Source: an uncultured Clostridiaceae bacterium
Lineage (GTDB): Bacteria; Bacillota; Clostridia; TANB77; CAG-508
DNA: 64,000 nt
Assembly (NCBI GenBank): GCA_947577025.1
Contig: CANPTO010000010.1
Location: 1 to 64,000 of the forward strand
Reading direction: 5' to 3'
Shown here: positions 1 through 64,000 of the stretch, piece after piece
Numbering within the stretch: position 1 is the first letter of the stretch
How the letters are laid out: each line of letters opens with the position of its first letter
Position numbers and translations under genes: made by a program
The notes under the pieces: generated by a model
What the model was told of the DNA's origin: nothing
What the model saw: only the letters and a program-made list of their open reading frames with translations
Databases searched by the model: none

Positions 1-1
1 A

Positions 2-313
2 AAAACAACAGAAGATGTAAAAAATTATATTTCACGAACTGAAAAAGATATTGAAAGTATTGCTAATTTAAGACAAAAATACAGAAATAAGCTAAGAAAT
101 TGCAAAGATGAGAACTTAATAAAGGAATACAAAGAAAAGCGAAATGAATGCACTACAACTTTAAATAAGTATAGAAAAAATCTAAAAATAGCAAAGTATA
201 TTTTAGAAGATACACCAAAGGTTAAAGAAGTAATAAAAATTGAAATGCGAATGAAAAATGGACAATATGATATTACTAAAGCAAAGAGAAAGGATAGGTA
301 TGTAGGAAGATAA
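2..313 (+). CDS. C-terminal fragment of a basic helical protein, possibly a relaxase
   Basis: The frame is open from the left edge to TAA at 311-313, giving about 103 residues. They are rich in Lys, Arg, Glu and Asn and look like a long helix or coiled coil ending in a basic tail (KRKDRYVGR). No catalytic motif is present in the part that is visible. Basic helical tails like this occur on relaxases/mobilisation proteins, and integrase debris lies 5 kb downstream, so an origin in an integrative or mobilisable element is an inference. The N-terminus lies outside the window and the family is not established. Confidence 0.45.
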   Translation, partial: KTTEDVKNYISRTEKDIESIANLRQKYRNKLRNCKDENLIKEYKEKRNECTTTLNKYRKNLKIAKYILEDTPKVKEVIKIEMRMKNGQYDITKAKRKDRYVGR

Positions 314-459
314 AATATAAAAGGTTGTTATGTACAAAATAACAGCCTTTTAAAAATGAATATTTTGGAAACAATTGTATTTATATTAATTTTATGGTAT
401 AAATAAGTAAAATATGAATTTGTAGCATAATATTGCAAAATTCAAAATGGAGGTTTTGT

Positions 460-1194
460 ATGAACAAAAATGTATTAGTAACAGGAGGTACAAGAGGAAT
501 TGGAGAAGCTATATCGAGGGAATTTGCTAAAAAAGGTTATGATATAATAATTAACTATGTTAAAAGTGACGAAAAGGCAAAAAAATTAAAGCAAGAATTA
601 GAAACAACATATAATATAAAAGTGTTTCCTATTCAAGCTGATTTATCTAATGAAATACAAATTGAAAATATGGTAAATTTAGCTATTGAAGAATTTGGAA
701 AGATTGATGTTTTAGTTAATAATGCAGGAATTGTTATAGATAAAGAATTTGAAGACAGAACAGTTGAAGACTGGAAAAAAACTTTAAATGTTAACCTAAT
801 TGCTCCATTCATTCTAACAAAATTAATTGGAAAAGAAATGATAAAGCACAAAGAAGGAGTAATAATAAATATATCAAGTACAAATGGATTAAATACATAT
901 TATCCATCAAGTGTAGACTATGATTCTTCTAAGTCTGGGTTGATTAGCCTAACTTATGATTCTGCTGTTCAATACGCACCTTATATAAGAGTAAATTGTA
1001 TTGCACCAGGTTGGGTAAATACCGAAATGAATAAAGAACTTCCAATAGACTATGTAAAAGAAGAGACAGAAAGAATTTTAGTAAAAAGATTTGGAGAACC
1101 AGAAGAAATTGCAAAAGTAGCAACATTTTTAGCAAGTGAAGATGCAAGTTTTATAAATTCTACTGTCATAAAAGTAGATGGGGGTTGGTATTAA
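460..1194 (+). CDS. SDR family NAD(P)-dependent oxidoreductase (FabG-like)
   Basis: A short-chain dehydrogenase/reductase of 244 residues. The Rossmann glycine motif TGGTRGIGEA is at the N-terminus, NNAG lies mid-protein, a catalytic Ser sits in NISS, and the Tyr-Lys pair is in YDSSK. The tail GGWY is typical of FabG-like members. The ATG at 460 is chosen because GGAGG at 449-453 precedes it; an upstream in-frame start at 433 has no such site. Its stop overlaps the ATG of the next gene (TAATG), so the two are translationally coupled. The gene is not beside acyl carrier protein or other fab genes, so the substrate is unknown and a housekeeping FabG role is not supported. Confidence 0.85.
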   Translation: MNKNVLVTGGTRGIGEAISREFAKKGYDIIINYVKSDEKAKKLKQELETTYNIKVFPIQADLSNEIQIENMVNLAIEEFGKIDVLVNNAGIVIDKEFEDRTVEDWKKTLNVNLIAPFILTKLIGKEMIKHKEGVIINISSTNGLNTYYPSSVDYDSSKSGLISLTYDSAVQYAPYIRVNCIAPGWVNTEMNKELPIDYVKEETERILVKRFGEPEEIAKVATFLASEDASFINSTVIKVDGGWY

Positions 1195-1538
1195 TGGAAC
1201 GAGAATTTGTTAATAATTGGTTAGATAAACTAAAACAATATTGGTTTAGTAAAGACATAAACAAGGCTGTTTCATTATTCGATAAAACAACATTTTACCA
1301 AGAAACACCTTTTATGAAACCTTATACTAATATAAAAGAAATTAATGAAGAATGGCAACATATAAAAAATGAAAATATACAAAGTATAGAAATAAAATTG
1401 TTAGCAATAGATAATTATACAGTTATTGCAGAATGGCTATTAAAGCAAAATGATGAAGAATATGATGGAATATATGAAATAAGATTTAATGAAAATTTAG
1501 AATGTATTTATTTTAAAAGTTGGGAGATGATTAAATAA
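1194..1538 (+). CDS. SnoaL/NTF2-like small protein
   Basis: A 114-residue protein with the pattern of an NTF2-like fold: N-terminal helices (residues about 3-30), then strands containing ETPFMKPY and AEWLLKQND, ending in KSWEMIK. NTF2-like proteins are small cone-shaped binding proteins or enzymes, and the ligand cannot be read from sequence. It starts at the ATG that overlaps the SDR stop codon, with GGGGG a few bases upstream, and the next gene begins one base after its stop. It therefore belongs to a tight three-gene unit with the SDR and the DUF5680 protein and may act on the same small molecule (inference). Confidence 0.65.
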   Translation: MEREFVNNWLDKLKQYWFSKDINKAVSLFDKTTFYQETPFMKPYTNIKEINEEWQHIKNENIQSIEIKLLAIDNYTVIAEWLLKQNDEEYDGIYEIRFNENLECIYFKSWEMIK

Positions 1539-1539
1539 T

Positions 1540-2043
1540 ATGAGCTATATAAATACAACAGGAATTGATGAAACTTTTATCAATTTTTTAATAAAAGCAA
1601 AAAAATCAACTTATGCCAATAGTAACATAGAAAAGTCTGATTCAAGTAGGATAGGTTCAGCAGATTATGAATATGAAGAGATGATAGATAATAAAAAATA
1701 TACATATCATGATACATATTTTGGTGGAGTTAAATTTATGGGGGAAGAAGTTGTATATTGCGATACTAATAAGCCAATATGGGGAATGAATTACTATGGT
1801 ATAACTTATGATGATACACTAGGCGAAGAAGCAATGGATAACGCATTAAGACCAGCTTTAATGAAAGTTGGTGAAGATAGAAATGTAATTCCAGTTAGAG
1901 GACCAATTAAGTTTGAAAATAATGGATATTCCTATACTTTAAAAATAACTGGAACAATAGAAAATTTTGATGGAATTGAACAAATATATAAAGATAATAA
2001 CTTGATATATGAACTTCATTGTTCTGGTGGAATAATAAAGTGA
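1540..2043 (+). CDS. DUF5680 domain protein
   Basis: A 167-residue protein with the features I associate with DUF5680: FINFLIKAKKSTYA near the N-terminus, a central YHDTYFGGVKFMGEEVVY block and PIWGMNYYG. In other bacteria this domain is often fused to an HTH regulator; here it stands alone. No signal peptide or membrane segment is visible. It is the third gene of the SDR/NTF2-like unit, with a 1-base gap upstream, and is followed by GGAGG serving yhcG. Biochemical function is unknown. Confidence 0.7.
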   Translation: MSYINTTGIDETFINFLIKAKKSTYANSNIEKSDSSRIGSADYEYEEMIDNKKYTYHDTYFGGVKFMGEEVVYCDTNKPIWGMNYYGITYDDTLGEEAMDNALRPALMKVGEDRNVIPVRGPIKFENNGYSYTLKITGTIENFDGIEQIYKDNNLIYELHCSGGIIK

Positions 2044-2061
2044 ATTAATGGAGGTGGATAG

Positions 2062-3087
2062 ATGAGTGATATAGTAAAACAAGATGAAGTGTTTGGAAAT
2101 TACTACAATAAAATAAATACATTAATTTTGAAGACAAAGAAAAATGTTGTTAAAAATGTAAATTATGAAATGGTAGAGTTGTATTTTGAAATTGGTTCTA
2201 CTATAAATGAACTAATTGAAAACTATAATTTAGAAGCATCTCAAAATGAAATAATTAAATCTTTTTCAGAAAAGTTAAGTAGAGAATTTGGAGAAGGATT
2301 TAGTGTACCAAATTTAAAGAAAATGAAGAAGTTTTATTTGACTTATAGAACTGGTTCCACAGCGTGGAACCAGTTGAGTTGGAGCCATAATCGTCTAATA
2401 ATGAATATAGATGATGAAAATAAAAGAAATTTTTATTTAGAAGAAACAATAAAATCAAATTGGAGTGTTAGACAATTAGAAAGGCAAATAAACAGTTTCT
2501 ATTATGAAAGGTTATTATCAACAAGCGAAGATAACAAAGCAGAGGTAAAAAATGAGATAAATATTTTAGAAAAACAAGAAAAAGTGCAAGACTTTATTAA
2601 AGATCCTTATGTTCTAGAGTTTTTAGACATAAAGGATAGGAGATTTTTGGAAAAGGATTTAGAATCTAATTTACTTGAACATATTTCAGAATTTTTATTA
2701 GAACTTGGGCGAGGTTTTTCTTTTGTAGCAAGACAAAGAAGAATTGATGTAGATGGAGATAACTTCTATATAGATTTGGTATTTTATAACTATGTATTGA
2801 AGTGTTTTGTTTTAATTGATTTAAAATTAGACAAGCTAACACATCAAGATATTGGACAAATGGACTTTTATGTCAGATATTATGATAATGAGGTAAAAGC
2901 AATAGATGATAATCCAACAATAGGAATAATACTATGTTCAAACAAAAAAGATACAATAGTAAAATATTCTGTGCTTAATGATAACAAGAATTTATTTGCA
3001 TCAAAATATCAATTATATTTACCAACAGAAGAAGAACTAGCAAGGGAAATAGAAAAACAAAAAGAAGAATTTGAAGATAAGAAATAG
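2062..3087 (+). CDS. yhcG: YhcG-type PD-(D/E)XK nuclease domain protein (DUF1016)
   Basis: A 341-residue protein with the two-part DUF1016/YhcG layout. The N-terminal half is helical (about 10-150) and contains a SWSH motif. The C-terminal half is a PD-(D/E)XK nuclease-like domain (about 160-320) with candidate metal residues in FYIDLVFYN and VLIDLKLDKL. Family members often lie next to restriction-modification or phage-defence genes. GGAGGTGGA at 2049-2057 precedes the ATG. A palindrome lies inside the gene at 2351-2373 and a near copy lies just after the stop codon. The following PHP-ATPase suggests a defence locus (inference). Confidence 0.85.
   Translation: MSDIVKQDEVFGNYYNKINTLILKTKKNVVKNVNYEMVELYFEIGSTINELIENYNLEASQNEIIKSFSEKLSREFGEGFSVPNLKKMKKFYLTYRTGSTAWNQLSWSHNRLIMNIDDENKRNFYLEETIKSNWSVRQLERQINSFYYERLLSTSEDNKAEVKNEINILEKQEKVQDFIKDPYVLEFLDIKDRRFLEKDLESNLLEHISEFLLELGRGFSFVARQRRIDVDGDNFYIDLVFYNYVLKCFVLIDLKLDKLTHQDIGQMDFYVRYYDNEVKAIDDNPTIGIILCSNKKDTIVKYSVLNDNKNLFASKYQLYLPTEEELAREIEKQKEEFEDKK
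2351..2373. repeat. Palindrome inside yhcG
   Basis: A perfect 10-base inverted repeat, CTGGTTCCAC and GTGGAACCAG, separated by AGC. It encodes part of yhcG. The same arms recur at 3090-3110 just after the gene, suggesting a shared protein-binding site or a small inserted palindrome. Confidence 0.8.
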
Positions 3088-3089
3088 AG

Positions 3090-3110
3090 TGGTTCCACAC
3101 TGTGGAACCA
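3090..3110. repeat. Palindrome between yhcG and the PHP-ATPase
   Basis: Arms TGGTTCCACA and TGTGGAACCA flank a single C, lying 16 bases before the ATG of the PHP gene. The arms are nearly identical to the palindrome inside yhcG. There is no T tract, so it is more likely an operator or processing hairpin than a terminator. Confidence 0.75.
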
Positions 3111-3126
3111 GATGAAAGGATAGAAA

Positions 3127-5147
3127 ATGAAGAAAGTTGATTTACATATACATACAGTACCAACTATAAAGGATGCAAATTTCACTTTTGATATGGATAA
3201 AATGCAATTATATGTCCAAACGTTAAAATTAGATGCAATAGCTATTACAAATCATAATCTTTTTGATAAAAATCAATTTGATGAAATAAAAAATAAATTA
3301 AATATAACTGTGTTTCCAGGAATTGAAGTGGATTTAGAAAATGGACATATAATAGTTATTGCTGATGCAGATAGTTTAGATAAATTTGATGATCAATGTA
3401 ATTTGTTAAAAGAAAAAATAGTAGATAATAAATCAGTTATAACATATGATGAATTTATAAGTATATTTACTAATTATGAAGAATATTTATTAGTGCCACA
3501 TTATAAGAAGAAACCAGCAATGCAACAAAGTATACTTAAAAAGTTCGGAAAGAATATTACTTGTGGAGAGGTAGATAATATAAAGAAGTTTTGTGTATTA
3601 AAAAAGCAACAAGATGACTTAGTTCCACTTTTATCTTCTGATGTGAGAATAAAAAAAGACTTAGAAAACTTTCCAACAAGATTTACTTTTTTAGATATAA
3701 ATGATACTTCATTAAAATCTATAAAATATGCATTAAAAGATAAGAATAAAGTATTTATAAATGAAAGTAGGAATGATAATGAATTTATTTTTACATCAGA
3801 TGGATTAGTTGCATCGACAAAGTTAAATGTTATAATAGGAAAACGTTCTTCAGGAAAAACATATACCTTAAATATGATAAAAAATACTTTTGATACATCA
3901 GATGTAAAATATATTAAACAGTTTGAAATAACTGAAAAAAGTGGACAAGATAAATTTGAAAAAATCACTAAAGTAGAATATGAGAAAATTACAAATGAAT
4001 ATATAAGTCCAATAGCTAATATTATGCCATATATTTTAGAAATAGACTTAGAGGAAGATAATACGAAATTAGAGAATTATCATTCAAGTTTAATAAATAG
4101 AGCTTTAAATTCAGAAAGAAATGATATATTTTCAAAATCATCTATGTTTAATGAGATTACATTTGATACAAAAACAAACAATGAATTAGTTGAATTAATA
4201 AATGCTATAAAAATATTATTAGATAATGATACATATAAAGAAATAATAGAAAAAACATAGAGAAAGCATCATTGGAAAAACTATTATCAAAATTTATTAA
4301 AATATATAGAAATAAATATTTGGATGAAAAACTAAAAAATGACATAGATAAATTAATAAAAAAGATACAGAACAAATTAGAACTTAAATCTTCAATAGAA
4401 ACAATTTCTCAAATCGATTTTTATAGTATTATGAAAGATAGATTAATAGTAAATAGATTTAATGACGATTTTAATAAGATAAAACTGAGGGAGAAAATTT
4501 TTGAAGAAGATTATCAAAGATTTAAGGTTGTAGCTGAAAAAGTACCATATAAAACTGTTACAGATATGAAAAAGGGTGCAAATATCGATACAGGAGCATT
4601 AAAAGATTTATTTGACAAATATTATAAAAAAGACATATTTAAATATGTACAAGAACTAAGAGAAAATAACGTTTCTACTGACAGTATTAGTAAGTCAATA
4701 ATTGAAATAAATTATACTGTAATAAATGACAAAGGCAGTGAAATATCGGGAGGAGAGAAGGCAGAATTTAATTTATTAAAAGAATTAGATGAAGCTAAGA
4801 ACTATGATGTATTATTATTGGATGAACCAGAATCATCTTTTGACAATCCATATATAAAAGAAAACATTAATACGTTGATAAAAGATATTTCAAATAAAAC
4901 TACAGTGTTTGTTGTAACTCACAATAATACGTTAGGGGTTTCTAATAAAGCTGATAAGCTAATATATACTATGTATAATAATGTAGAACAAAAATATGAG
5001 ATTTACATCGGCAATTTTACAGATTCAAATTTAAAAAATAAAGATGGAAAAAGTATATCTACATATAATGCCATAGTAAACTGCATGGAGGCTGGTATAG
5101 ATACCTATGAGGAAAGGAGAAAAATTTATGAAAATCTTGAAATGTGA
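3127..5147 (+). CDS. PHP-domain/AAA-ABC ATPase (TrlF-like), split by a frameshift
   Basis: Two consecutive frames together form one protein of about 670 residues. The first part opens with a PHP phosphoesterase domain (DLHIHT at residues 5-10, then ITNHN, PGIEV and PHYKK), followed by Walker A GKRSSGKT. The second part holds the ABC signature SGGEKAEF, Walker B VLLLDEPESSFDN and H-loop VVTHNN. Without Walker B the first part could not work alone. The frames overlap at 4239-4260 around a run of six A (4250-4255), so one base is missing or a -1 shift occurs. There is no CGG here, unlike the other broken genes in the window. PHP-plus-SMC-like ATPases are known in defence loci; the target of this one is unknown. 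Confidence 0.75.
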
Positions 5148-5421
5148 AGATAGCATATGTTATTTAAATGTTGACGGAAAAGATAAGAAGATTTTAGAAA
5201 TTAGTAAAGAAGATATATTAAATGCTTTAGAATATATTTATAATAATGATGAAGTTGAATTGGAGGAATTTGATAAAGAAAAAATAAAAAATGAAGCTGA
5301 AAAAATCATATATGACAATTTATATAATAAATTGAAAGATTTCAAAGAGAATAAACAAATACTAAAACTTGAGATAGACGAACTTTTTAAAGATTTAGAG
5401 GAAAAATATAAAATAAATTAA
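5128..5421 (+). CDS. Small acidic helical protein, partner of the PHP-ATPase
   Basis: A 97-residue, Glu/Lys-rich, largely helical protein with no recognised domain. The ATG at 5128 has GGAAAGGAG at 5111-5119 and overlaps the end of the ATPase gene, so the two are co-translated. By position it could be a regulator, adaptor or immunity-like partner of the PHP-ATPase (inference). No membrane segment or Cys/His metal site is visible. Confidence 0.6.
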   Translation: MKILKCEDSICYLNVDGKDKKILEISKEDILNALEYIYNNDEVELEEFDKEKIKNEAEKIIYDNLYNKLKDFKENKQILKLEIDELFKDLEEKYKIN

Positions 5422-5683
5422 ATTTTGAAAAAGACTTGCTAAATATAAAAAGTTATGTTAAATTAAAAACATAGCAATATACAAAAAAATGCCAATTTGG
5501 GTATACATATCTTTGAAACTATTGCTATAACTAATTTTGAAACGGATAATAGAGTGCGATGTAGCAAGGGATTTTTCGCATACGTCCTTTGCTAAGGCAC
5601 CAAACAAAAAAGCGAACAGAAAATCACCAAGTTTTCTGTAACATCTAAAAAAATATCTAAAAAATTTGAAATTGGAGTAGTTT
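5422..5683. other. Non-coding stretch at the island boundary
   Basis: I see no convincing gene here. A locally GC-richer block at about 5545-5645 (GCGATGTAGCAAGGG and GTCCTTTGCTAAGGC) can form imperfect pairings and may be the remains of an attachment region or a terminator. It separates the defence-like genes from an integrase remnant on the other strand. Confidence 0.4.
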
Positions 5684-5880
5684 TTAGCAGGCTACTTCTT
5701 TTTCATTCTTTATAGAAAGTATATTAGATATTGCAATACCACTTTGTTCCATACTACTACTATCTAAATGTGCATAGATGTTTGCAGTAGTATTATAATT
5801 AGAATGTCCTAGCCATACTTGAATTTGTTTCATATTGATTCCTTCAGCAAGTAATAAACTTGCTTTTGTTGTGCTAACAT
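5684..5880 (-). pseudogene. Tyrosine recombinase (integrase), C-terminal remnant
   Basis: The minus-strand translation gives ASLLLAEGIN, then MKQIQVWLGHSN and TTANIYAHLD, ending in KNEKEVAC and a stop. This is the signature end of a tyrosine integrase, with the LGH box and the catalytic Tyr in NIYAHL. The upstream catalytic HxLRH box is missing, and the frame runs into unrelated sequence at about 5880. It is therefore a dead remnant, presumably of the element that brought or bounded this island. Confidence 0.75.
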
Positions 5881-6048
5881 TTGCTCATAAGTGTTGCCAT
5901 CTTTCTTTGGTCTATCATAAGTTTTAAAATATTCTTGTAAATAAACTTTTCTATTTTCAGCATTTGTCTTTTTACGATTTTCCTTTTCTTGCTTATTTCG
6001 TTTATCAGTTTTTACAACCTTTGAAATATAAGGACAGCTTTTTCCAAC
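5879..6048 (-). pseudogene. Lys-rich coding remnant fused to the integrase remnant
   Basis: About 56 open minus-strand codons with strongly biased composition (KVVKTDKRNKQEKENRKK, then KTYDRPKKDGNTYEQM). It has no start codon and is out of frame with the integrase remnant by one base. Composition and position suggest debris of a mobile-element protein. The family is not recognised. Confidence 0.4.
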
Positions 6049-6299
6049 TATTCATGCTCTATTCCATGCATTTTATACTTAATACTATAATTACCAACAT
6101 CAGACAAAACATATAAATCCTTTTCTCTAACAGAGCTACCAATAACTACTTTTCCTTCACCATTATTAAACCTACTGTTAACAACAGGAATAATATAATT
6201 CTCATCATTACCTCTAATTTTATTCAAATTATTTTGAAGTTTTTCTCCAAAATCTTTTGCGTTTTCTAGTACAATTATACCTAAATCATTTCTTAACAT
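6048..6299 (-). pseudogene. prs: Truncated ribose-phosphate pyrophosphokinase (N-terminal 83 residues)
   Basis: The 83 residues match the start of the PRPP synthetase variant found in Clostridia: LGIIVLENAKDFGEKL, then YIIPVVNSRFNNGEGKV, DLYVLSDVGNYS and YKMHG. A complete enzyme has over 300 residues, including the PRPP-binding loop, and none of that is present. The frame ends at 6048, right where the mobile-element debris begins. The parent enzyme (ribose-5-phosphate + ATP to PRPP + AMP) is essential, so an intact copy should exist elsewhere. A GGAG-type ribosome site precedes the start, so a stub could still be made. Confidence 0.75.
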
Positions 6300-6396
6300 A
6301 TTTATACATCTCCTTTCAAATATATTATATATTAATATATAAAAACGTCAAGGTGGTAAAAAATTAAATTAATAGATATTTAGAATTATATACTGT

Positions 6397-6644
6397 GTAA
6401 TGAGCTTAGAAAATTTTATTCTTGTTTTTTAGAAAAAATGAAAATTAAAAGTAAAAAAGTTACGAAAATTAAAATGTTATAAAATACTATCATTGAAAAA
6501 ATAAAAATAGTATGATAATATTTATAAAAAACAAGAATAAAATTTTCTAAGCTCATTCTTCGCTAAGAAAATCTAATTCTTCCATAACTATATTCTTAGG
6601 AAACTCACCACTTACGTGGATGACTTTCCTAAGAATATAAAAAA
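6397..6644. repeat. Dispersed repeat family R1, copy with inverted flank
   Basis: The block at 6531-6644 contains TAAAATTTTCTAAG, then ATTCTTAGGAAACTCACC, then GGATGACTTTCCTAAG. Related copies occur at 9706-9880, 15687-15811, 30204-30316, 33725-33860 and 39665-39766. A part copy at 6397-6435 (GAGCTTAGAAAATTTTATTC) is inverted relative to the block at 6531-6560, so about 90 bases are enclosed by inverted ends, as in a miniature element. It ends just before the whiA ribosome site. Confidence 0.75.
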
Positions 6645-6660
6645 GGAAAGGAAAGTAAAA

Positions 6661-7539
6661 ATGTCTTTTTCATCACAAATAAAAGAAAATTTAAGTAAAA
6701 TAGCTAATCTAGCAAATAAAGAGATTGTAAAGTATGAATTAATAGGGTATCTAATTAGTAATAATACTACACAAAAAGATGGAAAAATATCATATAAAAC
6801 GGAAAACGAGTACAACATAAATAGATTAAGCAAATTGCTATCAAATTTAAATATAATTAATTATAATATAGGCATAAAAGGAAATAACTATATAATAAGT
6901 ACAAAAAAAATACAGCAAATAGAAGAAATAGAATATAAAGAAGAAGATATAGAATATATAGGTAGACGAGAAAGAGAGGAATTCTTAAAAGCAATAGTAA
7001 GAGGGGCGTTTTTAGGCTCAGGAAGTGTAACAAATCCAGAAAATAATTATCACTTAGAAATTCTACTAAGTACAAAGAAAAATGCAGAAACAATAATAGA
7101 AATATTAGCAAGATTTACGATACAATCAAAAAAAATAAAAAGAAAAAATGGATATGGTGTATATATAAAAGATGGAGAAGAAATATCAAAGCTATTAGCA
7201 TTAATAGGTGCAAACAGTAGTGTACTAAAATTTGAAGAAATACGAGTATTAAGAGATATAAAAAACAATGTAAATAGAAAGGTAAACTGTGAAACAGCAA
7301 ACCTGAATAAAACAGTAAATGCAGCAGTAAAACAAATAGAAGCAATAAAATACTTACAAGAGAAAGGAAAATTTGAAAAACTGCCAGAGAGCCTAAGAGA
7401 AATAGCAAAAATACGATTAGAAAATCCAGAGGCAAGTTTAATAGAATTAGGTCAAATGTTAAAAAGTCCGATAGGTAAATCAGGAGTAAACCATAGGTTA
7501 AATAAAATTTTGAGCGTTGCTCAAAATTTTAGTGAATAG
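6661..7539 (+). CDS. whiA: DNA-binding protein WhiA
   Basis: A 292-residue protein. WhiA joins a LAGLIDADG-endonuclease-like N-terminal fold to a C-terminal helix-turn-helix and, in Firmicutes, affects division and chromosome segregation. Visible hallmarks are AIVRGAFLGSGSVTNPE in the middle and the HTH block LGQMLKSPIGKSGVNHRL near the end. The ATG at 6661 follows GGAAAGGAAAG; the frame extends further upstream only because repeat R1 happens to be open. The last ten codons lie in a palindrome (7504-7531), so the natural C-terminus has probably been replaced by repeat-derived residues. The usual neighbours rapZ and yvcK are absent. Confidence 0.92.
   Translation: MSFSSQIKENLSKIANLANKEIVKYELIGYLISNNTTQKDGKISYKTENEYNINRLSKLLSNLNIINYNIGIKGNNYIISTKKIQQIEEIEYKEEDIEYIGRREREEFLKAIVRGAFLGSGSVTNPENNYHLEILLSTKKNAETIIEILARFTIQSKKIKRKNGYGVYIKDGEEISKLLALIGANSSVLKFEEIRVLRDIKNNVNRKVNCETANLNKTVNAAVKQIEAIKYLQEKGKFEKLPESLREIAKIRLENPEASLIELGQMLKSPIGKSGVNHRLNKILSVAQNFSE
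7504..7531. repeat. Palindrome at the 3' end of whiA
   Basis: AAAATTTTGAGC and GCTCAAAATTTT form a perfect hairpin around GTT inside the whiA reading frame, just before its stop. It may act as a weak terminator or mRNA-end stabiliser as well as coding for the last residues. Confidence 0.7.
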
Positions 7540-7636
7540 TTAATAGTGAATAATTAGATATGTAGGGGCTAAATCGGTAAGGAATACCTCTTTGGGAATA
7601 CCGAATTTCGCCCACTTTAAATTTAAGGGGTAAAAT

Positions 7637-8770
7637 ATGAAAGAACTAGGAATATACATACACATTCCATTTTGCAAAAGCAAATGTAGTTATTGCGACT
7701 TCACATCTTTTGCAAATAAGGAAAAAATGGTAGAAAAATACATAAAATGTTTAAAAAAAGAAATAGAGGAAAACAAAAAAGATAATTGCATTGTCGATAC
7801 AATTTATATAGGAGGGGGTACACCTTCTTTTATAGATAGCAAATATATAAAGGAAATAATAGAAACAATAAAAAGTAAATTTGAAATAGAAAAAGAAGCG
7901 GAGATAACAATAGAAGTAAATCCAGGAACAGTAAATGAAGAAAAGTTAAATGATTATATTAAAGTAGGAATAAATAGAATTAGCATAGGGCTTCAAAGTA
8001 CAAATAATAAAATTTTAAAACAAATAGGAAGAATACATACTTACGAAGAGTTTTTAAATACATATAATTTAGCAAGAAAAGTAGGATTTAAAAATATAAA
8101 TGTAGATTTAATGCTAGCACTTCCAAATCAAACATTAGAAGAATTGGAAGAAAGTGCAGAAAAAGTAATAAAATTAAACCTAGAACATATTTCAATATAT
8201 TCCTTAATTTTAGAGGAAGGAACAAAAATGGAAGAACTTGTGAATAATAAAAAGGTACAATTACCTTCTGATGAGTTAGAAAGAAAAATGTATTGGGATA
8301 TGAAAAATAAATTAGAACAAAATGGATATATACATTATGAAATATCTAACTTTTCAAAAAAAGGCTTTGAATCAAAACATAATACGAATTGTTGGAACCA
8401 AAAAGAATACTTAGGGTTTGGACTAGCAGCACATTCATATATAAATAATAAACGATTTTGCAATACAAATAATATAGAGGAATATATAAAAAATATAGAA
8501 GATAATAATTTAAAAAGCAATATACAAATTTGTGAAATACAAAATAAAGAAGAAAAGAAAAAGGAGTATATGCTATTAGGCTTAAGAAAGCTAGAAGGAA
8601 TAAATATTGGGGAATTTAAAAACAAATTTGTAGATAATCCAATTTATTTATATAGAAAAGAATTAGAAAAATTAGTAAATGAAGATTTGATAGAAATAGA
8701 CTTAAATAATATAAAACTTACTAATAAAGGTTTAGATTTAGCAAATTTAGTTTGGGAGGAATTTGTATAA
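7637..8770 (+). CDS. hemW: Radical SAM protein HemW
   Basis: A 377-residue HemW-family protein (formerly called oxygen-independent coproporphyrinogen oxidase-like). Residues 8-25 carry IPFCKSKCSYCDF, the CxxxCxxC cluster with the extra aromatic Cys context of HemW. GGGTPSF (about residue 58) is the SAM-binding motif, and RISIGLQS and the tail with a winged-helix-like HemN C-domain follow. HemW binds heme and is thought to deliver it to targets; coproporphyrinogen oxidation is not expected. AAGGGG precedes the ATG. The gap from whiA is filled by a short repeat with TGTAGGGGC, so the two genes may be separately transcribed. Confidence 0.93.
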   Translation: MKELGIYIHIPFCKSKCSYCDFTSFANKEKMVEKYIKCLKKEIEENKKDNCIVDTIYIGGGTPSFIDSKYIKEIIETIKSKFEIEKEAEITIEVNPGTVNEEKLNDYIKVGINRISIGLQSTNNKILKQIGRIHTYEEFLNTYNLARKVGFKNINVDLMLALPNQTLEELEESAEKVIKLNLEHISIYSLILEEGTKMEELVNNKKVQLPSDELERKMYWDMKNKLEQNGYIHYEISNFSKKGFESKHNTNCWNQKEYLGFGLAAHSYINNKRFCNTNNIEEYIKNIEDNNLKSNIQICEIQNKEEKKKEYMLLGLRKLEGINIGEFKNKFVDNPIYLYRKELEKLVNEDLIEIDLNNIKLTNKGLDLANLVWEEFV

Positions 8771-8785
8771 AGACAAAATATAGTA

Positions 8786-8815
8786 TTGACAAAATTATGT
8801 AAAATATCATACAAT
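8786..8815 (+). promoter_or_regulatory. Sigma-A type promoter for the gene at 8871
   Basis: TTGACA at 8786-8791 and TACAAT at 8810-8815 are 18 bases apart, about 55 bases upstream of the next ATG. This is one of the clearest vegetative promoters in the window. Confidence 0.7.
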
Positions 8816-8870
8816 ATAGCGAAATTTAGTAATTATAAACCGAATCTTAAAAATTTAAGGAGGAAAAACT

Positions 8871-9335
8871 ATGGAGAAAGTATTAGTAAGAATTGAAGCA
8901 GAAGTTCCAATAACTATTTTTGAATTACCCCAAGTAAAAGAAAAGGTTAAGCCTTTGTTTACAAAAATGGAAAGCGAAATTAAAGCACGGTATGATGAAA
9001 TTAAAACATTTATTAAAGACAGAAAACAGAGATATGAATCCATTTCATATGATGAAGTTTCAAAAGTATTTAGAATTTATTTTTATAAGTTTATTTTAAA
9101 TGATATAGTAAAAGTTACATTTTCAGATAGTAATAAATTTGATGTAGTAGATAATATTTTAGAATTACTTACTGAAGAAAAACTTAAGGATGCTATATTA
9201 GGAGCACCAATGCTTTGTGCTTTTAAAAAGCTAATAGCAGAACTTCCAAATGATGATGTGTTTGATGCTATCACAGATGGAGGCACAATGATTGCATTAG
9301 AAAAAGAATTTTTAGGTAGGGAAGTTCCTTATTAA
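8871..9335 (+). CDS. Hypothetical soluble protein
   Basis: A 154-residue protein of no family I recognise. The N-terminal third is strand then helix (ITIFELPQVKEKVK, followed by a basic helical stretch around residues 28-52); the rest is mixed, ending GTMIALEKEFLGREVPY. There is no signal peptide or membrane span. AAGGAGG at 8859-8865 gives a strong start, and the gene has its own promoter and terminator, so it is a single-gene unit. Codon 40 is CGG (8988-8990) and is read without a shift here: the +1 frame downstream runs into a stop and looks non-coding. Confidence 0.7.
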   Translation: MEKVLVRIEAEVPITIFELPQVKEKVKPLFTKMESEIKARYDEIKTFIKDRKQRYESISYDEVSKVFRIYFYKFILNDIVKVTFSDSNKFDVVDNILELLTEEKLKDAILGAPMLCAFKKLIAELPNDDVFDAITDGGTMIALEKEFLGREVPY

Positions 9336-9360
9336 AATAATGAATAGGATTATTAAATAT

Positions 9361-9400
9361 GAAGAAGGTGTACAATTAGGACATCTTCTTTGTATTTTTT
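9361..9400 (+). terminator. Rho-independent terminator
   Basis: GAAGAAGGTGT pairs with ACATCTTCTTT across a short loop, followed by a T tract. It closes the single-gene unit upstream. Confidence 0.7.
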
Positions 9401-9502
9401 TGTCGCATTAACAGAACCTTTGTCGAAAGTATAGAAAAATATAGTGACATAATATATAATAAACAAGCCTTTTACCTAAAAGGTAGAGAGGAGGTTTTCT
9501 GT

Positions 9503-9571
9503 ATGAAGAGATTACCAAAGATAATAGCCTTAATCTTAGTTTTATACATACTAAAAGAGTTCAACGATTAA
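9503..9571 (+). CDS. 22-residue hydrophobic peptide (candidate small toxin)
   Basis: GAGAGGAGG precedes an ATG that encodes 22 residues: a basic start (MKRLPK), one hydrophobic span (IIALILVLYIL) and a charged end (KEFND). A strong terminator follows 5 bases after the stop. A clean ribosome site, a membrane-spanning peptide and an immediate strong hairpin are what type I toxin genes such as the Fst/TxpA kind look like. No antisense RNA has been shown. It could also be a small regulatory membrane peptide. TATAAT at 9455-9460 is a possible -10 element. Confidence 0.6.
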   Translation: MKRLPKIIALILVLYILKEFND

Positions 9572-9576
9572 GGAAA

Positions 9577-9606
9577 AACCCCGTTGCGGTAACAACGGGG
9601 TTTTTT
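9577..9606 (+). terminator. Strong rho-independent terminator
   Basis: AACCCCGTTG and CAACGGGGTT form a GC-rich stem with a short loop, followed by TTTTTT at 9601-9606. It is the strongest terminator in the window and ends the 22-residue peptide gene. Confidence 0.92.
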
Positions 9607-9705
9607 ACTTCTGTATGAAAAGATTTATTGTATAAATCTTTGAGATTAAATATATAATACTATATTTTCCAATATATGTCAACAGGGAAAATAAAAAATA
9701 TAAAA

Positions 9706-9880
9706 AGCAAGAATAAAATTTTCTAAGTGGCAAAGCCACATAAGAAAATCTAATTCTTCCATAACCATATTCTAAGGAAACTCACCTTCTTCACTTCGTT
9801 ACGCATAAGTTATCCGTAAAGTCATTTCATTCCTAACGGCTAACGTATCTATCGAGGATGACTTTCCTAAGAATATAAAA
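9706..9880. repeat. Dispersed repeat family R1, copy 2
   Basis: It shares GAATAAAATTTTCTAAG, TAATTCTTCCATAACCATAT and GATGACTTTCCTAAGAATA with the other R1 copies. An extra module at 9796-9850 (ACGCATAAGTTATCCGTAAA) is inserted; its reverse complement recurs at 15722-15765, 50553-50600 and 53580-53625. It ends 3 bases before the CIRCE element. Confidence 0.75.
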
Positions 9881-9883
9881 AAA

Positions 9884-9910
9884 TTAGCACTTAGTATTGA
9901 CAAGTGCTAA
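9884..9910 (+). promoter_or_regulatory. CIRCE operator for HrcA, overlapping the promoter
   Basis: TTAGCACTT, nine bases, then AAGTGCTAA: the CIRCE inverted repeat with one symmetric change from the usual CTC/GAG inner bases. The -35 hexamer TTGACA (9897-9902) lies inside it and TATAAT (9919-9924) follows, so HrcA binding would block the polymerase. This predicts heat-inducible, autoregulated hrcA-grpE-dnaK-dnaJ expression. Confidence 0.93.
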
Positions 9911-9924
9911 TTTTGGGTATAATA
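9897..9924 (+). promoter_or_regulatory. Heat-shock operon promoter
   Basis: TTGACA at 9897-9902 and TATAAT at 9919-9924 with a 16-base spacer, a vegetative promoter embedded in CIRCE. Confidence 0.85.
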
Positions 9925-9933
9925 TATATGAAG

Positions 9934-9960
9934 TTAGCAATCAAAAGGTTAAAGTGCTAA
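9934..9960 (+). promoter_or_regulatory. Second, degenerate CIRCE-like element
   Basis: TTAGCAATC, nine bases, then AAGTGCTAA. The right arm is intact, the left arm keeps TTAGCA, and the spacing is exactly nine. It lies between the -10 element and hrcA, where a second HrcA dimer could add repression. Confidence 0.65.
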
Positions 9961-10014
9961 TTAGTAAACAACATAGAATAGGCAAATGAAAACTATGGAA
10001 TTGTAGGTGATAAA

Positions 10015-11115
10015 ATGTTAAATGACCGCAAAAAGAAAATTTTGCAAGCGGTAATAGATGAATATATAAATTCAGCAGAGCCTGTAAGTTCTGGAGCCCT
10101 AGTTGAAAAGTATGATTTAAACTATAGCAGTGCAACTGTAAGAAACGAACTAGCAGAGTTAGAAAAAAGTGGTTACTTAGATAAAACACATACATCATCA
10201 GGAAGAATACCATCAGAAAAAGGATATAGATTCTATGTAGATGAACTAATAAACGAAGAAGATATATCATTAGAAGAAATAAAATATATTCAATCAAAAC
10301 TAGATGAAAAAGTAAATGAAATAGAAGACCTAACAAAAATAGCAACATCAACATTATCAGAAGTAACACACTACACAACAGTTGCAATAGGGCCAAAAAC
10401 AGCAATGCAAATAATAGAAGAAATAAAATTTGTACTATTAGGTAGTAGAATGCTAATGGTTGTAATAGTAACAGACACAGGATTAGTAAAAGAAACAATA
10501 ATAAAATATGATAAAGACATAACAAATGCGCAAGTAGAAACACTAAATAATCTATTTAACACAAAGCTAAAAGGGAAACCATTATCAAAAATAGACAAGC
10601 CAATGGAAGAATATATTTTAGCTGAAATAAGTTATAGTATAGAAGTAATAAAACCAATAATAGAACAAATAAACAAAATAGTAGAGCAAGAAGAAAAAAT
10701 ATATTTAGAAGGAACAAAAAAATCTTTTGACCTACCAGAATTCAAAAGTATGGAAGTGGCCAAGAACTTCATAAACTTACTAGACACCAAAGAGCTAATG
10801 CTAGACATGCTAAACTCAGGAGTAGCAAAAGACATAAACGTATATATAGGTGACGAAAACGACAACGAAAACCTAAAAGACTTCAGTATAGTAACCTTCA
10901 AACACACAGTAGGAGACAAAGACTTAGGCACAATAGGAATAATAGGACCAAAAAGAATGGACTATTCAAAAGTAATATCTGTAATGAAATATATTAGTAA
11001 TAAATTAAATAAAGAAGACGGAAGACGGAAGTCAGAAGTCGGAATAAAAGTTAGAAGACAGAAGTCAGAAATCAGAAGTCAGAATATAAGTAATTCCTTC
11101 GGAGAATTTGCTTAA
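10015..11115 (+). CDS. hrcA: Heat-inducible transcription repressor HrcA
   Basis: A 366-residue HrcA. The N-terminal winged helix is clear (LNDRKKKILQAVIDEYI, then SSATVRNELAELEKSGYL and HTSSGRIPSEKGYRFYVD), and the GAF-like centre and C-terminal part contain VVIVTDTGLVK and GTIGIIGPKRMDYSKVI. The recognisable protein ends near KYISNKLNKE; the last 30 or so residues are encoded by an inverted repeat and look spurious. Codon 338 in that tail is CGG (11026-11028). A +1 shift there would end the protein at 11047 after 343 residues, near the usual family length. It is the first gene of the heat-shock operon, behind CIRCE. Confidence 0.95.
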   Translation: MLNDRKKKILQAVIDEYINSAEPVSSGALVEKYDLNYSSATVRNELAELEKSGYLDKTHTSSGRIPSEKGYRFYVDELINEEDISLEEIKYIQSKLDEKVNEIEDLTKIATSTLSEVTHYTTVAIGPKTAMQIIEEIKFVLLGSRMLMVVIVTDTGLVKETIIKYDKDITNAQVETLNNLFNTKLKGKPLSKIDKPMEEYILAEISYSIEVIKPIIEQINKIVEQEEKIYLEGTKKSFDLPEFKSMEVAKNFINLLDTKELMLDMLNSGVAKDINVYIGDENDNENLKDFSIVTFKHTVGDKDLGTIGIIGPKRMDYSKVISVMKYISNKLNKEDGRRKSEVGIKVRRQKSEIRSQNISNSFGEFA

Positions 11116-11149
11116 ATTTCCGACCTCCGACATCTGACCTCTGACTTCA
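11019..11149. repeat. Long inverted repeat at the hrcA/grpE junction
   Basis: Left arm units such as GAAGTCAGAAGTCGGAA are matched by TTCCGACCTCCGACATCTGA on the right, with loop TAATTCCTTCGGAGAATTT. A similar element (AGAAGTTAGAA ... TTCTAACTTCTAA) lies before gpmI. Here it has run into the hrcA frame and supplies its stop codon. Confidence 0.75.
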
Positions 11150-11169
11150 AATAAAAAGGAGGACAAAAA

Positions 11170-11688
11170 ATGTCAGAAGAAAACAAAAACGAAGAAATAG
11201 TAGAAGAAGTAAAGAATGCAGAAGAAAAAGATGAATTGACAAAACTAAAAGACACAATACTACTTCAAAAAGGACAGCTAGAAGACCAAGAAGACAGACT
11301 AAAAAGACTAATGGCAGAATTCGATAACTTCAAAAAAAGAAGTTCAAAAGAAAGAGAAGGACTATATAACAGTCTAATATCAGACATATTCACAACATTG
11401 CTACCAGTAATAGACAACCTAGAAAAAGCAGTAAGTGTAAAAACAGAAGATGAAGCATACAAACAAGGAGTAGAACTAGTACTAAAACAATTCAAAGAAG
11501 TATTAACAGCAAATGGAGTACAAGAAATAGAAGCAGTAGGAATGCCATTCGACCCCGAAGTACACGAAGCCGTAGGAATGGTAACCGACGAAACACTAGG
11601 CGAAAAAATAATAAAAGAAGAATACCGAAAAGGCTACAAAATAGGAAGCAAAGTAATCCGCCACTCAATGGTAGTAGTAGCAAACTAA
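11170..11688 (+). CDS. grpE: Nucleotide exchange factor GrpE
   Basis: A 172-residue GrpE, the exchange factor that releases ADP from DnaK. An acidic, coiled-coil N-terminal half (residues 1-60, with LEDQEDRLKRLMAEFDNFKKR) leads to the four-helix and beta-domain signature: LLPVIDNLEKA, GVQEIEAVGMPFDPEVHEAV and KGYKIGSKVIRHSMVVV. AAAAGGAGG precedes the ATG. It is the second gene of the CIRCE operon; the inverted repeat before it could modulate transcript stability. Confidence 0.96.
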   Translation: MSEENKNEEIVEEVKNAEEKDELTKLKDTILLQKGQLEDQEDRLKRLMAEFDNFKKRSSKEREGLYNSLISDIFTTLLPVIDNLEKAVSVKTEDEAYKQGVELVLKQFKEVLTANGVQEIEAVGMPFDPEVHEAVGMVTDETLGEKIIKEEYRKGYKIGSKVIRHSMVVVAN

Positions 11689-13790
<2,102 letters not shown>

Positions 13791-14081
13791 AACATAAAAT
13801 TAATGAAGAATAAATGTAGGGGCACCGTTTGTGGGAATACCACATAGGAAATGACACCACTGTGCCCAAAATAACAAAAATATAAAACAACTGTAGGGGC
13901 ACGGGGCACCGTGCCTAAAAACAATAAATAGAATAATATGTAGGGGCACCGTTTGTGGAAATACATCGCAGGAAATGACACCACTGTGCCCTAAAATACA
14001 ATAAATACGTAAAACAAAAGGGCACGGTGTACCCCGTGCCCCTACATATAAAATAAACGAAATATTAATAGGAGCAAAAAA
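13791..14081. repeat. Tandem TGTAGGGGC-type repeats after dnaK
   Basis: Two near-identical units start at 13814 and 13939 (TGTAGGGGCACCGTTTGTGG, then a variable piece and GAAATGACACCACTGTGCCC). Two related palindromic pieces are built on GGGGCACGG and CCGTGCCC (about 13892-13920 and 14017-14046). This family (R4) also occurs at 7559, 50540 and 55727. No gene was seen. Confidence 0.75.
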
Positions 14082-14444
14082 ATGTCACAAAAAGATTTAA
14101 CCATATCAGACATGCAAGAATTGCAACGAGAATTACAAAAAGCATTTGAAGATAAATGGGGCAAACAAAAACCAGAAGATGCCAAATCACATCTATTATA
14201 TATGATAGAAGAAATGGGAGAATGTATATCTATAATAAAGAAAAAAGGAATTAAATCAATTTTAGAAGATAAAGATATAAGAAATCATTTTTTAGAAGAA
14301 ATAACAGATGTACAAAACTATTATATAGAAGTATTAAACTGTTTAAAAATAACACCAGAAGAATTTTCAAATGCATACATAGAAAAGCATGAGCATAATA
14401 TGAAAAGAAATTATGAAAAAGAATACAAAGAAAAATATAAATAA
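14082..14444 (+). CDS. MazG-like nucleotide pyrophosphohydrolase
   Basis: A 120-residue all-alpha NTP pyrophosphohydrolase. The metal-binding pattern is visible as [11 protein letters not shown] and, 40 residues later, [15 protein letters not shown], the EExxE and ExxD arrangement of the MazG/dCTPase group. Such enzymes hydrolyse (d)NTPs to the monophosphate, often non-canonical ones; the actual substrate is not predictable. It lies inside the heat-shock cluster between dnaK and dnaJ, 11 bases before dnaJ, an unusual position that suggests it shares their transcript. Confidence 0.8.
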
Positions 14445-14455
14445 TGGAGGCAAAA

Positions 14456-15622
14456 ATGTCAACCAAAAGAGACTATTACGAAGTATTAGGAGTAAGTAAA
14501 ACAGCCACAGATGAAGAATTAAAAAAAGCATATAGAAAGCTTGCAAAAAAATATCATCCAGATGCAAATCCTGACAATCCAAAAGAAGCGGAAACAAAAT
14601 TTAAAGAAGTAAATGAAGCATATGAAAACTTATCAGACCCTCAAAAAAGAAGAATGTATGACCAATTTGGACATGAAGGACCACAAGGATTTGGAGGAGC
14701 GGGTGGACCATTTGGAGGTCAAGGTGGATATTATTCATATACAACATCAGGTTTTGATGGATTTTCAGACTTTGGAGATTTAGGAGATATATTCTCATCA
14801 TTCTTTGGAGGAGGTTTTGGTGGAAGAAGCACAAGAGCAAACCAAGGTCCAACAAAAGGTGCAGATTTAAGAGCAAGTATAGACGTAACATTTGAAGAAG
14901 CATATTTAGGTACAGAAAAAGAAATACTAATTTCAAGAAATGAAGAATGTAGCACTTGCCATGGAAATGGTGCAAAACCAGGAAGCAGTATAGAAACCTG
15001 TAATGTATGCCATGGAAGTGGAACAGTAAAACAAGTACAAACAACAATACTTCGGACAAATGCAAACAACTAAAACATGTTCAAACTGTCATGGAACAGG
15101 AAAAGTAATAAAAGAGCCTTGCGAAACATGTAGGCGGTAAGGGAACAGTTCGCAAACAAGCAAAAATAAAAATAAAAATTCCAGCAGGTATAGATAATGA
15201 CCAAACCATAGTATTAAGAAATGAAGGAGAGCCAGGACAAAGAGGTGGAGCAAAAGGGGACTTATACATCACAATAAGAATACGTAAACACAGTATATAC
15301 ACAAGAAAAGGTGATAGAGTATATTGTGATATACCAATAACATACACACAAGCAACCTTAGGAGCCGAACTTGAAATACCAATGGTAGATGGAAGTAAAG
15401 AAAAATATAAAATACCAGAAGGAACACAAAACCGGAACAAGCTTTACAATAAGGAATAAAGGTTTCAAAGCAGTAAACGGAAGTTACCAAGGAGACTTTG
15501 TATTTACAGTACAAGTACAAATTCCAAAACGTCTAACAAAAGAGCAAAGAGAGCTTTTAGTTGAGCTAGCAAAAACAATGAATGAACAACCACAGCCTAA
15601 GAAAAAAGGAATATTTGGGTAA
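14456..15622 (+). CDS. dnaJ: Chaperone DnaJ, read through three +1 shifts at CGG
   Basis: A DnaJ of 387 residues when three single extra bases are skipped, the normal family length. The J domain ([23 protein letters not shown] in KYHPDANP) and the Gly/Phe region are in the first frame. The zinc-finger domain ([24 protein letters not shown], CETCxGKG) is cut twice, at CGG 15053 and 15135, and the C-terminal domain once at CGG 15433. Each time, skipping C and reading GGN as Gly restores the family sequence ([29 protein letters not shown]). Three shifts return to the original frame. Unshifted translation stops within nine codons of each site. GGAGG at 14446-14450 sets the start. Confidence 0.9.
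15053..15056 (+). other. +1 shift site CGGA (dnaJ site 1)
   Basis: In-frame CTT CGG A. Zero-frame reading stops six codons later. Skipping C gives Leu-Gly-Gln-Met-Gln, the expected DnaJ sequence. Confidence 0.88.
15135..15138 (+). other. +1 shift site CGGT (dnaJ site 2)
   Basis: In-frame AGG CGG TAA: the stop codon follows CGG directly. Skipping C gives Cys-Arg-Gly-Lys-Gly. Skipping the A of the preceding AGG would give Cys-Gly-Gly-Lys-Gly. Both satisfy the zinc-finger motif CxxCxGxG. Confidence 0.85.
15433..15436 (+). other. +1 shift site CGGA (dnaJ site 3)
   Basis: In-frame AAC CGG AAC. The zero frame stops eight codons later. Skipping C gives Gln-Asn-Gly-Thr-Ser-Phe, matching the DnaJ C-terminal domain, and restores the frame used by the start codon. 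Confidence 0.88.
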
Positions 15623-15628
15623 ATAATT

Positions 15629-15687
15629 GAAAGAATTGAACTGGGAAAGATTTCTAAATCTTTCCCAGTCAAATTCTTTCTCTTTTT
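15629..15687 (+). terminator. Terminator of the heat-shock operon
   Basis: GAAAGAATT...CTGGGAAAGATT pairs with AATCTTTCCCAG...AATTCTTTC, followed by TCTTTTT. The stem directly follows the dnaJ stop codon, which supports dnaJ being the last gene of the operon and ending at 15622. Confidence 0.85.
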
Positions 15688-15811
15688 ATATTCTTAGGAA
15701 AGTCATCCACGTAAGTTAAGTTAGCTGTTCGAACGTTAGTGAGTTACAGATAACTTATGCGTAGTAAAACGAAGAAGGTGAGTTTCCTAAGAAAATATTA
15801 TTCTTGTTTTC
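15687..15811. repeat. Dispersed repeat family R1, copy 3
   Basis: TATTCTTAGGAAAGTCATCC, then the module GCTGTTCGAACG and GAGTTACAGATAACTTATGC, then GGTGAGTTTCCTAAGAA. The ends are inverted copies of each other. The orientation is opposite to the copy at 9706. Confidence 0.75.
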
Positions 15812-15869
15812 TATTTGCATTAAGAAATAAATATGATATAATTACCAAAAAAGAGAAAAGGAATATGCT

Positions 15870-16607
15870 ATGCAAAAATTTTTTGTAAAAAATAATCAAA
15901 TAGAAGAAAATATAATTAATATAATAGAAGAAGATGTTAACCATATTATCAATGTATTAAGGTTAAAAAGAGAAGATGAAATACAAATATGTAATCAAGA
16001 AACAGCCAAAAACTATATAGCAAAAATAGTACAATATGATAAAGAAAAGGTAGTTTGTAAAATAGAAAGAGAAATAAAATCAGAGGTAGAACCAAAAGTA
16101 AATGTAACCTTATACCAAGGTCTTCCTAAGGCAGATAAAATGGAACTAATAATCCAAAAAACAACAGAGATAGGAATAAAAAGAATAATACCAGTTTCAA
16201 TGGAGAGAAGTATTGTAAAACTAAATGAAAAAGATTCTAAAAAGAAAATACAAAGGTGGCAAAAGATAGCAGAGGTAGCTGCAAAACAAAGCAAAAGAGA
16301 TAAAATACCACAAATAGAAGATGTTATAAATATATCAAAAATATATAGTAATATAAATGAATATGATATATTCATAGTTGCCTATGAAAATGAAAAACAA
16401 ATAAAATTAAAAGAAATATTAAAAAAATATAATAGTGCAAAAAATATAGCAGTACTAATAGGTCCAGAAGGCGGAATAGAAGAAAAAGAAATAGAAAAGC
16501 TAAAACAAAGTGGAGTAACAACAGTAAGCTTAGGAAGTACTATACTTAGAACAGAAACAGCGCCAATAGTAATAACAAGTAATATATTATATGAATTAGA
16601 AAATTAA
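15870..16607 (+). CDS. rsmE: 16S rRNA (uracil1498-N3)-methyltransferase RsmE
   Basis: A 245-residue SPOUT methyltransferase. The N-terminal PUA-like part carries HIINVLRLKREDEIQIC, followed by LYQGLPKADKMELIIQKTTE and the knotted cofactor site VLIGPEGGIEEKEIE with LGSTILRTETAP near the end. RsmE methylates U1498 of 16S rRNA in the decoding region using SAM. The gene starts a run of closely spaced genes leading to yicC. In many Firmicutes it follows prmA after dnaJ; prmA is missing here. Confidence 0.95.
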   Translation: MQKFFVKNNQIEENIINIIEEDVNHIINVLRLKREDEIQICNQETAKNYIAKIVQYDKEKVVCKIEREIKSEVEPKVNVTLYQGLPKADKMELIIQKTTEIGIKRIIPVSMERSIVKLNEKDSKKKIQRWQKIAEVAAKQSKRDKIPQIEDVINISKIYSNINEYDIFIVAYENEKQIKLKEILKKYNSAKNIAVLIGPEGGIEEKEIEKLKQSGVTTVSLGSTILRTETAPIVITSNILYELEN

Positions 16608-16624
16608 TTGAAAGGATATAAAGC

Positions 16625-17341
16625 ATGAGTAAGAATATTCAAAAAGAGGCAACACTAAATAAAATAGAAGATAATGAAAGCTACAAAGAAGTTATAGCAA
16701 GTGAAAAGCAAAATAAGAGCCAAAAAGAGATTAATAAAGAACCAGAAGAAGGTATCAGAAAAGAAGATAATCAAAGTAAAGAAAATATGCAGAATGAAAC
16801 TGAGGATAAATCTTTACAAATTTCAGAAAAACAGGAATTAGCAGTAAGAAAAGAAGAATTAGAAGAGATAAAAAAAGAAATAAAAAATCAAACTACAATA
16901 CCAAAAGAAAAGAAAAACGAAATATACACAAAAATATTTGAAAATATAATATGTGCAATAGTAATACTAATATACTTTATTCTTATAAACATAGGATATA
17001 AGTCAATAAAGCCAGAAATATTTATAATAGATTTAAAAGTATTTAGTATGTCACTAATACTAGCTACAATATGCATATTTGAATATGCATATAAAAAAGA
17101 AAGTGGTAAATATACAATAAAAGGAATAGAACTAATGATAGTGGCAATTGCAACACTATCAATGTTACACATTTACCAAATATATAATAACAAATTTGTA
17201 AATATAGAAACAATAGTAGCACTGCTATTTTCGGTGTATTATGTAGTAAAAACAATAGTAATATATATAAAAAATAAAAAAGAAATAAAGCAGCAAGTAA
17301 ACAATATTTATAAAACAGCTAGAAGAAATGAGGGAAAATAA
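16625..17341 (+). CDS. Hypothetical membrane protein with a charged N-terminal domain
   Basis: 238 residues. The first 100 are extremely rich in Glu, Lys, Asn and Gln and probably disordered or coiled. The second half has four hydrophobic spans (around NIICAIVILIYFILINIGY, FSMSLILATICIFEYAY, LMIVAIATLSMLHIYQI and VALLFSVYYVVKTIVIYI) and a basic cytoplasmic tail. No family was recognised. It sits 17 bases after rsmE and 3 bases before yicC, so it is cotranscribed with them. Confidence 0.7.
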   Translation: MSKNIQKEATLNKIEDNESYKEVIASEKQNKSQKEINKEPEEGIRKEDNQSKENMQNETEDKSLQISEKQELAVRKEELEEIKKEIKNQTTIPKEKKNEIYTKIFENIICAIVILIYFILINIGYKSIKPEIFIIDLKVFSMSLILATICIFEYAYKKESGKYTIKGIELMIVAIATLSMLHIYQIYNNKFVNIETIVALLFSVYYVVKTIVIYIKNKKEIKQQVNNIYKTARRNEGK

Positions 17342-17344
17342 ACA

Positions 17345-18220
17345 ATGAAAAGCATGACAGGATTTGGAAGAGCACAAATAGAAAAAAACAATAGAATATA
17401 TGGGATAGAAATAAAAAGTGTAAATCATAAATATACAGATATATCAGTAAAATTACCAAGAACATTAAGTTACATAGAAGAAAAAATAAAAAAGGAAGTT
17501 CAGAAAAATGTAACTAGAGGAAAAGTAGATGTATTTGTAACCTTTGAAAACTATGGTGAAGAAGGAAAAGAAATAATAATAAACAAAGAAATAGTAAAAA
17601 AATATATAGAAGAATTTAACAAAATAGCTGAAGAAAATAATTTAGAAAAAGAGTTGAATATAACAGAAATAACAAGATTACCAGAAGTATTAACCATAAG
17701 AAATGTAGAAGAAAAGGAAGACATAGTACAAAAAGAGGTCTTAGAATGTTTGGAAAAAGCACTAGAAAATTTTATACTAATGAGAGAAAATGAAGGAAAT
17801 AAGATAAGAGAAGATTTAGAAAGAAGAATCAAAAAAATAGAAGAAAAAATAATGAAAATTTCTGAATTTTCTACTGGACTTGTATCAAATTATGTAGTAA
17901 AATTAGAAGAAAGAATAAAGGAAATACTAAAAACAGACATAATAGATGAAGCAAGGCTTGCTACAGAAGTTGTTATATATGCAGACAAATGTTCAATAGA
18001 AGAGGAACTAACAAGGCTAAAAAGTCATATACATCAATTTGCACAAATGCTACAAGAGGAAAACAGTGTCGGAAAGAAAATGGACTTTTTAATACAAGAA
18101 ATGAACAGAGAAACAAACACGATAGGGTCAAAATCAGGGTCATTAGATATAACAAACTTAGTAATAGAAATAAAAGTAGAATTAGAGGATATACGAGAAC
18201 AAGTACAAAATGTAGAATAG
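17345..18220 (+). CDS. yicC: YicC family endoribonuclease
   Basis: A 291-residue YicC/YloC protein. The N-terminal signature MKSMTGFGRA is present, with EIKSVNHKYTDISVKLPR, and the C-terminal DUF1732 part has RLKSHIHQF and GKKMDFLIQEMNRETNTIGSK with the conserved Glu and His residues. Family members cleave RNA; in E. coli YicC promotes sRNA decay. It heads the usual Firmicutes cluster yicC-remA-(gmk)-rpoZ, with 27 bases to remA. Confidence 0.95.
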   Translation: MKSMTGFGRAQIEKNNRIYGIEIKSVNHKYTDISVKLPRTLSYIEEKIKKEVQKNVTRGKVDVFVTFENYGEEGKEIIINKEIVKKYIEEFNKIAEENNLEKELNITEITRLPEVLTIRNVEEKEDIVQKEVLECLEKALENFILMRENEGNKIREDLERRIKKIEEKIMKISEFSTGLVSNYVVKLEERIKEILKTDIIDEARLATEVVIYADKCSIEEELTRLKSHIHQFAQMLQEENSVGKKMDFLIQEMNRETNTIGSKSGSLDITNLVIEIKVELEDIREQVQNVE

Positions 18221-18247
18221 TGAGTATTTAATAAATAGGAGGTAAAT

Positions 18248-18502
18248 ATGAAACTAGTAAACATTGGATTTGGTAATATAGTCTCAGTAAATAAAATAGT
18301 TGCAATAGTTAGCCCTGAGTCTGCACCAATAAAAAGAATGATTGTAGACGCAAAAGAAAAAAGAAGTGTAGTAGATGTTACATTTGGAAGAAAAACAAGA
18401 GCAGTAATGATAATGGACTCAGGTCATGTTATACTATCCTCAATACAGCCTGAAACAGTAGCAGGAAGAGTAGAAATAGGAAAAACACAAATAGAAGAAT
18501 AA
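18248..18502 (+). CDS. remA: RemA/DUF370 DNA-binding regulator
   Basis: An 84-residue RemA-like protein ([30 protein letters not shown], then [20 protein letters not shown]). RemA forms ring-shaped assemblies that bind DNA and activate matrix genes in Bacillus; in Clostridia its targets are mostly unknown. AGGAGG precedes the ATG. The gene sits between yicC and rpoZ. Confidence 0.93.
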
Positions 18503-18521
18503 AGAAAAGGAAGTGATAAAA

Positions 18522-18725
18522 ATGATGGTAAAGCCAACAAAAGCAGAACTACTAGAAAAAACAGACAGCAAATTCAGACTAGTAATAGCAACAGCTAAAA
18601 GAGCAAGACAAATAGCAAATGGTCACGAAAAACTAGTAAATACTAAAGAAGAAGCACCAGTAACAATAGCAGCAAATGAAATAGCAGAAGGTAAAGTTGA
18701 AATAGAAACACAATCAGAAGAATAA
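18522..18725 (+). CDS. rpoZ: RNA polymerase omega subunit
   Basis: A 67-residue omega subunit with the conserved block KFRLVIATAKRARQIANG. ATG 18522 is taken because AAAGGAAGTG lies about 8 bases upstream; a GTG at 18513 overlaps that site. Omega helps assemble and stabilise the polymerase beta-prime subunit. Guanylate kinase, normally just upstream, is not present. Confidence 0.92.
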   Translation: MMVKPTKAELLEKTDSKFRLVIATAKRARQIANGHEKLVNTKEEAPVTIAANEIAEGKVEIETQSEE

Positions 18726-18895
18726 AATATAATATTTTGATAAGACTATATAAAAATGGGCTTAATTGGTAAGCGATAATTGTAAGAACTTACCGAATTA
18801 CGCCCTTTAATAATATATAAAGGGGAATAGTTTGAAAGGATTTTTCATAACTATGTATGCCTTTAGAACGAAGTTAGGAAGGAAAGGATTTTTTT
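18726..18895. other. Gap with a GGTAAG/CTTACC hairpin
   Basis: GGGCTTAATTGGTAAG and CTTACCGAATTACGCCC form an imperfect hairpin related to the TGTAGGGGC repeats at 7559. The rest is AT-rich, with AAGGAAAGGA serving the next gene. No gene was seen. Confidence 0.5.
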
Positions 18896-19457
18896 ATGGA
18901 AAAGAAAAAAATTATATCAATAACAGGAGAACTTGCAAGTGGAAAAACTGTAATAACGAAACTAATAACAGAAAAATTAAATTATGGAATATATAAAAAT
19001 GGTGAATACTTTAGGAAACTAGCAAAAGAGCATAATATGGATGTAACAAGTTTTAATAAATATGTAGAAAAACACCCAGAAATAGACCAAGCAATAGAAA
19101 GGAGTGCATCAGAATATGCAAAAACACATGAAGAATTTGTAATAGATGCTAGACTTCGGATGGTATGCAGTACCAGAATCCTTCAAAGTATACCTAACAG
19201 TAAATATAGATGAAGCTGCAAAGAGAGCATTTAATGACGAAAAAAGAAAAGAAACAGAAAACTTTGCAACAATAGAAGAACAAAAACAAGATTTAATAAA
19301 AAGATACAATTTAGAAAATGAAAGATATTTCAAGCTATATAATGTAAAAAAACAAGACTTATCAAATTATGACTTAGTAATAGATACAACTGAAGGAAAC
19401 CCAGAAAAGCAAGCTAATAAAATAATAGAAGCATATAAAAAATGGTTAGAAGAATAA
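18896..19457 (+). CDS. Cytidylate-kinase-like P-loop kinase, one +1 shift at CGG
   Basis: 186 residues when one base is skipped. The N-terminal ITGELASGKTVITKLI is a P-loop, with KNGEYFRKLAKEHNMDVTSF next, as in the single-domain cytidylate-kinase-like family. The frame breaks at CTT CGGA TGG (19157): zero-frame reading ends at 19213. Skipping C gives DARLGWYAVPESFKVYLTV, where relatives have RLAW, and continues with the lid and C-terminal helices to LVIDTTEGNPEKQ. It probably phosphorylates a nucleoside monophosphate. It lies after rpoZ, where gmk would be expected nearby, but lacks the guanylate-kinase signature. Confidence 0.8.
19157..19160 (+). other. +1 shift site CGGA (cytidylate-kinase-like gene)
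   Basis: In-frame CTT CGG ATG, the same CTTCGGA heptamer as dnaJ site 1. Skipping C gives Leu-Gly-Trp. The zero frame stops 18 codons later. Confidence 0.85.
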
Positions 19458-19526
19458 AAAAGGGGCTGTAAAAAAAGGAAAGATTTGGGACGCGTTCAAA
19501 ACTTTCCTTTTTTTACAGCCCCTTTT
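19458..19526. terminator. Bidirectional terminator, repeat family R2
   Basis: AAAAAAGGGGCTGTAAAAAA pairs with TTTTTTACAGCCCCTTTTTT, with GGAAAGATTTGGGACGCGT nested inside. It lies between convergent genes. The same element recurs as a pair of inverted copies at 29173-29316. Confidence 0.88.
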
Positions 19527-20219
19527 TTATTCTTCTAATTTATCAGCCTCTTCCTGACTCAAATATCCATATTCAACCATAGAGCGAATAACCTTACCTT
19601 GTCTGCTTTTAGCTAGTTCAGGGTTAACAGTAGGAGCATAAACAGAAGGAGCATTTGGGATTCCAGCAAGCATACTTGCTTCATATAAGCTTAAATCCTT
19701 TGGTTCCTTTTTATAATATCCTTTTGAAGCCTCTTTAACACCATAATAGCCTTCTCCAAAATAAATAGTATTAAAATATAACTCTAAAATTTCATCTTTT
19801 GAATAATTATTTTCCAAATCAAAAGCTAAAAAAATTTCAGCAATTTTCCTATAAACAAAATTCTTTTCAGTAATAAAATATAAATTTTTAGCAACCTGTT
19901 GAGTAATTGTACTACCACCTTCATTCAACTCTTTAGCCTGAATATTAGAAACCAAAGCTCTACCAATAGAAATTATATCAATAGCACCATGCTCTTTAAA
20001 CCTATGATCCTCAACAGCAATTATAGCCTCCTCATAATATTTAGGAACATCCTCTATTTTAACAAAATTTACATCATTTCTAATATTAGAAACCTTCTTA
20101 TCTAAACTAACCTCAGAAATAGCATTTTTATACATATTATATCCATTAAAAATAATAAAAGAAGAAACAAGAACAATAATAACTAAAATAAATAATAACA
20201 ATCTTCTAACAAATTTCAT
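19527..20219 (-). CDS. mtgA: Monofunctional peptidoglycan transglycosylase (GT51)
   Basis: 230 residues: an N-terminal membrane anchor (LLLFILVIIVLVSSFIIF), then the GT51 domain with AIIAVEDHRFKEHGAID, the catalytic-Glu motif, GGSTITQQVAKNLYF, EILELYFNTIYFGEGYYGV and AGIPNAPSVYAP. It polymerises lipid II into glycan strands outside the membrane. The transpeptidase domain of class A PBPs is absent and the protein ends cleanly after the GT51 fold, so it is a genuine monofunctional enzyme. No in-frame CGG is present. Confidence 0.92.
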   Translation of the reverse strand: MKFVRRLLLFILVIIVLVSSFIIFNGYNMYKNAISEVSLDKKVSNIRNDVNFVKIEDVPKYYEEAIIAVEDHRFKEHGAIDIISIGRALVSNIQAKELNEGGSTITQQVAKNLYFITEKNFVYRKIAEIFLAFDLENNYSKDEILELYFNTIYFGEGYYGVKEASKGYYKKEPKDLSLYEASMLAGIPNAPSVYAPTVNPELAKSRQGKVIRSMVEYGYLSQEEADKLEE

Positions 20220-20309
20220 AACTCATCCTCCTTTGTTCTATAAATGCATTATATAACAAAAAAGTTAAAAAATATATAATAATTTATTAAAATTTTATTA
20301 ATTTAAGGA

Positions 20310-20352
20310 AAGAATTGGAAAGAATTGGGACGCGTCCAAAAATTTCCAATTC
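20310..20352. repeat. Repeat family R2, short copy
   Basis: GGAAAGAATTGGGACGCGTCC followed by AAAAATTTCCAATTC: a GGGACGCGT-centred imperfect palindrome between divergent genes. Similar copies lie at 23520, 38281, 45943 and 57347. Confidence 0.65.
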
Positions 20353-20426
20353 TAATTTAATATTGAGAAAAAGTTGAAATAACTAAATTGCTAATATATA
20401 ATAAATAACGAAAAGGAGAAGAAGCA

Positions 20427-21887
20427 ATGAATATAAGTTTAGATATAGATAATGTAATAGCAAGTTTTGACAATGCACTGTTAAAAGAATGTTTGAAGCA
20501 TGATAAACAGCTAAGAAACACAGGGATTATTAATGAAAAAGCAAGTTACATAAGAAGAGGAATGTTTGATTGGTCAAATGAAGAAGAAGAAAAATTTTAT
20601 AAAGAAAATATAGAAAGAATAGCAATTAATTTAAAGCCAATTCATAGAGCCAGTGAAACAATAAAGAAATTAAAAAAAGATGGAAATAAAATATTTATTA
20701 TTACAGGAAGAGAAAATGGAGAATATGAAAACCCAAGAAAAATGACAAAAAATTGGCTTGAAAAATATGATATAGAATATGATAAATTAATTTTTACAGA
20801 TGCATATGATAGCCATGCCAAAACAGTAGAATGTATTAAAAATAATATAGATATAATGGTTGAAGATAGTACAAGAATATGTAAAGATTTAAATGAAAGT
20901 GGAATAAAAGTACTACAAATGGAAACTAGGTTTAATGAAAAAGTAAAAGGCATAGAAAGAGTAAATTCCTGGAGTGAAATATATTCAAAAATTTCACAAT
21001 TATATATTAATAATGAAATAGAAAAGATAAATGTTATACTAGATACAGATACATATAATGAAGCAGATGACCAATTTGCACTTAGCTATTTATTAACTTC
21101 ACAAAATAGATTTAATATAGAAGCAATAACAATAGCACCATATCAACATGATAACGATTTGTCGATACAAGAAGGACAAGAAAAAAGTTATCAAGAAGTG
21201 CTAAAAATATGTAAATGGCTTAACTTCAGCACAGAAAATAAAGTATTTAAAGGGTCAAGGGACTATGTACAAGAAGGATACAATGAAACTAATGATGCAG
21301 TAAACAAAATAATAGAAATAGCTTTAAAAAATGAAAAAACATATATAATGGCAATTGGAGCAATAACAAATATAGCAATGGCAATAAAAAAAGAACCTAG
21401 TATAATAGAAAAAATAGAAGTAATTTGGTTAGGAGGACATAGTTTATTAAATAAAGATAATATAGAATTCAATTTTAGACAAGATGTACAAGCAGTAAGA
21501 GAAGTATTTGCATCAAAAGTAAAACTAACAATAATACCTTGTAAAAATGTAGCCTCGAACCTAAAAACAACAATATATGAAATTGATCATCATTTGAAAA
21601 ACAAAAGTGAACTAGGAAATTATTTATGTAATAGATTTTATAATGATGGAAGGCATGGAGCTCAAACAAGAAGAGTAATTTGGGATATTAGTGTAATAGC
21701 ATATTTAATAAATAAAAATTGGTTTGAAACTATGGAAATAAGCACACCAAACATTAAAGAAGATACATCATATGAACTAACAAATGGAAAGCATGAAATA
21801 ACTATGGTAAATTGGCTAGATTCAGATAAAATATATGAAGATTTATTTAGAAAAATAGGAGGAACATGTGAAAGTAAAATACTATAA
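20427..21887 (+). CDS. Fusion of HAD 5'-nucleotidase-like and nucleoside hydrolase domains
   Basis: A 486-residue two-domain protein. Residues 1-190 are a HAD phosphatase resembling 5'(3')-deoxyribonucleotidases: the DxD nucleophile in SLDIDNVIASF, the ITGRE motif and the IMVEDST acid pair. Residues 200-486 are an IunH-type nucleoside hydrolase with DTDTYNEADDQFAL (calcium site), AIGAITNIAMAI, WLGGHS, NFRQDVQAV and a late WDISVIAYL. The fusion would dephosphorylate a nucleotide and then cleave the base from ribose in one polypeptide (inference). It heads a four-gene operon and overlaps the next gene by 20 bases. Confidence 0.85.
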   Translation: MNISLDIDNVIASFDNALLKECLKHDKQLRNTGIINEKASYIRRGMFDWSNEEEEKFYKENIERIAINLKPIHRASETIKKLKKDGNKIFIITGRENGEYENPRKMTKNWLEKYDIEYDKLIFTDAYDSHAKTVECIKNNIDIMVEDSTRICKDLNESGIKVLQMETRFNEKVKGIERVNSWSEIYSKISQLYINNEIEKINVILDTDTYNEADDQFALSYLLTSQNRFNIEAITIAPYQHDNDLSIQEGQEKSYQEVLKICKWLNFSTENKVFKGSRDYVQEGYNETNDAVNKIIEIALKNEKTYIMAIGAITNIAMAIKKEPSIIEKIEVIWLGGHSLLNKDNIEFNFRQDVQAVREVFASKVKLTIIPCKNVASNLKTTIYEIDHHLKNKSELGNYLCNRFYNDGRHGAQTRRVIWDISVIAYLINKNWFETMEISTPNIKEDTSYELTNGKHEITMVNWLDSDKIYEDLFRKIGGTCESKIL

Positions 21888-22338
21888 AGATGAGATTATA
21901 GAAAATGAAAAATCAATAGTTTTATGCGGTCCAACTCCAAGAGACACTACCGCAATTAGTTGGAGACCAGAGGCACTAAAAATATTAGAAAAGTTAAACT
22001 ATGATGGAATAGTGTATGTACCAGAATATGAAAATGAAAAGGAATATAATAGTGATTTTGAAAAAGTAAAATATAGTTGGGAAAGAAATACTTACTTAAA
22101 CTCTACAGTAATTATATTTTGGGTACCTAGAAAAATTCCTAATATGCTAGGTCTAACAACGAATGTAGAATTTGGATATTGGTTGAAAAGTGGAAAATGT
22201 ATATATGGAAGGCCAGACTATGCTCAAAGGACTGCATATCTTGATTGGTTATATAATTTAGAATATAAAAAAGAGCCACATAATAATTTAGAAGAATTAT
22301 TAAAAGAAGCCATTAAATTAGCAAATAAGGAGGAATGA
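21868..22338 (+). CDS. Nucleoside 2-deoxyribosyltransferase-like protein
   Basis: A 156-residue protein starting at GTG 21868 behind AGGAGGA. It shows the features of the second nucleoside deoxyribosyltransferase-like family: VLCGPTPRDTTAISWRPEAL, YVPEYENEK, a WERNTYLNSTVIIFWVPR block and TTNVEFGYWL, where the Glu is the likely nucleophile. Such enzymes move or remove bases from (deoxy)ribose. Its overlap with the HAD-hydrolase fusion argues for a shared pathway in nucleotide salvage, clean-up or signalling. Confidence 0.82.
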   Translation: MKVKYYKDEIIENEKSIVLCGPTPRDTTAISWRPEALKILEKLNYDGIVYVPEYENEKEYNSDFEKVKYSWERNTYLNSTVIIFWVPRKIPNMLGLTTNVEFGYWLKSGKCIYGRPDYAQRTAYLDWLYNLEYKKEPHNNLEELLKEAIKLANKEE

Positions 22339-22342
22339 TACA

Positions 22343-22909
22343 ATGAAAAATATTATGATTTTTGGAATATGTAGAACAGGCAAAACTACATTTTCAAGAA
22401 TGGTACAAGAAAATTTTGAAAATTATCAAATTATTGAAGTAGATACAATAATATCAGCATTGCAAAGAACAGTCCCAAATGTACAAATTGGTTTTATACA
22501 TGATAATGTAAAAGAAAATAAATTGCCACAATTTTTAAGTTTATTAATTGAAAAAAATGTGGTAAAAAATGGAAAATATATGAATTTTGTTATTAATGGA
22601 GATTCAATAATGCCACATGATTTAATTAAATATTTCAATTTAGAAAATACAATAGTATATTATTTTGTTAATTCAAAATTAACACCAGAGGAGATTTTAG
22701 AAAATTGTAGAAAATATGATGATAGTACAGAATGGACAAATAGGAGGACAGATGAACAAATATTAAATCATATGAAATTTTATAAAGATATAGAAAAACA
22801 AATAATAGAAGAATGTGATAAGTATAAAATAAATTGTATAGATACATCAGAAAATAGACAAGAAATATTTGAAAAATTAATACAAGATATAAGAAAAGAA
22901 ATACAATAA
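22343..22909 (+). CDS. P-loop kinase-like protein
   Basis: 188 residues with an N-terminal Walker A (GICRTGKTTFSRMV) and the general layout of adenylate/shikimate-kinase-like P-loop proteins: NGDSIMPHDL in the middle, an Arg-containing lid candidate (TEWTNRRTDEQ) and a helical end. It probably phosphorylates a small molecule, perhaps a nucleoside, given its neighbours. AAGGAGG precedes the ATG, 4 bases after the previous stop. Confidence 0.72.
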   Translation: MKNIMIFGICRTGKTTFSRMVQENFENYQIIEVDTIISALQRTVPNVQIGFIHDNVKENKLPQFLSLLIEKNVVKNGKYMNFVINGDSIMPHDLIKYFNLENTIVYYFVNSKLTPEEILENCRKYDDSTEWTNRRTDEQILNHMKFYKDIEKQIIEECDKYKINCIDTSENRQEIFEKLIQDIRKEIQ

Positions 22910-22932
22910 TAGAAAATAAGGAGATGATAGAA

Positions 22933-23511
22933 ATGAAATTAACGAGTGATGAAGCATTAAAAATGCTTAAAGAAATGAAAAAGGCTACAAAGTGTACAGG
23001 TTGGATTTATCACTCAATATGTGTTGGAGATTCAGCAGGAAAAATAGCTAAAGAATTAAACTTAGATGTAGATAAAGCAAAAGCATTAGGATATATTCAT
23101 GATATAGGAAAAGGTGTAGGAGAATTTGAATCACATGTTATAAATGGCTATAAGTATATGAAAGAATTAGGATATGATGATGAATATGCTAATATATGCT
23201 TAACACACTCATATTTAAATAATGACATATATTGTACAGCAGGTGGAATTCCAGATGACATCCCATTTAGAACAGAATTTATAAAAAATCATGAATACAC
23301 AATTTACGAAAAAATAATAAACTTATGTGATTTAATGTGCACTACTGTTAATATGACATTAGAAGCAAGGCTAATAGAATTAATGATAAGAAAAGGTGTA
23401 TACGAAAATACAGTATATCATATAAAAGAAGCACAAAAATTAAAAAGAGAAATTGATGAAAAATTAGGGCACAATGTATATGATTTATTTCCAGATGTTT
23501 TAGATAATTAG
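22933..23511 (+). CDS. HD-domain phosphohydrolase
   Basis: A 192-residue HD protein. Metal ligands are visible in WIYHSICVG, YIHDIGKGVG and a later LTHSYLNND and NLCDLM. HD enzymes hydrolyse phosphate esters, including nucleotides and cyclic dinucleotides. ATG 22933 is preferred because AAGGAG is 9 bases upstream; the ATG at 22924 touches that site. It is the last gene of the nucleotide operon. Confidence 0.82.
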   Translation: MKLTSDEALKMLKEMKKATKCTGWIYHSICVGDSAGKIAKELNLDVDKAKALGYIHDIGKGVGEFESHVINGYKYMKELGYDDEYANICLTHSYLNNDIYCTAGGIPDDIPFRTEFIKNHEYTIYEKIINLCDLMCTTVNMTLEARLIELMIRKGVYENTVYHIKEAQKLKREIDEKLGHNVYDLFPDVLDN

Positions 23512-23583
23512 AAAAGGCAGAAAGAATTGGGATGCGAGATTTTTAGGTACGTCCCCAATTTCTCATCCCAAATTTCTCTTAAA
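23512..23583. terminator. R2-type hairpin between convergent genes
   Basis: AGAAAGAATTGGGATGCGAGA and GTACGTCCCCAATTTCTC can pair, with a second CATCCCAAATTTCTCTT copy. It probably serves as a terminator on both strands. Confidence 0.55.
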
Positions 23584-24309
23584 TTAAAATAAATTAGGGA
23601 ATTGCCTTACAATTCCATTTGAAAAGAAATTAGCCATATCTAATATTTCTTTTTGAACCATATCATATGCTTTAATGTCAGCTGTGAAGTCTTTTTTCAA
23701 ACGAGCGCTAACTTCATCAGTAGTTAATTGTAAATGTCTATATAGCATTTGGCGCACTTGTTCTCTAGGGTAAAAAGGATTAATACTACTAAATGCCACA
23801 GCCATTTCATCAGCATTTTTATACCATTTATCATTTAACTCTTTTGCTAGTTTTTCATCATTATTTTTTAAAGCAACAATTAAATTTTTTCCAATTACTA
23901 AATGCTCTGTTAATAACTTTTGAATTGTGTCAGCAACGTTATTCCCATAATATTTTCTAAAAACATTAGCAACATCTTTTGGGTTTTGTAGTAAACGAGT
24001 TTGCGTAGCATCTAAATCTTGTAAATCACCTGCAATACTAATTAAAAGCATACGAGTCCATAAAATATGTTTAATCCATACTAAATTCATTTGTTCCATC
24101 AAATTTACTTGGTTAATACTAAACCAATAATCATTAGGAAAATCATTATTGTAAGTATAAATATAAATTTGTTGTCCAACTCTTAAATTATATGGATCTA
24201 AAGCTAAATTTGTATTAATAATATCTTGAACTGTGGTTCCATACCTTGTAGCCAAATTATATAAAGTATCTCCAGGCTTAATTGTATATAAAATAGGATT
24301 TGAATTCAT
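23584..24309 (-). CDS. LysM domain protein
   Basis: 241 residues. LysM at residues 5-50 (ILYTIKPGDTLYNLATRYG, then DPYNLRVGQQIYIY), then a 190-residue helical domain that I do not recognise (WIKHILWTRMLLISIAGDL; EHLVIGKNLIVALKNND). There is no signal peptide, so it may act inside the mother cell or spore rather than on the vegetative wall; LysM proteins of this kind occur in spore coats. The helical half resembles proteins found only in Clostridia as far as I can judge. It is a single gene. Confidence 0.75.
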   Translation of the reverse strand: MNSNPILYTIKPGDTLYNLATRYGTTVQDIINTNLALDPYNLRVGQQIYIYTYNNDFPNDYWFSINQVNLMEQMNLVWIKHILWTRMLLISIAGDLQDLDATQTRLLQNPKDVANVFRKYYGNNVADTIQKLLTEHLVIGKNLIVALKNNDEKLAKELNDKWYKNADEMAVAFSSINPFYPREQVRQMLYRHLQLTTDEVSARLKKDFTADIKAYDMVQKEILDMANFFSNGIVRQFPNLF

Positions 24310-24577
24310 AAAAAACCTCCTCTTTATAAAATATTAAAATAGAAACACAAACGTGATAAAAATACGCTTTGCCACTTAAAAAATTTTATTCTTGTAAAAA
24401 AATGAGATTAAATAAATAGTATATAAAACTATATGTAAATGCAAAAAAATAAAAAAATACCAACAAAACAGATAAGAAAAAGTGTCTAAGTATTAAAAGA
24501 AAAAAATTTAGTAATTAAATAGAAATAATTGTATTACAATAAAGACTTATGATAAAATAACAAAAAGGTAGGAGAAT
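24310..24577. other. Intergenic region between divergent genes
   Basis: It contains a part copy of repeat R1 (CGCTTTGCCACTTAAAAAATT, then ATTCTTGT, about 24365-24397) and AT-rich DNA that must hold two divergent promoters. A possible start region for the sigma gene is ATTGTATTACAATAAAG at 24530-24546. No gene was seen. Confidence 0.5.
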
Positions 24578-25477
24578 ATGGGAAAAATAGATAAAGAAGA
24601 ATTACATATCATATTTAAAAATATAAAGGATAATAATACACAAGAATTAAATAATCTTTTTAATAAATATAGAAAGTTAATTTATGGGATCGCATTTTCA
24701 ATATTAAAAAACAAAATAGATAGTGAAGAAATTGTTCAAATAGTATTTATGAAAATAATAACATTAGAAAAAAGTAAATTACCAACAACAAGTGAAGCAA
24801 GTTGGCTATATACATTAACCAAAAATGAAACATTAAACTATATAAGGAAGAAAAAGCAAGAAGTTAGTATTGAAACATTATATTATATAAGTGATGACAA
24901 TGATGAATTAAGTAAAATAGTAGATGAAGATAAATATAACAGAATAATATCAAAATTAAATGAAAAAGAAAAAGAAATAGTATCACTAAAAATAATATCA
25001 AATTTTTCATTTAAACAAATTTCTCAAATACTAAATATACCAATGGGAACAGTTCAATGGAGATATTATAAAGCAATAAATACATTAAAAATATTAATAA
25101 GTAATTTATCAATGTTCATAATAACAACAATACTACTAATAAAAAGAGAAGTAGTAAAAAATAATAAAAAAAGTACATTAGTAGAAAAAGAAGAAGCAAG
25201 TAATGAAAACAAAAATGAAGAGCTACCAAATAAAGTAGAAACAGAAAAAGTAGAAGAAAGCAAAGAAACAATGAAAGGTTCGGTAGTTCGAGAAGAAATA
25301 GAAGATATATCAAACACAGAAAATCAAAATGAAGTAAAACAAGATATTATAGTACAAACTAATGAAGAAATAGGCAAAAATATTATAGACACAGCAATAT
25401 TTAGTATATGGATATTCCTTCTAATTACAACAATAACATTTATAATAATTTTCATAAGAAAACAACAAAAAAAGTAA
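24578..25477 (+). CDS. ECF-type sigma factor with C-terminal membrane segments
   Basis: 299 residues. Region 2 spans about 20-95 (NLFNKYRKLIYGIAFSILKN, then IVQIVFMKIITL and SWLYTLTKNETLNYIRKKK); region 4 lies at 125-175 (LNEKEKEIVSLKIISNFSF, GTVQWRYYKAI). ECF factors normally end there. This one continues with a hydrophobic span (LSMFIITTILLIKREVV), an acidic Glu/Lys linker and a second strong span near the C-terminus (IFSIWIFLLITTITFIIIFI). The sigma factor is therefore predicted to be membrane-tethered, with its own anchor in place of a separate anti-sigma protein. Confidence 0.8.
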   Translation: MGKIDKEELHIIFKNIKDNNTQELNNLFNKYRKLIYGIAFSILKNKIDSEEIVQIVFMKIITLEKSKLPTTSEASWLYTLTKNETLNYIRKKKQEVSIETLYYISDDNDELSKIVDEDKYNRIISKLNEKEKEIVSLKIISNFSFKQISQILNIPMGTVQWRYYKAINTLKILISNLSMFIITTILLIKREVVKNNKKSTLVEKEEASNENKNEELPNKVETEKVEESKETMKGSVVREEIEDISNTENQNEVKQDIIVQTNEEIGKNIIDTAIFSIWIFLLITTITFIIIFIRKQQKK

Positions 25478-25512
25478 AAAAATTTTATTAAAAGAAAGGT
25501 AAAAGGTGTAAA

Positions 25513-26703
25513 ATGAAAAAGACAATAGTAATTTCAATTATAATTATTTTATTAGCATTAATTACAAGTGTAATAATGTTTACAAATATAGGAGGAGAGC
25601 TAAGAGAATATATAGCCTATAAAATTTTTGTACCAAAAGAAACATTCAAAATAGAGCCACAAGAGAATATAAAAATAAGATATACATATAGCTGGACAAA
25701 TGAGGGATTTGAAATAGAAGTAACAGATAAACAATTAATAAACTTCATAACAGAAAATATATCAAATAAAAAATTAAATAACTATTCAGGTCAAATAGGG
25801 CTTGCTATTATGGGGGAATATACAGTAGAGCTAGGAAATAATATAAGTTTAAAATTTGATAGCAATGAAAAAGAAGGCTATGTAATGATAAAAGATGAAG
25901 CAAAGAACTTTCTTACAAAAATAGAACCAGAAATATTAAGAAAAGTAGAGCAAATAGTAGATGAAAAATTAACACAAAATATAGAAATATTCAAAACAGA
26001 CCAAGTAAGAATTTCAGAAAACAGTGAAAAATGTATAGTAGGAAGGCAAATAGAGGAAAAAACAGCAATAGAATATATTTTAGAAAGATGTAAAAATATT
26101 TATATAAAAGAAATAAACTATGAGCCAAATATTGTAAGACCAAACTATGAAATACAGTTTAATGATAATGTAAAACTACTTGTATATAATATGCAAAGCA
26201 AAGGTTGGCTATTAAAAGATGGAATATTATCAGAAGCATATGGACTAAACATATTTGAAACAATAATAAAAAATGCATTTGATAATGTAGAAGAAAGAGA
26301 AAAAATGTTAAAAACAAACAAAATAACATTAATAAGCCCAGAACAAACAGTAGAGATAAGAGATCAAGATATAATTGAAAAAATAACAACAAATTTAATG
26401 TATAGCACAATTGGAGAACCAAAATGGTTAGCAACATATGATATAACTAAAGAGTATAATAATGGAATAAAAGTACAATTAAACGATTATCAATTTTTAA
26501 TACCAGGAGACAAAACAATAGGAAATAGGTATATAATATCAAAAGATAAAAAACTAAAACTATGCTATCCATTACAAGATATTGAGCAATATATATATGA
26601 AGTGCTAGGAATAAAAAAAGAAAATAAAGGAGGACCAATCAGTATAGCAGTGCCATATGATATACCAGAAGGAAAAGATACAGGAGATAATAAAATTAAT
26701 TAA
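25513..26703 (+). CDS. Membrane-anchored extracellular protein, sigma-factor partner
   Basis: A 396-residue protein with one N-terminal transmembrane segment (VISIIIILLALITSVIMF) and a large outside domain of mixed strands and helices that I do not recognise. Two halves share a loose pattern (NENIK..YTYSW; KITLISPEQTVEIRDQDII), hinting at an internal repeat. It starts 35 bases after the sigma gene and is probably cotranscribed. By position it may sense the signal for, or be the target of, the tethered sigma factor (inference). The C-terminal tail is short and polar. Confidence 0.6.
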   Translation: MKKTIVISIIIILLALITSVIMFTNIGGELREYIAYKIFVPKETFKIEPQENIKIRYTYSWTNEGFEIEVTDKQLINFITENISNKKLNNYSGQIGLAIMGEYTVELGNNISLKFDSNEKEGYVMIKDEAKNFLTKIEPEILRKVEQIVDEKLTQNIEIFKTDQVRISENSEKCIVGRQIEEKTAIEYILERCKNIYIKEINYEPNIVRPNYEIQFNDNVKLLVYNMQSKGWLLKDGILSEAYGLNIFETIIKNAFDNVEEREKMLKTNKITLISPEQTVEIRDQDIIEKITTNLMYSTIGEPKWLATYDITKEYNNGIKVQLNDYQFLIPGDKTIGNRYIISKDKKLKLCYPLQDIEQYIYEVLGIKKENKGGPISIAVPYDIPEGKDTGDNKIN

Positions 26704-26792
26704 AATAAAACTTGAAATAAATAAGAAAATAGTATACAATATGCAAGTAACAAGTATATGTATAAGCTTCAAACTAATTAAGGAGGAGTAAT

Positions 26793-27056
26793 ATGAAAAT
26801 GGTGCCAAAATATTCGTATGTATGTGAAATTTGTGGTAAGGATGATTTTAAGACTAGATATGATTGCGAGCAACATGAACAAATTTGTAGAGAAAGAAAA
26901 CTTCGGAGAGAGAATTGTAGATGTTGCTATGGAAGAGGATATATAACAAAAAATGTAGAGTGTGAAATCTATAAAGAGGCTCCAGATGGTATGCCTTATA
27001 AGGTATGGAGAAATAAGCTTCAAGACGTTCCATGTCCAGAATGTAATAAGTATTGA
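26793..27056 (+). CDS. Small zinc-binding protein
   Basis: 87 residues with two metal-binding halves: CEICGKDDFK...CEQHEQIC at the N-terminus, which resembles a C2H2/C2HC finger, and CRCCYGRGY...CPEC at the C-terminus. AGGAGG precedes the ATG. Codon 38 is CGG (26904-26906, in CTT CGG AGA). Cys pairs on both sides of it are in the same frame, so this CGG is read without a shift although it shares CTTCGGA with two shift sites. This is an important control for the shift hypothesis. Function unknown; nucleic-acid or protein binding is likely. Confidence 0.72.
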   Translation: MKMVPKYSYVCEICGKDDFKTRYDCEQHEQICRERKLRRENCRCCYGRGYITKNVECEIYKEAPDGMPYKVWRNKLQDVPCPECNKY

Positions 27057-27148
27057 TATTTAAAATTATTTAGTTATATTTTATTAATAACTTCAAAGAA
27101 GGACTAATTAGCTAGCAGTGCCATATGTTAATATAAAATAAGTAAGTA

Positions 27149-27182
27149 CTAAAACAAAGGTGGATTGCCACCTTTGTTTTAG
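27149..27182. terminator. Bidirectional terminator
   Basis: CTAAAACAAAGGTGG and CCACCTTTGTTTTAG form a perfect 15-base stem around ATTG, with T or A runs on the flanks. It sits between convergent genes. Confidence 0.92.
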
Positions 27183-27203
27183 TTTTCCAACCTCCAATTT
27201 CTA

Positions 27204-28686
27204 TTATAAAATTATACAAATTAATCCGCCGCTACCCTCATTAACAATTCTTTCTAAAGTCTCCTGAAGCTTACCTTGAGCATCTTCTGGCATTCTGCAA
27301 AGTTTATTTTGCAATCCTTCATTAACAAGTTCATGTAAGCTTTTTCCAAATATATTAGACTCCCATATTTTTTGTGGGTCACTTTCAAATTCAGAAAGTA
27401 AGTAATTAACAAGTTCTTCAGATTGTTTCTCACTACCAACAATAGGTGAAACCTCAGTCTCAATATCTGCTCTTATCATGTGAATCGATGGGGCCTTGGC
27501 TTTTAGCTTAACACCAAACCTAGAACCTTGTTTAACCATTTCAGGTTCATCTAAAATAAGTTCATCCATAGAAGGAGTAACTATACCATAGCCAGTAGCT
27601 TTAACACTCTCTAGAGCATATGCAATTTTATCATATTCCTTTTTAGTTTGAGCAAAAGAAGTTATAGTAGAGAATAAATCTCCTTCATTTGAAATTTCAA
27701 CACCAGAAATTTCAGTAAGTACTTTATAAAATAAATCATCTTTTAAATCAATAGAAATATTAACATTTCCGATTACCTAATAAAATTTCGTCAACAATAG
27801 TTTTCTTAATAACTTCAGTTCTTTGAATTTTAGTAATACCACTATCTATTTGTTTTAATAAACGAATATCACTAAAAGCTTCTTTAATTTCAGAATGTAA
27901 TTCTTGTTTTAACCAATGTTCATTTGGAAGACCATCAACCCAACGAGGAAAATTAATGTTAATTTGTTCAATAGGGAACTGATATAATATTCTACTAAAA
28001 ATATTATTAATATCATCCAAATTCAAAGTAGAACAATCAGTAGGAAGAACAGGAACACCATATTTGTCTTCTAAGTTTCTTGCAAGTTCTCTTGTATAAT
28101 CAGAATTTACATTAGTAGTATTAAGAACAATAACAAAAGGCTTGTTTAGTGCCTTAAGTTCAGTCACAACCCTATTTTCAGCCTCTATGTAATCTTCTCT
28201 AGGAATATCAGTAATAGAACCATCAGTTGTAACCAAAATACCAATAGTAGAATGTTCAGTAATAACCTTTTTAGTACCAATCTCAGCAGCTACCTCAAAA
28301 GGAATTTCCTCTTCACTCCAAGGAGTTTTAACCATTCTAGGCATATCATCTTCTAAATACCCAATAGCATTATTAACCAAATAACCAACACAATCAACCA
28401 ATCTAGTTTTAAGTTTAATATTATCACCTAAAGTGATTTCTACAGCTTCATTAGGAATAAACTTAGGCTCAGTAGTCATAATAGTTCTTCCAGAAGCACT
28501 TTGAGGAAGCTCGTCTAAAGCCCTTTCTCTTTTGTATTCATTATCAATATTAGGAATAACAAGTAAATCCATAAACCTCTTTATAAAAGTAGACTTACCA
28601 GTCCTTACAGGACCAACAACCCCAACATAGATATCTCCATCTGTACGTTTTGCTATATCTTGATAAACTAATAAATTTTCCTCCAT
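27204..28686 (-). CDS. spoIVA: Stage IV sporulation ATPase SpoIVA, one +1 shift at CGG
   Basis: 493 residues when one base is skipped, the expected SpoIVA size. SpoIVA is the ATPase that polymerises around the forespore as the coat basement layer. The N-terminal part carries DIAKRTDGDIYVGVVG with Walker A GPVRTGKST, LVDCVGYLV and LVTTDGSITD. The zero frame ends at codon 308 just after CGG (27771-27769). Skipping C gives LLGNGNVNISIDLKDDLFYK and 187 further residues, including the conserved end DAQGKLQETLERIVNEGSGG. Neither half alone would polymerise in known SpoIVA biology, which requires the C-terminus. AAGGAGG precedes the start. Confidence 0.93.
27768..27771 (-). other. +1 shift site CGGA (spoIVA)
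   Basis: In-frame AAT CGG AAA on the minus strand. Skipping C gives Asn-Gly-Asn; the zero frame stops three codons later. Confidence 0.88.
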
Positions 28687-28934
28687 GAAAAAATATACCT
28701 CCTTAAAATGTTTGTACTAATAAACTTGTTTAATTAATGTATATTAGTTAAATTCAAAAGTATGACTAAAAAGAAGAAATAAAAAGAAAAAAAGTGAATC
28801 GGCATAGAAAAAAATTTAGCAGTAATATTGCAAATAGTTACATTTGGTGTTAAAATTATTATACTTGTAACTAATTAATTTTGCTAATACTTGTAATAAA
28901 TATTAGCAGTTTCCTAAAAAAGGAGGTAGAGGAT

Positions 28935-29156
28935 ATGATAATTCCTACTAGAACAAAACCTACTCCATTTGATGGAGCAGAGTTTACAGATGCATTATAT
29001 GGGCGCAACTCATCAAATACTGAATATATTTGTGAGGGGCTAAACAAAGCCACAAGGAGAAAAGCTTTCCCTTGGGAGCTAGATCCAGACATAAATAAGG
29101 AACCAAACGACCAAACATCATTTAAGAACTTAAAAAGAATAGAAATTGACCAATAA
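28935..29156 (+). CDS. Small hypothetical protein
   Basis: 73 residues starting at ATG 28935, with AGGAGG at 28921-28926. It is rich in polar residues and Pro (TRTKPTPFDGAEFTDALYG, then KAFPWELDPDINKEPND), with no hydrophobic span. Possible in-frame starts further upstream lack a ribosome site. The position divergent from spoIVA and the short Pro-rich sequence would fit a spore-associated protein, but nothing shows this. Confidence 0.55.
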   Translation: MIIPTRTKPTPFDGAEFTDALYGRNSSNTEYICEGLNKATRRKAFPWELDPDINKEPNDQTSFKNLKRIEIDQ

Positions 29157-29172
29157 GAACTATGTATAGAAA

Positions 29173-29316
29173 AGGGGCTGTAAAAAAAGGAAAGATTTGG
29201 GACGCGTTCAAAACTTTCCTTTTATTTTTTTACATTATTTTTTAACTTTAAATAAAAAAGGAAAGTTTTGAACGCGTCCCAAATCTTTCCTTTTTTTACA
29301 GCCCTTTTTCGTTAAA
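29173..29316. repeat. Large inverted repeat made of two R2 elements
   Basis: AAAAGGGGCTGTAAAAAAAGG ... AAACTTTCC is followed by its near-perfect reverse complement ending TTTTTTTACAGCCCTTTTT, about 55 bases per arm. Each arm contains GGGACGCGTTC or its complement. The arms also match the terminator at 19458-19526. Transcribed from either side it would form a very long hairpin. Confidence 0.85.
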
Positions 29317-29334
29317 AAGGCCAAATAAATAAAA

Positions 29335-29470
29335 ACTCTAAGACAGAAAAGGAAATTGAGGAAACAGGAGTTGTAGGATATGAAAAGTAAATATAGAATA
29401 ATATTAGATAAAATATTAAATTACATACAGGAAATACAAGAATTGAAGGAACATATACAAAAAAAGTAAA
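29335..29470 (+). pseudogene. Decayed copy of the mntA/hepT junction
   Basis: GAAAAGGAAATTGAGGAAAC and GAAAAGTAAATATAGAATAA, then ATACAGGAAATACAAGAATT, align with 30890-31000 of the intact mntA-hepT pair: the last mntA codons and first 20 or so hepT codons. The HepT frame ends after about 28 codons. It is the left end of a segmental duplication. Confidence 0.75.
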
Positions 29471-29567
29471 CATAATTGACAAAAATATGTAAAACTGCTA
29501 TAATATAGAAAGATAACATATTAATGGACTAGGATTATAGTCCTTTCAATTATTAGGAGGGAAAGGT

Positions 29568-30143
29568 ATGAGAAATCGGTTTTTAGCACTTGTATTGGTA
29601 ATTTTATTTTCAACCATGATCGGTGGATGTGGACAAAAAGAAGATGCAACTTCGGCAGAGGATCTAGTTTACGATTCTTCTGAAACCAATGAGAAATTAA
29701 CTGAAGAGGAAAAGATGAAATTTGTAGATAGAGGAATAAAGCTGGGAAGGAATGAATTCTATATTGAGAATTTATATGCATCAGGTAATGAAACTATTTC
29801 AAAAGAAGAATATGCTAAATATACAGAGAAAAAACAGCAATGGGAAGAAAAAAAGACAGTAGAGAGCTTGATAGAATTAGCAAACATTACAGAGAAAATA
29901 ACTGGAAAATCAAGTTTTGCCGAGATACCACCAAAAGAAATATTGCAACTAATCGATGAATCGATAGAATTAGGAAGAGACATGAGTAAGATAGAAGAAC
30001 GATACGAATCTGAAGAACATGGAGGAATAAAAGAAGAAGATTACCATTATTTTGAAAACTCAAAAAAAATGTGGGAAGAGCAGAAAATACAACGAGTGCT
30101 AAATTCGTTAGAGTATAACATTACTAAAATAAAAGAATCCTAA
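29568..30143 (+). CDS. Lipoprotein with two internal repeats
   Basis: A 191-residue lipoprotein. The signal peptide MRNRFLALVLVILFSTMIGG is followed by the lipobox Cys (GGC). The mature part has two copies of a motif of about 50 residues: GIKLGRNEFYIENLY...ISKEEYAKY...WEEKK and SIELGRDMSKIEERY...IKEEDYHYF...WEEQK. Codon 4 is CGG (29577-29579) and is read in frame, most likely as Arg of the basic signal-peptide start. The paralogue at 31358 has one motif copy. It lies in the duplicated segment, with a promoter-like TTGACA...TATAAT arrangement at 29477-29505. Confidence 0.78.
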   Translation: MRNRFLALVLVILFSTMIGGCGQKEDATSAEDLVYDSSETNEKLTEEEKMKFVDRGIKLGRNEFYIENLYASGNETISKEEYAKYTEKKQQWEEKKTVESLIELANITEKITGKSSFAEIPPKEILQLIDESIELGRDMSKIEERYESEEHGGIKEEDYHYFENSKKMWEEQKIQRVLNSLEYNITKIKES

Positions 30144-30146
30144 TAA

Positions 30147-30200
30147 AGAGGGACGTTTCTAAAATTTCCATAGCGGAAATTTTTAGAAACGTCTCTCTTT
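30147..30200 (+). terminator. Terminator of the lipoprotein gene
   Basis: GAGGGACGTTTCTAAAATTTCC pairs with GGAAATTTTTAGAAACGTCTCTC, followed by a T tract. A near-identical terminator follows the paralogue at 31669. Confidence 0.9.
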
Positions 30201-30203
30201 TTT

Positions 30204-30316
30204 TATATTCTAAGGAAAGTCATCCACGTTAGTGGTGAGTTTCCTTAGAATATAATTATGGAAGAATTAGATTTTCTTAGCGAAGAATGAGCTTAGAAAA
30301 TTTTATTCTTGTTTTT
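30204..30316. repeat. Dispersed repeat family R1, copy 4
   Basis: TATTCTAAGGAAAGTCATCC, then GGTGAGTTTCCTTAGAATA, then GAATTAGATTTTCTTAGCG and GAGCTTAGAAAATTTTATTC. It is almost exactly the reverse complement of the copy at 6531-6644. It splits the duplicated segment: no R1 copy is present at the equivalent place after the second lipoprotein. Confidence 0.8.
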
Positions 30317-30326
30317 TAAATTTTTA

Positions 30327-30543
30327 TTATTGTTGTTCGCCAGGTAAGAAATAATCTACAACACCGTAAATTAAAGCACCTACTATGGCAGCCATCCAAG
30401 AAATTGTATATCCTGCTACAAATACGATTGCAGAAAGAACAAATCCTACAAAGCCTTTTCCAAAGGAACTAGCATGAAGCCCAGTAAATTTTACTATTAA
30501 ATAATCTATTACAGTAAGAACAACTGCAGCTGCAATTAGAGTC
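30327..30543 (-). pseudogene. Truncated copy of the holin-like protein gene
   Basis: Nearly identical to 31736-31970 but with an in-frame 18-base deletion (six residues, in QYFV...) and with the N-terminal half and start codon missing; homology stops at about 30543. It is a dead duplicate. Confidence 0.85.
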
Positions 30544-30630
30544 TCTCTATTTTTAATAATAAACTTTATTAAATTTGTAGTATTTTAAATTATAATATGA
30601 TATACTAATAATATGCAAGGAGGAAAGGAT

Positions 30631-30939
30631 ATGACAAATAAAATATATTCATTAGAAGATATAAAAGAAAAATTAAATGAGATATTAAAAGCAACAGAAG
30701 TAGAAAAAGCAATTCTATTTGGCTCATATGCAAAAAAAATGCCAACTAAATATAGTGATATAGATATATTAATAGATAGTAATGGAAAAATAAAAGGATT
30801 AAAATTTTTTGCTATTATAGATATAATAAGAGAAACATTCGATAAAGATGTAGATGTAATAGAAAAGGCAGAAATAAATAAAAATTCCAAGATAGAAAAA
30901 GAAATTGAGAAAACAGGGGTTATAGTATATGAAAAGTAA
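30631..30939 (+). CDS. mntA: MntA-type nucleotidyltransferase antitoxin
   Basis: A 102-residue minimal nucleotidyltransferase. ILFGSYAKKMPTKYSDIDIL carries the GSxAxG-like motif and the catalytic SDID; a third acidic residue follows in DVDVIE. In the known MntA-HepT system the antitoxin AMPylates a Tyr of the HepT toxin. ATG 30631 follows GGAGGAAAGG; the ATG at 30613 overlaps that site. The gene overlaps hepT by 11 bases, as usual for this pair. Confidence 0.88.
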   Translation: MTNKIYSLEDIKEKLNEILKATEVEKAILFGSYAKKMPTKYSDIDILIDSNGKIKGLKFFAIIDIIRETFDKDVDVIEKAEINKNSKIEKEIEKTGVIVYEK

Positions 30940-31267
30940 AGATAAAATAATATTAGATAAAATATTAAATTATATACAAGAAATACAAGAATTTATAAAT
31001 GGATACACACAGCAAGAATTTAATAAAGATAAAAAAACGATAAATGCATGTGTATTTAATTTAAGTCAAATAGGAGAATTAACAGGTAAAATTAGTGAAG
31101 AAACAATAAAAGAAAATCCACAAATAGAATGGAGAGGTCTAAAAGGACTAAGAAATAGAATTGTTCACGATTACGATGGTGTAAATTTGGATATGATATG
31201 GGGATTTTTTGAAATAGAATTACAAGAATTGGAAGAACAGATACTAAAAATTAGTAAACATAATTGA
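30929..31267 (+). CDS. hepT: HepT-like RNase toxin
   Basis: A 112-residue HEPN protein. The RX4-6H-type active site is RNRIVHDYDG, with the Tyr that MntA modifies in known systems at HDY. The remainder is a helical bundle (ACVFNLSQIGELTGKI, WRGLKGLRNRIVHDY). HepT cleaves RNA when not modified. A decayed second copy of its start is at 29335-29470. Confidence 0.88.
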   Translation: MKSKDKIILDKILNYIQEIQEFINGYTQQEFNKDKKTINACVFNLSQIGELTGKISEETIKENPQIEWRGLKGLRNRIVHDYDGVNLDMIWGFFEIELQELEEQILKISKHN

Positions 31268-31357
31268 CGAAAATATGTAAAACTGTTATAATATAAGAAG
31301 ATAACATTTTTAATGAACTAGGTTTATAGTTCTTTCAATTATTAGGAGGAAAGCAAA

Positions 31358-31660
31358 ATGAAAAAACGGTTTTTAGCAATTATATTGGTTACAGTATCTC
31401 TTTCAACAATGCTTGTTGGCTGTGGAGAAAAGAAGGAGCCTCTTGAACAGCAGGTTCTTGAAGTTTATGACTCTGGAATAAATCAGGGGCGTAATGGATT
31501 ATACATTGAGCTGGCATATGAAATGTTACCAGGTCGCATCACAGAGGAGGAATATAACAGCTATATAGCAGCTAAGGAGCAATATGAAAATTATAAAACA
31601 AATGAGAACCTACAAAGTTGGGTAGATATTACTCAACAGATTCTTAAAAAAATTTTATAG
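31358..31660 (+). CDS. Small lipoprotein, paralogue of 29568
   Basis: A 100-residue lipoprotein with signal MKKRFLAIILVTVSLSTMLV and lipobox Cys in VGC. The mature part has one copy of the motif present twice in its paralogue: GINQGRNGLYIELAYE...ITEEEYNSY...YENYK. Base composition in the mature part (CAGGGGCG, GGTCGCATC, GAGGAGG) is richer in GC than its surroundings, which hints at transfer. Codon 4 is CGG (31367-31369), read in frame. Upstream and downstream sequences match those of the paralogue. Confidence 0.75.
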   Translation: MKKRFLAIILVTVSLSTMLVGCGEKKEPLEQQVLEVYDSGINQGRNGLYIELAYEMLPGRITEEEYNSYIAAKEQYENYKTNENLQSWVDITQQILKKIL

Positions 31661-31668
31661 TCATAATA

Positions 31669-31725
31669 AAGAGGGACGTTTCTAAAATTTCCATAACGGA
31701 AATTTTTAGAAACGTCTCTTTTTTT
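31669..31725 (+). terminator. Terminator of the second lipoprotein gene
   Basis: GAGGGACGTTTCTAAAATTTCC and GGAAATTTTTAGAAACGTCTC, then a T tract. It duplicates the terminator at 30147. Confidence 0.9.
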
Positions 31726-31735
31726 AAAAATTTTA

Positions 31736-32110
31736 CTATTGTTGTTCGCCAGGTAAGAAATAATCTACAACACCGTAAATTAAAGCACCTACTATGGCAG
31801 CCATCCAAGAAATTGTATATCCTGCTACAAAATATTGAGTTACATATAATACGATTGCAGAAAGAACAAATCCTACAAAGCCTTTTCCAAAGGAACTAGC
31901 ATGAAGCCCAGTAAATTTTACTATTAAATAATCTATTACAGTAAGAACAACTGCAGCTGCAATTAGAGTCCATATGTTGCTTATTTGGAATCCTGGTGTA
32001 AAGAAAGCAGTAATTGCAAGAACTATTGCTGCACTAACTAATCTTCCTACTATTTGCCATATCATGCTAGCACCACTTCTAGTTTGACTATGAGTTTGGT
32101 TTTCTGACAT
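31736..32110 (-). CDS. Phage-holin-family-like membrane protein
   Basis: 124 residues with four predicted membrane spans after a polar N-terminus (IVGRLVSAAIVLAITAFF, WTLIAAAVVLTVIDYLIV, GFVGFVLSAIVLYV, WMAAIVGALIYGVVDYFL). This fits the four-span family annotated as phage holin superfamily IV, many members of which are chromosomal and of unknown function. A shortened duplicate lies at 30327-30543. An AAGGAGG site precedes the start. Confidence 0.75.
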   Translation of the reverse strand: MSENQTHSQTRSGASMIWQIVGRLVSAAIVLAITAFFTPGFQISNIWTLIAAAVVLTVIDYLIVKFTGLHASSFGKGFVGFVLSAIVLYVTQYFVAGYTISWMAAIVGALIYGVVDYFLPGEQQ

Positions 32111-32372
32111 AATAAAACCTCCTTATTAAGAAATTTGTAAATTAAAATAAATTTACATACTTTCAATAATTTTATTATTTACATTTTTCTTTTTTATATT
32201 CTTAAAATTTTTTATGTAATGAGAAAATTTTTTAGAAGATAATTATGTCGAAAACTAGATTTTTTAAAATTTACATTTGTTAAAAAAATCTTGGTTTCGG
32301 CTTTTTATATTTCAAAAATGAATAAATGGAAAAAAAATGAGAAAAATAAAATTAAAAAGGAGCGATTTTTTT

Positions 32373-33044
32373 ATGTTATTAACATTTTTTAGAACAATAA
32401 TACTATACATACTAGTTTTAATAGTAATGAGATTTATGGGAAAAAGAGAAATAGGTCAGCTTCAACCATTCGAACTTGCAATATCAATAATGATAGCAGA
32501 TTTAGCAACAATACCGATGGCAGAATCTGGAATTCCTATAACAAGTGGAATAATACCAATCTTAGGACTATTAGTAATGCATTTAACAATTTCATTAATT
32601 AATTTAAAAAGTATAAGGGCAAGAGAAATAATATGTGGAAAACCATCAATACTAATATATAGAGGAAAAATACAAGAAGACAAACTAAAAAAGGAAAGAT
32701 TTACAATTAATGAACTAGAAGAAAGATTAAGAGGTCAAAATATATTCAACATAGGAGATGTAGAATATGCAATATTAGAAACAAGTGGGCAAGTAACAGT
32801 AATACAAAAACCAGATAAAAGAAACGCAATACCAGAAGACTTCGGAATAATGCCAGAATATGAAGGAATAGCATATGACCTAGTAGTAGATGGAAAAATA
32901 ATGAAAGAAAATTTACAAAAATTAGATAAAGACTATAATTGGCTAGTAAAGCAAGTAGAACCCTATAATATAATGCCAGAAGATGCACTAATAGTTACAA
33001 TAGACGGAAAAGGAAACTTTTTTTGCCAATCAAAACAAAAATAA
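32373..33044 (+). CDS. DUF421 (YetF-like) membrane protein
   Basis: A 223-residue protein of the YetF/DUF421 family. Three N-terminal membrane spans (FFRTIILYILVLIVMRFMG; FELAISIMIADLATIPMA; PILGLLVMHLTISLINL) include the conserved GKREIGQLQPFELAI. The C-terminal cytoplasmic domain has GKPSILIYRGKI and VIQKPDKR. ATG 32373 follows AAAAAGGAGCG; an upstream in-frame start lacks a site. Relatives are linked to spore germination and lifespan in Bacillus. It is paired with the DUF4363 gene downstream. Confidence 0.9.
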   Translation: MLLTFFRTIILYILVLIVMRFMGKREIGQLQPFELAISIMIADLATIPMAESGIPITSGIIPILGLLVMHLTISLINLKSIRAREIICGKPSILIYRGKIQEDKLKKERFTINELEERLRGQNIFNIGDVEYAILETSGQVTVIQKPDKRNAIPEDFGIMPEYEGIAYDLVVDGKIMKENLQKLDKDYNWLVKQVEPYNIMPEDALIVTIDGKGNFFCQSKQK

Positions 33045-33240
33045 CTTCCCATTGGGGACGTTTCCTAATGGGGTATCTGTCACTTTTGGGAATGCTTAAA
33101 ATAGAAAATGTCAACTATGGTGATATGCTCATATATATAATTAATACAATAAATATACTTAGGTAAATTACAAATGTCGGTATAGAGTAATAAAACAAAT
33201 CAAATTGATTTAATAATAATATGAAAATGAGGGAAATAAG

Positions 33241-33630
33241 ATGTATAAAGAAATTATAATTTGCTCAATTGTTATAATAATTGTAGTTGGATTAAATATA
33301 TTTACAGAAAAGTATACAAATGAGTCGGTAAGTGTAATTACAGGCAACTTAGAAAATTTAAAAGAAACTATTCTTTCAGATGAACAAAATGATGAAAATA
33401 TAAATAATAAAATAGAAGAAATAACAAAAAGCTGGAACGAAAGACATCAAAACTTAGCATACTATATAGAACATGATGAATTAGAAAAAGTAGAAACAGA
33501 AATTGTATTATTAAAAGGTAACATAGAAGTTAAAGAATATGAACAAGGTATTCCAAATTTAAACAATTGCATATTTATATTAGAACATCTAAAGGAAAAA
33601 ACAGCATTACAGATTAAGAATATTTTTTAA
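33241..33630 (+). CDS. DUF4363 family protein
   Basis: A 129-residue protein: one N-terminal hydrophobic span (IIICSIVIIIVVGLNIF) and an outside helical domain with SWNERHQNLAYYIEHDELEK, the signature I associate with DUF4363. It regularly follows DUF421 genes in Clostridia, and their functions are probably linked. A short region after its stop (33631-33715) is coding-like but has no start. Confidence 0.8.
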   Translation: MYKEIIICSIVIIIVVGLNIFTEKYTNESVSVITGNLENLKETILSDEQNDENINNKIEEITKSWNERHQNLAYYIEHDELEKVETEIVLLKGNIEVKEYEQGIPNLNNCIFILEHLKEKTALQIKNIF

Positions 33631-33724
33631 AAATTATAAGACAATTATTCCATATGCATCTCAGCTAGTTACAAAAGTAAAAAGAGTAGCAGGAAGATAC
33701 TATTATGAAGTTAGGCACACTTTT

Positions 33725-33860
33725 TTATATTCTTAGGAAACCCTATGAAACTTTTTAGTTGCGCAACACAAAGTGAAAATAAAATTTAACACATTTTATT
33801 TTCAAAAGAAAGTCATCCACATAAGTAGGTGAGTTTCCTTAGAATATTATTCTTGTTTTT
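33725..33860. repeat. Dispersed repeat family R1, copy 5
   Basis: TATTCTTAGGAAACC ... AGTCATCCACATAAGTAGGT ... GAGTTTCCTTAGAATATT. A 60-base insertion (about 33745-33805), itself with ends TTTTA/TAAAA, separates GGAAA from GTCATCC. Confidence 0.7.
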
Positions 33861-33876
33861 ATTGTTTAGTTAAAAT

Positions 33877-34759
33877 TTATATAGAAAAACTTTCCATTTC
33901 TTTTTCTAAATTGATTTTACTACTTCTACTCATTTCAACAAGAGGAAGCCTAGGAATACCACAATTAAAACCTTTGATATTTAAAGCAGCTTTAATAGGA
34001 ATTGGATTTACCTCGCAAAATAAGCTATCAATTAAATTCAGGCATTTTAGTTGTGAACTAAGAGCTTTTTTAGTATCACCATTTAAATAATCTGTAACCA
34101 TATTATGTGTAAATTTAGGTTCTATATTAGCAAGAACAGAAATTACACCTAAACCTCCTAAAGATAAAACAGGCACAATTTGATCATCATTTCCAGAATA
34201 TATATGTAAGTTATCACCACACATATTAGCAATTTTAGCAACTTGTGATATATTACCAGAAGCTTCCTTAATTGCAACTATATTAGGAATTTTAGAAAGT
34301 TCTAAACAAGTTTCAGGAGTTATATTTACACCTGTTCTACTAGGCACATTATATAAAATAATAGGCAAACTAGTTTCTTTAGAAATATTAGAATAATGAG
34401 CAATAAGGCCTGACTGAGTAGTTTTATTATAATAAGGAGTAACAACTAAAAGACCATCTACACCAACACTTTGGGCATATTTAGAAAGCTTAATCGCACT
34501 ACTAGTATTATTAGAACCAGTACCTGCAATAACTGGAATGCGCCCGATTTACTTCATCTACAACAAATTTTATAGTATCCTTCTTTTCTTGCTCAGACAT
34601 AGTAGAACTTTCACCAGTAGTCCCACATACAATAATTGCATCAACTTCATTAGAAATTTGAAATTCAATTAATTTTTTTAATTCCTCAAAATTAACACTA
34701 TTTTCAGAAAAAGGTGTAACAATAGCAGTGCCACATCCTTTAAATAAAATTTCTTTCAT
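33877..34759 (-). CDS. dapA: 4-hydroxy-tetrahydrodipicolinate synthase DapA, one +1 shift at CGG
   Basis: 293 residues when one base is skipped, the normal DapA length. The enzyme condenses pyruvate and aspartate semialdehyde in the lysine and dipicolinate pathway. GCGTAIVTPF and CGTTGESSTMS lie before the break. At AAT CGGG (34546-34543) the zero frame ends 12 codons on; skipping C gives VDEVNGRIPVIAGTGSNN, exactly the family sequence. The rest holds TPYYNK, the catalytic Tyr in YNVPSRTG and Schiff-base Lys in AIKEASG. ATG 34759 follows a GAAAGGA site. Dipicolinate supply fits a spore former. Confidence 0.94.
34543..34546 (-). other. +1 shift site CGGG (dapA)
   Basis: In-frame AAT CGG GCG on the minus strand. 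Skipping C gives Val-Asn-Gly-Arg-Ile-Pro, the strongly conserved DapA sequence. Confidence 0.92.
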
Positions 34760-34791
34760 ACCAAATTCATTCCTTTCAAAAAAATATATTA

Positions 34792-36013
34792 TTAACGTAA
34801 AACACGTAGCCAACACCAAAAAAGTTTTTCCATAAATGTATAAATGCCAACTTTTTTAACATCATTTTCAGCAATAAGGTCAACTTTCCCAATAGTCTCT
34901 CCATTTAAAACATATGAAACTTCTCCTAAATATTGTCCTTTATAAATAGGTGCACAAATAGTATCAGGCATATTTATGATTTCTTCTATATTTTGAGCTT
35001 CTCCTTTTTTTAGTAAAGTGCCAAAATGGCTTTGATAAAGTACATTAACATTACTAGTAACCCCTTTTTGCACATATAAACTTTTTAAAACATCCCCATT
35101 ATTTGCAAAACCTTTATAGTTATAATTACTAAATCCATAATCTAATAATTTTTCTGCCTCAGAAAAACGAACCTTTGGAGTAGGAGCCTTCATAATAACA
35201 GCAATTAATGAAAGATTATCCCTTGTAGCACTAGCAGATAAATTATACAAAGCAAGAGCAGTAGAACCAGTTTTCAAACCAGTAGCACCTTTATAATTTC
35301 TAATTAATTTATTAGTATTAACAAGCTGAGACTTTCCACCGACGAAGGCTATCCATCCAAATAGTAGTGTATTTTGTTATACTAGGATGATTAATTAAAA
35401 GCTCTCTAGACATTAAAGAAATATCATAACTTGAAGTAACATGCCCATCTTCATCTAATCCATGACAATTTTTAAAACAAGTGTCATTCATACCAAGTTC
35501 TTTAGCTTTAGCATTCATTTTTTCCACAAAAGAAGAAGTAGAACCCTCTAAGTATTCAGCCATAGCTACTGTACAATCATTAGCAGACGCTACACATATA
35601 GCTTTTAACATTTCATCTACAGTAAGTTCTTCTCTAACATCTAGCCAAATTTGTGAGCCACCCATAGAAGCGGCATTTTCAGTACAAGGGATTTTATCAG
35701 TTAAAGTAATTTTACCACTATCCAAAGCTTCCATTATAAGCAAAATGGTCATAACCTTAGTAACAGAAGCTGGTCTTAACTTTTCATGTGGATTTTTTTC
35801 ATATAAAATCATACCAGAATTTTGCTCAATTAAAATAGCAGAGCCAGACTCTAAATCTAAATTAGTAGTAGAAGTTACGGAAGTACTAGTAGTAACAACA
35901 CTTGGAGTATCCTGAGAAGACCACATAAAATCTTCAGAAGCACAGTAAGAAAAAGGCAAAGCCAAAAAAGAAAATATAAATAAAAATAGTATCACATATA
36001 CAAATTTACGCAT
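34792..36013 (-). CDS. D-alanyl-D-alanine carboxypeptidase (DacA/DacF type), one +1 shift at CGG
   Basis: 406 residues when one base is skipped. After a signal peptide (residues 1-25) come SVTK at 83-86 (catalytic Ser and Lys) and SAN at 143-145. The zero frame ends eight codons after CGG (35341-35339); skipping C gives MDSLRGGKSQLVNTN and then the third motif KTG in GLKTGST. Without the shift the enzyme lacks KTG and cannot be active by the rules of this family. The C-terminal beta domain follows. The enzyme trims peptidoglycan stem peptides; DacF-like members act in sporulation. Confidence 0.92.
35338..35341 (-). other. +1 shift site CGGT (dacA-like gene)
   Basis: In-frame CGT CGG TGG on the minus strand. 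Skipping C gives Leu-Arg-Gly-Gly-Lys; the third catalytic motif (KTG) is reached only in the shifted frame. Confidence 0.88.
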
Positions 36014-36070
36014 ATAAAAACCTCCAATACATACTAAAATATATGAGTATGATTGAAGGGCTATGCTAAA

Positions 36071-36737
36071 TTAATCTTCAATTTTAAAAATAGTAGCAGT
36101 AATATTCTTATTATCAGTAGATAAATTAATTTTTACTTTATAATTATTATCATTTCTAAACTTAAAATCCAAAGAGCCATAAGAAACAGCAGCATCCTTA
36201 CCTTTAGGAACATATGCAACATCTTTACCATGTTCACTTCTTTCTACAATAGTAAGAGTAGGAATATTTAAAACAGCATTGTATAAAGTACTACTTACCT
36301 GGCAATTACCACCACCAAGACCTTTTTCAGTCTTGTGATTTACAATAATTTTAGCTTCTTGGTAACCTTTTTCGGCAGATGGTTTTCCTACAATAGAATT
36401 AAAAGAAAAAGTATCACCAGGATTTATAACAGTTCCATTTAAAACGCCACAAGTAATTTGAATATTAGTAAGCCTACCAGCAGAATCATCTAAAATTTTA
36501 GTAGAAAAAGTAGAAATTTGAGTTTCTTTTGGAATCTTTTTAGGTTCTTCATAAGTTCCGATTATTATAAGTATTTATATTATCATTATTTATGTTAGTA
36601 GAAGTTCTTTGACCAGATACTTCATTATTATTACTATTATTAATATTGTTATTATTATTAGATACATAAAAATAAATAATTACACCAATAATAATAACAA
36701 GAAATACAACTATCCATACATAACTTGATTTTTTCAT
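36071..36737 (-). CDS. VanW family protein, one +1 shift at CGG
   Basis: 221 residues when one base is skipped. An N-terminal membrane span (VWIVVFLVIIIGVIIYFYV) leads to an Asn-rich linker. The zero frame stops at 36549 inside the linker. At AAT CGGA (36560-36557) skipping C opens the VanW domain: GRLTNIQITCGVLNGTVINP, GDTFSFNSIVGKPSAEKGY and GLGGGNCQVSSTLYNA, the classic VanW signature. The shift decides whether a bare anchored linker or the whole protein is made. VanW proteins are cell-envelope proteins of unclear role. The ATG at 36737 is preceded by AAAGGAG. Confidence 0.88.
36557..36560 (-). other. +1 shift site CGGA (vanW-like gene)
   Basis: In-frame AAT CGG AAC on the minus strand. 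Skipping C gives Asn-Gly-Thr-Tyr-Glu-Glu and opens the entire VanW domain. Confidence 0.87.
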
Positions 36738-36909
36738 AAACAACTCCTTTCGTATTAATAAGAATGTTATTAAAGTATTGTACCTATTTGTAATATTAAA
36801 AAATTTTTAATATTATTATGTGCAAAAAAAAATTTTGTATGCACAGTGAAAAAGGGAAAAAATAAAAATATAGAAAATTTCCCAATATTGTATTGACAAC
36901 AAAAAACAT

Positions 36910-37116
36910 AATGCTAGAATTGAAAAAGAAATAACACTAAATAAATACGAGAATACAGGCGAATATGGCGTAAGAATGCAAATTACTGAAAATGATAAAA
37001 TAAAAGATGGAGAAATGAAACTAACAATATCAGGTTACGCAGATAAAGCAGGAAATGAGGGAAAAACTTTAAATAATGATGATAGTTTAAATTTCTTACA
37101 TAAAAAAATAAAATAA
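36910..37116 (+). pseudogene. C-terminal remnant of a surface protein
   Basis: An open stretch of 68 codons without a start or ribosome site: Ig-like sequence (EYGVRMQITENDKIKDGEMK, then SGYADKAGNEGKTL) up to TAA at 37114. It resembles the end of bacterial Ig-like repeat proteins such as the one at 57493-61950. It is the only content of the gap between vanW and spoVT apart from AT-rich promoter DNA. Confidence 0.6.
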
Positions 37117-37181
37117 TGCATAAAAATTCCCTCGTTTGTCATAATAAGATTAAATAAAGTTATGATGAAGGAGGGAAAAAA

Positions 37182-37733
37182 GTGAAAGCAACAGGTGTTG
37201 TAAGAAGAATAGATGATTTAGGAAGAATAGTAATTCCAAAAGAAATAAGAAAAACTTTAAGAATAAAAGAAGGGGACCCATTAGAAATATTTACAGACAG
37301 AGAAGGACAAGTAATACTAAAAAAATATTCACCAATAGGAGAACTTTCAGAATTTGCCACAGAATATGCAGAAACACTCGCAAAAACAACAGGACATATA
37401 GCATGCATAACAGACAAAGATACAGTAATAGCAGTATCTGGTGGACCAAAAAAAGAGTATTTAGAACAAAGTATAAGCAAAGATATAGAAAGAATAATGG
37501 ATGACAAAGAAATATATACAAGTAAAGAAAATAATGATATAGCACTACCAATAACAAAAAATGCAGACGCAAAGAAAAATAATTCACAAGTAGTATACCC
37601 AATAATATCAGATGGAGATGCAATAGGAACAGTAATACTACTATCGAAAGACGAAAAAACAAAAATGAGTGAAGTAGAGAAAAAAGTAGTACAATCAGCA
37701 GCAAGCTTTTTAGGGTCACAAATGGAAGTGTAA
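37182..37733 (+). CDS. spoVT: Stage V sporulation protein T
   Basis: 183 residues: the N-terminal AbrB-type swapped-hairpin DNA-binding domain (KATGVVRRIDDLGRIVIPKE, then EGDPLEIFTDREGQVILKKY) and a GAF-like C-terminal domain. SpoVT tunes sigma-G dependent forespore genes. The start codon is GTG, preceded by GGAGGG. The full, normal length is present with no CGG. Confidence 0.95.
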   Translation: MKATGVVRRIDDLGRIVIPKEIRKTLRIKEGDPLEIFTDREGQVILKKYSPIGELSEFATEYAETLAKTTGHIACITDKDTVIAVSGGPKKEYLEQSISKDIERIMDDKEIYTSKENNDIALPITKNADAKKNNSQVVYPIISDGDAIGTVILLSKDEKTKMSEVEKKVVQSAASFLGSQMEV

Positions 37734-37748
37734 AAGAATAATAAAAAA

Positions 37749-37782
37749 CACTAAGCCCACCTTTACAGGTGGGCTTAAGTGT
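37749..37782 (+). terminator. Terminator after spoVT
   Basis: CACTTAAGCCCACC-like arms: CACTAAGCCCACC and GGTGGGCTTAAGTG around TTTACA. There is no long T tract, but the stem is strong. Confidence 0.75.
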
Positions 37783-38031
37783 GCTAAAAGTTACAGTTTC
37801 TAAAGGTCAAAAAACCTATCTACAATTATATTATAACAATTCTACACAATTATGTCGATAGCTTTACACTTAGATTCAGGGTCATTTTTCCAATAAAAAT
37901 AAATATATTAAATGTTACAATAAAATTACAACAATATTACATTTACATTATAAAAATAAAAAACTATTGAAAAAGATGGTAAATATGTATAAAATTATTA
38001 TAATTAAAGCAATAAATTAGGAGGAAACGAA

Positions 38032-38280
38032 ATGGTAGAATATAAGGTAAATACAGCAGAGCCAATGAATGGTGGAAGTAAATTAGAAAATCCACAAATA
38101 CTACCTACAAAAGTAAGTAAATGGACAAAAGTAAAAAAATTTTTATTTCAAGAAGTAAAAGTTGAACTAACACCATATCAACAAAAAGTGTTTAAAGAAG
38201 TACACGACTTTTGGCATCAAGATATAACTTGGCAAAAAGTAAAAGATTTTTGGTTACAAGATATTGAAATAACACTATAA
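38032..38280 (+). CDS. Small protein with repeated FW/QDI motifs
   Basis: 82 residues. The C-terminal half has three related units: KKFLFQEVKV, HDFWHQDITW and KDFWLQDIEI, each an aromatic pair followed by Q-(D/E)-(I/V). The N-terminus is polar. AGGAGG precedes the ATG, and upstream TTGAAA and TATAAT elements (37975-38005) form a likely promoter. I have the impression that similar short proteins occur in other Clostridia, but no function is known to me. Confidence 0.65.
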   Translation: MVEYKVNTAEPMNGGSKLENPQILPTKVSKWTKVKKFLFQEVKVELTPYQQKVFKEVHDFWHQDITWQKVKDFWLQDIEITL

Positions 38281-38366
38281 AGGAAAGATTTTGGAGCGTT
38301 GAGGGAAAGATTTGGGACGCGTCAAAATCTTTCCTTTTCCAACGTTCAAAAATCTTTCCTTTTCAA
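38281..38366. repeat. Repeat family R2, terminator-like copy
   Basis: GGAAAGATTTTGGAGCGTTG ... GGGACGCGTC ... CAACGTTCAAAAATCTTTCC: nested palindromes directly after the stop codon. It probably terminates the small gene upstream. Confidence 0.75.
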
Positions 38367-38652
38367 AGAGTTTTTTAAAGCCTATTTTTTGTAATACAAA
38401 AAAATAGAAATAATATGATAATATAAATGATACAATTATAATATAAAAAGTAGAAAGCTAAAAAATTTACGGAATAAGTAGTTACAAAAGCTAATATACA
38501 TAAAAAGTTACATTGAGAGAAACGCACTGTCGAAAAATGTCGCGGAACAACAATATTCAAAGGAAAAAATAAAAAATTATGTAAAAATATTTACATTTTT
38601 GGTAAATAGTGCTACAATAAAAGAAGTGAAATAATTGAAAGAGGGGGAAACA

Positions 38653-39666
38653 ATGAAAAAATCAATTAAAATAACATTAATGTTAATTTTATTAATTGCC
38701 ATAATGGTAATACCAACTTTTATATCAGCAAACACTGAAAGTAAAATATTAAAAAAATCAGATAAATATCTAATTTATAACGAAAATGCAATGAATGAAG
38801 AATTCACATTTGCATTTGGAGAAAAAGAAAATCAAGAAGATTTAATATATTTTCCATCTGCAAAAGATTCAAGTGAAGAAGGAGCAAAAAATGTAGCATA
38901 TATAGATGAAACAAACAAAAGCTACCTAAACGAAAATTCAGAAGCATTTTTATTTATTAGAGACAAAGAAGGAAAATACATAATAAAAGCAGAAAAGATA
39001 AATTTAAAAAATGCAATAGATAATGAAGTAGTAGAAACAACAACTAAAAGGATAAAAGTAGATACAAGTAAAACAAATACAACTACTCAAACAATAAATG
39101 GAGTAAAAAATGAAGTAACAACAGGAAAAATTGTTATAACAGATACAAACTCAGAAAAATACTATTATATGATACAAGTACTTAACCAAGAAAAGCAAAA
39201 TGACTATACAGAATTAATGAAATTAGCAAAGCAAATAAATGAAATAGCAAATAAAGAAGTAGAAGAACCAAACAAAATGGAAAAATTAGAAATAATGGAA
39301 AAATTCTACACAATATATAAGAAATTAGAGCCAAAAGCAAATGACACAGCATGGTTAGCAGTAGAAAATAAAGAAATAATGCAACCAAAATTTGATACAG
39401 CAGAAGATGAAGCAAAATATAACAACCAACAATATATAGTATTCATAAAAAATGAAGATGGAAGCATAATAGATGCCCAATTTATGACATGTGAAGCTAA
39501 ATATACACAAATAAAAGAAAAAGAAACAATAACAATAAAAGAAACATCAAAGTTACCAGTAACATTTGATAATTTAACAACAATAATAATAATATTTGCA
39601 GTAATTATAGTAGCTATAATAATAGTATTAGTAATAAGAAAAAAAGCAAATAGAAAGCAAGATTAA
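38653..39666 (+). CDS. Membrane-anchored surface protein
   Basis: 337 residues: a signal peptide ending ...TFISA, an extracellular region of Lys/Glu-rich strands and helices, and a C-terminal transmembrane helix (NLTTIIIIFAVIIVAIIIVLVI) with a basic tail, but no LPxTG. No family was recognised. ATG 38653 is chosen because GAGGGGG is just upstream; an upstream TTG overlaps that site. It lies before a sortase and the giant repeat protein and may belong to the same surface structure. Confidence 0.68.
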   Translation: MKKSIKITLMLILLIAIMVIPTFISANTESKILKKSDKYLIYNENAMNEEFTFAFGEKENQEDLIYFPSAKDSSEEGAKNVAYIDETNKSYLNENSEAFLFIRDKEGKYIIKAEKINLKNAIDNEVVETTTKRIKVDTSKTNTTTQTINGVKNEVTTGKIVITDTNSEKYYYMIQVLNQEKQNDYTELMKLAKQINEIANKEVEEPNKMEKLEIMEKFYTIYKKLEPKANDTAWLAVENKEIMQPKFDTAEDEAKYNNQQYIVFIKNEDGSIIDAQFMTCEAKYTQIKEKETITIKETSKLPVTFDNLTTIIIIFAVIIVAIIIVLVIRKKANRKQD

Positions 39667-39766
39667 AATTTTCTAATTGGCAAAGCCACATAAGAAAATC
39701 CAAATCTTCCATAACTATCTTCTAAGTAAATTCACCACTATAGTGGAGGACTTTCCAAGAATATAG
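39665..39766. repeat. Dispersed repeat family R1, copy 6
   Basis: AAAATTTTCTAATTGGC, GCCACATAAGAAAATCC, then TTCTAAGTAAATTCACC and GGACTTTCCAAGAATA. It is the most diverged copy, overlapping the stop codon of the gene upstream. Confidence 0.7.
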
Positions 39767-39784
39767 AAAAGAGGAAAATAAATA

Positions 39785-40378
39785 ATGAAAAAAATCTGTG
39801 ATATAATTTTAATTCTACTAATTATAGGAGCAATCATATTTGGAGTAATAATAGGAAGCGAATATTTAAGAAGAGAAAAAAATGAAGATAAACTATCAGC
39901 AGTAGTGGCACAAATAGAGAGTATAAACACAGATACAAGTAAAATAAGTAAAGAAAATAAACAAGAACTTATAAAAGTAGATGGATATGATGTAGAAGGA
40001 ATAATTGAAATACCAAAAATAAACATTAAATATCCAATAGTGAGTACAACAAGTGATGAGGCCATGAAAGTGGCCATCACAAAATTTTGGGGCACAAATA
40101 TAAATGATATAGGAAACTACACTATGGCAGGTCATAACTACAAAAATGGTACAATGTTTGGAAAAACAAAGTATCTACAAATAGGGGACAAAATAAAAAT
40201 GACAGATCTAAACCTAAACACAGTAGAATACGAAATATTCAAAATCTATACAATAGACCCAGATGATGTTAAATGTATAGAAAGTGTAGATCCAAATACA
40301 AGAGAAATAACACTAATAACATGTACAAATGGACACAAAAACAGGCTAATAACAAAAGCTAGAGAAATAATAAAATAA
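39785..40378 (+). CDS. Sortase
   Basis: A 197-residue sortase with an N-terminal membrane anchor (ILILLIIGAIIFGVIIG). Catalytic residues are visible: His in TMAGHNY, Cys in ITLITCTNG and Arg in HKNRLITKA. Sortases cleave sorting signals and attach proteins to wall peptides or to each other. The two neighbouring surface proteins lack an LPxTG motif, whereas the cohesin protein at 61999 has LPQTG. It is 22 bases upstream of the giant repeat protein. Confidence 0.92.
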   Translation: MKKICDIILILLIIGAIIFGVIIGSEYLRREKNEDKLSAVVAQIESINTDTSKISKENKQELIKVDGYDVEGIIEIPKINIKYPIVSTTSDEAMKVAITKFWGTNINDIGNYTMAGHNYKNGTMFGKTKYLQIGDKIKMTDLNLNTVEYEIFKIYTIDPDDVKCIESVDPNTREITLITCTNGHKNRLITKAREIIK

Positions 40379-40400
40379 TTTATTAATTGGAGGGGAAAAA

Positions 40401-43400
40401 ATGAAACAAAGACTTAATTATAAGAGTAGAAAAACTATTATAATTGTAGCAATTATCATAGCGCTACTTGCTATAGCATCAACAGGTATATATATGTTCA
40501 CAAAAGGTAATGATGAAGCAAAAGCGTTCACCGAAGGAAACACTACAATAGGAGGCCAAGAGGCAAATGAGGGAACACCAGGAAACACTAATAATCCTAC
40601 AACTGGGGATAACCCAGAAGAACAACAACCAGTAGAGCCAAATATAGAACCAGAACAAGGTTCACAAAATAATAATAATAATGGAGAGACACAAACAAAT
40701 CCAGCAAACAATAATTTACCAGGAAATACAACAAATACTAATACAAGACCAAATCAAAATGGAACAACTACAACAACTACAGGAAATGTTCCAAACCAAG
40801 AATATGTAACAGAAAGACAAGAAGAAGTAGAAAAAGTATCACAAGAGAACTTCCTAGTAGGATGGGCACCAATAAGTCTAGCTGCAATGACACAAAATAT
40901 TGGTTTAAATAAAGTAGATGAAGAACCAGCATATACAGTAAGCAAAGTAGCAACTCTAATAAATGGAGAAGAAATACAAAAAGATGAAAATGGAGAAATC
41001 AAAACAAAAGTAAAAACAGGGGACACAGTTACATATAAAATAACAGTAACAAACAGAGGAAATGTAACATTACAAAATATACAAGTAATAGATGAATTAG
41101 CAAACTATGAAAAAACAATAGCAGTTTTAGCAATAGGAGATAGCGAAGAACTAGATGTAGTATATACAGTAAAACAAGAAGATATAACGAAAACAGATTC
41201 AATAATAAACACAGTAAAAGTAATAGTACCAGAAATAACAGACCCAGAAAATCCAGTAAAAGACGAAGAAGAAATACCAGCAAATCCATATATAACAGTA
41301 AGTGGAGAAAAAACATGGGTAGCACCAGAAGGAACAAAATATCCTACGATAACAATTAATTTACTAAGAGATGGTGAAAAAATAGACTCAAAAGAATTAG
41401 TAAATGGAGAAACAACATATGCATTTGAAAATTTATATAAATATGATGAAACAGATGCACATGAATATCTATATGAAGTAACAGAAAATGATGTAGAAGG
41501 ATATACAAAATCACAAGAAGAATATAATTTTACAAATACAATAAGAACAGACTTAAGTTATACAGTAAATTACCTAGAAAAAGGAACAAATACAGTTTTA
41601 AATACGGCAAAAACAGTAGATAATCAAACATTTGGAGCAGAAGTAACAGAAAAGGCAATAGAAATAGAAGGATACAACAAAGTAGCTCCAACAGAAGAAA
41701 CAATAAAAATAAAAATAGAAGGAAATGTAATAAACTTCTATTACACAAAACGTGCAGATTTAAGCTACACAGTAAATTACTTAGAAAAAGATACAAATAA
41801 AGTATTATCAACAGCAAAAATAGTAGGAAATCAAACATTTGGAGCAGAAGTAAAAGAAGAAGCAATAGAAATAGAAGGATACAATAAAGTAGCTCCAACA
41901 GAAGAAACAATAACAATAAAAGTAGAAGGAAACGTAATAGACTTCTATTACACAAAACGTGCAGACCTAAGCTACACAGTAAACTACTTAGAAAAAGATA
42001 CAGATAAAGTATTAGCAGAAGCAAAAACAGTAAATGGAAAAACATATAAAGAAGAAGTAACAGAAACAGCAAAAGAAATTACAGGATACACAGTAGATGC
42101 TGAAACTAAAAACATAACAATAGAAGTAGAAAATAATGTAATAAACTTCTACTACACAAAACGTGCAGACCTAAGCTACACAGTAAACTACTTAGAAAAA
42201 GATACAGATAAAGTATTAGCAGAAGCAAAAACAGTAAATGGAAAAACATATAAAGAAGAAGTAACAGAAACAGCAAAAGAAATTACAGGATACACAGTAG
42301 ATGCTGAAACTAAAAACATAACAATAGAAGTAGAAAACAATGTAATAAACTTCTACTACACAAAACGTGCAGATTTAAGCTATACAGTAAACTATTTAGA
42401 AAAAGATACAAATAAAGTATTATCAACAGCAAAAACAGTAGGAAATCAAATATTTGGAACAGAAGTAAAAGAAGAAGCAATAGAAATAGAAGGATACAAT
42501 AAAGTAGCTCCAACAGAAGAAACAATAACAATAAAAGTAGAAGGAAATGTAATAAACTTCTATTACACAAAACGTGCTGACTTAAGCTACACAGTAAACT
42601 ACTTAGAAAAAGATACAAATAAAGTATTATCAACAGCAAAAACAGTAGGAAATCAAATATTTGGAACAGAAGTAAAAGAAGAAGCAATAGAAATAGAAGG
42701 ATACAATAAAGTAGCTCCAACAGAAGAAACAATAACAATAAAAGTAGAAGGAAATGTAATAAACTTCTATTACACAAAACGTGCTGACTTAAGCTACACA
42801 GTAAACTACTTAGAAAAAGATACAAATAAAGTATTATCAACAGCAAAAACAGTAGGAAATCAAATATTTGGAACAGAAGTAAAAGAAGAAGCAATAGAAA
42901 TAGAAGGATACAATAAAGTAGCTCCAACAGAAGAAACAATAACAATAAAAGTAGAAGGAAATGTAATAAACTTCTATTACACAAAACGTGCTGACTTAAG
43001 CTACACAGTAAACTACTTAGAAAAAGATACAAATAAAGTATTATCAACAGCAAAAACAGTAAATAATCAAACATTTGGAGCAGAAGTAACAGAAAAAGCA
43101 ATAGAAATAGAAGGATACAACAAAGTAGCTCCAACAGAAGAAACAATAACACTAAAAGTAGAAGGAAACGTAATAAACTTCTATTACACAAAACGTGCTG
43201 ACTTAAGCTACACAGTAAACTACTTAGAAAAAGATACAAATAAAGTATTATCAACAGCAAAAACAGTAAATAATCAAACATTTGGCACAGAAGTAACAGA
43301 AAAAGCAATAGAAGTTACAGGATATACAGTAGATGCCGAAACTAAAAATATAACAATAGAAGTACAAAACAATGTAATAAACTTCTACTATCAAAAAGCT

Positions 43401-45359
43401 AAATTTAATTACACAGTAAAATACTACTATGAAGGAATATTAGATGATACAAAAACAGAAAGCATATTAGCAACATATGAAGATAAAATAACAACATATG
43501 AAGATAAATGTATAACAGGCTATATACTTAAAGAAACAAAGAATTTACCATTAACAGTAAGTGAAATAGCAGAAAATAATATAATAGAAGTATACTATGT
43601 AAAAGATAGCTTTGAATATAAAGTAGAATATTACTATGATGGTAAAATTGATAATAGCAAAACTGTACAAAGTACAGCAAAATATGGTGATAAAATAGAA
43701 AGTTATACAGATAAAAATATAACAGGCTATAAACTAGAAAGAACAGAAAAATTACCATTAACAATAAGTCCAGTAGTAGAAGAAAATGTAATAAAAATAT
43801 TCTATGAAAAAGCTAACTATGAATATACAATACAATATTATTATGATGGAACTATTGATGAAAGCAAAACAGAAAAATTAAGTGCTAAATATCAATCAGT
43901 TATAGAAAATATAGATACCGATAAAAATAAAACAGAAGGATATGTACTAGAAAAAGTAGAAGGAACACCATTAACAATAACAGCGATAGTATCTAAAAAT
44001 GTGATAAAAGTATATTATTCAAAACCAAATATTACAATAACAAAATCAGCAGTAAGTAAAGCTAATGCAGGTTCAGAAATAACATATACAATAACATTAA
44101 CAAATAAAGGAAAAGTAGAAGGTCAAACAACAGTTACAGATACATTGCCAGAAAGTCTAACATATATTTCAGCAGATAATGGAGCAACACAAGAAAACAA
44201 AGTAATAACATGGGCAAATGTAACAGTACCAGCAAATAGCACAAAAGTTTTAACAGTAAAAGCAAAAGTAAACGAAAACACAATAGGAAGTACAATTACA
44301 AATAATGTAACAACAAGCCAAGACAAAACAGATAGTGCAATAACTACAGTTAATGAGTTAACAATAAAAACACAAGAAATAACACAAGGAGAAACAGGAA
44401 AAGACTCAGTAAATGTTGTTTTAGTAATGGATTTATCTTATAGTATGTATGGAGAAAGACTTACAGCAGCAAAAACGGCAGCACAAAACTTCATAAGAAA
44501 TATATATGTAGACGGTAAAACAGGAAAACCTACAAATTCAAAAGCAACAGTAACAGTTATAACATTTAATACAAAAGACCCAGTTACAACAGGATGGGTA
44601 AACAAAAAAGAAATTCCATATACAGGAACAAAAATACTAGGAACAACAGTAGATAAAAATAATTATTCAACTTTAGTAAATGAAATAGGAGCAATTACAT
44701 TACCAAGCCAAAATACAAGTTCTGGTTTAGGTACTAATGTGTATGAAGCATTGAATACAACTAAGAACACAATATATGGAACAAATGGACTTAATACACA
44801 ATATCCAAATAACAAAAATGTGGTAATATTCTTAGGCGATGGAGAACCTACAACATCTTATTCAGGTAACGAATATTCAAAAAGAAATGAAAATTATCCA
44901 ACTATAGAAGCAAAAGCAAAAGAAATAAAAGATAATAAAGCTGATATATATTCAATTGGATTTGGAGAAGATGCTACAAAAACAGATTCAAAAGCATATA
45001 AATTATTAAAGAAAATATCTTCTAATAATGTAGTTTATACAGCAAATGACGCAACTGAATTATCAAAAGTATTTACGAACTTACAAGAAGCAATAAAACC
45101 TGATGAAAATACATCAACAAAAGGTAAAAATATAGTAACATTAAGTAAAGAACTAGTAGTAGATGCTAATAGCCCTATAATAGTAAAAATAGGAGAAAAA
45201 GAAGTATTTAAATGTACAGATAAAGCTAAATTATCAGAATACTGCTTAAGCTATGAAAACAAAACATTAACATGGGATGTAAATGCATGGAACTCAAAAA
45301 CAGATGTAACAAAAGTAACATCAGGAGAAGTAATGTTATCATACTACGTTGAAAGATAA
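40401..45359 (+). CDS. Giant surface protein with MucBP-type repeats and a VWA domain
   Basis: 1652 residues. An N-terminal membrane anchor (IIIVAIIIALLAIASTGIYM) is followed by a Pro/Asn/Gly/Thr-rich stalk, a DUF11-like region (about 170-290), a CnaB-like domain (about 295-375), nine MucBP-like repeats of 68-69 residues (about 383-1000), three diverged repeats of about 70 residues with YYYDG, another DUF11-like domain, and a VWA domain with MIDAS sequence DLSYSMYG. MucBP-type repeats and VWA point to adhesion. There is no C-terminal sorting signal, so the N-terminal helix must anchor it, which is unusual beside a sortase. GGAGGGG sets the start. Confidence 0.9.
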   Translation: MKQRLNYKSRKTIIIVAIIIALLAIASTGIYMFTKGNDEAKAFTEGNTTIGGQEANEGTPGNTNNPTTGDNPEEQQPVEPNIEPEQGSQNNNNNGETQTNPANNNLPGNTTNTNTRPNQNGTTTTTTGNVPNQEYVTERQEEVEKVSQENFLVGWAPISLAAMTQNIGLNKVDEEPAYTVSKVATLINGEEIQKDENGEIKTKVKTGDTVTYKITVTNRGNVTLQNIQVIDELANYEKTIAVLAIGDSEELDVVYTVKQEDITKTDSIINTVKVIVPEITDPENPVKDEEEIPANPYITVSGEKTWVAPEGTKYPTITINLLRDGEKIDSKELVNGETTYAFENLYKYDETDAHEYLYEVTENDVEGYTKSQEEYNFTNTIRTDLSYTVNYLEKGTNTVLNTAKTVDNQTFGAEVTEKAIEIEGYNKVAPTEETIKIKIEGNVINFYYTKRADLSYTVNYLEKDTNKVLSTAKIVGNQTFGAEVKEEAIEIEGYNKVAPTEETITIKVEGNVIDFYYTKRADLSYTVNYLEKDTDKVLAEAKTVNGKTYKEEVTETAKEITGYTVDAETKNITIEVENNVINFYYTKRADLSYTVNYLEKDTDKVLAEAKTVNGKTYKEEVTETAKEITGYTVDAETKNITIEVENNVINFYYTKRADLSYTVNYLEKDTNKVLSTAKTVGNQIFGTEVKEEAIEIEGYNKVAPTEETITIKVEGNVINFYYTKRADLSYTVNYLEKDTNKVLSTAKTVGNQIFGTEVKEEAIEIEGYNKVAPTEETITIKVEGNVINFYYTKRADLSYTVNYLEKDTNKVLSTAKTVGNQIFGTEVKEEAIEIEGYNKVAPTEETITIKVEGNVINFYYTKRADLSYTVNYLEKDTNKVLSTAKTVNNQTFGAEVTEKAIEIEGYNKVAPTEETITLKVEGNVINFYYTKRADLSYTVNYLEKDTNKVLSTAKTVNNQTFGTEVTEKAIEVTGYTVDAETKNITIEVQNNVINFYYQKAKFNYTVKYYYEGILDDTKTESILATYEDKITTYEDKCITGYILKETKNLPLTVSEIAENNIIEVYYVKDSFEYKVEYYYDGKIDNSKTVQSTAKYGDKIESYTDKNITGYKLERTEKLPLTISPVVEENVIKIFYEKANYEYTIQYYYDGTIDESKTEKLSAKYQSVIENIDTDKNKTEGYVLEKVEGTPLTITAIVSKNVIKVYYSKPNITITKSAVSKANAGSEITYTITLTNKGKVEGQTTVTDTLPESLTYISADNGATQENKVITWANVTVPANSTKVLTVKAKVNENTIGSTITNNVTTSQDKTDSAITTVNELTIKTQEITQGETGKDSVNVVLVMDLSYSMYGERLTAAKTAAQNFIRNIYVDGKTGKPTNSKATVTVITFNTKDPVTTGWVNKKEIPYTGTKILGTTVDKNNYSTLVNEIGAITLPSQNTSSGLGTNVYEALNTTKNTIYGTNGLNTQYPNNKNVVIFLGDGEPTTSYSGNEYSKRNENYPTIEAKAKEIKDNKADIYSIGFGEDATKTDSKAYKLLKKISSNNVVYTANDATELSKVFTNLQEAIKPDENTSTKGKNIVTLSKELVVDANSPIIVKIGEKEVFKCTDKAKLSEYCLSYENKTLTWDVNAWNSKTDVTKVTSGEVMLSYYVER
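41547..43400 (+). repeat. Nine tandem MucBP-like repeats, nearly identical at DNA level
   Basis: In-gene repeats of 207 bases (type A, 69 residues) or 204 bases (type B, 68 residues), each opening with DLSYTVNYLEK and closing with NFYYTKR. Order: A A B B A A A A, then an A/B hybrid. Copies 3-4 are almost identical to each other, as are copies 5-7, which implies recent duplication or gene conversion. Confidence 0.92.
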
Positions 45360-45369
45360 TACAATAAAA

Positions 45370-45403
45370 AAGAAAACAGGTACTTTGTAACCTGTTTTCT
45401 TTA
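45370..45403 (+). terminator. Terminator after the giant surface protein gene
   Basis: AAAGAAAACAGGT pairs with ACCTGTTTTCTTT around a short loop, with A-rich and T-rich flanks. Confidence 0.88.
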
Positions 45404-45424
45404 ATAAAAATAGGGGAGAAAAAA

Positions 45425-45934
45425 ATGGGAAAACACAGTAAACAAGTGAAAAAGAGAAAAGTAAAATTAAACATTAGATATCTAGTAATAATAATTATTA
45501 TTGCTATTCTAATAGTTACAGGAATATATATATATAGAAATAAAGACAGTATAAAAAATATAATTTTTAAAGAGAATAATAAACCAAATAATACAAGTAA
45601 ATTAAGCGATTCAATAATAAATGATGTAAGCATAGAAAATGAATGTTTAGTTATAAAAAGTTTAACAGATTATAATAAAATAATAGAATATAAATTTGAA
45701 AATAATAATTTAAAAACAGTAATAATTTATGAACAATTTGAAGAAAAGCAACAATATGAAAATAAAAAGAAAAATTATGAGGAACAAGAAAATATAGTAA
45801 TAAAAGAAGCAAATGAACAAAATTTATCAATAGAGATAGAAAAAAGAGACTTTGGTAGTGATAAAGACCTAACTTATGAACAAATACAAGATAAGTATTT
45901 AGTACAAATAATAGGAGCATATGAAAAGAAATAA
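45425..45934 (+). CDS. Small membrane-anchored protein
   Basis: 169 residues: a basic N-terminus (KHSKQVKKRKVKLNIR), one membrane span (YLVIIIIIAILIVTGIYIY), then an extracellular Lys/Glu/Asn-rich domain ending GAYEKK. No family was recognised. It follows the giant adhesin after a terminator, with its own GGGGAG ribosome site, and may be an accessory of the surface locus. Confidence 0.62.
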   Translation: MGKHSKQVKKRKVKLNIRYLVIIIIIAILIVTGIYIYRNKDSIKNIIFKENNKPNNTSKLSDSIINDVSIENECLVIKSLTDYNKIIEYKFENNNLKTVIIYEQFEEKQQYENKKKNYEEQENIVIKEANEQNLSIEIEKRDFGSDKDLTYEQIQDKYLVQIIGAYEKK

Positions 45935-46010
45935 ATAAAGATTTGGAAAGATTTGGGACGCGTCCATTTCTTTACTTTATATATAAAAAATAAATTTGCA
46001 ACATATATAA

Positions 46011-46071
46011 AAGAGATAGGAAATTTTAATTGCAAAAAATACAATAGAATTTAAAATTTCTTATCTCTTTT
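46011..46071. terminator. Bidirectional terminator
   Basis: AAAAGAGATAGGAAATTTTA pairs with TAAAATTTCTTATCTCTTTT across a 20-base loop, between convergent genes. Confidence 0.85.
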
Positions 46072-46105
46072 ACTATTTGTTTAGTATTTTAAATTAATTA
46101 ATGAA

Positions 46106-47053
46106 TTATAATTTTTCAATTTCCTCTTTAGTTAAACCAGTCACTTTCATAATTAACGAAATATCAGTATTTTCATATTTCAATTTTTTAGCAATTTCAA
46201 CTGTTTGCTGTTTAGAACCTTGTTCAATGCCTTGCTCAATGCCTTGTTCGATACCTTGTTCAATACCCTGTTCAATACCATCTTTTATACCTTGTTCAAA
46301 TCCACGGTCATAACCTGTTCTAACTAAATTATTTTGGTCTAATACGTATTTTTCACGTAAATCTGCTAAATATCTTTCATGTTCATTTTCACTTATTTCT
46401 TCTAAAACTTTTTTAGCCTTTTTTAATGACTCATCTACATTACTCATATCAATATCACCTGACTTTATAATAAAATTAACCCAAGTATCTAATTTTTCAC
46501 TCCTAGCATACTGTTTTACCTTAGGCATTTCTATTATATAAATTTCAAGTGCATCTGTCAAGATTGAATCTTTATATTCTTCCTCACGAAAGTTCCATTT
46601 AGTTATGTATTTTTTTATATGTTTAATACTTTTGATTTCGAAGTCAGTAAATAAAATAGCAATGCATTTATTAGCTTCAAAATAATCATGTCCTTTTTTC
46701 ATGTTTTGACCATACATTTTACTTAAATAAAATAGGATTCTCTTTTCAATATTATTTTGATCAACAAGTTGCATTTCAATATCACAATCAATTGAATCAT
46801 TAATTTTTGCTCTTATATCAAGAATTCCTAGTTTATCATCCAATAAATCAGCTTCAATAATTTTATTACAATTAAGTAGCACATCAGAAACAGGTTCTTT
46901 TAATATACAATTTAAGAGTCCTTTTGTAATATCTTCATTACCAGTGAAACCAAAAACACGCTTAAAAGTATAATCATTTTTTAATTCTAATAGTTCGATA
47001 ATACCATCTCCTTCATATTTAAAATTTTTGGAAAATATTTTAGGAAAGAACAT
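46106..47053 (-). CDS. Rpn family recombination-promoting nuclease/putative transposase
   Basis: 315 residues. The PD-(D/E)XK nuclease domain occupies about 20-230: KNDYTFKRVFGFTGN at the start, then LGILDIRAKIND and CDIEMQLVDQ carry the D...ExQ active-site pattern. The tail contains five EQGI-type tetrapeptides in a row, a common and length-variable feature of this family. The first 18 residues (MFFPKIFSKN...) precede an AAGGAG; initiation after that site would need an unusual codon such as ATT, so the start is uncertain. Rpn proteins promote recombination and some have been implicated in phage defence. It is a single gene. Confidence 0.88.
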   Translation of the reverse strand: MFFPKIFSKNFKYEGDGIIELLELKNDYTFKRVFGFTGNEDITKGLLNCILKEPVSDVLLNCNKIIEADLLDDKLGILDIRAKINDSIDCDIEMQLVDQNNIEKRILFYLSKMYGQNMKKGHDYFEANKCIAILFTDFEIKSIKHIKKYITKWNFREEEYKDSILTDALEIYIIEMPKVKQYARSEKLDTWVNFIIKSGDIDMSNVDESLKKAKKVLEEISENEHERYLADLREKYVLDQNNLVRTGYDRGFEQGIKDGIEQGIEQGIEQGIEQGIEQGSKQQTVEIAKKLKYENTDISLIMKVTGLTKEEIEKL

Positions 47054-47300
47054 CCTAAAAGTTTAATAGAACATAAAATACTAAACAAAACAATATTAAC
47101 ATAAAACTTAAAATATTTCAATAGCGAAATATAAGAAGTTTTGTCGAAAGAAAAATACAAATAAAAAAATTACTATAGTGGAAAAGTAAATATAGCAGTT
47201 TAGCTACAAAAAAGTAACAAAATCGTAAACAAAATGTAACAAAAACCGATATAATATATAGTATAATATAATTGTATAGGTATAAAACAAGGAGAAATAA

Positions 47301-48398
47301 ATGGGAATAAGCAAAATATTGAAGAAATTTGATATTAAAGTAATTGGCAAAGTAAGTAAAGAAGACCAAATAATTATATCAGATAATGTAGCAACTAAAA
47401 TAACAAATAAGTTTAATTTCATAGATTATGGATATATATATACAAAGTTAATGAGAGCCAAAATGTATATAGCAATAATACCCAAAGGCATGACCAGAGC
47501 TATATATTCTTATGAAGAAGACACTTTATTTATAAGTGATGAAGAAGACTTAAATAATATCTCGAAAGAACTATTATATGAATGTATTCATACAATGCAA
47601 GATATAAGAGATAAAAAAGGAAATGTAAAGCAACTAGGACAATGTATATTTTCAGATTATAAAGTATATGCTATGGCATTAAACGAAGCATCCATACTAT
47701 ATATAACACAAAAAATATTTGAAGAAGAAATAAAATATATAGAGGCATATGGAATAAAAGCAAAAACATATAGCCAAAATAGTTATCCATTAATATGTAA
47801 CATAGTATTACAATTACTATTTATATCAAACGAAAAAACATTAGTACAAAGTACATTAAAGTCAACAGATGAATTTTTAATACAAGGAATAGAAGAAATA
47901 GGGGAAAGTAGCTATGTAACATTACAAAACAACTTAGATGAAATGCTATATGCATCAGAGGAAATAATAGGAATAAAAAGAAATTTAAAAAATAATACAA
48001 GTGATGGAAATATAGAAGAAATAAACAAACAGCTAAATAGAATATATGAAAAAGAAGCACAAATAAGAAGGCTATATATGGACTCACAAATGAGTATATT
48101 CACAATGTATTTTGATAGATTATATAATAGAATACAAACTCTTTCAGATATAAAAATATATAAAAACAAGCTACAAAATTATAAGGAACTAATAGGATTT
48201 TATACAAACGACAATCAAGAATATTTTCTGCAATATTATGAAGGATATTATAAAACAAAAGAAGAAAAACTAAAAGAAAAGGAATTTGAAATAAAAAGCA
48301 AAAACGACTTAGCCTTAACAGTTGTTTCAAATAATATAATAGTACAAATATTTAATAAAATAAAAAAAGCAATAACAAAAATAATAAAAAGAGAATAA
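47301..48398 (+). CDS. Hypothetical protein, possibly a degenerate zinc protease fold
   Basis: 365 residues. The N-terminal 200 contain LLYECIHTMQDIRDKKG followed 45 residues later by ALNEASILYITQK. That spacing recalls gluzincin proteases (HExxH ... NExxxxY), but the first His is replaced, so catalysis is doubtful. The C-terminal 150 residues are a helical, coiled-coil-like region rich in Lys, Glu and Ile. There is no signal peptide. TATAAT-like sequences at 47253-47275 and AAGGAG before the ATG mark a single-gene unit. Confidence 0.6.
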   Translation: MGISKILKKFDIKVIGKVSKEDQIIISDNVATKITNKFNFIDYGYIYTKLMRAKMYIAIIPKGMTRAIYSYEEDTLFISDEEDLNNISKELLYECIHTMQDIRDKKGNVKQLGQCIFSDYKVYAMALNEASILYITQKIFEEEIKYIEAYGIKAKTYSQNSYPLICNIVLQLLFISNEKTLVQSTLKSTDEFLIQGIEEIGESSYVTLQNNLDEMLYASEEIIGIKRNLKNNTSDGNIEEINKQLNRIYEKEAQIRRLYMDSQMSIFTMYFDRLYNRIQTLSDIKIYKNKLQNYKELIGFYTNDNQEYFLQYYEGYYKTKEEKLKEKEFEIKSKNDLALTVVSNNIIVQIFNKIKKAITKIIKRE

Positions 48399-48436
48399 AA
48401 GATGTAGAAGCTTATAAAAAGGGCTACATCTTTTAT
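48395..48436. terminator. Bidirectional terminator
   Basis: ATAAAAGATGTAG pairs with CTACATCTTTTAT across a 16-base loop. It overlaps the ends of both convergent genes. Confidence 0.85.
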
Positions 48437-48720
48437 AAAAACATATTCAAAAAATTAATAGTAATCACACTTAAAGCGATTTTCCAAGAAACCCTAAAAC
48501 TCTTTTTAAAAAAGTTTTTAACAGCAACAATTTGATAATTTTCTCTAACAGTTAAGGCTAAGCAATTAGTGGCTGTATCAATATTATTATTTAAATCATG
48601 TTTAATATCATTAGTAATGGTAGTTTCTAAATTACTATCTATAGTTGTTTGAACTTGAAAATCATTAATTCTAATATTATTTTCCAATTTATCAGGAACT
48701 TGTAAAATTACATTTTTCAT
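48433..48720 (-). CDS. Small hypothetical protein
   Basis: 95 residues, mostly polar with many Asn, Thr and Asp (NNIRINDFQVQTTIDSNLET), ending in a hydrophobic stretch (WKIALSVITINFLNMFL) that may be a tail anchor or an amphipathic helix. No family was recognised. It is convergent with the gene at 47301. Confidence 0.5.
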   Translation of the reverse strand: MKNVILQVPDKLENNIRINDFQVQTTIDSNLETTITNDIKHDLNNNIDTATNCLALTVRENYQIVAVKNFFKKSFRVSWKIALSVITINFLNMFL

Positions 48721-48836
48721 ATAAGCTCACGCCCTTTATAATTTTCTTTTGAGTAAAGCATTATTATTTTAGCACTCTATATTATTATTATACTATAAAA
48801 TGAATAAAAAAGTAAATAGAAAAATGAAAAAGAAAA

Positions 48837-48861
48837 ACGCGATCTTTATTTAAGATCGCGT
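48837..48861 (-). terminator. Terminator of the structured RNA
   Basis: ACGCGATCTT and AAGATCGCGT form a 10-base stem. On the minus strand TTTTTCTTTTTC follows, so it ends a leftward transcript. Confidence 0.88.
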
Positions 48862-49195
48862 AATTTGAAAATACATTATTAAATTTTTATAAAGGATATT
48901 ACTATGTAAAACCTGAAGTATAAAACATCATTGGGAAATCCTCCGCGCCGCTCAATTTTTAACTTTTTCCCTCCTGCTGAGGGTACACTATATTATTTTT
49001 TTGGATAAATAAGTTTCACAACTAAATAAATCCGCTCACCGGCGCCGCTGCTGCTTAAGCGAAAAAGGTTAATTTTAAAATATAATTATTAATTGTGTTG
49101 CGACTAGGTCCTCTTACCATAATTTTTCTCCTTTTCTTTTTATGAAATTTTCAAGTTACTATGTTCTCACCCGAGAACTAAATTTATTAAACACA
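48837..49195 (-). ncRNA. Probable structured RNA of about 330-360 nt, minus strand
   Basis: This gene-free region is locally GC-rich in an AT-rich genome. Read on the minus strand it begins with hairpin GTTCTCGGGTGAGAAC (49163-49178). It contains AGAGGACCTAGTCGCAAC, GCAGCAGCGGCGCCGGTG and hairpin CCCTCAGCAGGAGGG, and ends in terminator ACGCGATCTT/AAGATCGCGT with a T tract. AAATTTCATAAAAAG near the 5' end can pair with CTTTATAAAAATTT near the 3' end, closing the molecule. I do not recognise the class: 6S RNA, raiA-type and a diverged tmRNA were considered and none fits clearly. Confidence 0.6.
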
Positions 49196-49285
49196 ACAAT
49201 TAACATAATACAATACTTTTTTTAAAAATTTTTTGAAAAAATTTCAAAAAAATGAAAATCTTCCTAAAATAATATATATAAACAC

Positions 49286-49312
49286 TTGAAAACTAAGGTC
49301 ACTTGGTATAAA
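49286..49312 (+). promoter_or_regulatory. Candidate promoter for the glycolytic operon
   Basis: TTGAAA at 49286-49291 and an extended -10 TGGTATAAA ending at 49312, 15 bases apart, about 160 bases upstream of gapA. An open frame through the region (49286-49492) has no ribosome site and is not a gene. Confidence 0.5.
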
Positions 49313-49445
49313 ATAACAATGTTAGTAAATAATATAAAAAACGAAAAGTGGAGAACATTTTTACTACTTTTAGAACATATTTATAAGAAAGGAATATACT
49401 TCTATATAAATAAATGTTATAAAAAGGTAATATATGTATCCCTGA

Positions 49446-50474
<1,029 letters not shown>

Positions 50475-50653
50475 AGTGCTCGCTTCGCTCGCAGTGAATA
50501 GTGAAGAATGAATAGTGAATAATGAATAATTAAATTGGATGTAGGGGCGATTATTTCTCAGCTGTTCGAGCGAAGTGAGTTACAGATAAGTTATGCGTTA
50601 GATTAATCGCCCCTACATATTTAAAAATATATATAAACATTTGGAGGTTTTTA
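50475..50653. repeat. Repeat cluster between gapA and pgk
   Basis: GTGCTCGCTTCGCTCGCAGT, GAATAGTGAATAATGA units (R5), then TGTAGGGGCGATTATTTC and AATCGCCCCTACAT as an inverted pair (R4) flanking the module GCTGTTCGAGCG/GTTACAGATAAGTTATGCG. The two ends could form a long hairpin between two cotranscribed genes. Confidence 0.75.
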
Positions 50654-51844
50654 ATGAATAAAAAAACTATCAGAGATATAGATTTAAAAAATAAAAAAGT
50701 ACTTGTAAGATGTGACTTTAATGTTCCTTTAGATGAAGAAGGAAAAATATCAGATAATAGAAGAATAGTAGCAGCACTTCCTACTATAAAGTATTTATTA
50801 GAAAATAATTGTAAAATAATACTTTGTTCGCATTTAGGAAGACCAGAGGGAGAATTCAAAAAAGAATTTTCACTAAAGCCAGTAGCAGAAGAACTTTCAA
50901 AATTATTAAATGTACAAGTAAAATTAGCAGAAGATGTAGTAGGTCAAAGTGCCATAACATTAACTAATAATATGGAAGAAGGAGAAATAGTACTTTTAGA
51001 AAATGTAAGGTTTGAAGCAGGAGAAGAAAAAAATGATGAAGAGCTATCAAAAAAATTAGCAAGCCTTGCAGAAATATATGTAAATGATGCATTTGGAACA
51101 GCTCATAGAGCACATAGTTCAACAACAGGAGTAGCAAGCTTCTTACCAGCAGTTTCAGGGTTCTTAATAGAAAAGGAATTAGAATTTTTAGGAAATGCAC
51201 TAGAAAATCCACAAAGACCATTTGTAGCAATACTAGGAGGAAAAAAAGTTTCAGACAAAATAGGTGTAATAGATAGCTTACTAGAAAAAGTCGATACATT
51301 AATAATAGGTGGAGGAATGGCATACACATTCTTTAAATCAATGGGTTATAATGTAGGAAAATCTATATGTGAAGAAGATAAACTAGAATTGGCACAAAGC
51401 TTAATAAAAAAAGCAGAAGAGAAAAACGTAAAACTACTATTACCAATAGATAATATAGTAGCAGATGAATTTAGCCCAGACGCAAATACTAAAGTAGTAG
51501 AGTCAAGTGAAATACCAGAAGGATGGGAAGGGCTAGATATAGGACCAAAAACAGTAGAACTATTTGAAAAAGAATTAAAAAATGCAAAAACAATTATATG
51601 GAATGGACCACTTGGACTATTCGAATACGAAAAATTTGCAAATGGAACAAATGAAATAGCAAAATGTTTAGCAAACTTAAATGAGGTAATAACAATAATA
51701 GGAGGAGGAGACTCCGCAGCTGCAGTAGAAAAAATAGGCCTAGCAGATAAAATGACACATATATCAACAGGAGGAGGAGCAAGCCTAGAATTTTTAGAAG
51801 GAAAAAAATTACCAGGAATAGAAGCACTAAATGATAATGAATAG
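50654..51844 (+). CDS. pgk: Phosphoglycerate kinase
   Basis: A 396-residue PGK. Substrate-binding [14 protein letters not shown] and SHLGRPEG sit in the N-domain; [32 protein letters not shown] and [12 protein letters not shown] form the nucleotide side. It makes ATP from 1,3-bisphosphoglycerate. GGAGG precedes the ATG. The final residues (ALNDNE) and the stop codon merge into a GAATAGTGAA repeat unit. Confidence 0.98.
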
Positions 51845-52150
51845 TGAAGAGTGAATGATGAATAATGAATAATGGTATACACAGTTTTTAATCGGAAACA
51901 AGGCAGAAAAATAGATTGGGGACGGTTCCTAATCGGAAACAAGAGAGAAAAGTTCAAAAAGGCACAAACAAAAATAATCTGGATAGATTAGGAACTGTCC
52001 CCAATCGGAAGCCAAAAAGGAAAAAATAAAATTATTAATATATTAAAATAAAGAAGATGAAGGGGGGGCCCTCGTGTCTACCCATTATTCGAACAAATAT
52101 AAAATAAGTGTAAAATAAGATAACTTATATATATTAAAATAAGAAAAAGG
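51845..52150. repeat. Repeat R3 between pgk and the Nudix gene
   Basis: GATTGGGGACGGTTCCTAATC (51915 onward) and GATTAGGAACTGTCCCCAATC (about 51985-52006) are inverted arms around a 60-base core with AATAATCTGGATAG. The same unit is at 53413-53535. It is followed by AT-rich DNA with GGGGGGGCCCTCGTG (about 52063), an unusual G run. No gene was seen. Confidence 0.75.
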
Positions 52151-52159
52151 ATGTTAAAA

Positions 52160-52673
52160 ATGAATAAAGATAAATTAGAATTTGTATCAGCAATAATAAC
52201 AAATAATGAAGGAAATGTGCTACTATTAAAAAGAAGAAAAGACTTAAAGCTAGACCCAGGAAAATATGATTTATGCTCAGGGCACATGAAAGAAGGAGAA
52301 GTTCCAACTCAAACTATGTATAGGGAAATAGCAGAAGAGATAGGAGTTAAACAAGGAGAAATTAAAAATATAGAGAGTAGGAGATATAATAACTCCACAC
52401 GAAAAATTAAACAATACAACAACACATATGTACCTTATACAAATAGATTTATCAGAAGAAGAAATAAATAATAGACTTAAAAATGTAGAAGAGCCAGAAA
52501 TGGAAAATGCACAATATGTAAAAAATTTGAATATATTAAGAAATGTTCAAAAATATAGTGATTTTATGAGGTCAATATATACAGAAGAACTAGAAGAAGT
52601 TTTTAAAACTGTTCAAGAAAAATTAAACGATAGAGAGGAATTGAAAAGAAAGCAATGGGAAGAAGGAAGATAA
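52160..52673 (+). CDS. Nudix hydrolase (isopentenyl-diphosphate isomerase-like), one +1 shift at AGG
   Basis: 170 residues when one base is skipped. The Nudix box is intact (GHMKEGEVPTQTMYREIAEE followed by IG), in a protein of the IDI-like Nudix branch. After NIES the frame breaks. Skipping the A of AGGA (52379) gives Ser-Gly-Asp-Ile-Ile-Thr-Pro-His-Glu-Lys and the remaining 90 or so residues; the zero frame ends at 52471. The end of the shifted frame overlaps the start of tpiA by 19 bases, so only shifted ribosomes would reach tpiA. ATG 52160 is 9 bases after AAAGG. The substrate is uncertain. Confidence 0.78.
52379..52382 (+). other. +1 shift site AGGA (Nudix gene)
   Basis: In-frame AGT AGG AGA. 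Skipping A gives Ser-Gly-Asp and the proper Nudix tail. It has the same phase and Gly outcome as the CGG sites, but AGG is a common, normally read Arg codon here (for example AGG AGA in yhcG), so this one may be a simple indel. Confidence 0.6.
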
Positions 52674-53413
52674 TTGCAGGAAACTGGAAAATGAATATGC
52701 TTCCAAATGAAGCAATGGACTTTATAACAAGACTTTCAGAAGTTATAAGAGGAGTTAAAAGTGAAATAGTACTATGTGTACCATACACAGACCTTTTCTA
52801 TTCACTACTAACAGCCCAAAAAACAAACATAAAAATAGGTGCACAAAATATGCACTGGGAAGAAACAGGAGCGTATACAGGTGAAGTTTCAGGAAAAATG
52901 CTTGAGGTCATAAATGTAGAATATGTTATAATAGGTCATTCAGAAAGAAGGGCGTATTTTGCAGAAACAGATGAAACTGTAAACAAAAAAGTAAAATCAG
53001 CTTTTAACTATAACTTAAAGCCAATAGTATGTGTAGGAGAAACTTTAGAACAAAAAGAGCTAGGCAAAACAAATGAAATAATAACAAATCAAACTAAACT
53101 TGCACTAGAAGGTTTAAATGCGGAACAAGTAAAAAATACAATAATAGCATATGAGCCAATATGGGCAATAGGAACAGGAAAAACAGCAACATCAGAAGAC
53201 GCAAATAATTCTATAAAAGAAATTAGAAAAGAAATAGAAAAAATATATGGAGAAGAAGTAGCAAATAAGGTAGCTATACTATATGGAGGAAGTGTAAAAG
53301 CCTCAAACGCAAAAGAACTATTCGAAACCTCAGACATAGATGGAGCATTAGTAGGAGGAGCAAGTTTAAAAGTAGAAGAATTTAAAAATATCATAATGTC
53401 AGCAGAGCAGTAG
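52655..53413 (+). CDS. tpiA: Triosephosphate isomerase
   Basis: A 252-residue TIM. N-terminal RRKIIAGNWKMN with catalytic Lys, IGHSERRAYF with catalytic His, YEPIWAIGTGKTA with catalytic Glu and phosphate loop, and ILYGGSVKASNA. It interconverts DHAP and glyceraldehyde-3-phosphate. The start lies inside the end of the Nudix frame with only a weak AAGAAAG site, which argues for translational coupling. Confidence 0.98.
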   Translation: MGRRKIIAGNWKMNMLPNEAMDFITRLSEVIRGVKSEIVLCVPYTDLFYSLLTAQKTNIKIGAQNMHWEETGAYTGEVSGKMLEVINVEYVIIGHSERRAYFAETDETVNKKVKSAFNYNLKPIVCVGETLEQKELGKTNEIITNQTKLALEGLNAEQVKNTIIAYEPIWAIGTGKTATSEDANNSIKEIRKEIEKIYGEEVANKVAILYGGSVKASNAKELFETSDIDGALVGGASLKVEEFKNIIMSAEQ

Positions 53414-53691
53414 ACTGGTAGATTGGGGACTGGTAGATTGGGGACGGTTCCTAATCGGAAACAAGATAGAGAAGAACCATAAGGTGTACACAAAAATAAT
53501 CTGGATAGATTAGGAACTGTCCCCAATCGGAAGCCCATAGTAGAAACTTAACATTTATAATGTAGATGCGATTATTTCTTAGCTGTTCGAGCAAAGCGAG
53601 TTACAGATAAGTTATGCGTTAGTCCAATCACCCACACTTCGAAGAAATTACCTAAGAAAATTCTGACATACACATAGAAAGGAATAAAAAA
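53414..53691. repeat. Repeats R3 and R4-module between tpiA and the 70-residue gene
   Basis: GGTAGATTGGGGACGGTTCC and AGGAACTGTCCCCAATCGGA repeat the R3 element of 51915-52006. Next is GATTATTTCTTAGCTGTTCG with GTTACAGATAAGTTATGCG, as at 50553. No gene was seen. Confidence 0.75.
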
Positions 53692-53904
53692 ATGGGAGAA
53701 CGAGAAAAAGTCTTTAGGCAAAGAATTGCAAGAATAGCGAGAATTCAAAACCTACAAGAAATGCAAGAAAAGTATCAAAGTGAAGAAATATTAAATCAAA
53801 ACATAAGTGTAAATAATTTAAGTGAAATATCACCAGTAATAAACGGAATAAAAAAGAATATAGAAAATTTTAGAACAAAAGAAGCAGAAGAAATAGAACT
53901 ATAG
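53692..53904 (+). CDS. Small helical hypothetical protein
   Basis: 70 residues, strongly helical and charged (EREKVFRQRIARIARIQNLQ, then EKYQSEEILNQN). GAAAGGAA precedes the ATG. No family was recognised. It lies between tpiA and gpmI within repeats; a role in glycolysis is not implied. Confidence 0.5.
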   Translation: MGEREKVFRQRIARIARIQNLQEMQEKYQSEEILNQNISVNNLSEISPVINGIKKNIENFRTKEAEEIEL

Positions 53905-53990
53905 ATATAATACAAATAAGAGCACAAAAGAAAAAAATAAAACGAAAAATGAAACAAATAATAAATTAGAAAGAGAAGAGGATATATTTT

Positions 53991-54091
53991 TAGTTAAAAT
54001 AAAAATTAGAAGTTAGAAATAAAGTAATTACTTCGAAGAAACAACTTAAATTTCCAACTTCCAACCTCCAACTTCTAACTTCTAATTAGGA
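53991..54091. repeat. Inverted repeat before gpmI
   Basis: AAATTAGAAGTTAGAAATAA and CCAACTTCTAACTTCTAATT are the arms, with TTACTTCGAAGAAACAACTT between. It is related in design to the element at 11019-11149. It ends right at the gpmI ribosome site AGGAGG. Confidence 0.75.
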
Positions 54092-54102
54092 GGTAAAACA
54101 AA

Positions 54103-55638
54103 ATGAAAAATAAATTAACAATGCTAATGATACTAGATGGTTTTGGAGAGAACGAAAACGAAAATGCAAATGCTGTAAAACTTGCAAACACTCCAAATAT
54201 AGATAGACTAATGAAAACATGCCCAACAACAAATATGTATACAAGTGGCTTAAATGTAGGTCTTCCAGATGGACAAATGGGAAACTCTGAAGTAGGTCAT
54301 ACAAATATAGGAGCAGGAAGAATAGTTTACCAAGAACTAACTAGAATTACGAAATCAATAGAAGATGGAGATTTCTTTAGTAACCCAGAATTTATTAAAG
54401 CAATAGAAAACTGTAAAAAATATGGTTCAAAACTTCATATAATGGGGCTATTATCAGATGGAGGTGTTCATAGCCATATTCGCCATATATTTGGTTTATT
54501 AGAACTTGCTAAAAGAAAAGATTTTGAAGATGTATATGTACACTGTTTCATGGATGGAAGAGATACTCCGCCAGCATCAGGAGAAAGCTATGTATCAGAA
54601 CTAGAAGAAAAAATGAAAGAAAAAGGCGTTGGAAAAATAGCAAGTATATCAGGAAGATTCTACGCAATGGATAGAGATAAAAGATGGGAAAGAATAGAAA
54701 AAGCATACAAAGCACTAGTAGAAGGTGAAGGAGAAAAGGCGGTGTCAAGCGTATCAGCAGTAGAAGATTCATACCAAAAAGAAACATTTGACGAATTCAT
54801 ACTTCCAACAGTTATTACAAATGGAGAAGAACCAGTAGCAACAATAGGAAAACACGACTCAGTTATATTCTTCAACTTTAGACCAGATAGAGCAAGAGAA
54901 ATAACAAGAACATTAGTAGATAAAGAATTTAAAGAATTTGAAACAAGAAAAGATTTAGATTTATACTACGTATGTATGACAAGCTATGATGAAACAATGC
55001 CAAATGTACACATAGCCTTCAAAAAAGAAGAACTAAAAAATACATTTGGAGAATATATATCAAAACAAGGTTTAACACAACTAAGAATAGCAGAAACAGA
55101 AAAATATGCACATGTAACATTCTTCTTTAATGGTGGAGAAGAAAAACAATATGAAGGAGAAGATAGAATATTAGTACCTTCACCAAAAGTAGAAACATAT
55201 GATTTACAACCAGAAATGAGTGCGCCTGAAGTAACCGAAAAAGTATTAGAAGCTATAAACTCTAAAAAATATGACTGTATAATACTAAACTATGCAAACC
55301 CAGATATGGTAGGTCATACAGGAAGCCTAGAAGCAGCAATAAAAGCAATAGAAACTGTAGATGAATGTGTAGGAAGGGTAGTAGAGGCAGCCCAAAATAC
55401 ACAAGGGGTACTACTAATAACAGCAGACCACGGAAATGCAGAACAAATGGTAGACTACAAAACAGGAGAGCCACATACAGCGCACACAACAAACCCAGTA
55501 CCATTAATATTAGTAGGTATGGAAAATGCAAAACTAAAAGAAGGAAAACTAGCCGATTTAGCACCAACAATGCTTGAAATAATGGGACTAGAAAAACCAC
55601 AGGAAATGACAGGAGAAAGCATAATAGTTAGTGAATAA
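54103..55638 (+). CDS. gpmI: 2,3-bisphosphoglycerate-independent phosphoglycerate mutase
   Basis: 511 residues, alkaline-phosphatase superfamily. LMILDGFGENEN with the first metal Asp, PDGQMGNSEVGHTNIGAGR with the catalytic Ser, HIRHIFGLLELA and CFMDGRDTPP in the transferase domain, then NYANPDMVGHTG and LLITADHGNAEQM with metal ligands. It converts 3-phosphoglycerate to 2-phosphoglycerate without a cofactor and needs Mn, an enzyme used by spore formers. AGGAGG precedes the ATG. Enolase, the usual next gene, is absent. Confidence 0.98.
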   Translation: MKNKLTMLMILDGFGENENENANAVKLANTPNIDRLMKTCPTTNMYTSGLNVGLPDGQMGNSEVGHTNIGAGRIVYQELTRITKSIEDGDFFSNPEFIKAIENCKKYGSKLHIMGLLSDGGVHSHIRHIFGLLELAKRKDFEDVYVHCFMDGRDTPPASGESYVSELEEKMKEKGVGKIASISGRFYAMDRDKRWERIEKAYKALVEGEGEKAVSSVSAVEDSYQKETFDEFILPTVITNGEEPVATIGKHDSVIFFNFRPDRAREITRTLVDKEFKEFETRKDLDLYYVCMTSYDETMPNVHIAFKKEELKNTFGEYISKQGLTQLRIAETEKYAHVTFFFNGGEEKQYEGEDRILVPSPKVETYDLQPEMSAPEVTEKVLEAINSKKYDCIILNYANPDMVGHTGSLEAAIKAIETVDECVGRVVEAAQNTQGVLLITADHGNAEQMVDYKTGEPHTAHTTNPVPLILVGMENAKLKEGKLADLAPTMLEIMGLEKPQEMTGESIIVSE

Positions 55639-55884
55639 TTATGATTGTAGGGAACTGCTTGCATAAAATACCATTGAAGAATGAGTTAGGATGTGCCTAA
55701 ATAATAACATTAAGTTAAAAATAGATGTAGGGGCGACTATTAGTCGTCCGTGCTTCAGAGGGCATACTAAGGAAAATATAAATCTTGGTAATTTCTTCGA
55801 AGAACGGACAGCTATTAGCTACCCCTACAAACAGATATTTAAAGTATTCAAATTAAACAGTATATAACTTTTATATAAGGAGAA
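55639..55884. repeat. R4-type repeat after gpmI
   Basis: TGTAGGGGCGACTATTAGTC at 55727 and TAGCTACCCCTACA at about 55818 are inverted ends around CGTCCGTGC/GGACAGC pieces. The rest is AT-rich. No gene was seen. Confidence 0.65.
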
Positions 55885-55890
55885 ATGTAT

Positions 55891-56649
55891 ATGCTTAGTA
55901 CAAATAAACTAAGAACAATATATTCAAAAATACAAAAGCAACTTTTCTTTATGATACCAGAAAAATGGGAAAAAATATGCCTGTATGCCTCAATAATAGA
56001 ACAAGTGAATAACTTGCAAACAGGAGAAATGTTTTTTTACTATTACCCAACAGGCTTGCTTAAGAAAAATCCTATAAATGTATATGAAATACCAAATAAA
56101 TTCAATATAGACGAAAAAGAATATATGAAGTTAGTAGATAAACTATATGGAATAATAAGTGAACTAAGAGAGGCATTTAAAGAAAGCAAAGAAGAAAAAA
56201 TGTGGACCAACTTAACTATAACAATAGAAAACTTAAAATTCAATGTAGAATATTACTATGAAGACTTGCTTGGCTCAAAATATACAAGTTATGATAGACA
56301 TATAATATGGAAATGCAAATATTTAGATGTACCATTAGAAAGACTATCCAAAAAAGATAGGAAAATGTTAGAAGAATATTACATAGAAGAAAAGTTAAGC
56401 AATCAAAAAACAAAAAATTACATAGAAGGAATATATCAAAAAGGAGTTCATAACATAGCTCAGTATAATAATGAATATGTAAAAGAAGATGAACACGAAG
56501 AGAAAGAACAAGGTAAAAATACAAAAAAACAAAAGCTAGATAAATATGAAGAATATAAAAGGAAACAAGAAGAGAAAAAAGAAAAACAAAAAATTTATAT
56601 AGAAGCTAGAACAGAAGAAAAAAAGAAAAATCAAATATTGAATTTCTAG
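55891..56649 (+). CDS. YezG-family (DUF600) immunity-like protein
   Basis: 252 residues. The first 130 match the YezG immunity family: IYSKIQKQLFFMIPEKWEKI, YASIIEQVNN...MFFYYYPTG and later YEIPNKFNIDEKEYM. YezG-type proteins neutralise LXG polymorphic toxins. The C-terminal 110 residues are extra and very rich in Lys and Glu (KQKLDKYEEYKRKQEEKKEK). No LXG toxin is in the window, so it may be an orphan immunity gene. ATG 55891 is 8 bases after AAGGAG; ATG 55885 is too close. Confidence 0.75.
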   Translation: MLSTNKLRTIYSKIQKQLFFMIPEKWEKICLYASIIEQVNNLQTGEMFFYYYPTGLLKKNPINVYEIPNKFNIDEKEYMKLVDKLYGIISELREAFKESKEEKMWTNLTITIENLKFNVEYYYEDLLGSKYTSYDRHIIWKCKYLDVPLERLSKKDRKMLEEYYIEEKLSNQKTKNYIEGIYQKGVHNIAQYNNEYVKEDEHEEKEQGKNTKKQKLDKYEEYKRKQEEKKEKQKIYIEARTEEKKKNQILNF

Positions 56650-56781
56650 AATGAAATAAAAGAAACACATAAATAAATTACATAAAAAGAAGTAAAAGAT
56701 GATTTAGATGAAATAATGAAAAAAATTAGAAAAAACTAATAAAAAGAAAAATAATTAATTATAAAATTATATAGGTAGAAT

Positions 56782-57345
56782 ATGAAATTAGAATATATAG
56801 AGTATTTGAAAAGTAAACATAAAAGTAAAATAAAAAAATTATATAGATATTCATTTCCAAAAAGTGAACGTTTTCCTTTCTGGATTTTAAAAAAATGCTC
56901 AAAGGGGAAAAATGTAGTATTTAATGCTATATTAGATGATGGAAAACTAATTGGAATGGAATATAAAATTATTTATGAAAATACAACTTATTTAATGTAT
57001 CTTGCAATAGATGAAGAACAAAGAGGAAAAGGATATGGCACTAAAATATTACAAGATTTAATAAAAAAATACGAAACAATTATTTTAAGTATAGAAAGAC
57101 CAAAAAAAGAGTTAAATGGTAATAAAAAAAGAAGAAAAAATTTTTATTTAAGAAATGGATTTACTGAAACAAATAAATTTATAGAAGATGGTGGAATTGA
57201 ATATGAAATATTATGTACAAACAAAAACTATAATATAACAAAAGAAGATTTAGAGAAAAGATATACAAAAATGACAGACTCTAAAATAATGAAATATCTA
57301 ATAGCAAAAATGTTTAATGTGCATAATATAAGTTTTATAAAATAA
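56782..57345 (+). CDS. GNAT family N-acetyltransferase
   Basis: A 187-residue acetyltransferase. The acetyl-CoA-binding motif is in LAIDEEQRGKGYGTKIL, followed by IILSIERP and FYLRNGFTET. Family members acetylate amines of small molecules or proteins; the substrate is unknown. The last 40 residues (after CTNKNYN) extend beyond the basic fold. It has no strong ribosome site (TAGGTAG). Confidence 0.85.
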   Translation: MKLEYIEYLKSKHKSKIKKLYRYSFPKSERFPFWILKKCSKGKNVVFNAILDDGKLIGMEYKIIYENTTYLMYLAIDEEQRGKGYGTKILQDLIKKYETIILSIERPKKELNGNKKRRKNFYLRNGFTETNKFIEDGGIEYEILCTNKNYNITKEDLEKRYTKMTDSKIMKYLIAKMFNVHNISFIK

Positions 57346-57346
57346 G

Positions 57347-57380
57347 AGGAAAGATTTGGGACGTGTCTAAATCTTTCCTA
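57347..57380. terminator. Repeat R2 hairpin after the acetyltransferase
   Basis: AGGAAAGATTTGGGACGTGTC and AAATCTTTCCT pair immediately after the stop codon; a short copy of the R2 element. Confidence 0.7.
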
Positions 57381-57492
57381 ATATTATGTCTAAAATCCTG
57401 CAGACTAGAAAAAATTAACAGAAACATTTACATAAACATGCTTTCGTGTTATAATTAAAAGAGAGTACTAAATAATAAAAGGGGGTTATCTT

Positions 57493-60400
57493 GTGAAAAA
57501 AAGAGATATTAAATTTTTTTGGAAAATAATTATTTTTATTGTAGTATTAACATTAGGTATACTAATATTAACTAATCACAGTAAAGCAAATAGTGAAGAG
57601 ATAAAAGAAAGTAAATTTTGTTATCTATCAGATATCCCATATATTGCTGAACAATCCAGTGTAGGATGGGGAAGTATAACATTAGACCAAAACTTAGAAA
57701 CTAAGTATAATGATGGGTTAATAGCACTGCAAATAGATGACCAAGTTAAATTTTTTATAAAAGGAGTAAGTGCACATGCAACATCAACACTAGTTTATGA
57801 CATAAGTTCATACAATTATGATTACTTTACAACATATTTTGGTGTAGATGCAAGTAGACAAAACAATGGAAATGGTGTTAAATTTGCAATATATACATCA
57901 AAGGATGGACAAAATTGGGACTTACATACACCAGTGTCACCACCTGTAATGAAAGGTAACACAAATGCGAATTTTATAAAAATAGATATAAAAGAAGCAA
58001 AATATTTAAAATTATATTGTCATAATAATGGAAATGCCACAGCAGATCATGCTGTATATGCAGACGCAAAATTAATTAAAGAAGGTTATGAAGAAGAAGA
58101 AACAAAAATTGACTTTATAAAAACAATAGAAGAATATGACGAAATAATTAAGAATCATACAGGAGAAGAAATAACAGGAGAGTATGAACTAACAATACTA
58201 CAAAGAGAATTTGTAAAAAACGTTGGATATGATATATTACAATCATATACAGCTTTAAACGAAGAAAATGAATAAACCATTTCATGGTTAATGAATGATG
58301 TAGAAAACTTACGTTTATACATATTAGGAGGAAAGCCAACAGGAAGTTACTTGTCATCATTAAAAGTTTTAAATAACTTATATAAAACATATAAAGAAGA
58401 CTTTAAAATACAAGAAATATCAAAATATGGAACTATAAAAGGTGATTTATATAAAAAAATGGCAATAACACTTTCACTTACACATTCATCAAAAGTAGCT
58501 CTATGGATGCAACCATCAGCACCAGAAAATCAATCAGATGCAGTTACACGTTATTCAATATTTAAAAAGATGTATGATGAAGGAAAATTTGTTGTTTCTT
58601 CAAGTATAGATATTACAAAATGGTTTGAACAATATAATGTAGAAGAAATGCGTTTTGTAATGAATAACATAATAGATGATGAAGAAATTTTATGGTTAAA
58701 TGAATACACTAAAAAGCAAATAGATGCTCACCCAGCACAAGTATGGACATATTTAACACCACATCCTTATATGGCATATGTATGGCCAGACTATGGAAAT
58801 CCAATATTCCATGATCCAGATAAAAAAGAATTTTGGGATGAAAAATATGAGGGAATATTCTCTAAATATGGAGTAAGTTATAGTACAGAAACAAACAAAA
58901 TATATAAAGTATGGATGAACTTTAGAAATGAATTTGGAACAGGAGCAGTTTGTGGTGGAATATCAAAAACAGGTTCAAATATTCGTACAGTTCATGGTAT
59001 ACCAGCAGCAGTTATTGGTCAACCAGGTCATGCAGCTATTATCTACTATGGTCAAGATGAGCAAGGTAGAGGATACTGGAATATTGATAATGACGTAAGT
59101 GGTTGGACACTATCGGAAAAAGGTGAAAGAATGCTACTAGGTTGGGGAAATGCTAGTTATACTAAAGGATCTTATCAAGTAGTATATATGGTATTAGCAC
59201 AAGAAGCATTAAATGATTATGAAAACTTTGAAAAATGTGAAAAAACAATAATGCTTGCAAACTCATATAGTGGAGACTTAGAAAAACAAGAAGAAATATA
59301 TAGAAAAGCATTAGAAATACAACCAATCAATATAGATGCATGGTATGCTCTAATTAACGTATATAACTTAAACGAAAATAAAACAGAAAATGATTATTAT
59401 GATTTAGCTAAAGAACTAGCAGAAAAATTAAAATATTTCCCACTACCAATGCAACAATTAACAGACTTAATAAAAACAAAAATAACAAGTATAGAAAATT
59501 CTTATAAATTTACACTTTTACAAACAAGAATACTAAAAGAGGCAAGCCAAACACCAAATAATACAGAGCAAGACTACTATGTATATCAACCAAGTATTAC
59601 AAGAACAGAAGCAAACTTCTTATTAGGAAAATTAGATAAAACAATAGCAACTTTCTCATTTGATGGAGAAGATAGTGGAAAAATTGTATTATCAAGTCGC
59701 TTTGACGGAAATGGAATTCGCTGGGATTATAGCTTAGATGGAAAACAAACATGGAATGAAGTATCATTCACAGCAGAGGAAGAACATAAACTAGAGCTAA
59801 CCCCAGAACAAATTGCAAGTATCACAGATGAAAATGACATATATGTTCATATTGTAGGAGTAGGCTATGAAGAAGAAAACCTTTATAAAATAGACATTAC
59901 AAAAGGTACATTGCCAAATACATTATTTAATAATGATTTAGAAAACCGTGTAGTAGGTGTAAACCTTACAATGCAATGGCGTATGGCAGGAACAGAAGAA
60001 TGGACTTCATATAAAACTTCAAGCCCAAACTTAACAGGAAATGCAACAGTAGAAGTTCGAGTAGGAGCAACTGGAACATCTCTTCCAAGTGAGCCAATTT
60101 CACTAAGTTTTACGGAAGATAATCAACCAGATACAAGAAAATACATTCCAGTATCACATTTAACAATAGAAGCAGTATCTACACAAGCAACTTCTAATCA
60201 AGGTAGTGCAACATATGCAATTGATGCTAACTATAATACAAGATGGCATTCTGCATGGAATGGTTCAGATACTGAAAGATATATTATTATAAAATTAGAT
60301 AATCCAGTATATTTATCAGCAGTAGAATTTGTTCCAGCAGGTGGAGGAAATGGAAAAATAATAGATGGAACAATATATGGAAGTACAGATGGTGAAAATT

Positions 60401-61950
60401 GGGAAGTGTTATCACAACAAACAGACTTAAGATATACAAACCAAGCTAATACAATAGCAGATGCTATAATCAATACAAAGAATTTCGAAATAGAAGAACC
60501 AAAACAAGTACAATATGTAAAAATCGTAGCAGACCATGCTTCAAATGGAAATTGGTTCACAGCAAGAGCATTTAATCTATTCCAAGACATAACACAAAAT
60601 TTACGCCCAACAGCAGGCATAGCTTTTAGTACAGAAGAACCAACAAGAGGAAATGTAGTAGCAAGACTAGTTAATCCAAGTGCACAAATAACAATAACAA
60701 ATAATAATGGTAACGATACATATACCTTCACAGAAAATGGACAATTTACATTTGAATTTGTTGATGAATATGGAAGAGAAGGTAAAGCTATTGCAAAAGT
60801 AGACTGGATAGATAGACAAAGTCCTACTGCAACTATTGAATATAGCCAAAATTCTATAACAAATAAAGATGTTATAGCTACACTAAAAAACATTAGTGAA
60901 GATATATATATAATTAATGAAGATGGAATAAAAACTAACTATGTTGAAGTTGAAAATAATAAAGTAAAATCTATCACTTACATTAATGAAGAAGGAAAAA
61001 CTACTAAAGTATTAGAATTAGATGAAGATGGAAACACACAAAGTATTAAATACTTTAATGATAATGAAAAAGTTGTATATATTACAAAATTTAAAGAAGA
61101 TGGAAGTATAGAAGAAATATTCCTAAATGAAGATGGAGAGGAAATTGCTCCACCAGAAAATGCAGAAGAATATCGTAAATTAAGTCAAATAGGAAGAACA
61201 AAACCATTAGAACATACATTTGAAGAAAATGGAACATACATTTTTAGAATTCAAGATAGAGCAGGAAATTCAGCACAAATTGAAGCAAGCACAAACTTAA
61301 TTGATAAAGAAGTTCCAACAGCACAAATACAATATGATATTACACAAACAACAAACAATGCTGTAACAGCAACAATAATATTAAGTAAAGAAAACGCATA
61401 TGTTACAAATAATAATGGAAATAAAACATATACATTTAACAGAAATGGTGAATTTACATTTGAATTCCAAGATGAAGCAGGAAATAAAGGTACCGTAACA
61501 GCAAAAGTAAATTGGATTATAGAAACAGAAGAAGAAATAACATTAAAATCAAAATATAAAACAATTGAAGAAGGCGAAAATAAATATTTATATAGAATTA
61601 ATGCAAAAACAACATTAAAAGAATTTATCAAAGATATTGAAACAAATGGAATTATAACAACATATAAAAAAGATGGAACAATTTTAAAACAAGATGAATT
61701 TATAGGAACAGGAATGATATTAAAAGTTAAAAACGAATCAGGAACTAAAGAAATTTCTTTAACATTATCTGTAATAGGAGATACAGATGGAAATGGAGAA
61801 GTAACACCAACAGATTTAGCAGATGCTATTCAAATGTCTTTAGGTGAAAATAACTTTAATATTACACAAAAACTAGCTGTGGATATAAATGAAGACAATG
61901 AAACAACACCAACAGACTTAGCAGATATGATAAAAATGACATTAGAGTAA
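57493..61950 (+). CDS. Secreted NPCBM/transglutaminase-like/F5-8C/dockerin protein, interrupted by an in-frame TAA
   Basis: A reading frame of 1486 codons that is continuous except for TAA at 58273. Domains in order: signal peptide (VVLTLGILILTNHSKA); an NPCBM-like carbohydrate-binding domain (about 40-200, YLSDIPYIAEQSS, GVSAHATSTLVYDI); a transglutaminase-like domain with Cys in GAVCGGISKTGS, His in GQPGHAAIIYYG and Asp in YWNIDNDVSGW; an F5/8 type C (discoidin) domain (ATYAIDANYNTRWHSAW); Ig-like repeats; and a type I dockerin (DTDGNGEVTPTDLADAI and DINEDNETTPTDLADMI). The ATG at 58291 after the stop has no ribosome site, so the halves are one gene with a nonsense change, an error, or readthrough. 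Its partner is the cohesin next door. Confidence 0.82.
58273..58275 (+). other. In-frame TAA inside the dockerin protein gene
   Basis: GAA TAA ACC ATT TCA TGG: sequence on both sides is in the same frame and forms one protein. A single change from AAA, CAA or GAA to TAA would explain it. It is not of the CGG type. Confidence 0.75.
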
Positions 61951-61998
61951 TAACATAATTAGTAATATAAATATAAAATTGAAAGGAGAAATAAAAAT

Positions 61999-62700
61999 AT
62001 GAAAAAAACAATAAAAATCATTTCAATAATTACAATTATGGCAATAATAATAAGTATAGTAAATATATCAAATGCATTCTCATTTAATGCAAGTTTATCA
62101 TCAAATGATAAATTAATAGCAGGTCAAGAAGTAAAAGTTACATTAACCCTAAGTAATATAGATATGGACGATGGAATACGTTCAATAAAAGTAGGAAAAA
62201 TAACAATAGGGGAAGAATTTGAAGAAATAACAGCAAAAAGTTTTTCAAGTACAACATGGATGACAACATATGCAAATGGTGGGTTAGTATTAATGTCAGG
62301 AACACCCATAACAGAAGAAGGAGTAGCGGTAACATTAACACTAAAAGTGAAACAAGGAATAACAGCAAAATCATCAGCAGTAAGCTTTGAAAATATAGTT
62401 GCATCATCAGGCTCAAATACAGGAGATATAAAAGTAGATACAAAAACTATAACAATAAAAGCAGAAGGTGGAGACCAAACACCAACAACACCAACAGAGC
62501 CAGAAAAGCCAACAACACCAACACAGCCAGAAAAACCAACTACGCCTAACAAACCAGAAAATCCACCTAAAGAAACATTACCAAGTAGACTACCACAAAC
62601 AGGAGAAAAAGAAGTAATAACAATAATAGTAACATCACTAATGGTAATAACAGCAATATTTGGAGTAGTAAGTTTTATAAAATATAAAAAAATTAGATAA
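61999..62700 (+). CDS. Wall-anchored cohesin protein
   Basis: 233 residues: a signal peptide (residues 1-28), one cohesin-like domain (about 30-155, SLSSNDKLIAGQEVKVTLTL, SNIDMDDGIRSIKVG, VTLTLKVKQG), a Pro/Thr/Lys stalk (PTTPTEPEKPTTPTQPEKP), and a complete sorting signal: LPQTG, a hydrophobic helix and the basic tail KYKKIR. A sortase would fix it to peptidoglycan. The dockerin protein ends 49 bases upstream, so the pair probably forms a one-cohesin surface complex. GAAAGGAG precedes the ATG. Confidence 0.88.
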   Translation: MKKTIKIISIITIMAIIISIVNISNAFSFNASLSSNDKLIAGQEVKVTLTLSNIDMDDGIRSIKVGKITIGEEFEEITAKSFSSTTWMTTYANGGLVLMSGTPITEEGVAVTLTLKVKQGITAKSSAVSFENIVASSGSNTGDIKVDTKTITIKAEGGDQTPTTPTEPEKPTTPTQPEKPTTPNKPENPPKETLPSRLPQTGEKEVITIIVTSLMVITAIFGVVSFIKYKKIR

Positions 62701-62720
62701 TAAATTATAAATTAAATAAA

Positions 62721-62762
62721 TAAAGAGATTTTTGAATAACTTCAATAATCTCTTTATTTTAT
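62721..62762 (+). terminator. Terminator after the cohesin gene
   Basis: AATAAAGAGATTTTTGAA pairs with TTCAATAATCTCTTTATT, followed by T-rich DNA. Confidence 0.85.
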
Positions 62763-62982
62763 ACAAAGAAAGACTTAAAAAATATAAATTTATTGAAAAT
62801 ATCATATAAGCATTATAATGAAAACGATGAAATAGAAATTGTACTAGATATCTCAAAAGGAAATCAACATTACCAAATATATTATAAAACAAAAGCAGTA
62901 AATAAAATAACAGACTATTCTTCTCTTTTTTGTATACTTTTATTAAAAGTAATGTTATAATTTATATTAATAAATAGTAAGT
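62763..62982. other. Gap with a short coding remnant and an intron-proximal promoter
   Basis: Codons from about 62810 read HYNENDEIEIVLDISKG and NQHYQIYYKTKAVNKI without a start, a fragment of unknown origin. TATAAT at 62955-62960 lies about 22 bases before the group II intron start and could drive it. Confidence 0.45.
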
Positions 62983-64000
62983 GTGCGCCCAGCAAAGGGT
63001 AAGTAATCTAGCGGGTGGAAATCCCGTCTGGTTAAGGTCTAACCAACCACCAGTAGCGAGTTTTGTGCTTATGACAGTAATGTTATGAGTAAAGCGTAAA
63101 CAGCGAGAAAGTAGGGTTAAAAGGCGATTCAGCCCGAAATGTTACCAATTAAAAGGCAAACGTGCTACTTACCACGGAATGCAATATCTAAACAATCGTT
63201 AAGGTGAGATTATTTAGGCTTTTACGGGGTCAATAGAGCCAATCATATTTTACATTGCGATTACTTTATCAACTGGGGAGAGCCTAATATTTCTTGTAGT
63301 AATACAAGTATGGCAAACAACAATAAAACGGAGAATGTCAAAAGAATGTTAGGCAGTCGGATAAGCTCGTAGTAGTGAGGAAGTTTCTGTAATGGAAATG
63401 GAGCAAAGGGGCTTACGTAATAACGGTCTTGACTACGGAAACATTATCTGTACTCAGGGACAGGAGGAATAATGGAAACAAAACTAGCAAGAATAGCAGA
63501 CAAATCAAGAAATGAAAAACAACCAATATTTACATCATTGTATCATTTAATCAATGAAGAATTACTAAAACAGTGTCATAAAGAACTAGATGGTAGTAAA
63601 GCAGTAGGAATAGACAGTGTAAGTAAGAAAGAATATGCAGAAAACTTAGATGAAAATATCAAAGGCTTAGTAATAAGACTAAAGAACAAAGCATATAAGC
63701 CATTACCAGCATTGAGAGTATATATACCAAAAGACAATGGTAAAATGAGACCACTAGGAATATCAATATACGAAGATAAAATTGTGCAATTAGCATTAAA
63801 GAAAATACTGGAGGCAATATATGAACCAAAATTCTTGGATAATATGTATGGATTTAGACCAAGTAGAGGATGTCATAAGGCAATCAAATATGTACACCAA
63901 AGTATTTCAAATAGAAGAATAAATTACATAGTAGATGCAGATATAAAAGGGTTCTTCGACCATATAGACCACAACTGGTTAATAAAATTCCTTGAATATA
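62983..64000 (+). mobile_element. Group II intron, 5' part
   Basis: It starts with GTGCGCCCAGCAAAGGGTAA, the usual bacterial group II 5' end (GUGYG), followed by about 490 bases of GC-richer structured RNA (GCGGGTGGAAATCCCGTC, ACCAACCACCAGTAGCGAG, CAGTCGGATAAGCTCGTAG) before the maturase gene. The 3' end (domains V-VI) lies outside the window. The insertion site is intergenic. Confidence 0.92.
63472..64000 (+). CDS. ltrA: Group II intron reverse transcriptase/maturase (partial)
   Basis: 176 codons visible, open at the right edge. N-terminal RT blocks are present: SLYHLINEELLKQCHKELDG, GIDSVSKKEYAENL, RVYIPKDNGKMRPLGI, FGFRPS-like YGFRPSRGCHKAIK and the start of the catalytic block VDADIKGFFDHIDH. 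The enzyme reverse-transcribes and helps splice the intron. GGAGG at 63464-63468 precedes the ATG. Confidence 0.95.
   Translation, partial: METKLARIADKSRNEKQPIFTSLYHLINEELLKQCHKELDGSKAVGIDSVSKKEYAENLDENIKGLVIRLKNKAYKPLPALRVYIPKDNGKMRPLGISIYEDKIVQLALKKILEAIYEPKFLDNMYGFRPSRGCHKAIKYVHQSISNRRINYIVDADIKGFFDHIDHNWLIKFLEY

Follow-up and report, generated by a model that had tools for sequence, protein, structure and literature searches.

Why would a bacterium encode a secreted surface protein and the wall anchor that may hold it as two separate genes? The question is raised by two adjoining genes in the window, i.e., the whole stretch of 64,000 nucleotides analyzed here, which is part of contig C10 in a source genome of 2.04 Mb and 61 contigs. 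All parts of the window given below with coordinates lie on the forward (+) strand. The first gene (57493-61950) encodes an enzyme ending in a dockerin, and the second (61999..62700), 48 bp further on, encodes a cohesin anchor protein. The preceding gene ends in a terminator-like stem-loop (57347..57379, 14-pair stem), and a promoter-like site, TTTACA-17-TATAAT with a TG before the second hexamer (57427..57455, 11/12 consensus positions), lies 38 bp 5' of the GTG start of the enzyme gene. Both are consensus matches only, and promoter-like sites were equally common in shuffled sequence, where chance matches are frequent. A group II intron comes after the two-gene unit.

The enzyme gene is in two pieces. 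The 5' piece (57493..58275) is an open reading frame encoding a signal peptide and an NPCBM domain (about 57619-58074; Pfam E 6.6e-27). In the model of an intact relative, this domain adopts the CBM51 fold (VIA-align Z 21.7 to 2vmh, rmsd 1.5 over 144 residues). The closest CBM51 structures are the Clostridium perfringens GH95 and ZmpB modules (Z about 21, rmsd 1.5-1.8), and the domain resembles modules of the C. perfringens GH95, GH98, and ZmpB M60 protease proteins. We thus assign the N-terminal domain to CBM51 with confidence. The 3' piece (58291..61950, 1219 aa) has, in this order, a helical region, a catalytic-type domain (58882..59184), TPR-like helices (59179..59547; a weak Pfam TPR match and helices in the relative's model), an F5/8 type C or discoidin domain (60172..60570; PF00754 E 2.6e-15), an Ig-like region, and the terminal domain at 61777..61935. 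The latter is a dockerin both by its type I profile match (PF00404, 33.1 bits for a cut-off of 22.9, E 2.6e-6) and by its two calcium-loop repeats. The binding modules, CBM51 and discoidin (F5/8C), are of the host-glycan type, which agrees with the proposal of the first-pass annotation that this cohesin-dockerin surface pair serves outside cellulose breakdown.

What the catalytic-type domain does is less easily read. It has a Cys codon at 58951-58953, a His at 59029-59031, and an Asp-Asn-Asp stretch at 59086-59094. The Cys, His, and Asn are present in 80/80 relatives, and each of the two columns flanking the Asn is Asp in 77/80. The order Cys, His, Asn/Asp with a GIPA-type motif might indicate transglutaminase activity, with proteins of the host or of bacteria as targets of cross-linking. 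Comparing the domain's profile with 19 true Transglut_core domains, hhalign placed its Cys on their catalytic Cys, yet only the Cys motif aligned (probability 42%, score 29.8). This score was exceeded by 0/150 column-shuffled and 1/150 block-shuffled controls. The whole-genome Pfam search gave no match of Transglut_core (PF01841) to the window domain even at E 10, while four other proteins of the same genome passed the cut-off of this family, and all 49 homologues searched also lacked a match. The profile of the catalytic domain retrieved chance-level matches only among PDB sequences, the best being ribosomal eS21 (E 0.81). In Foldseek and VIA-align searches, a 666-residue model gave matches for its CBM51 part and weak ones to TPR designs; model confidence is low in the catalytic region with its conserved Cys, His, and Asp. 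Moreover, most bacterial domains of the transglutaminase superfamily are thought to be hydrolases. We consider the cross-linking transglutaminase very improbable, and membership in Transglut_core by Pfam was rejected, with no match at any threshold tried. Given its invariant Cys, His, and Asn/Asp, the domain is likely to be a cysteine hydrolase: we describe it as a putative one, perhaps transglutaminase-like, but leave it outside Transglut_core. The CBM51 and discoidin modules suggest that mucosal glycoproteins are its substrates and that it is probably a protease or amidase, although the available sequence data do not separate cross-linking from proteolysis. Among the features listed in the first-pass annotation, secretion (by a signal peptide), NPCBM, F5/8C, and the C-terminal dockerin were recovered, but the transglutaminase-like domain was detected neither by Pfam nor among PDB sequences.

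The enzyme gene had been taken for a single reading frame, overlooking an in-frame TAA at 58273-58275 that splits it into 260 and 1219 codons. The 260-aa piece is of the exported type and carries the NPCBM domain, whereas the 1219-aa piece has no signal peptide. Because of this premature stop, the exported product would, as assembled, be without the catalytic and dockerin parts. One reading is that the locus of this strain is a decaying pseudogene, the enzyme being dead and the cohesin protein left over or serving other dockerins. The TAA and the missing signal peptide of the downstream frame speak for it, but the gene has a single lesion in 4.4 kb, and the window lineage accumulated 51 synonymous vs 27 replacement changes, which is no sign of relaxed selection. 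The pairwise dN/dS of the enzyme gene is 0.13-0.15, not above the values among intact copies. This low ratio, together with the presence of only one stop, suggests that the gene was maintained by purifying selection until recently and that the TAA either arose by mutation a very short time ago or reflects an error in the sequence. The comparison with four close relatives (G007, G024, G025, and G026; 95-97% identity) points the same way: the gene is a single uninterrupted frame of about 1486 aa in all of them, so that the TAA would stem either from the assembly or from a mutation of very recent date. A decaying pseudogene is hence rather unlikely, and a long-standing decay was rejected in view of the purifying selection along the window lineage. 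A functional account holds for the window strain only if the frame is really open, while intact copies are present in its relatives.

Preceded by an SD-like AAAGGAGA 5' of its ATG, the second gene has 233 codons encoding a signal peptide, one cohesin (62089..62457), a Pro/Thr-rich stalk, an LPQTG motif (62590..62604), and a membrane helix as its tail. The window cohesin scores 21.5 bits with PF00963, under the Pfam cut-off of 24.1. The profile of its family matches solved cohesins (best E 3.2e-9), and the top PDB matches of its AlphaFold2 model (pLDDT 90.7) are cohesins (Foldseek, 2vo8 E 3.1e-6). The predicted structure thus confirms the cohesin fold. The LPXTG sorting signal passes TIGR01167 (16.6 vs 15.9 bits) and, with six sortase matches in the genome, makes the protein a predicted sortase substrate. 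One cohesin, an LPXTG motif, and a membrane tail are also the layout of a ScaE-like anchoring scaffoldin. Hence, both the layout and the fold bear out the initial description of a single cohesin on an LPQTG-anchored stalk.

To assess whether this pair stands alone, we surveyed the genome with family profile searches. They returned 8 dockerin, 7 cohesin, and 6 sortase matches, which excludes a one-dockerin genome and contradicts the claim that this is the smallest possible cohesin-dockerin system. The other dockerin proteins have BspA-type leucine-rich repeats, RCC1, Listeria-Bacteroides repeats, SpaA, Cna_B, SH3, or Big_2 domains, and most look like adhesins from their domain content. None of the dockerin proteins scanned has a glycoside hydrolase catalytic domain (for a protein of 5303 aa, the scan covered the last 1283 aa), and no tandem-cohesin protein was found among the cohesin proteins examined, a search in which divergent cohesins can be missed. 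The genome thus shows neither the plant-polysaccharide glycoside hydrolases with dockerins nor the multi-cohesin scaffoldin that define a cellulosome. The first-pass annotation had suggested looking for further dockerin proteins, since many unrelated dockerin enzymes would make the pair unremarkable. Other dockerin proteins are indeed present, but they are mostly adhesin-like, and neighbouring pairs are common to the whole genus. Dockerins were found in 27/27 genomes of the genus and cohesins in 25/27. As many as 52 of the 117 cohesin matches lie <1 kb from a dockerin and 82 lie <7 kb, for 0.8 and 5.9 expected under uniform placement, respectively. In this genus, a cohesin gene next to a dockerin gene is the norm.

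We scanned bacterial and archaeal genomes with the enzyme core, found 250 relatives, and analyzed 80 loci, all from uncultured genomes, many of them labelled Clostridia, Bacilli, or Tenericutes. Their C-termini are a dockerin in 50 cases, a membrane helix in 16, and LPXTG in 4, with 8 cut by a contig end and 2 without a recognised tail. A same-strand cohesin gene occurs within 300 bp of 37/50 dockerin-tailed enzymes vs 0/20 enzymes with an LPXTG or membrane tail, 17 of these 20 having at least 1.5 kb of downstream sequence. The association is strong when relatedness is ignored (Fisher p 3.5e-9). On the tree of the cores, 9 changes from dockerin to direct anchor or back are required. In independent pairs on this tree, the cohesin goes with the dockerin in about 3/6 and opposes it in none, which is too few for significance. 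The remaining 13/50 dockerin-tailed enzymes have no close cohesin gene and would have to bind elsewhere, if at all.

We then compared the dockerins and cohesins of 38 neighbour pairs. Their distances are highly correlated (r = 0.951), also given the enzyme core (partial r 0.933), and 0/2000 permutations reached the observed correlation. In three enzymes (L079, L086, and L118), the core is 80-86% identical to that of enzymes with another dockerin type, yet they have a DFxDIL-type dockerin, and their cohesins are 65-69% identical to one another and about 30% to those of their core relatives. On the core tree, these are three separate changes of dockerin type, with the cohesins changing along. 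As the two are adjacent in DNA, one recombination tract could move both, and co-variation is thus possible without binding. Such an exchange accounts for the joint move, but not for the pair staying matched.

These data also bear on the possibility of a shared surface complex, in which cohesins and dockerins would bind promiscuously, with the dockerin enzyme as one of the clients and the neighbouring cohesin as just one of several receptors. The numbers of dockerins and cohesins in the genome would allow it, and it would suit the relatives whose dockerin enzyme lacks an adjacent cohesin, as well as the proteins where a cohesin and a dockerin occur together. However, the type of a dockerin is tightly correlated with that of the cohesin beside it, the two changing jointly, and no tandem-cohesin protein was found among the cohesin proteins of the genome, which makes a shared complex an unlikely account of the locus.

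We consider it probable that the two genes belong together as one unit and encode a surface protein in two parts, with an exchangeable wall anchor, as predicted from the features above. The intact upstream gene would encode a secreted multidomain protein that binds host-type glycans via CBM51 and discoidin, and whose putative cysteine-hydrolase domain would act on mucosal glycoproteins, probably as a protease or amidase. This enzyme ends in a dockerin in place of an anchor, and the small, presumably sortase-anchored one-cohesin protein of the downstream gene would capture this dockerin on the cell wall. The dockerin-cohesin pair would thus stand in for a built-in LPXTG or membrane anchor, and may be gained, lost, and exchanged as a cassette. 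Counting against the split anchor are the other cohesins of the genome, which could compete, and the interruption of the enzyme gene in the window.

More broadly, this lineage of uncultured gut Clostridia may attach its adhesins and enzymes to the wall through many exchangeable dockerin-cohesin pairs, each one-to-one and insulated from the rest, a tentative generalization to which we give slightly less than an even chance. If true, swapping one 3' cassette would be enough for a surface protein to acquire an anchor or to replace the one it has. With relatives that have a built-in tail as natural controls, the reasons for separating a surface protein from its anchor become testable; they may include exchange, release, or shared display. 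The related loci are also a natural supply of matched dockerin-cohesin pairs, and they delineate a family of putative cysteine hydrolases with CBM51. Their catalytic domain has no counterpart among the named families of the libraries searched.

How does this locus compare with known systems? In a limited literature search, we found no paper on the combination of NPCBM and transglutaminase or on neighbouring cohesin-dockerin anchor pairs. The capture of a dockerin by a single-cohesin LPXTG protein is established for ScaE of Ruminococcus flavefaciens (PMC2930009). ScaE has one cohesin, an LPXTG motif, and sortase-type wall attachment, and captures a C-terminal dockerin (PMC2930009), features that are predicted from sequence here. 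However, ScaE captures ScaB, which bears a whole multi-enzyme cellulosome (PMC2930009), whereas the window cohesin gene adjoins, and pairs with, one enzyme gene. Our preferred reading relates the window pair to the ScaE-type anchoring scaffoldins, without the multi-enzyme scaffold. Dockerin proteins of R. flavefaciens include some annotated as transglutaminase-like, LRR, and serpin (PMC2930009), and thus share with ours the use of dockerins outside cellulose breakdown, on LRR and transglutaminase-like (here putative) proteins. Yet, they belong to a large cellulosome, whereas the window genome has separate neighbour pairs and a domain that the transglutaminase model does not recognise. The nearest solved cohesin folds, those of C. 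perfringens NagJ (2jh2) and GH33 (2vo8), are non-cellulosomal and belong to enzymes with a host-glycan target. C. perfringens also provides the nearest CBM51 modules, but its cohesin sits within the enzyme and the one in the window is on a wall anchor. The Limousia mucinolysome (PMC12997984) is likewise a cohesin-dockerin system of gut bacteria, proposed for mucin. Its many glycoside hydrolases bear dockerins, and two of its scaffoldins have tandem cohesins (PMC12997984), whereas the window genome has single cohesins beside single partners. Finally, a 2024 survey includes single-cohesin proteins with membrane tails (PMC11557425). What sets the present loci apart is that next-door genes are paired one-to-one for single surface proteins, that the same enzyme can have a built-in anchor instead, and that the pair is exchanged as a unit. 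Cohesin-dockerin interactions are known mainly for the assembly of multi-enzyme complexes, but those described here look like simple anchors in two parts, each dedicated to one protein.

Cohesin and dockerin modules were also found elsewhere in the source genome. On its contig C16, we identified a secreted protein of 5303 aa with at least nine Cna_B domains and a dockerin at its end (L017:1940-17851, in the coordinates of the extracted stretch), and no cohesin match was found on that contig. At a locus on contig C15 (L015:6534-12735), a protein with SpaA repeats bears a cohesin as well as a dockerin, and its gene has a small anchored cohesin gene on either side.

Within the window, at 39785-45359, a sortase gene is followed by the gene of a 1652-aa secreted protein that comprises Cna_B, a VWA domain, and many near-identical repeats ('SYTVNYLEKDTNKVL'). 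Together, they look like a surface adhesin with its dedicated sortase. Closely downstream of the cohesin gene lies a group II intron (63018-63240 and 63472-64000, running on along the contig at L020:7019-8863), recognized by an Rfam RF02005 domain, a reverse transcriptase ORF, and RF00029, a further domain of group II introns that sits past the end of the window. A second copy of RF02005 occurs on the same contig (L020:15757-15979).

Among the relatives of the window's dockerin enzyme, the members at loci L064, L084, and L094 are very long (2659-2838 aa). The one at L084 has an internal cohesin in addition to its dockerin, and is followed 211 bp later by a second enzyme copy.

Genomes of the same genus also encode ORFs of about 1260-1305 aa that combine a cohesin with a genuine Transglut_core domain (G007:C19:8236-11930, with similar loci in G015:C13, G008:C1, G005:C16, G011:C6, and G002:C14). 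Some have a dockerin match too, and another cohesin gene adjoins these ORFs. They are a second transglutaminase-like cohesin-dockerin family, distinct from that of the window's enzyme.
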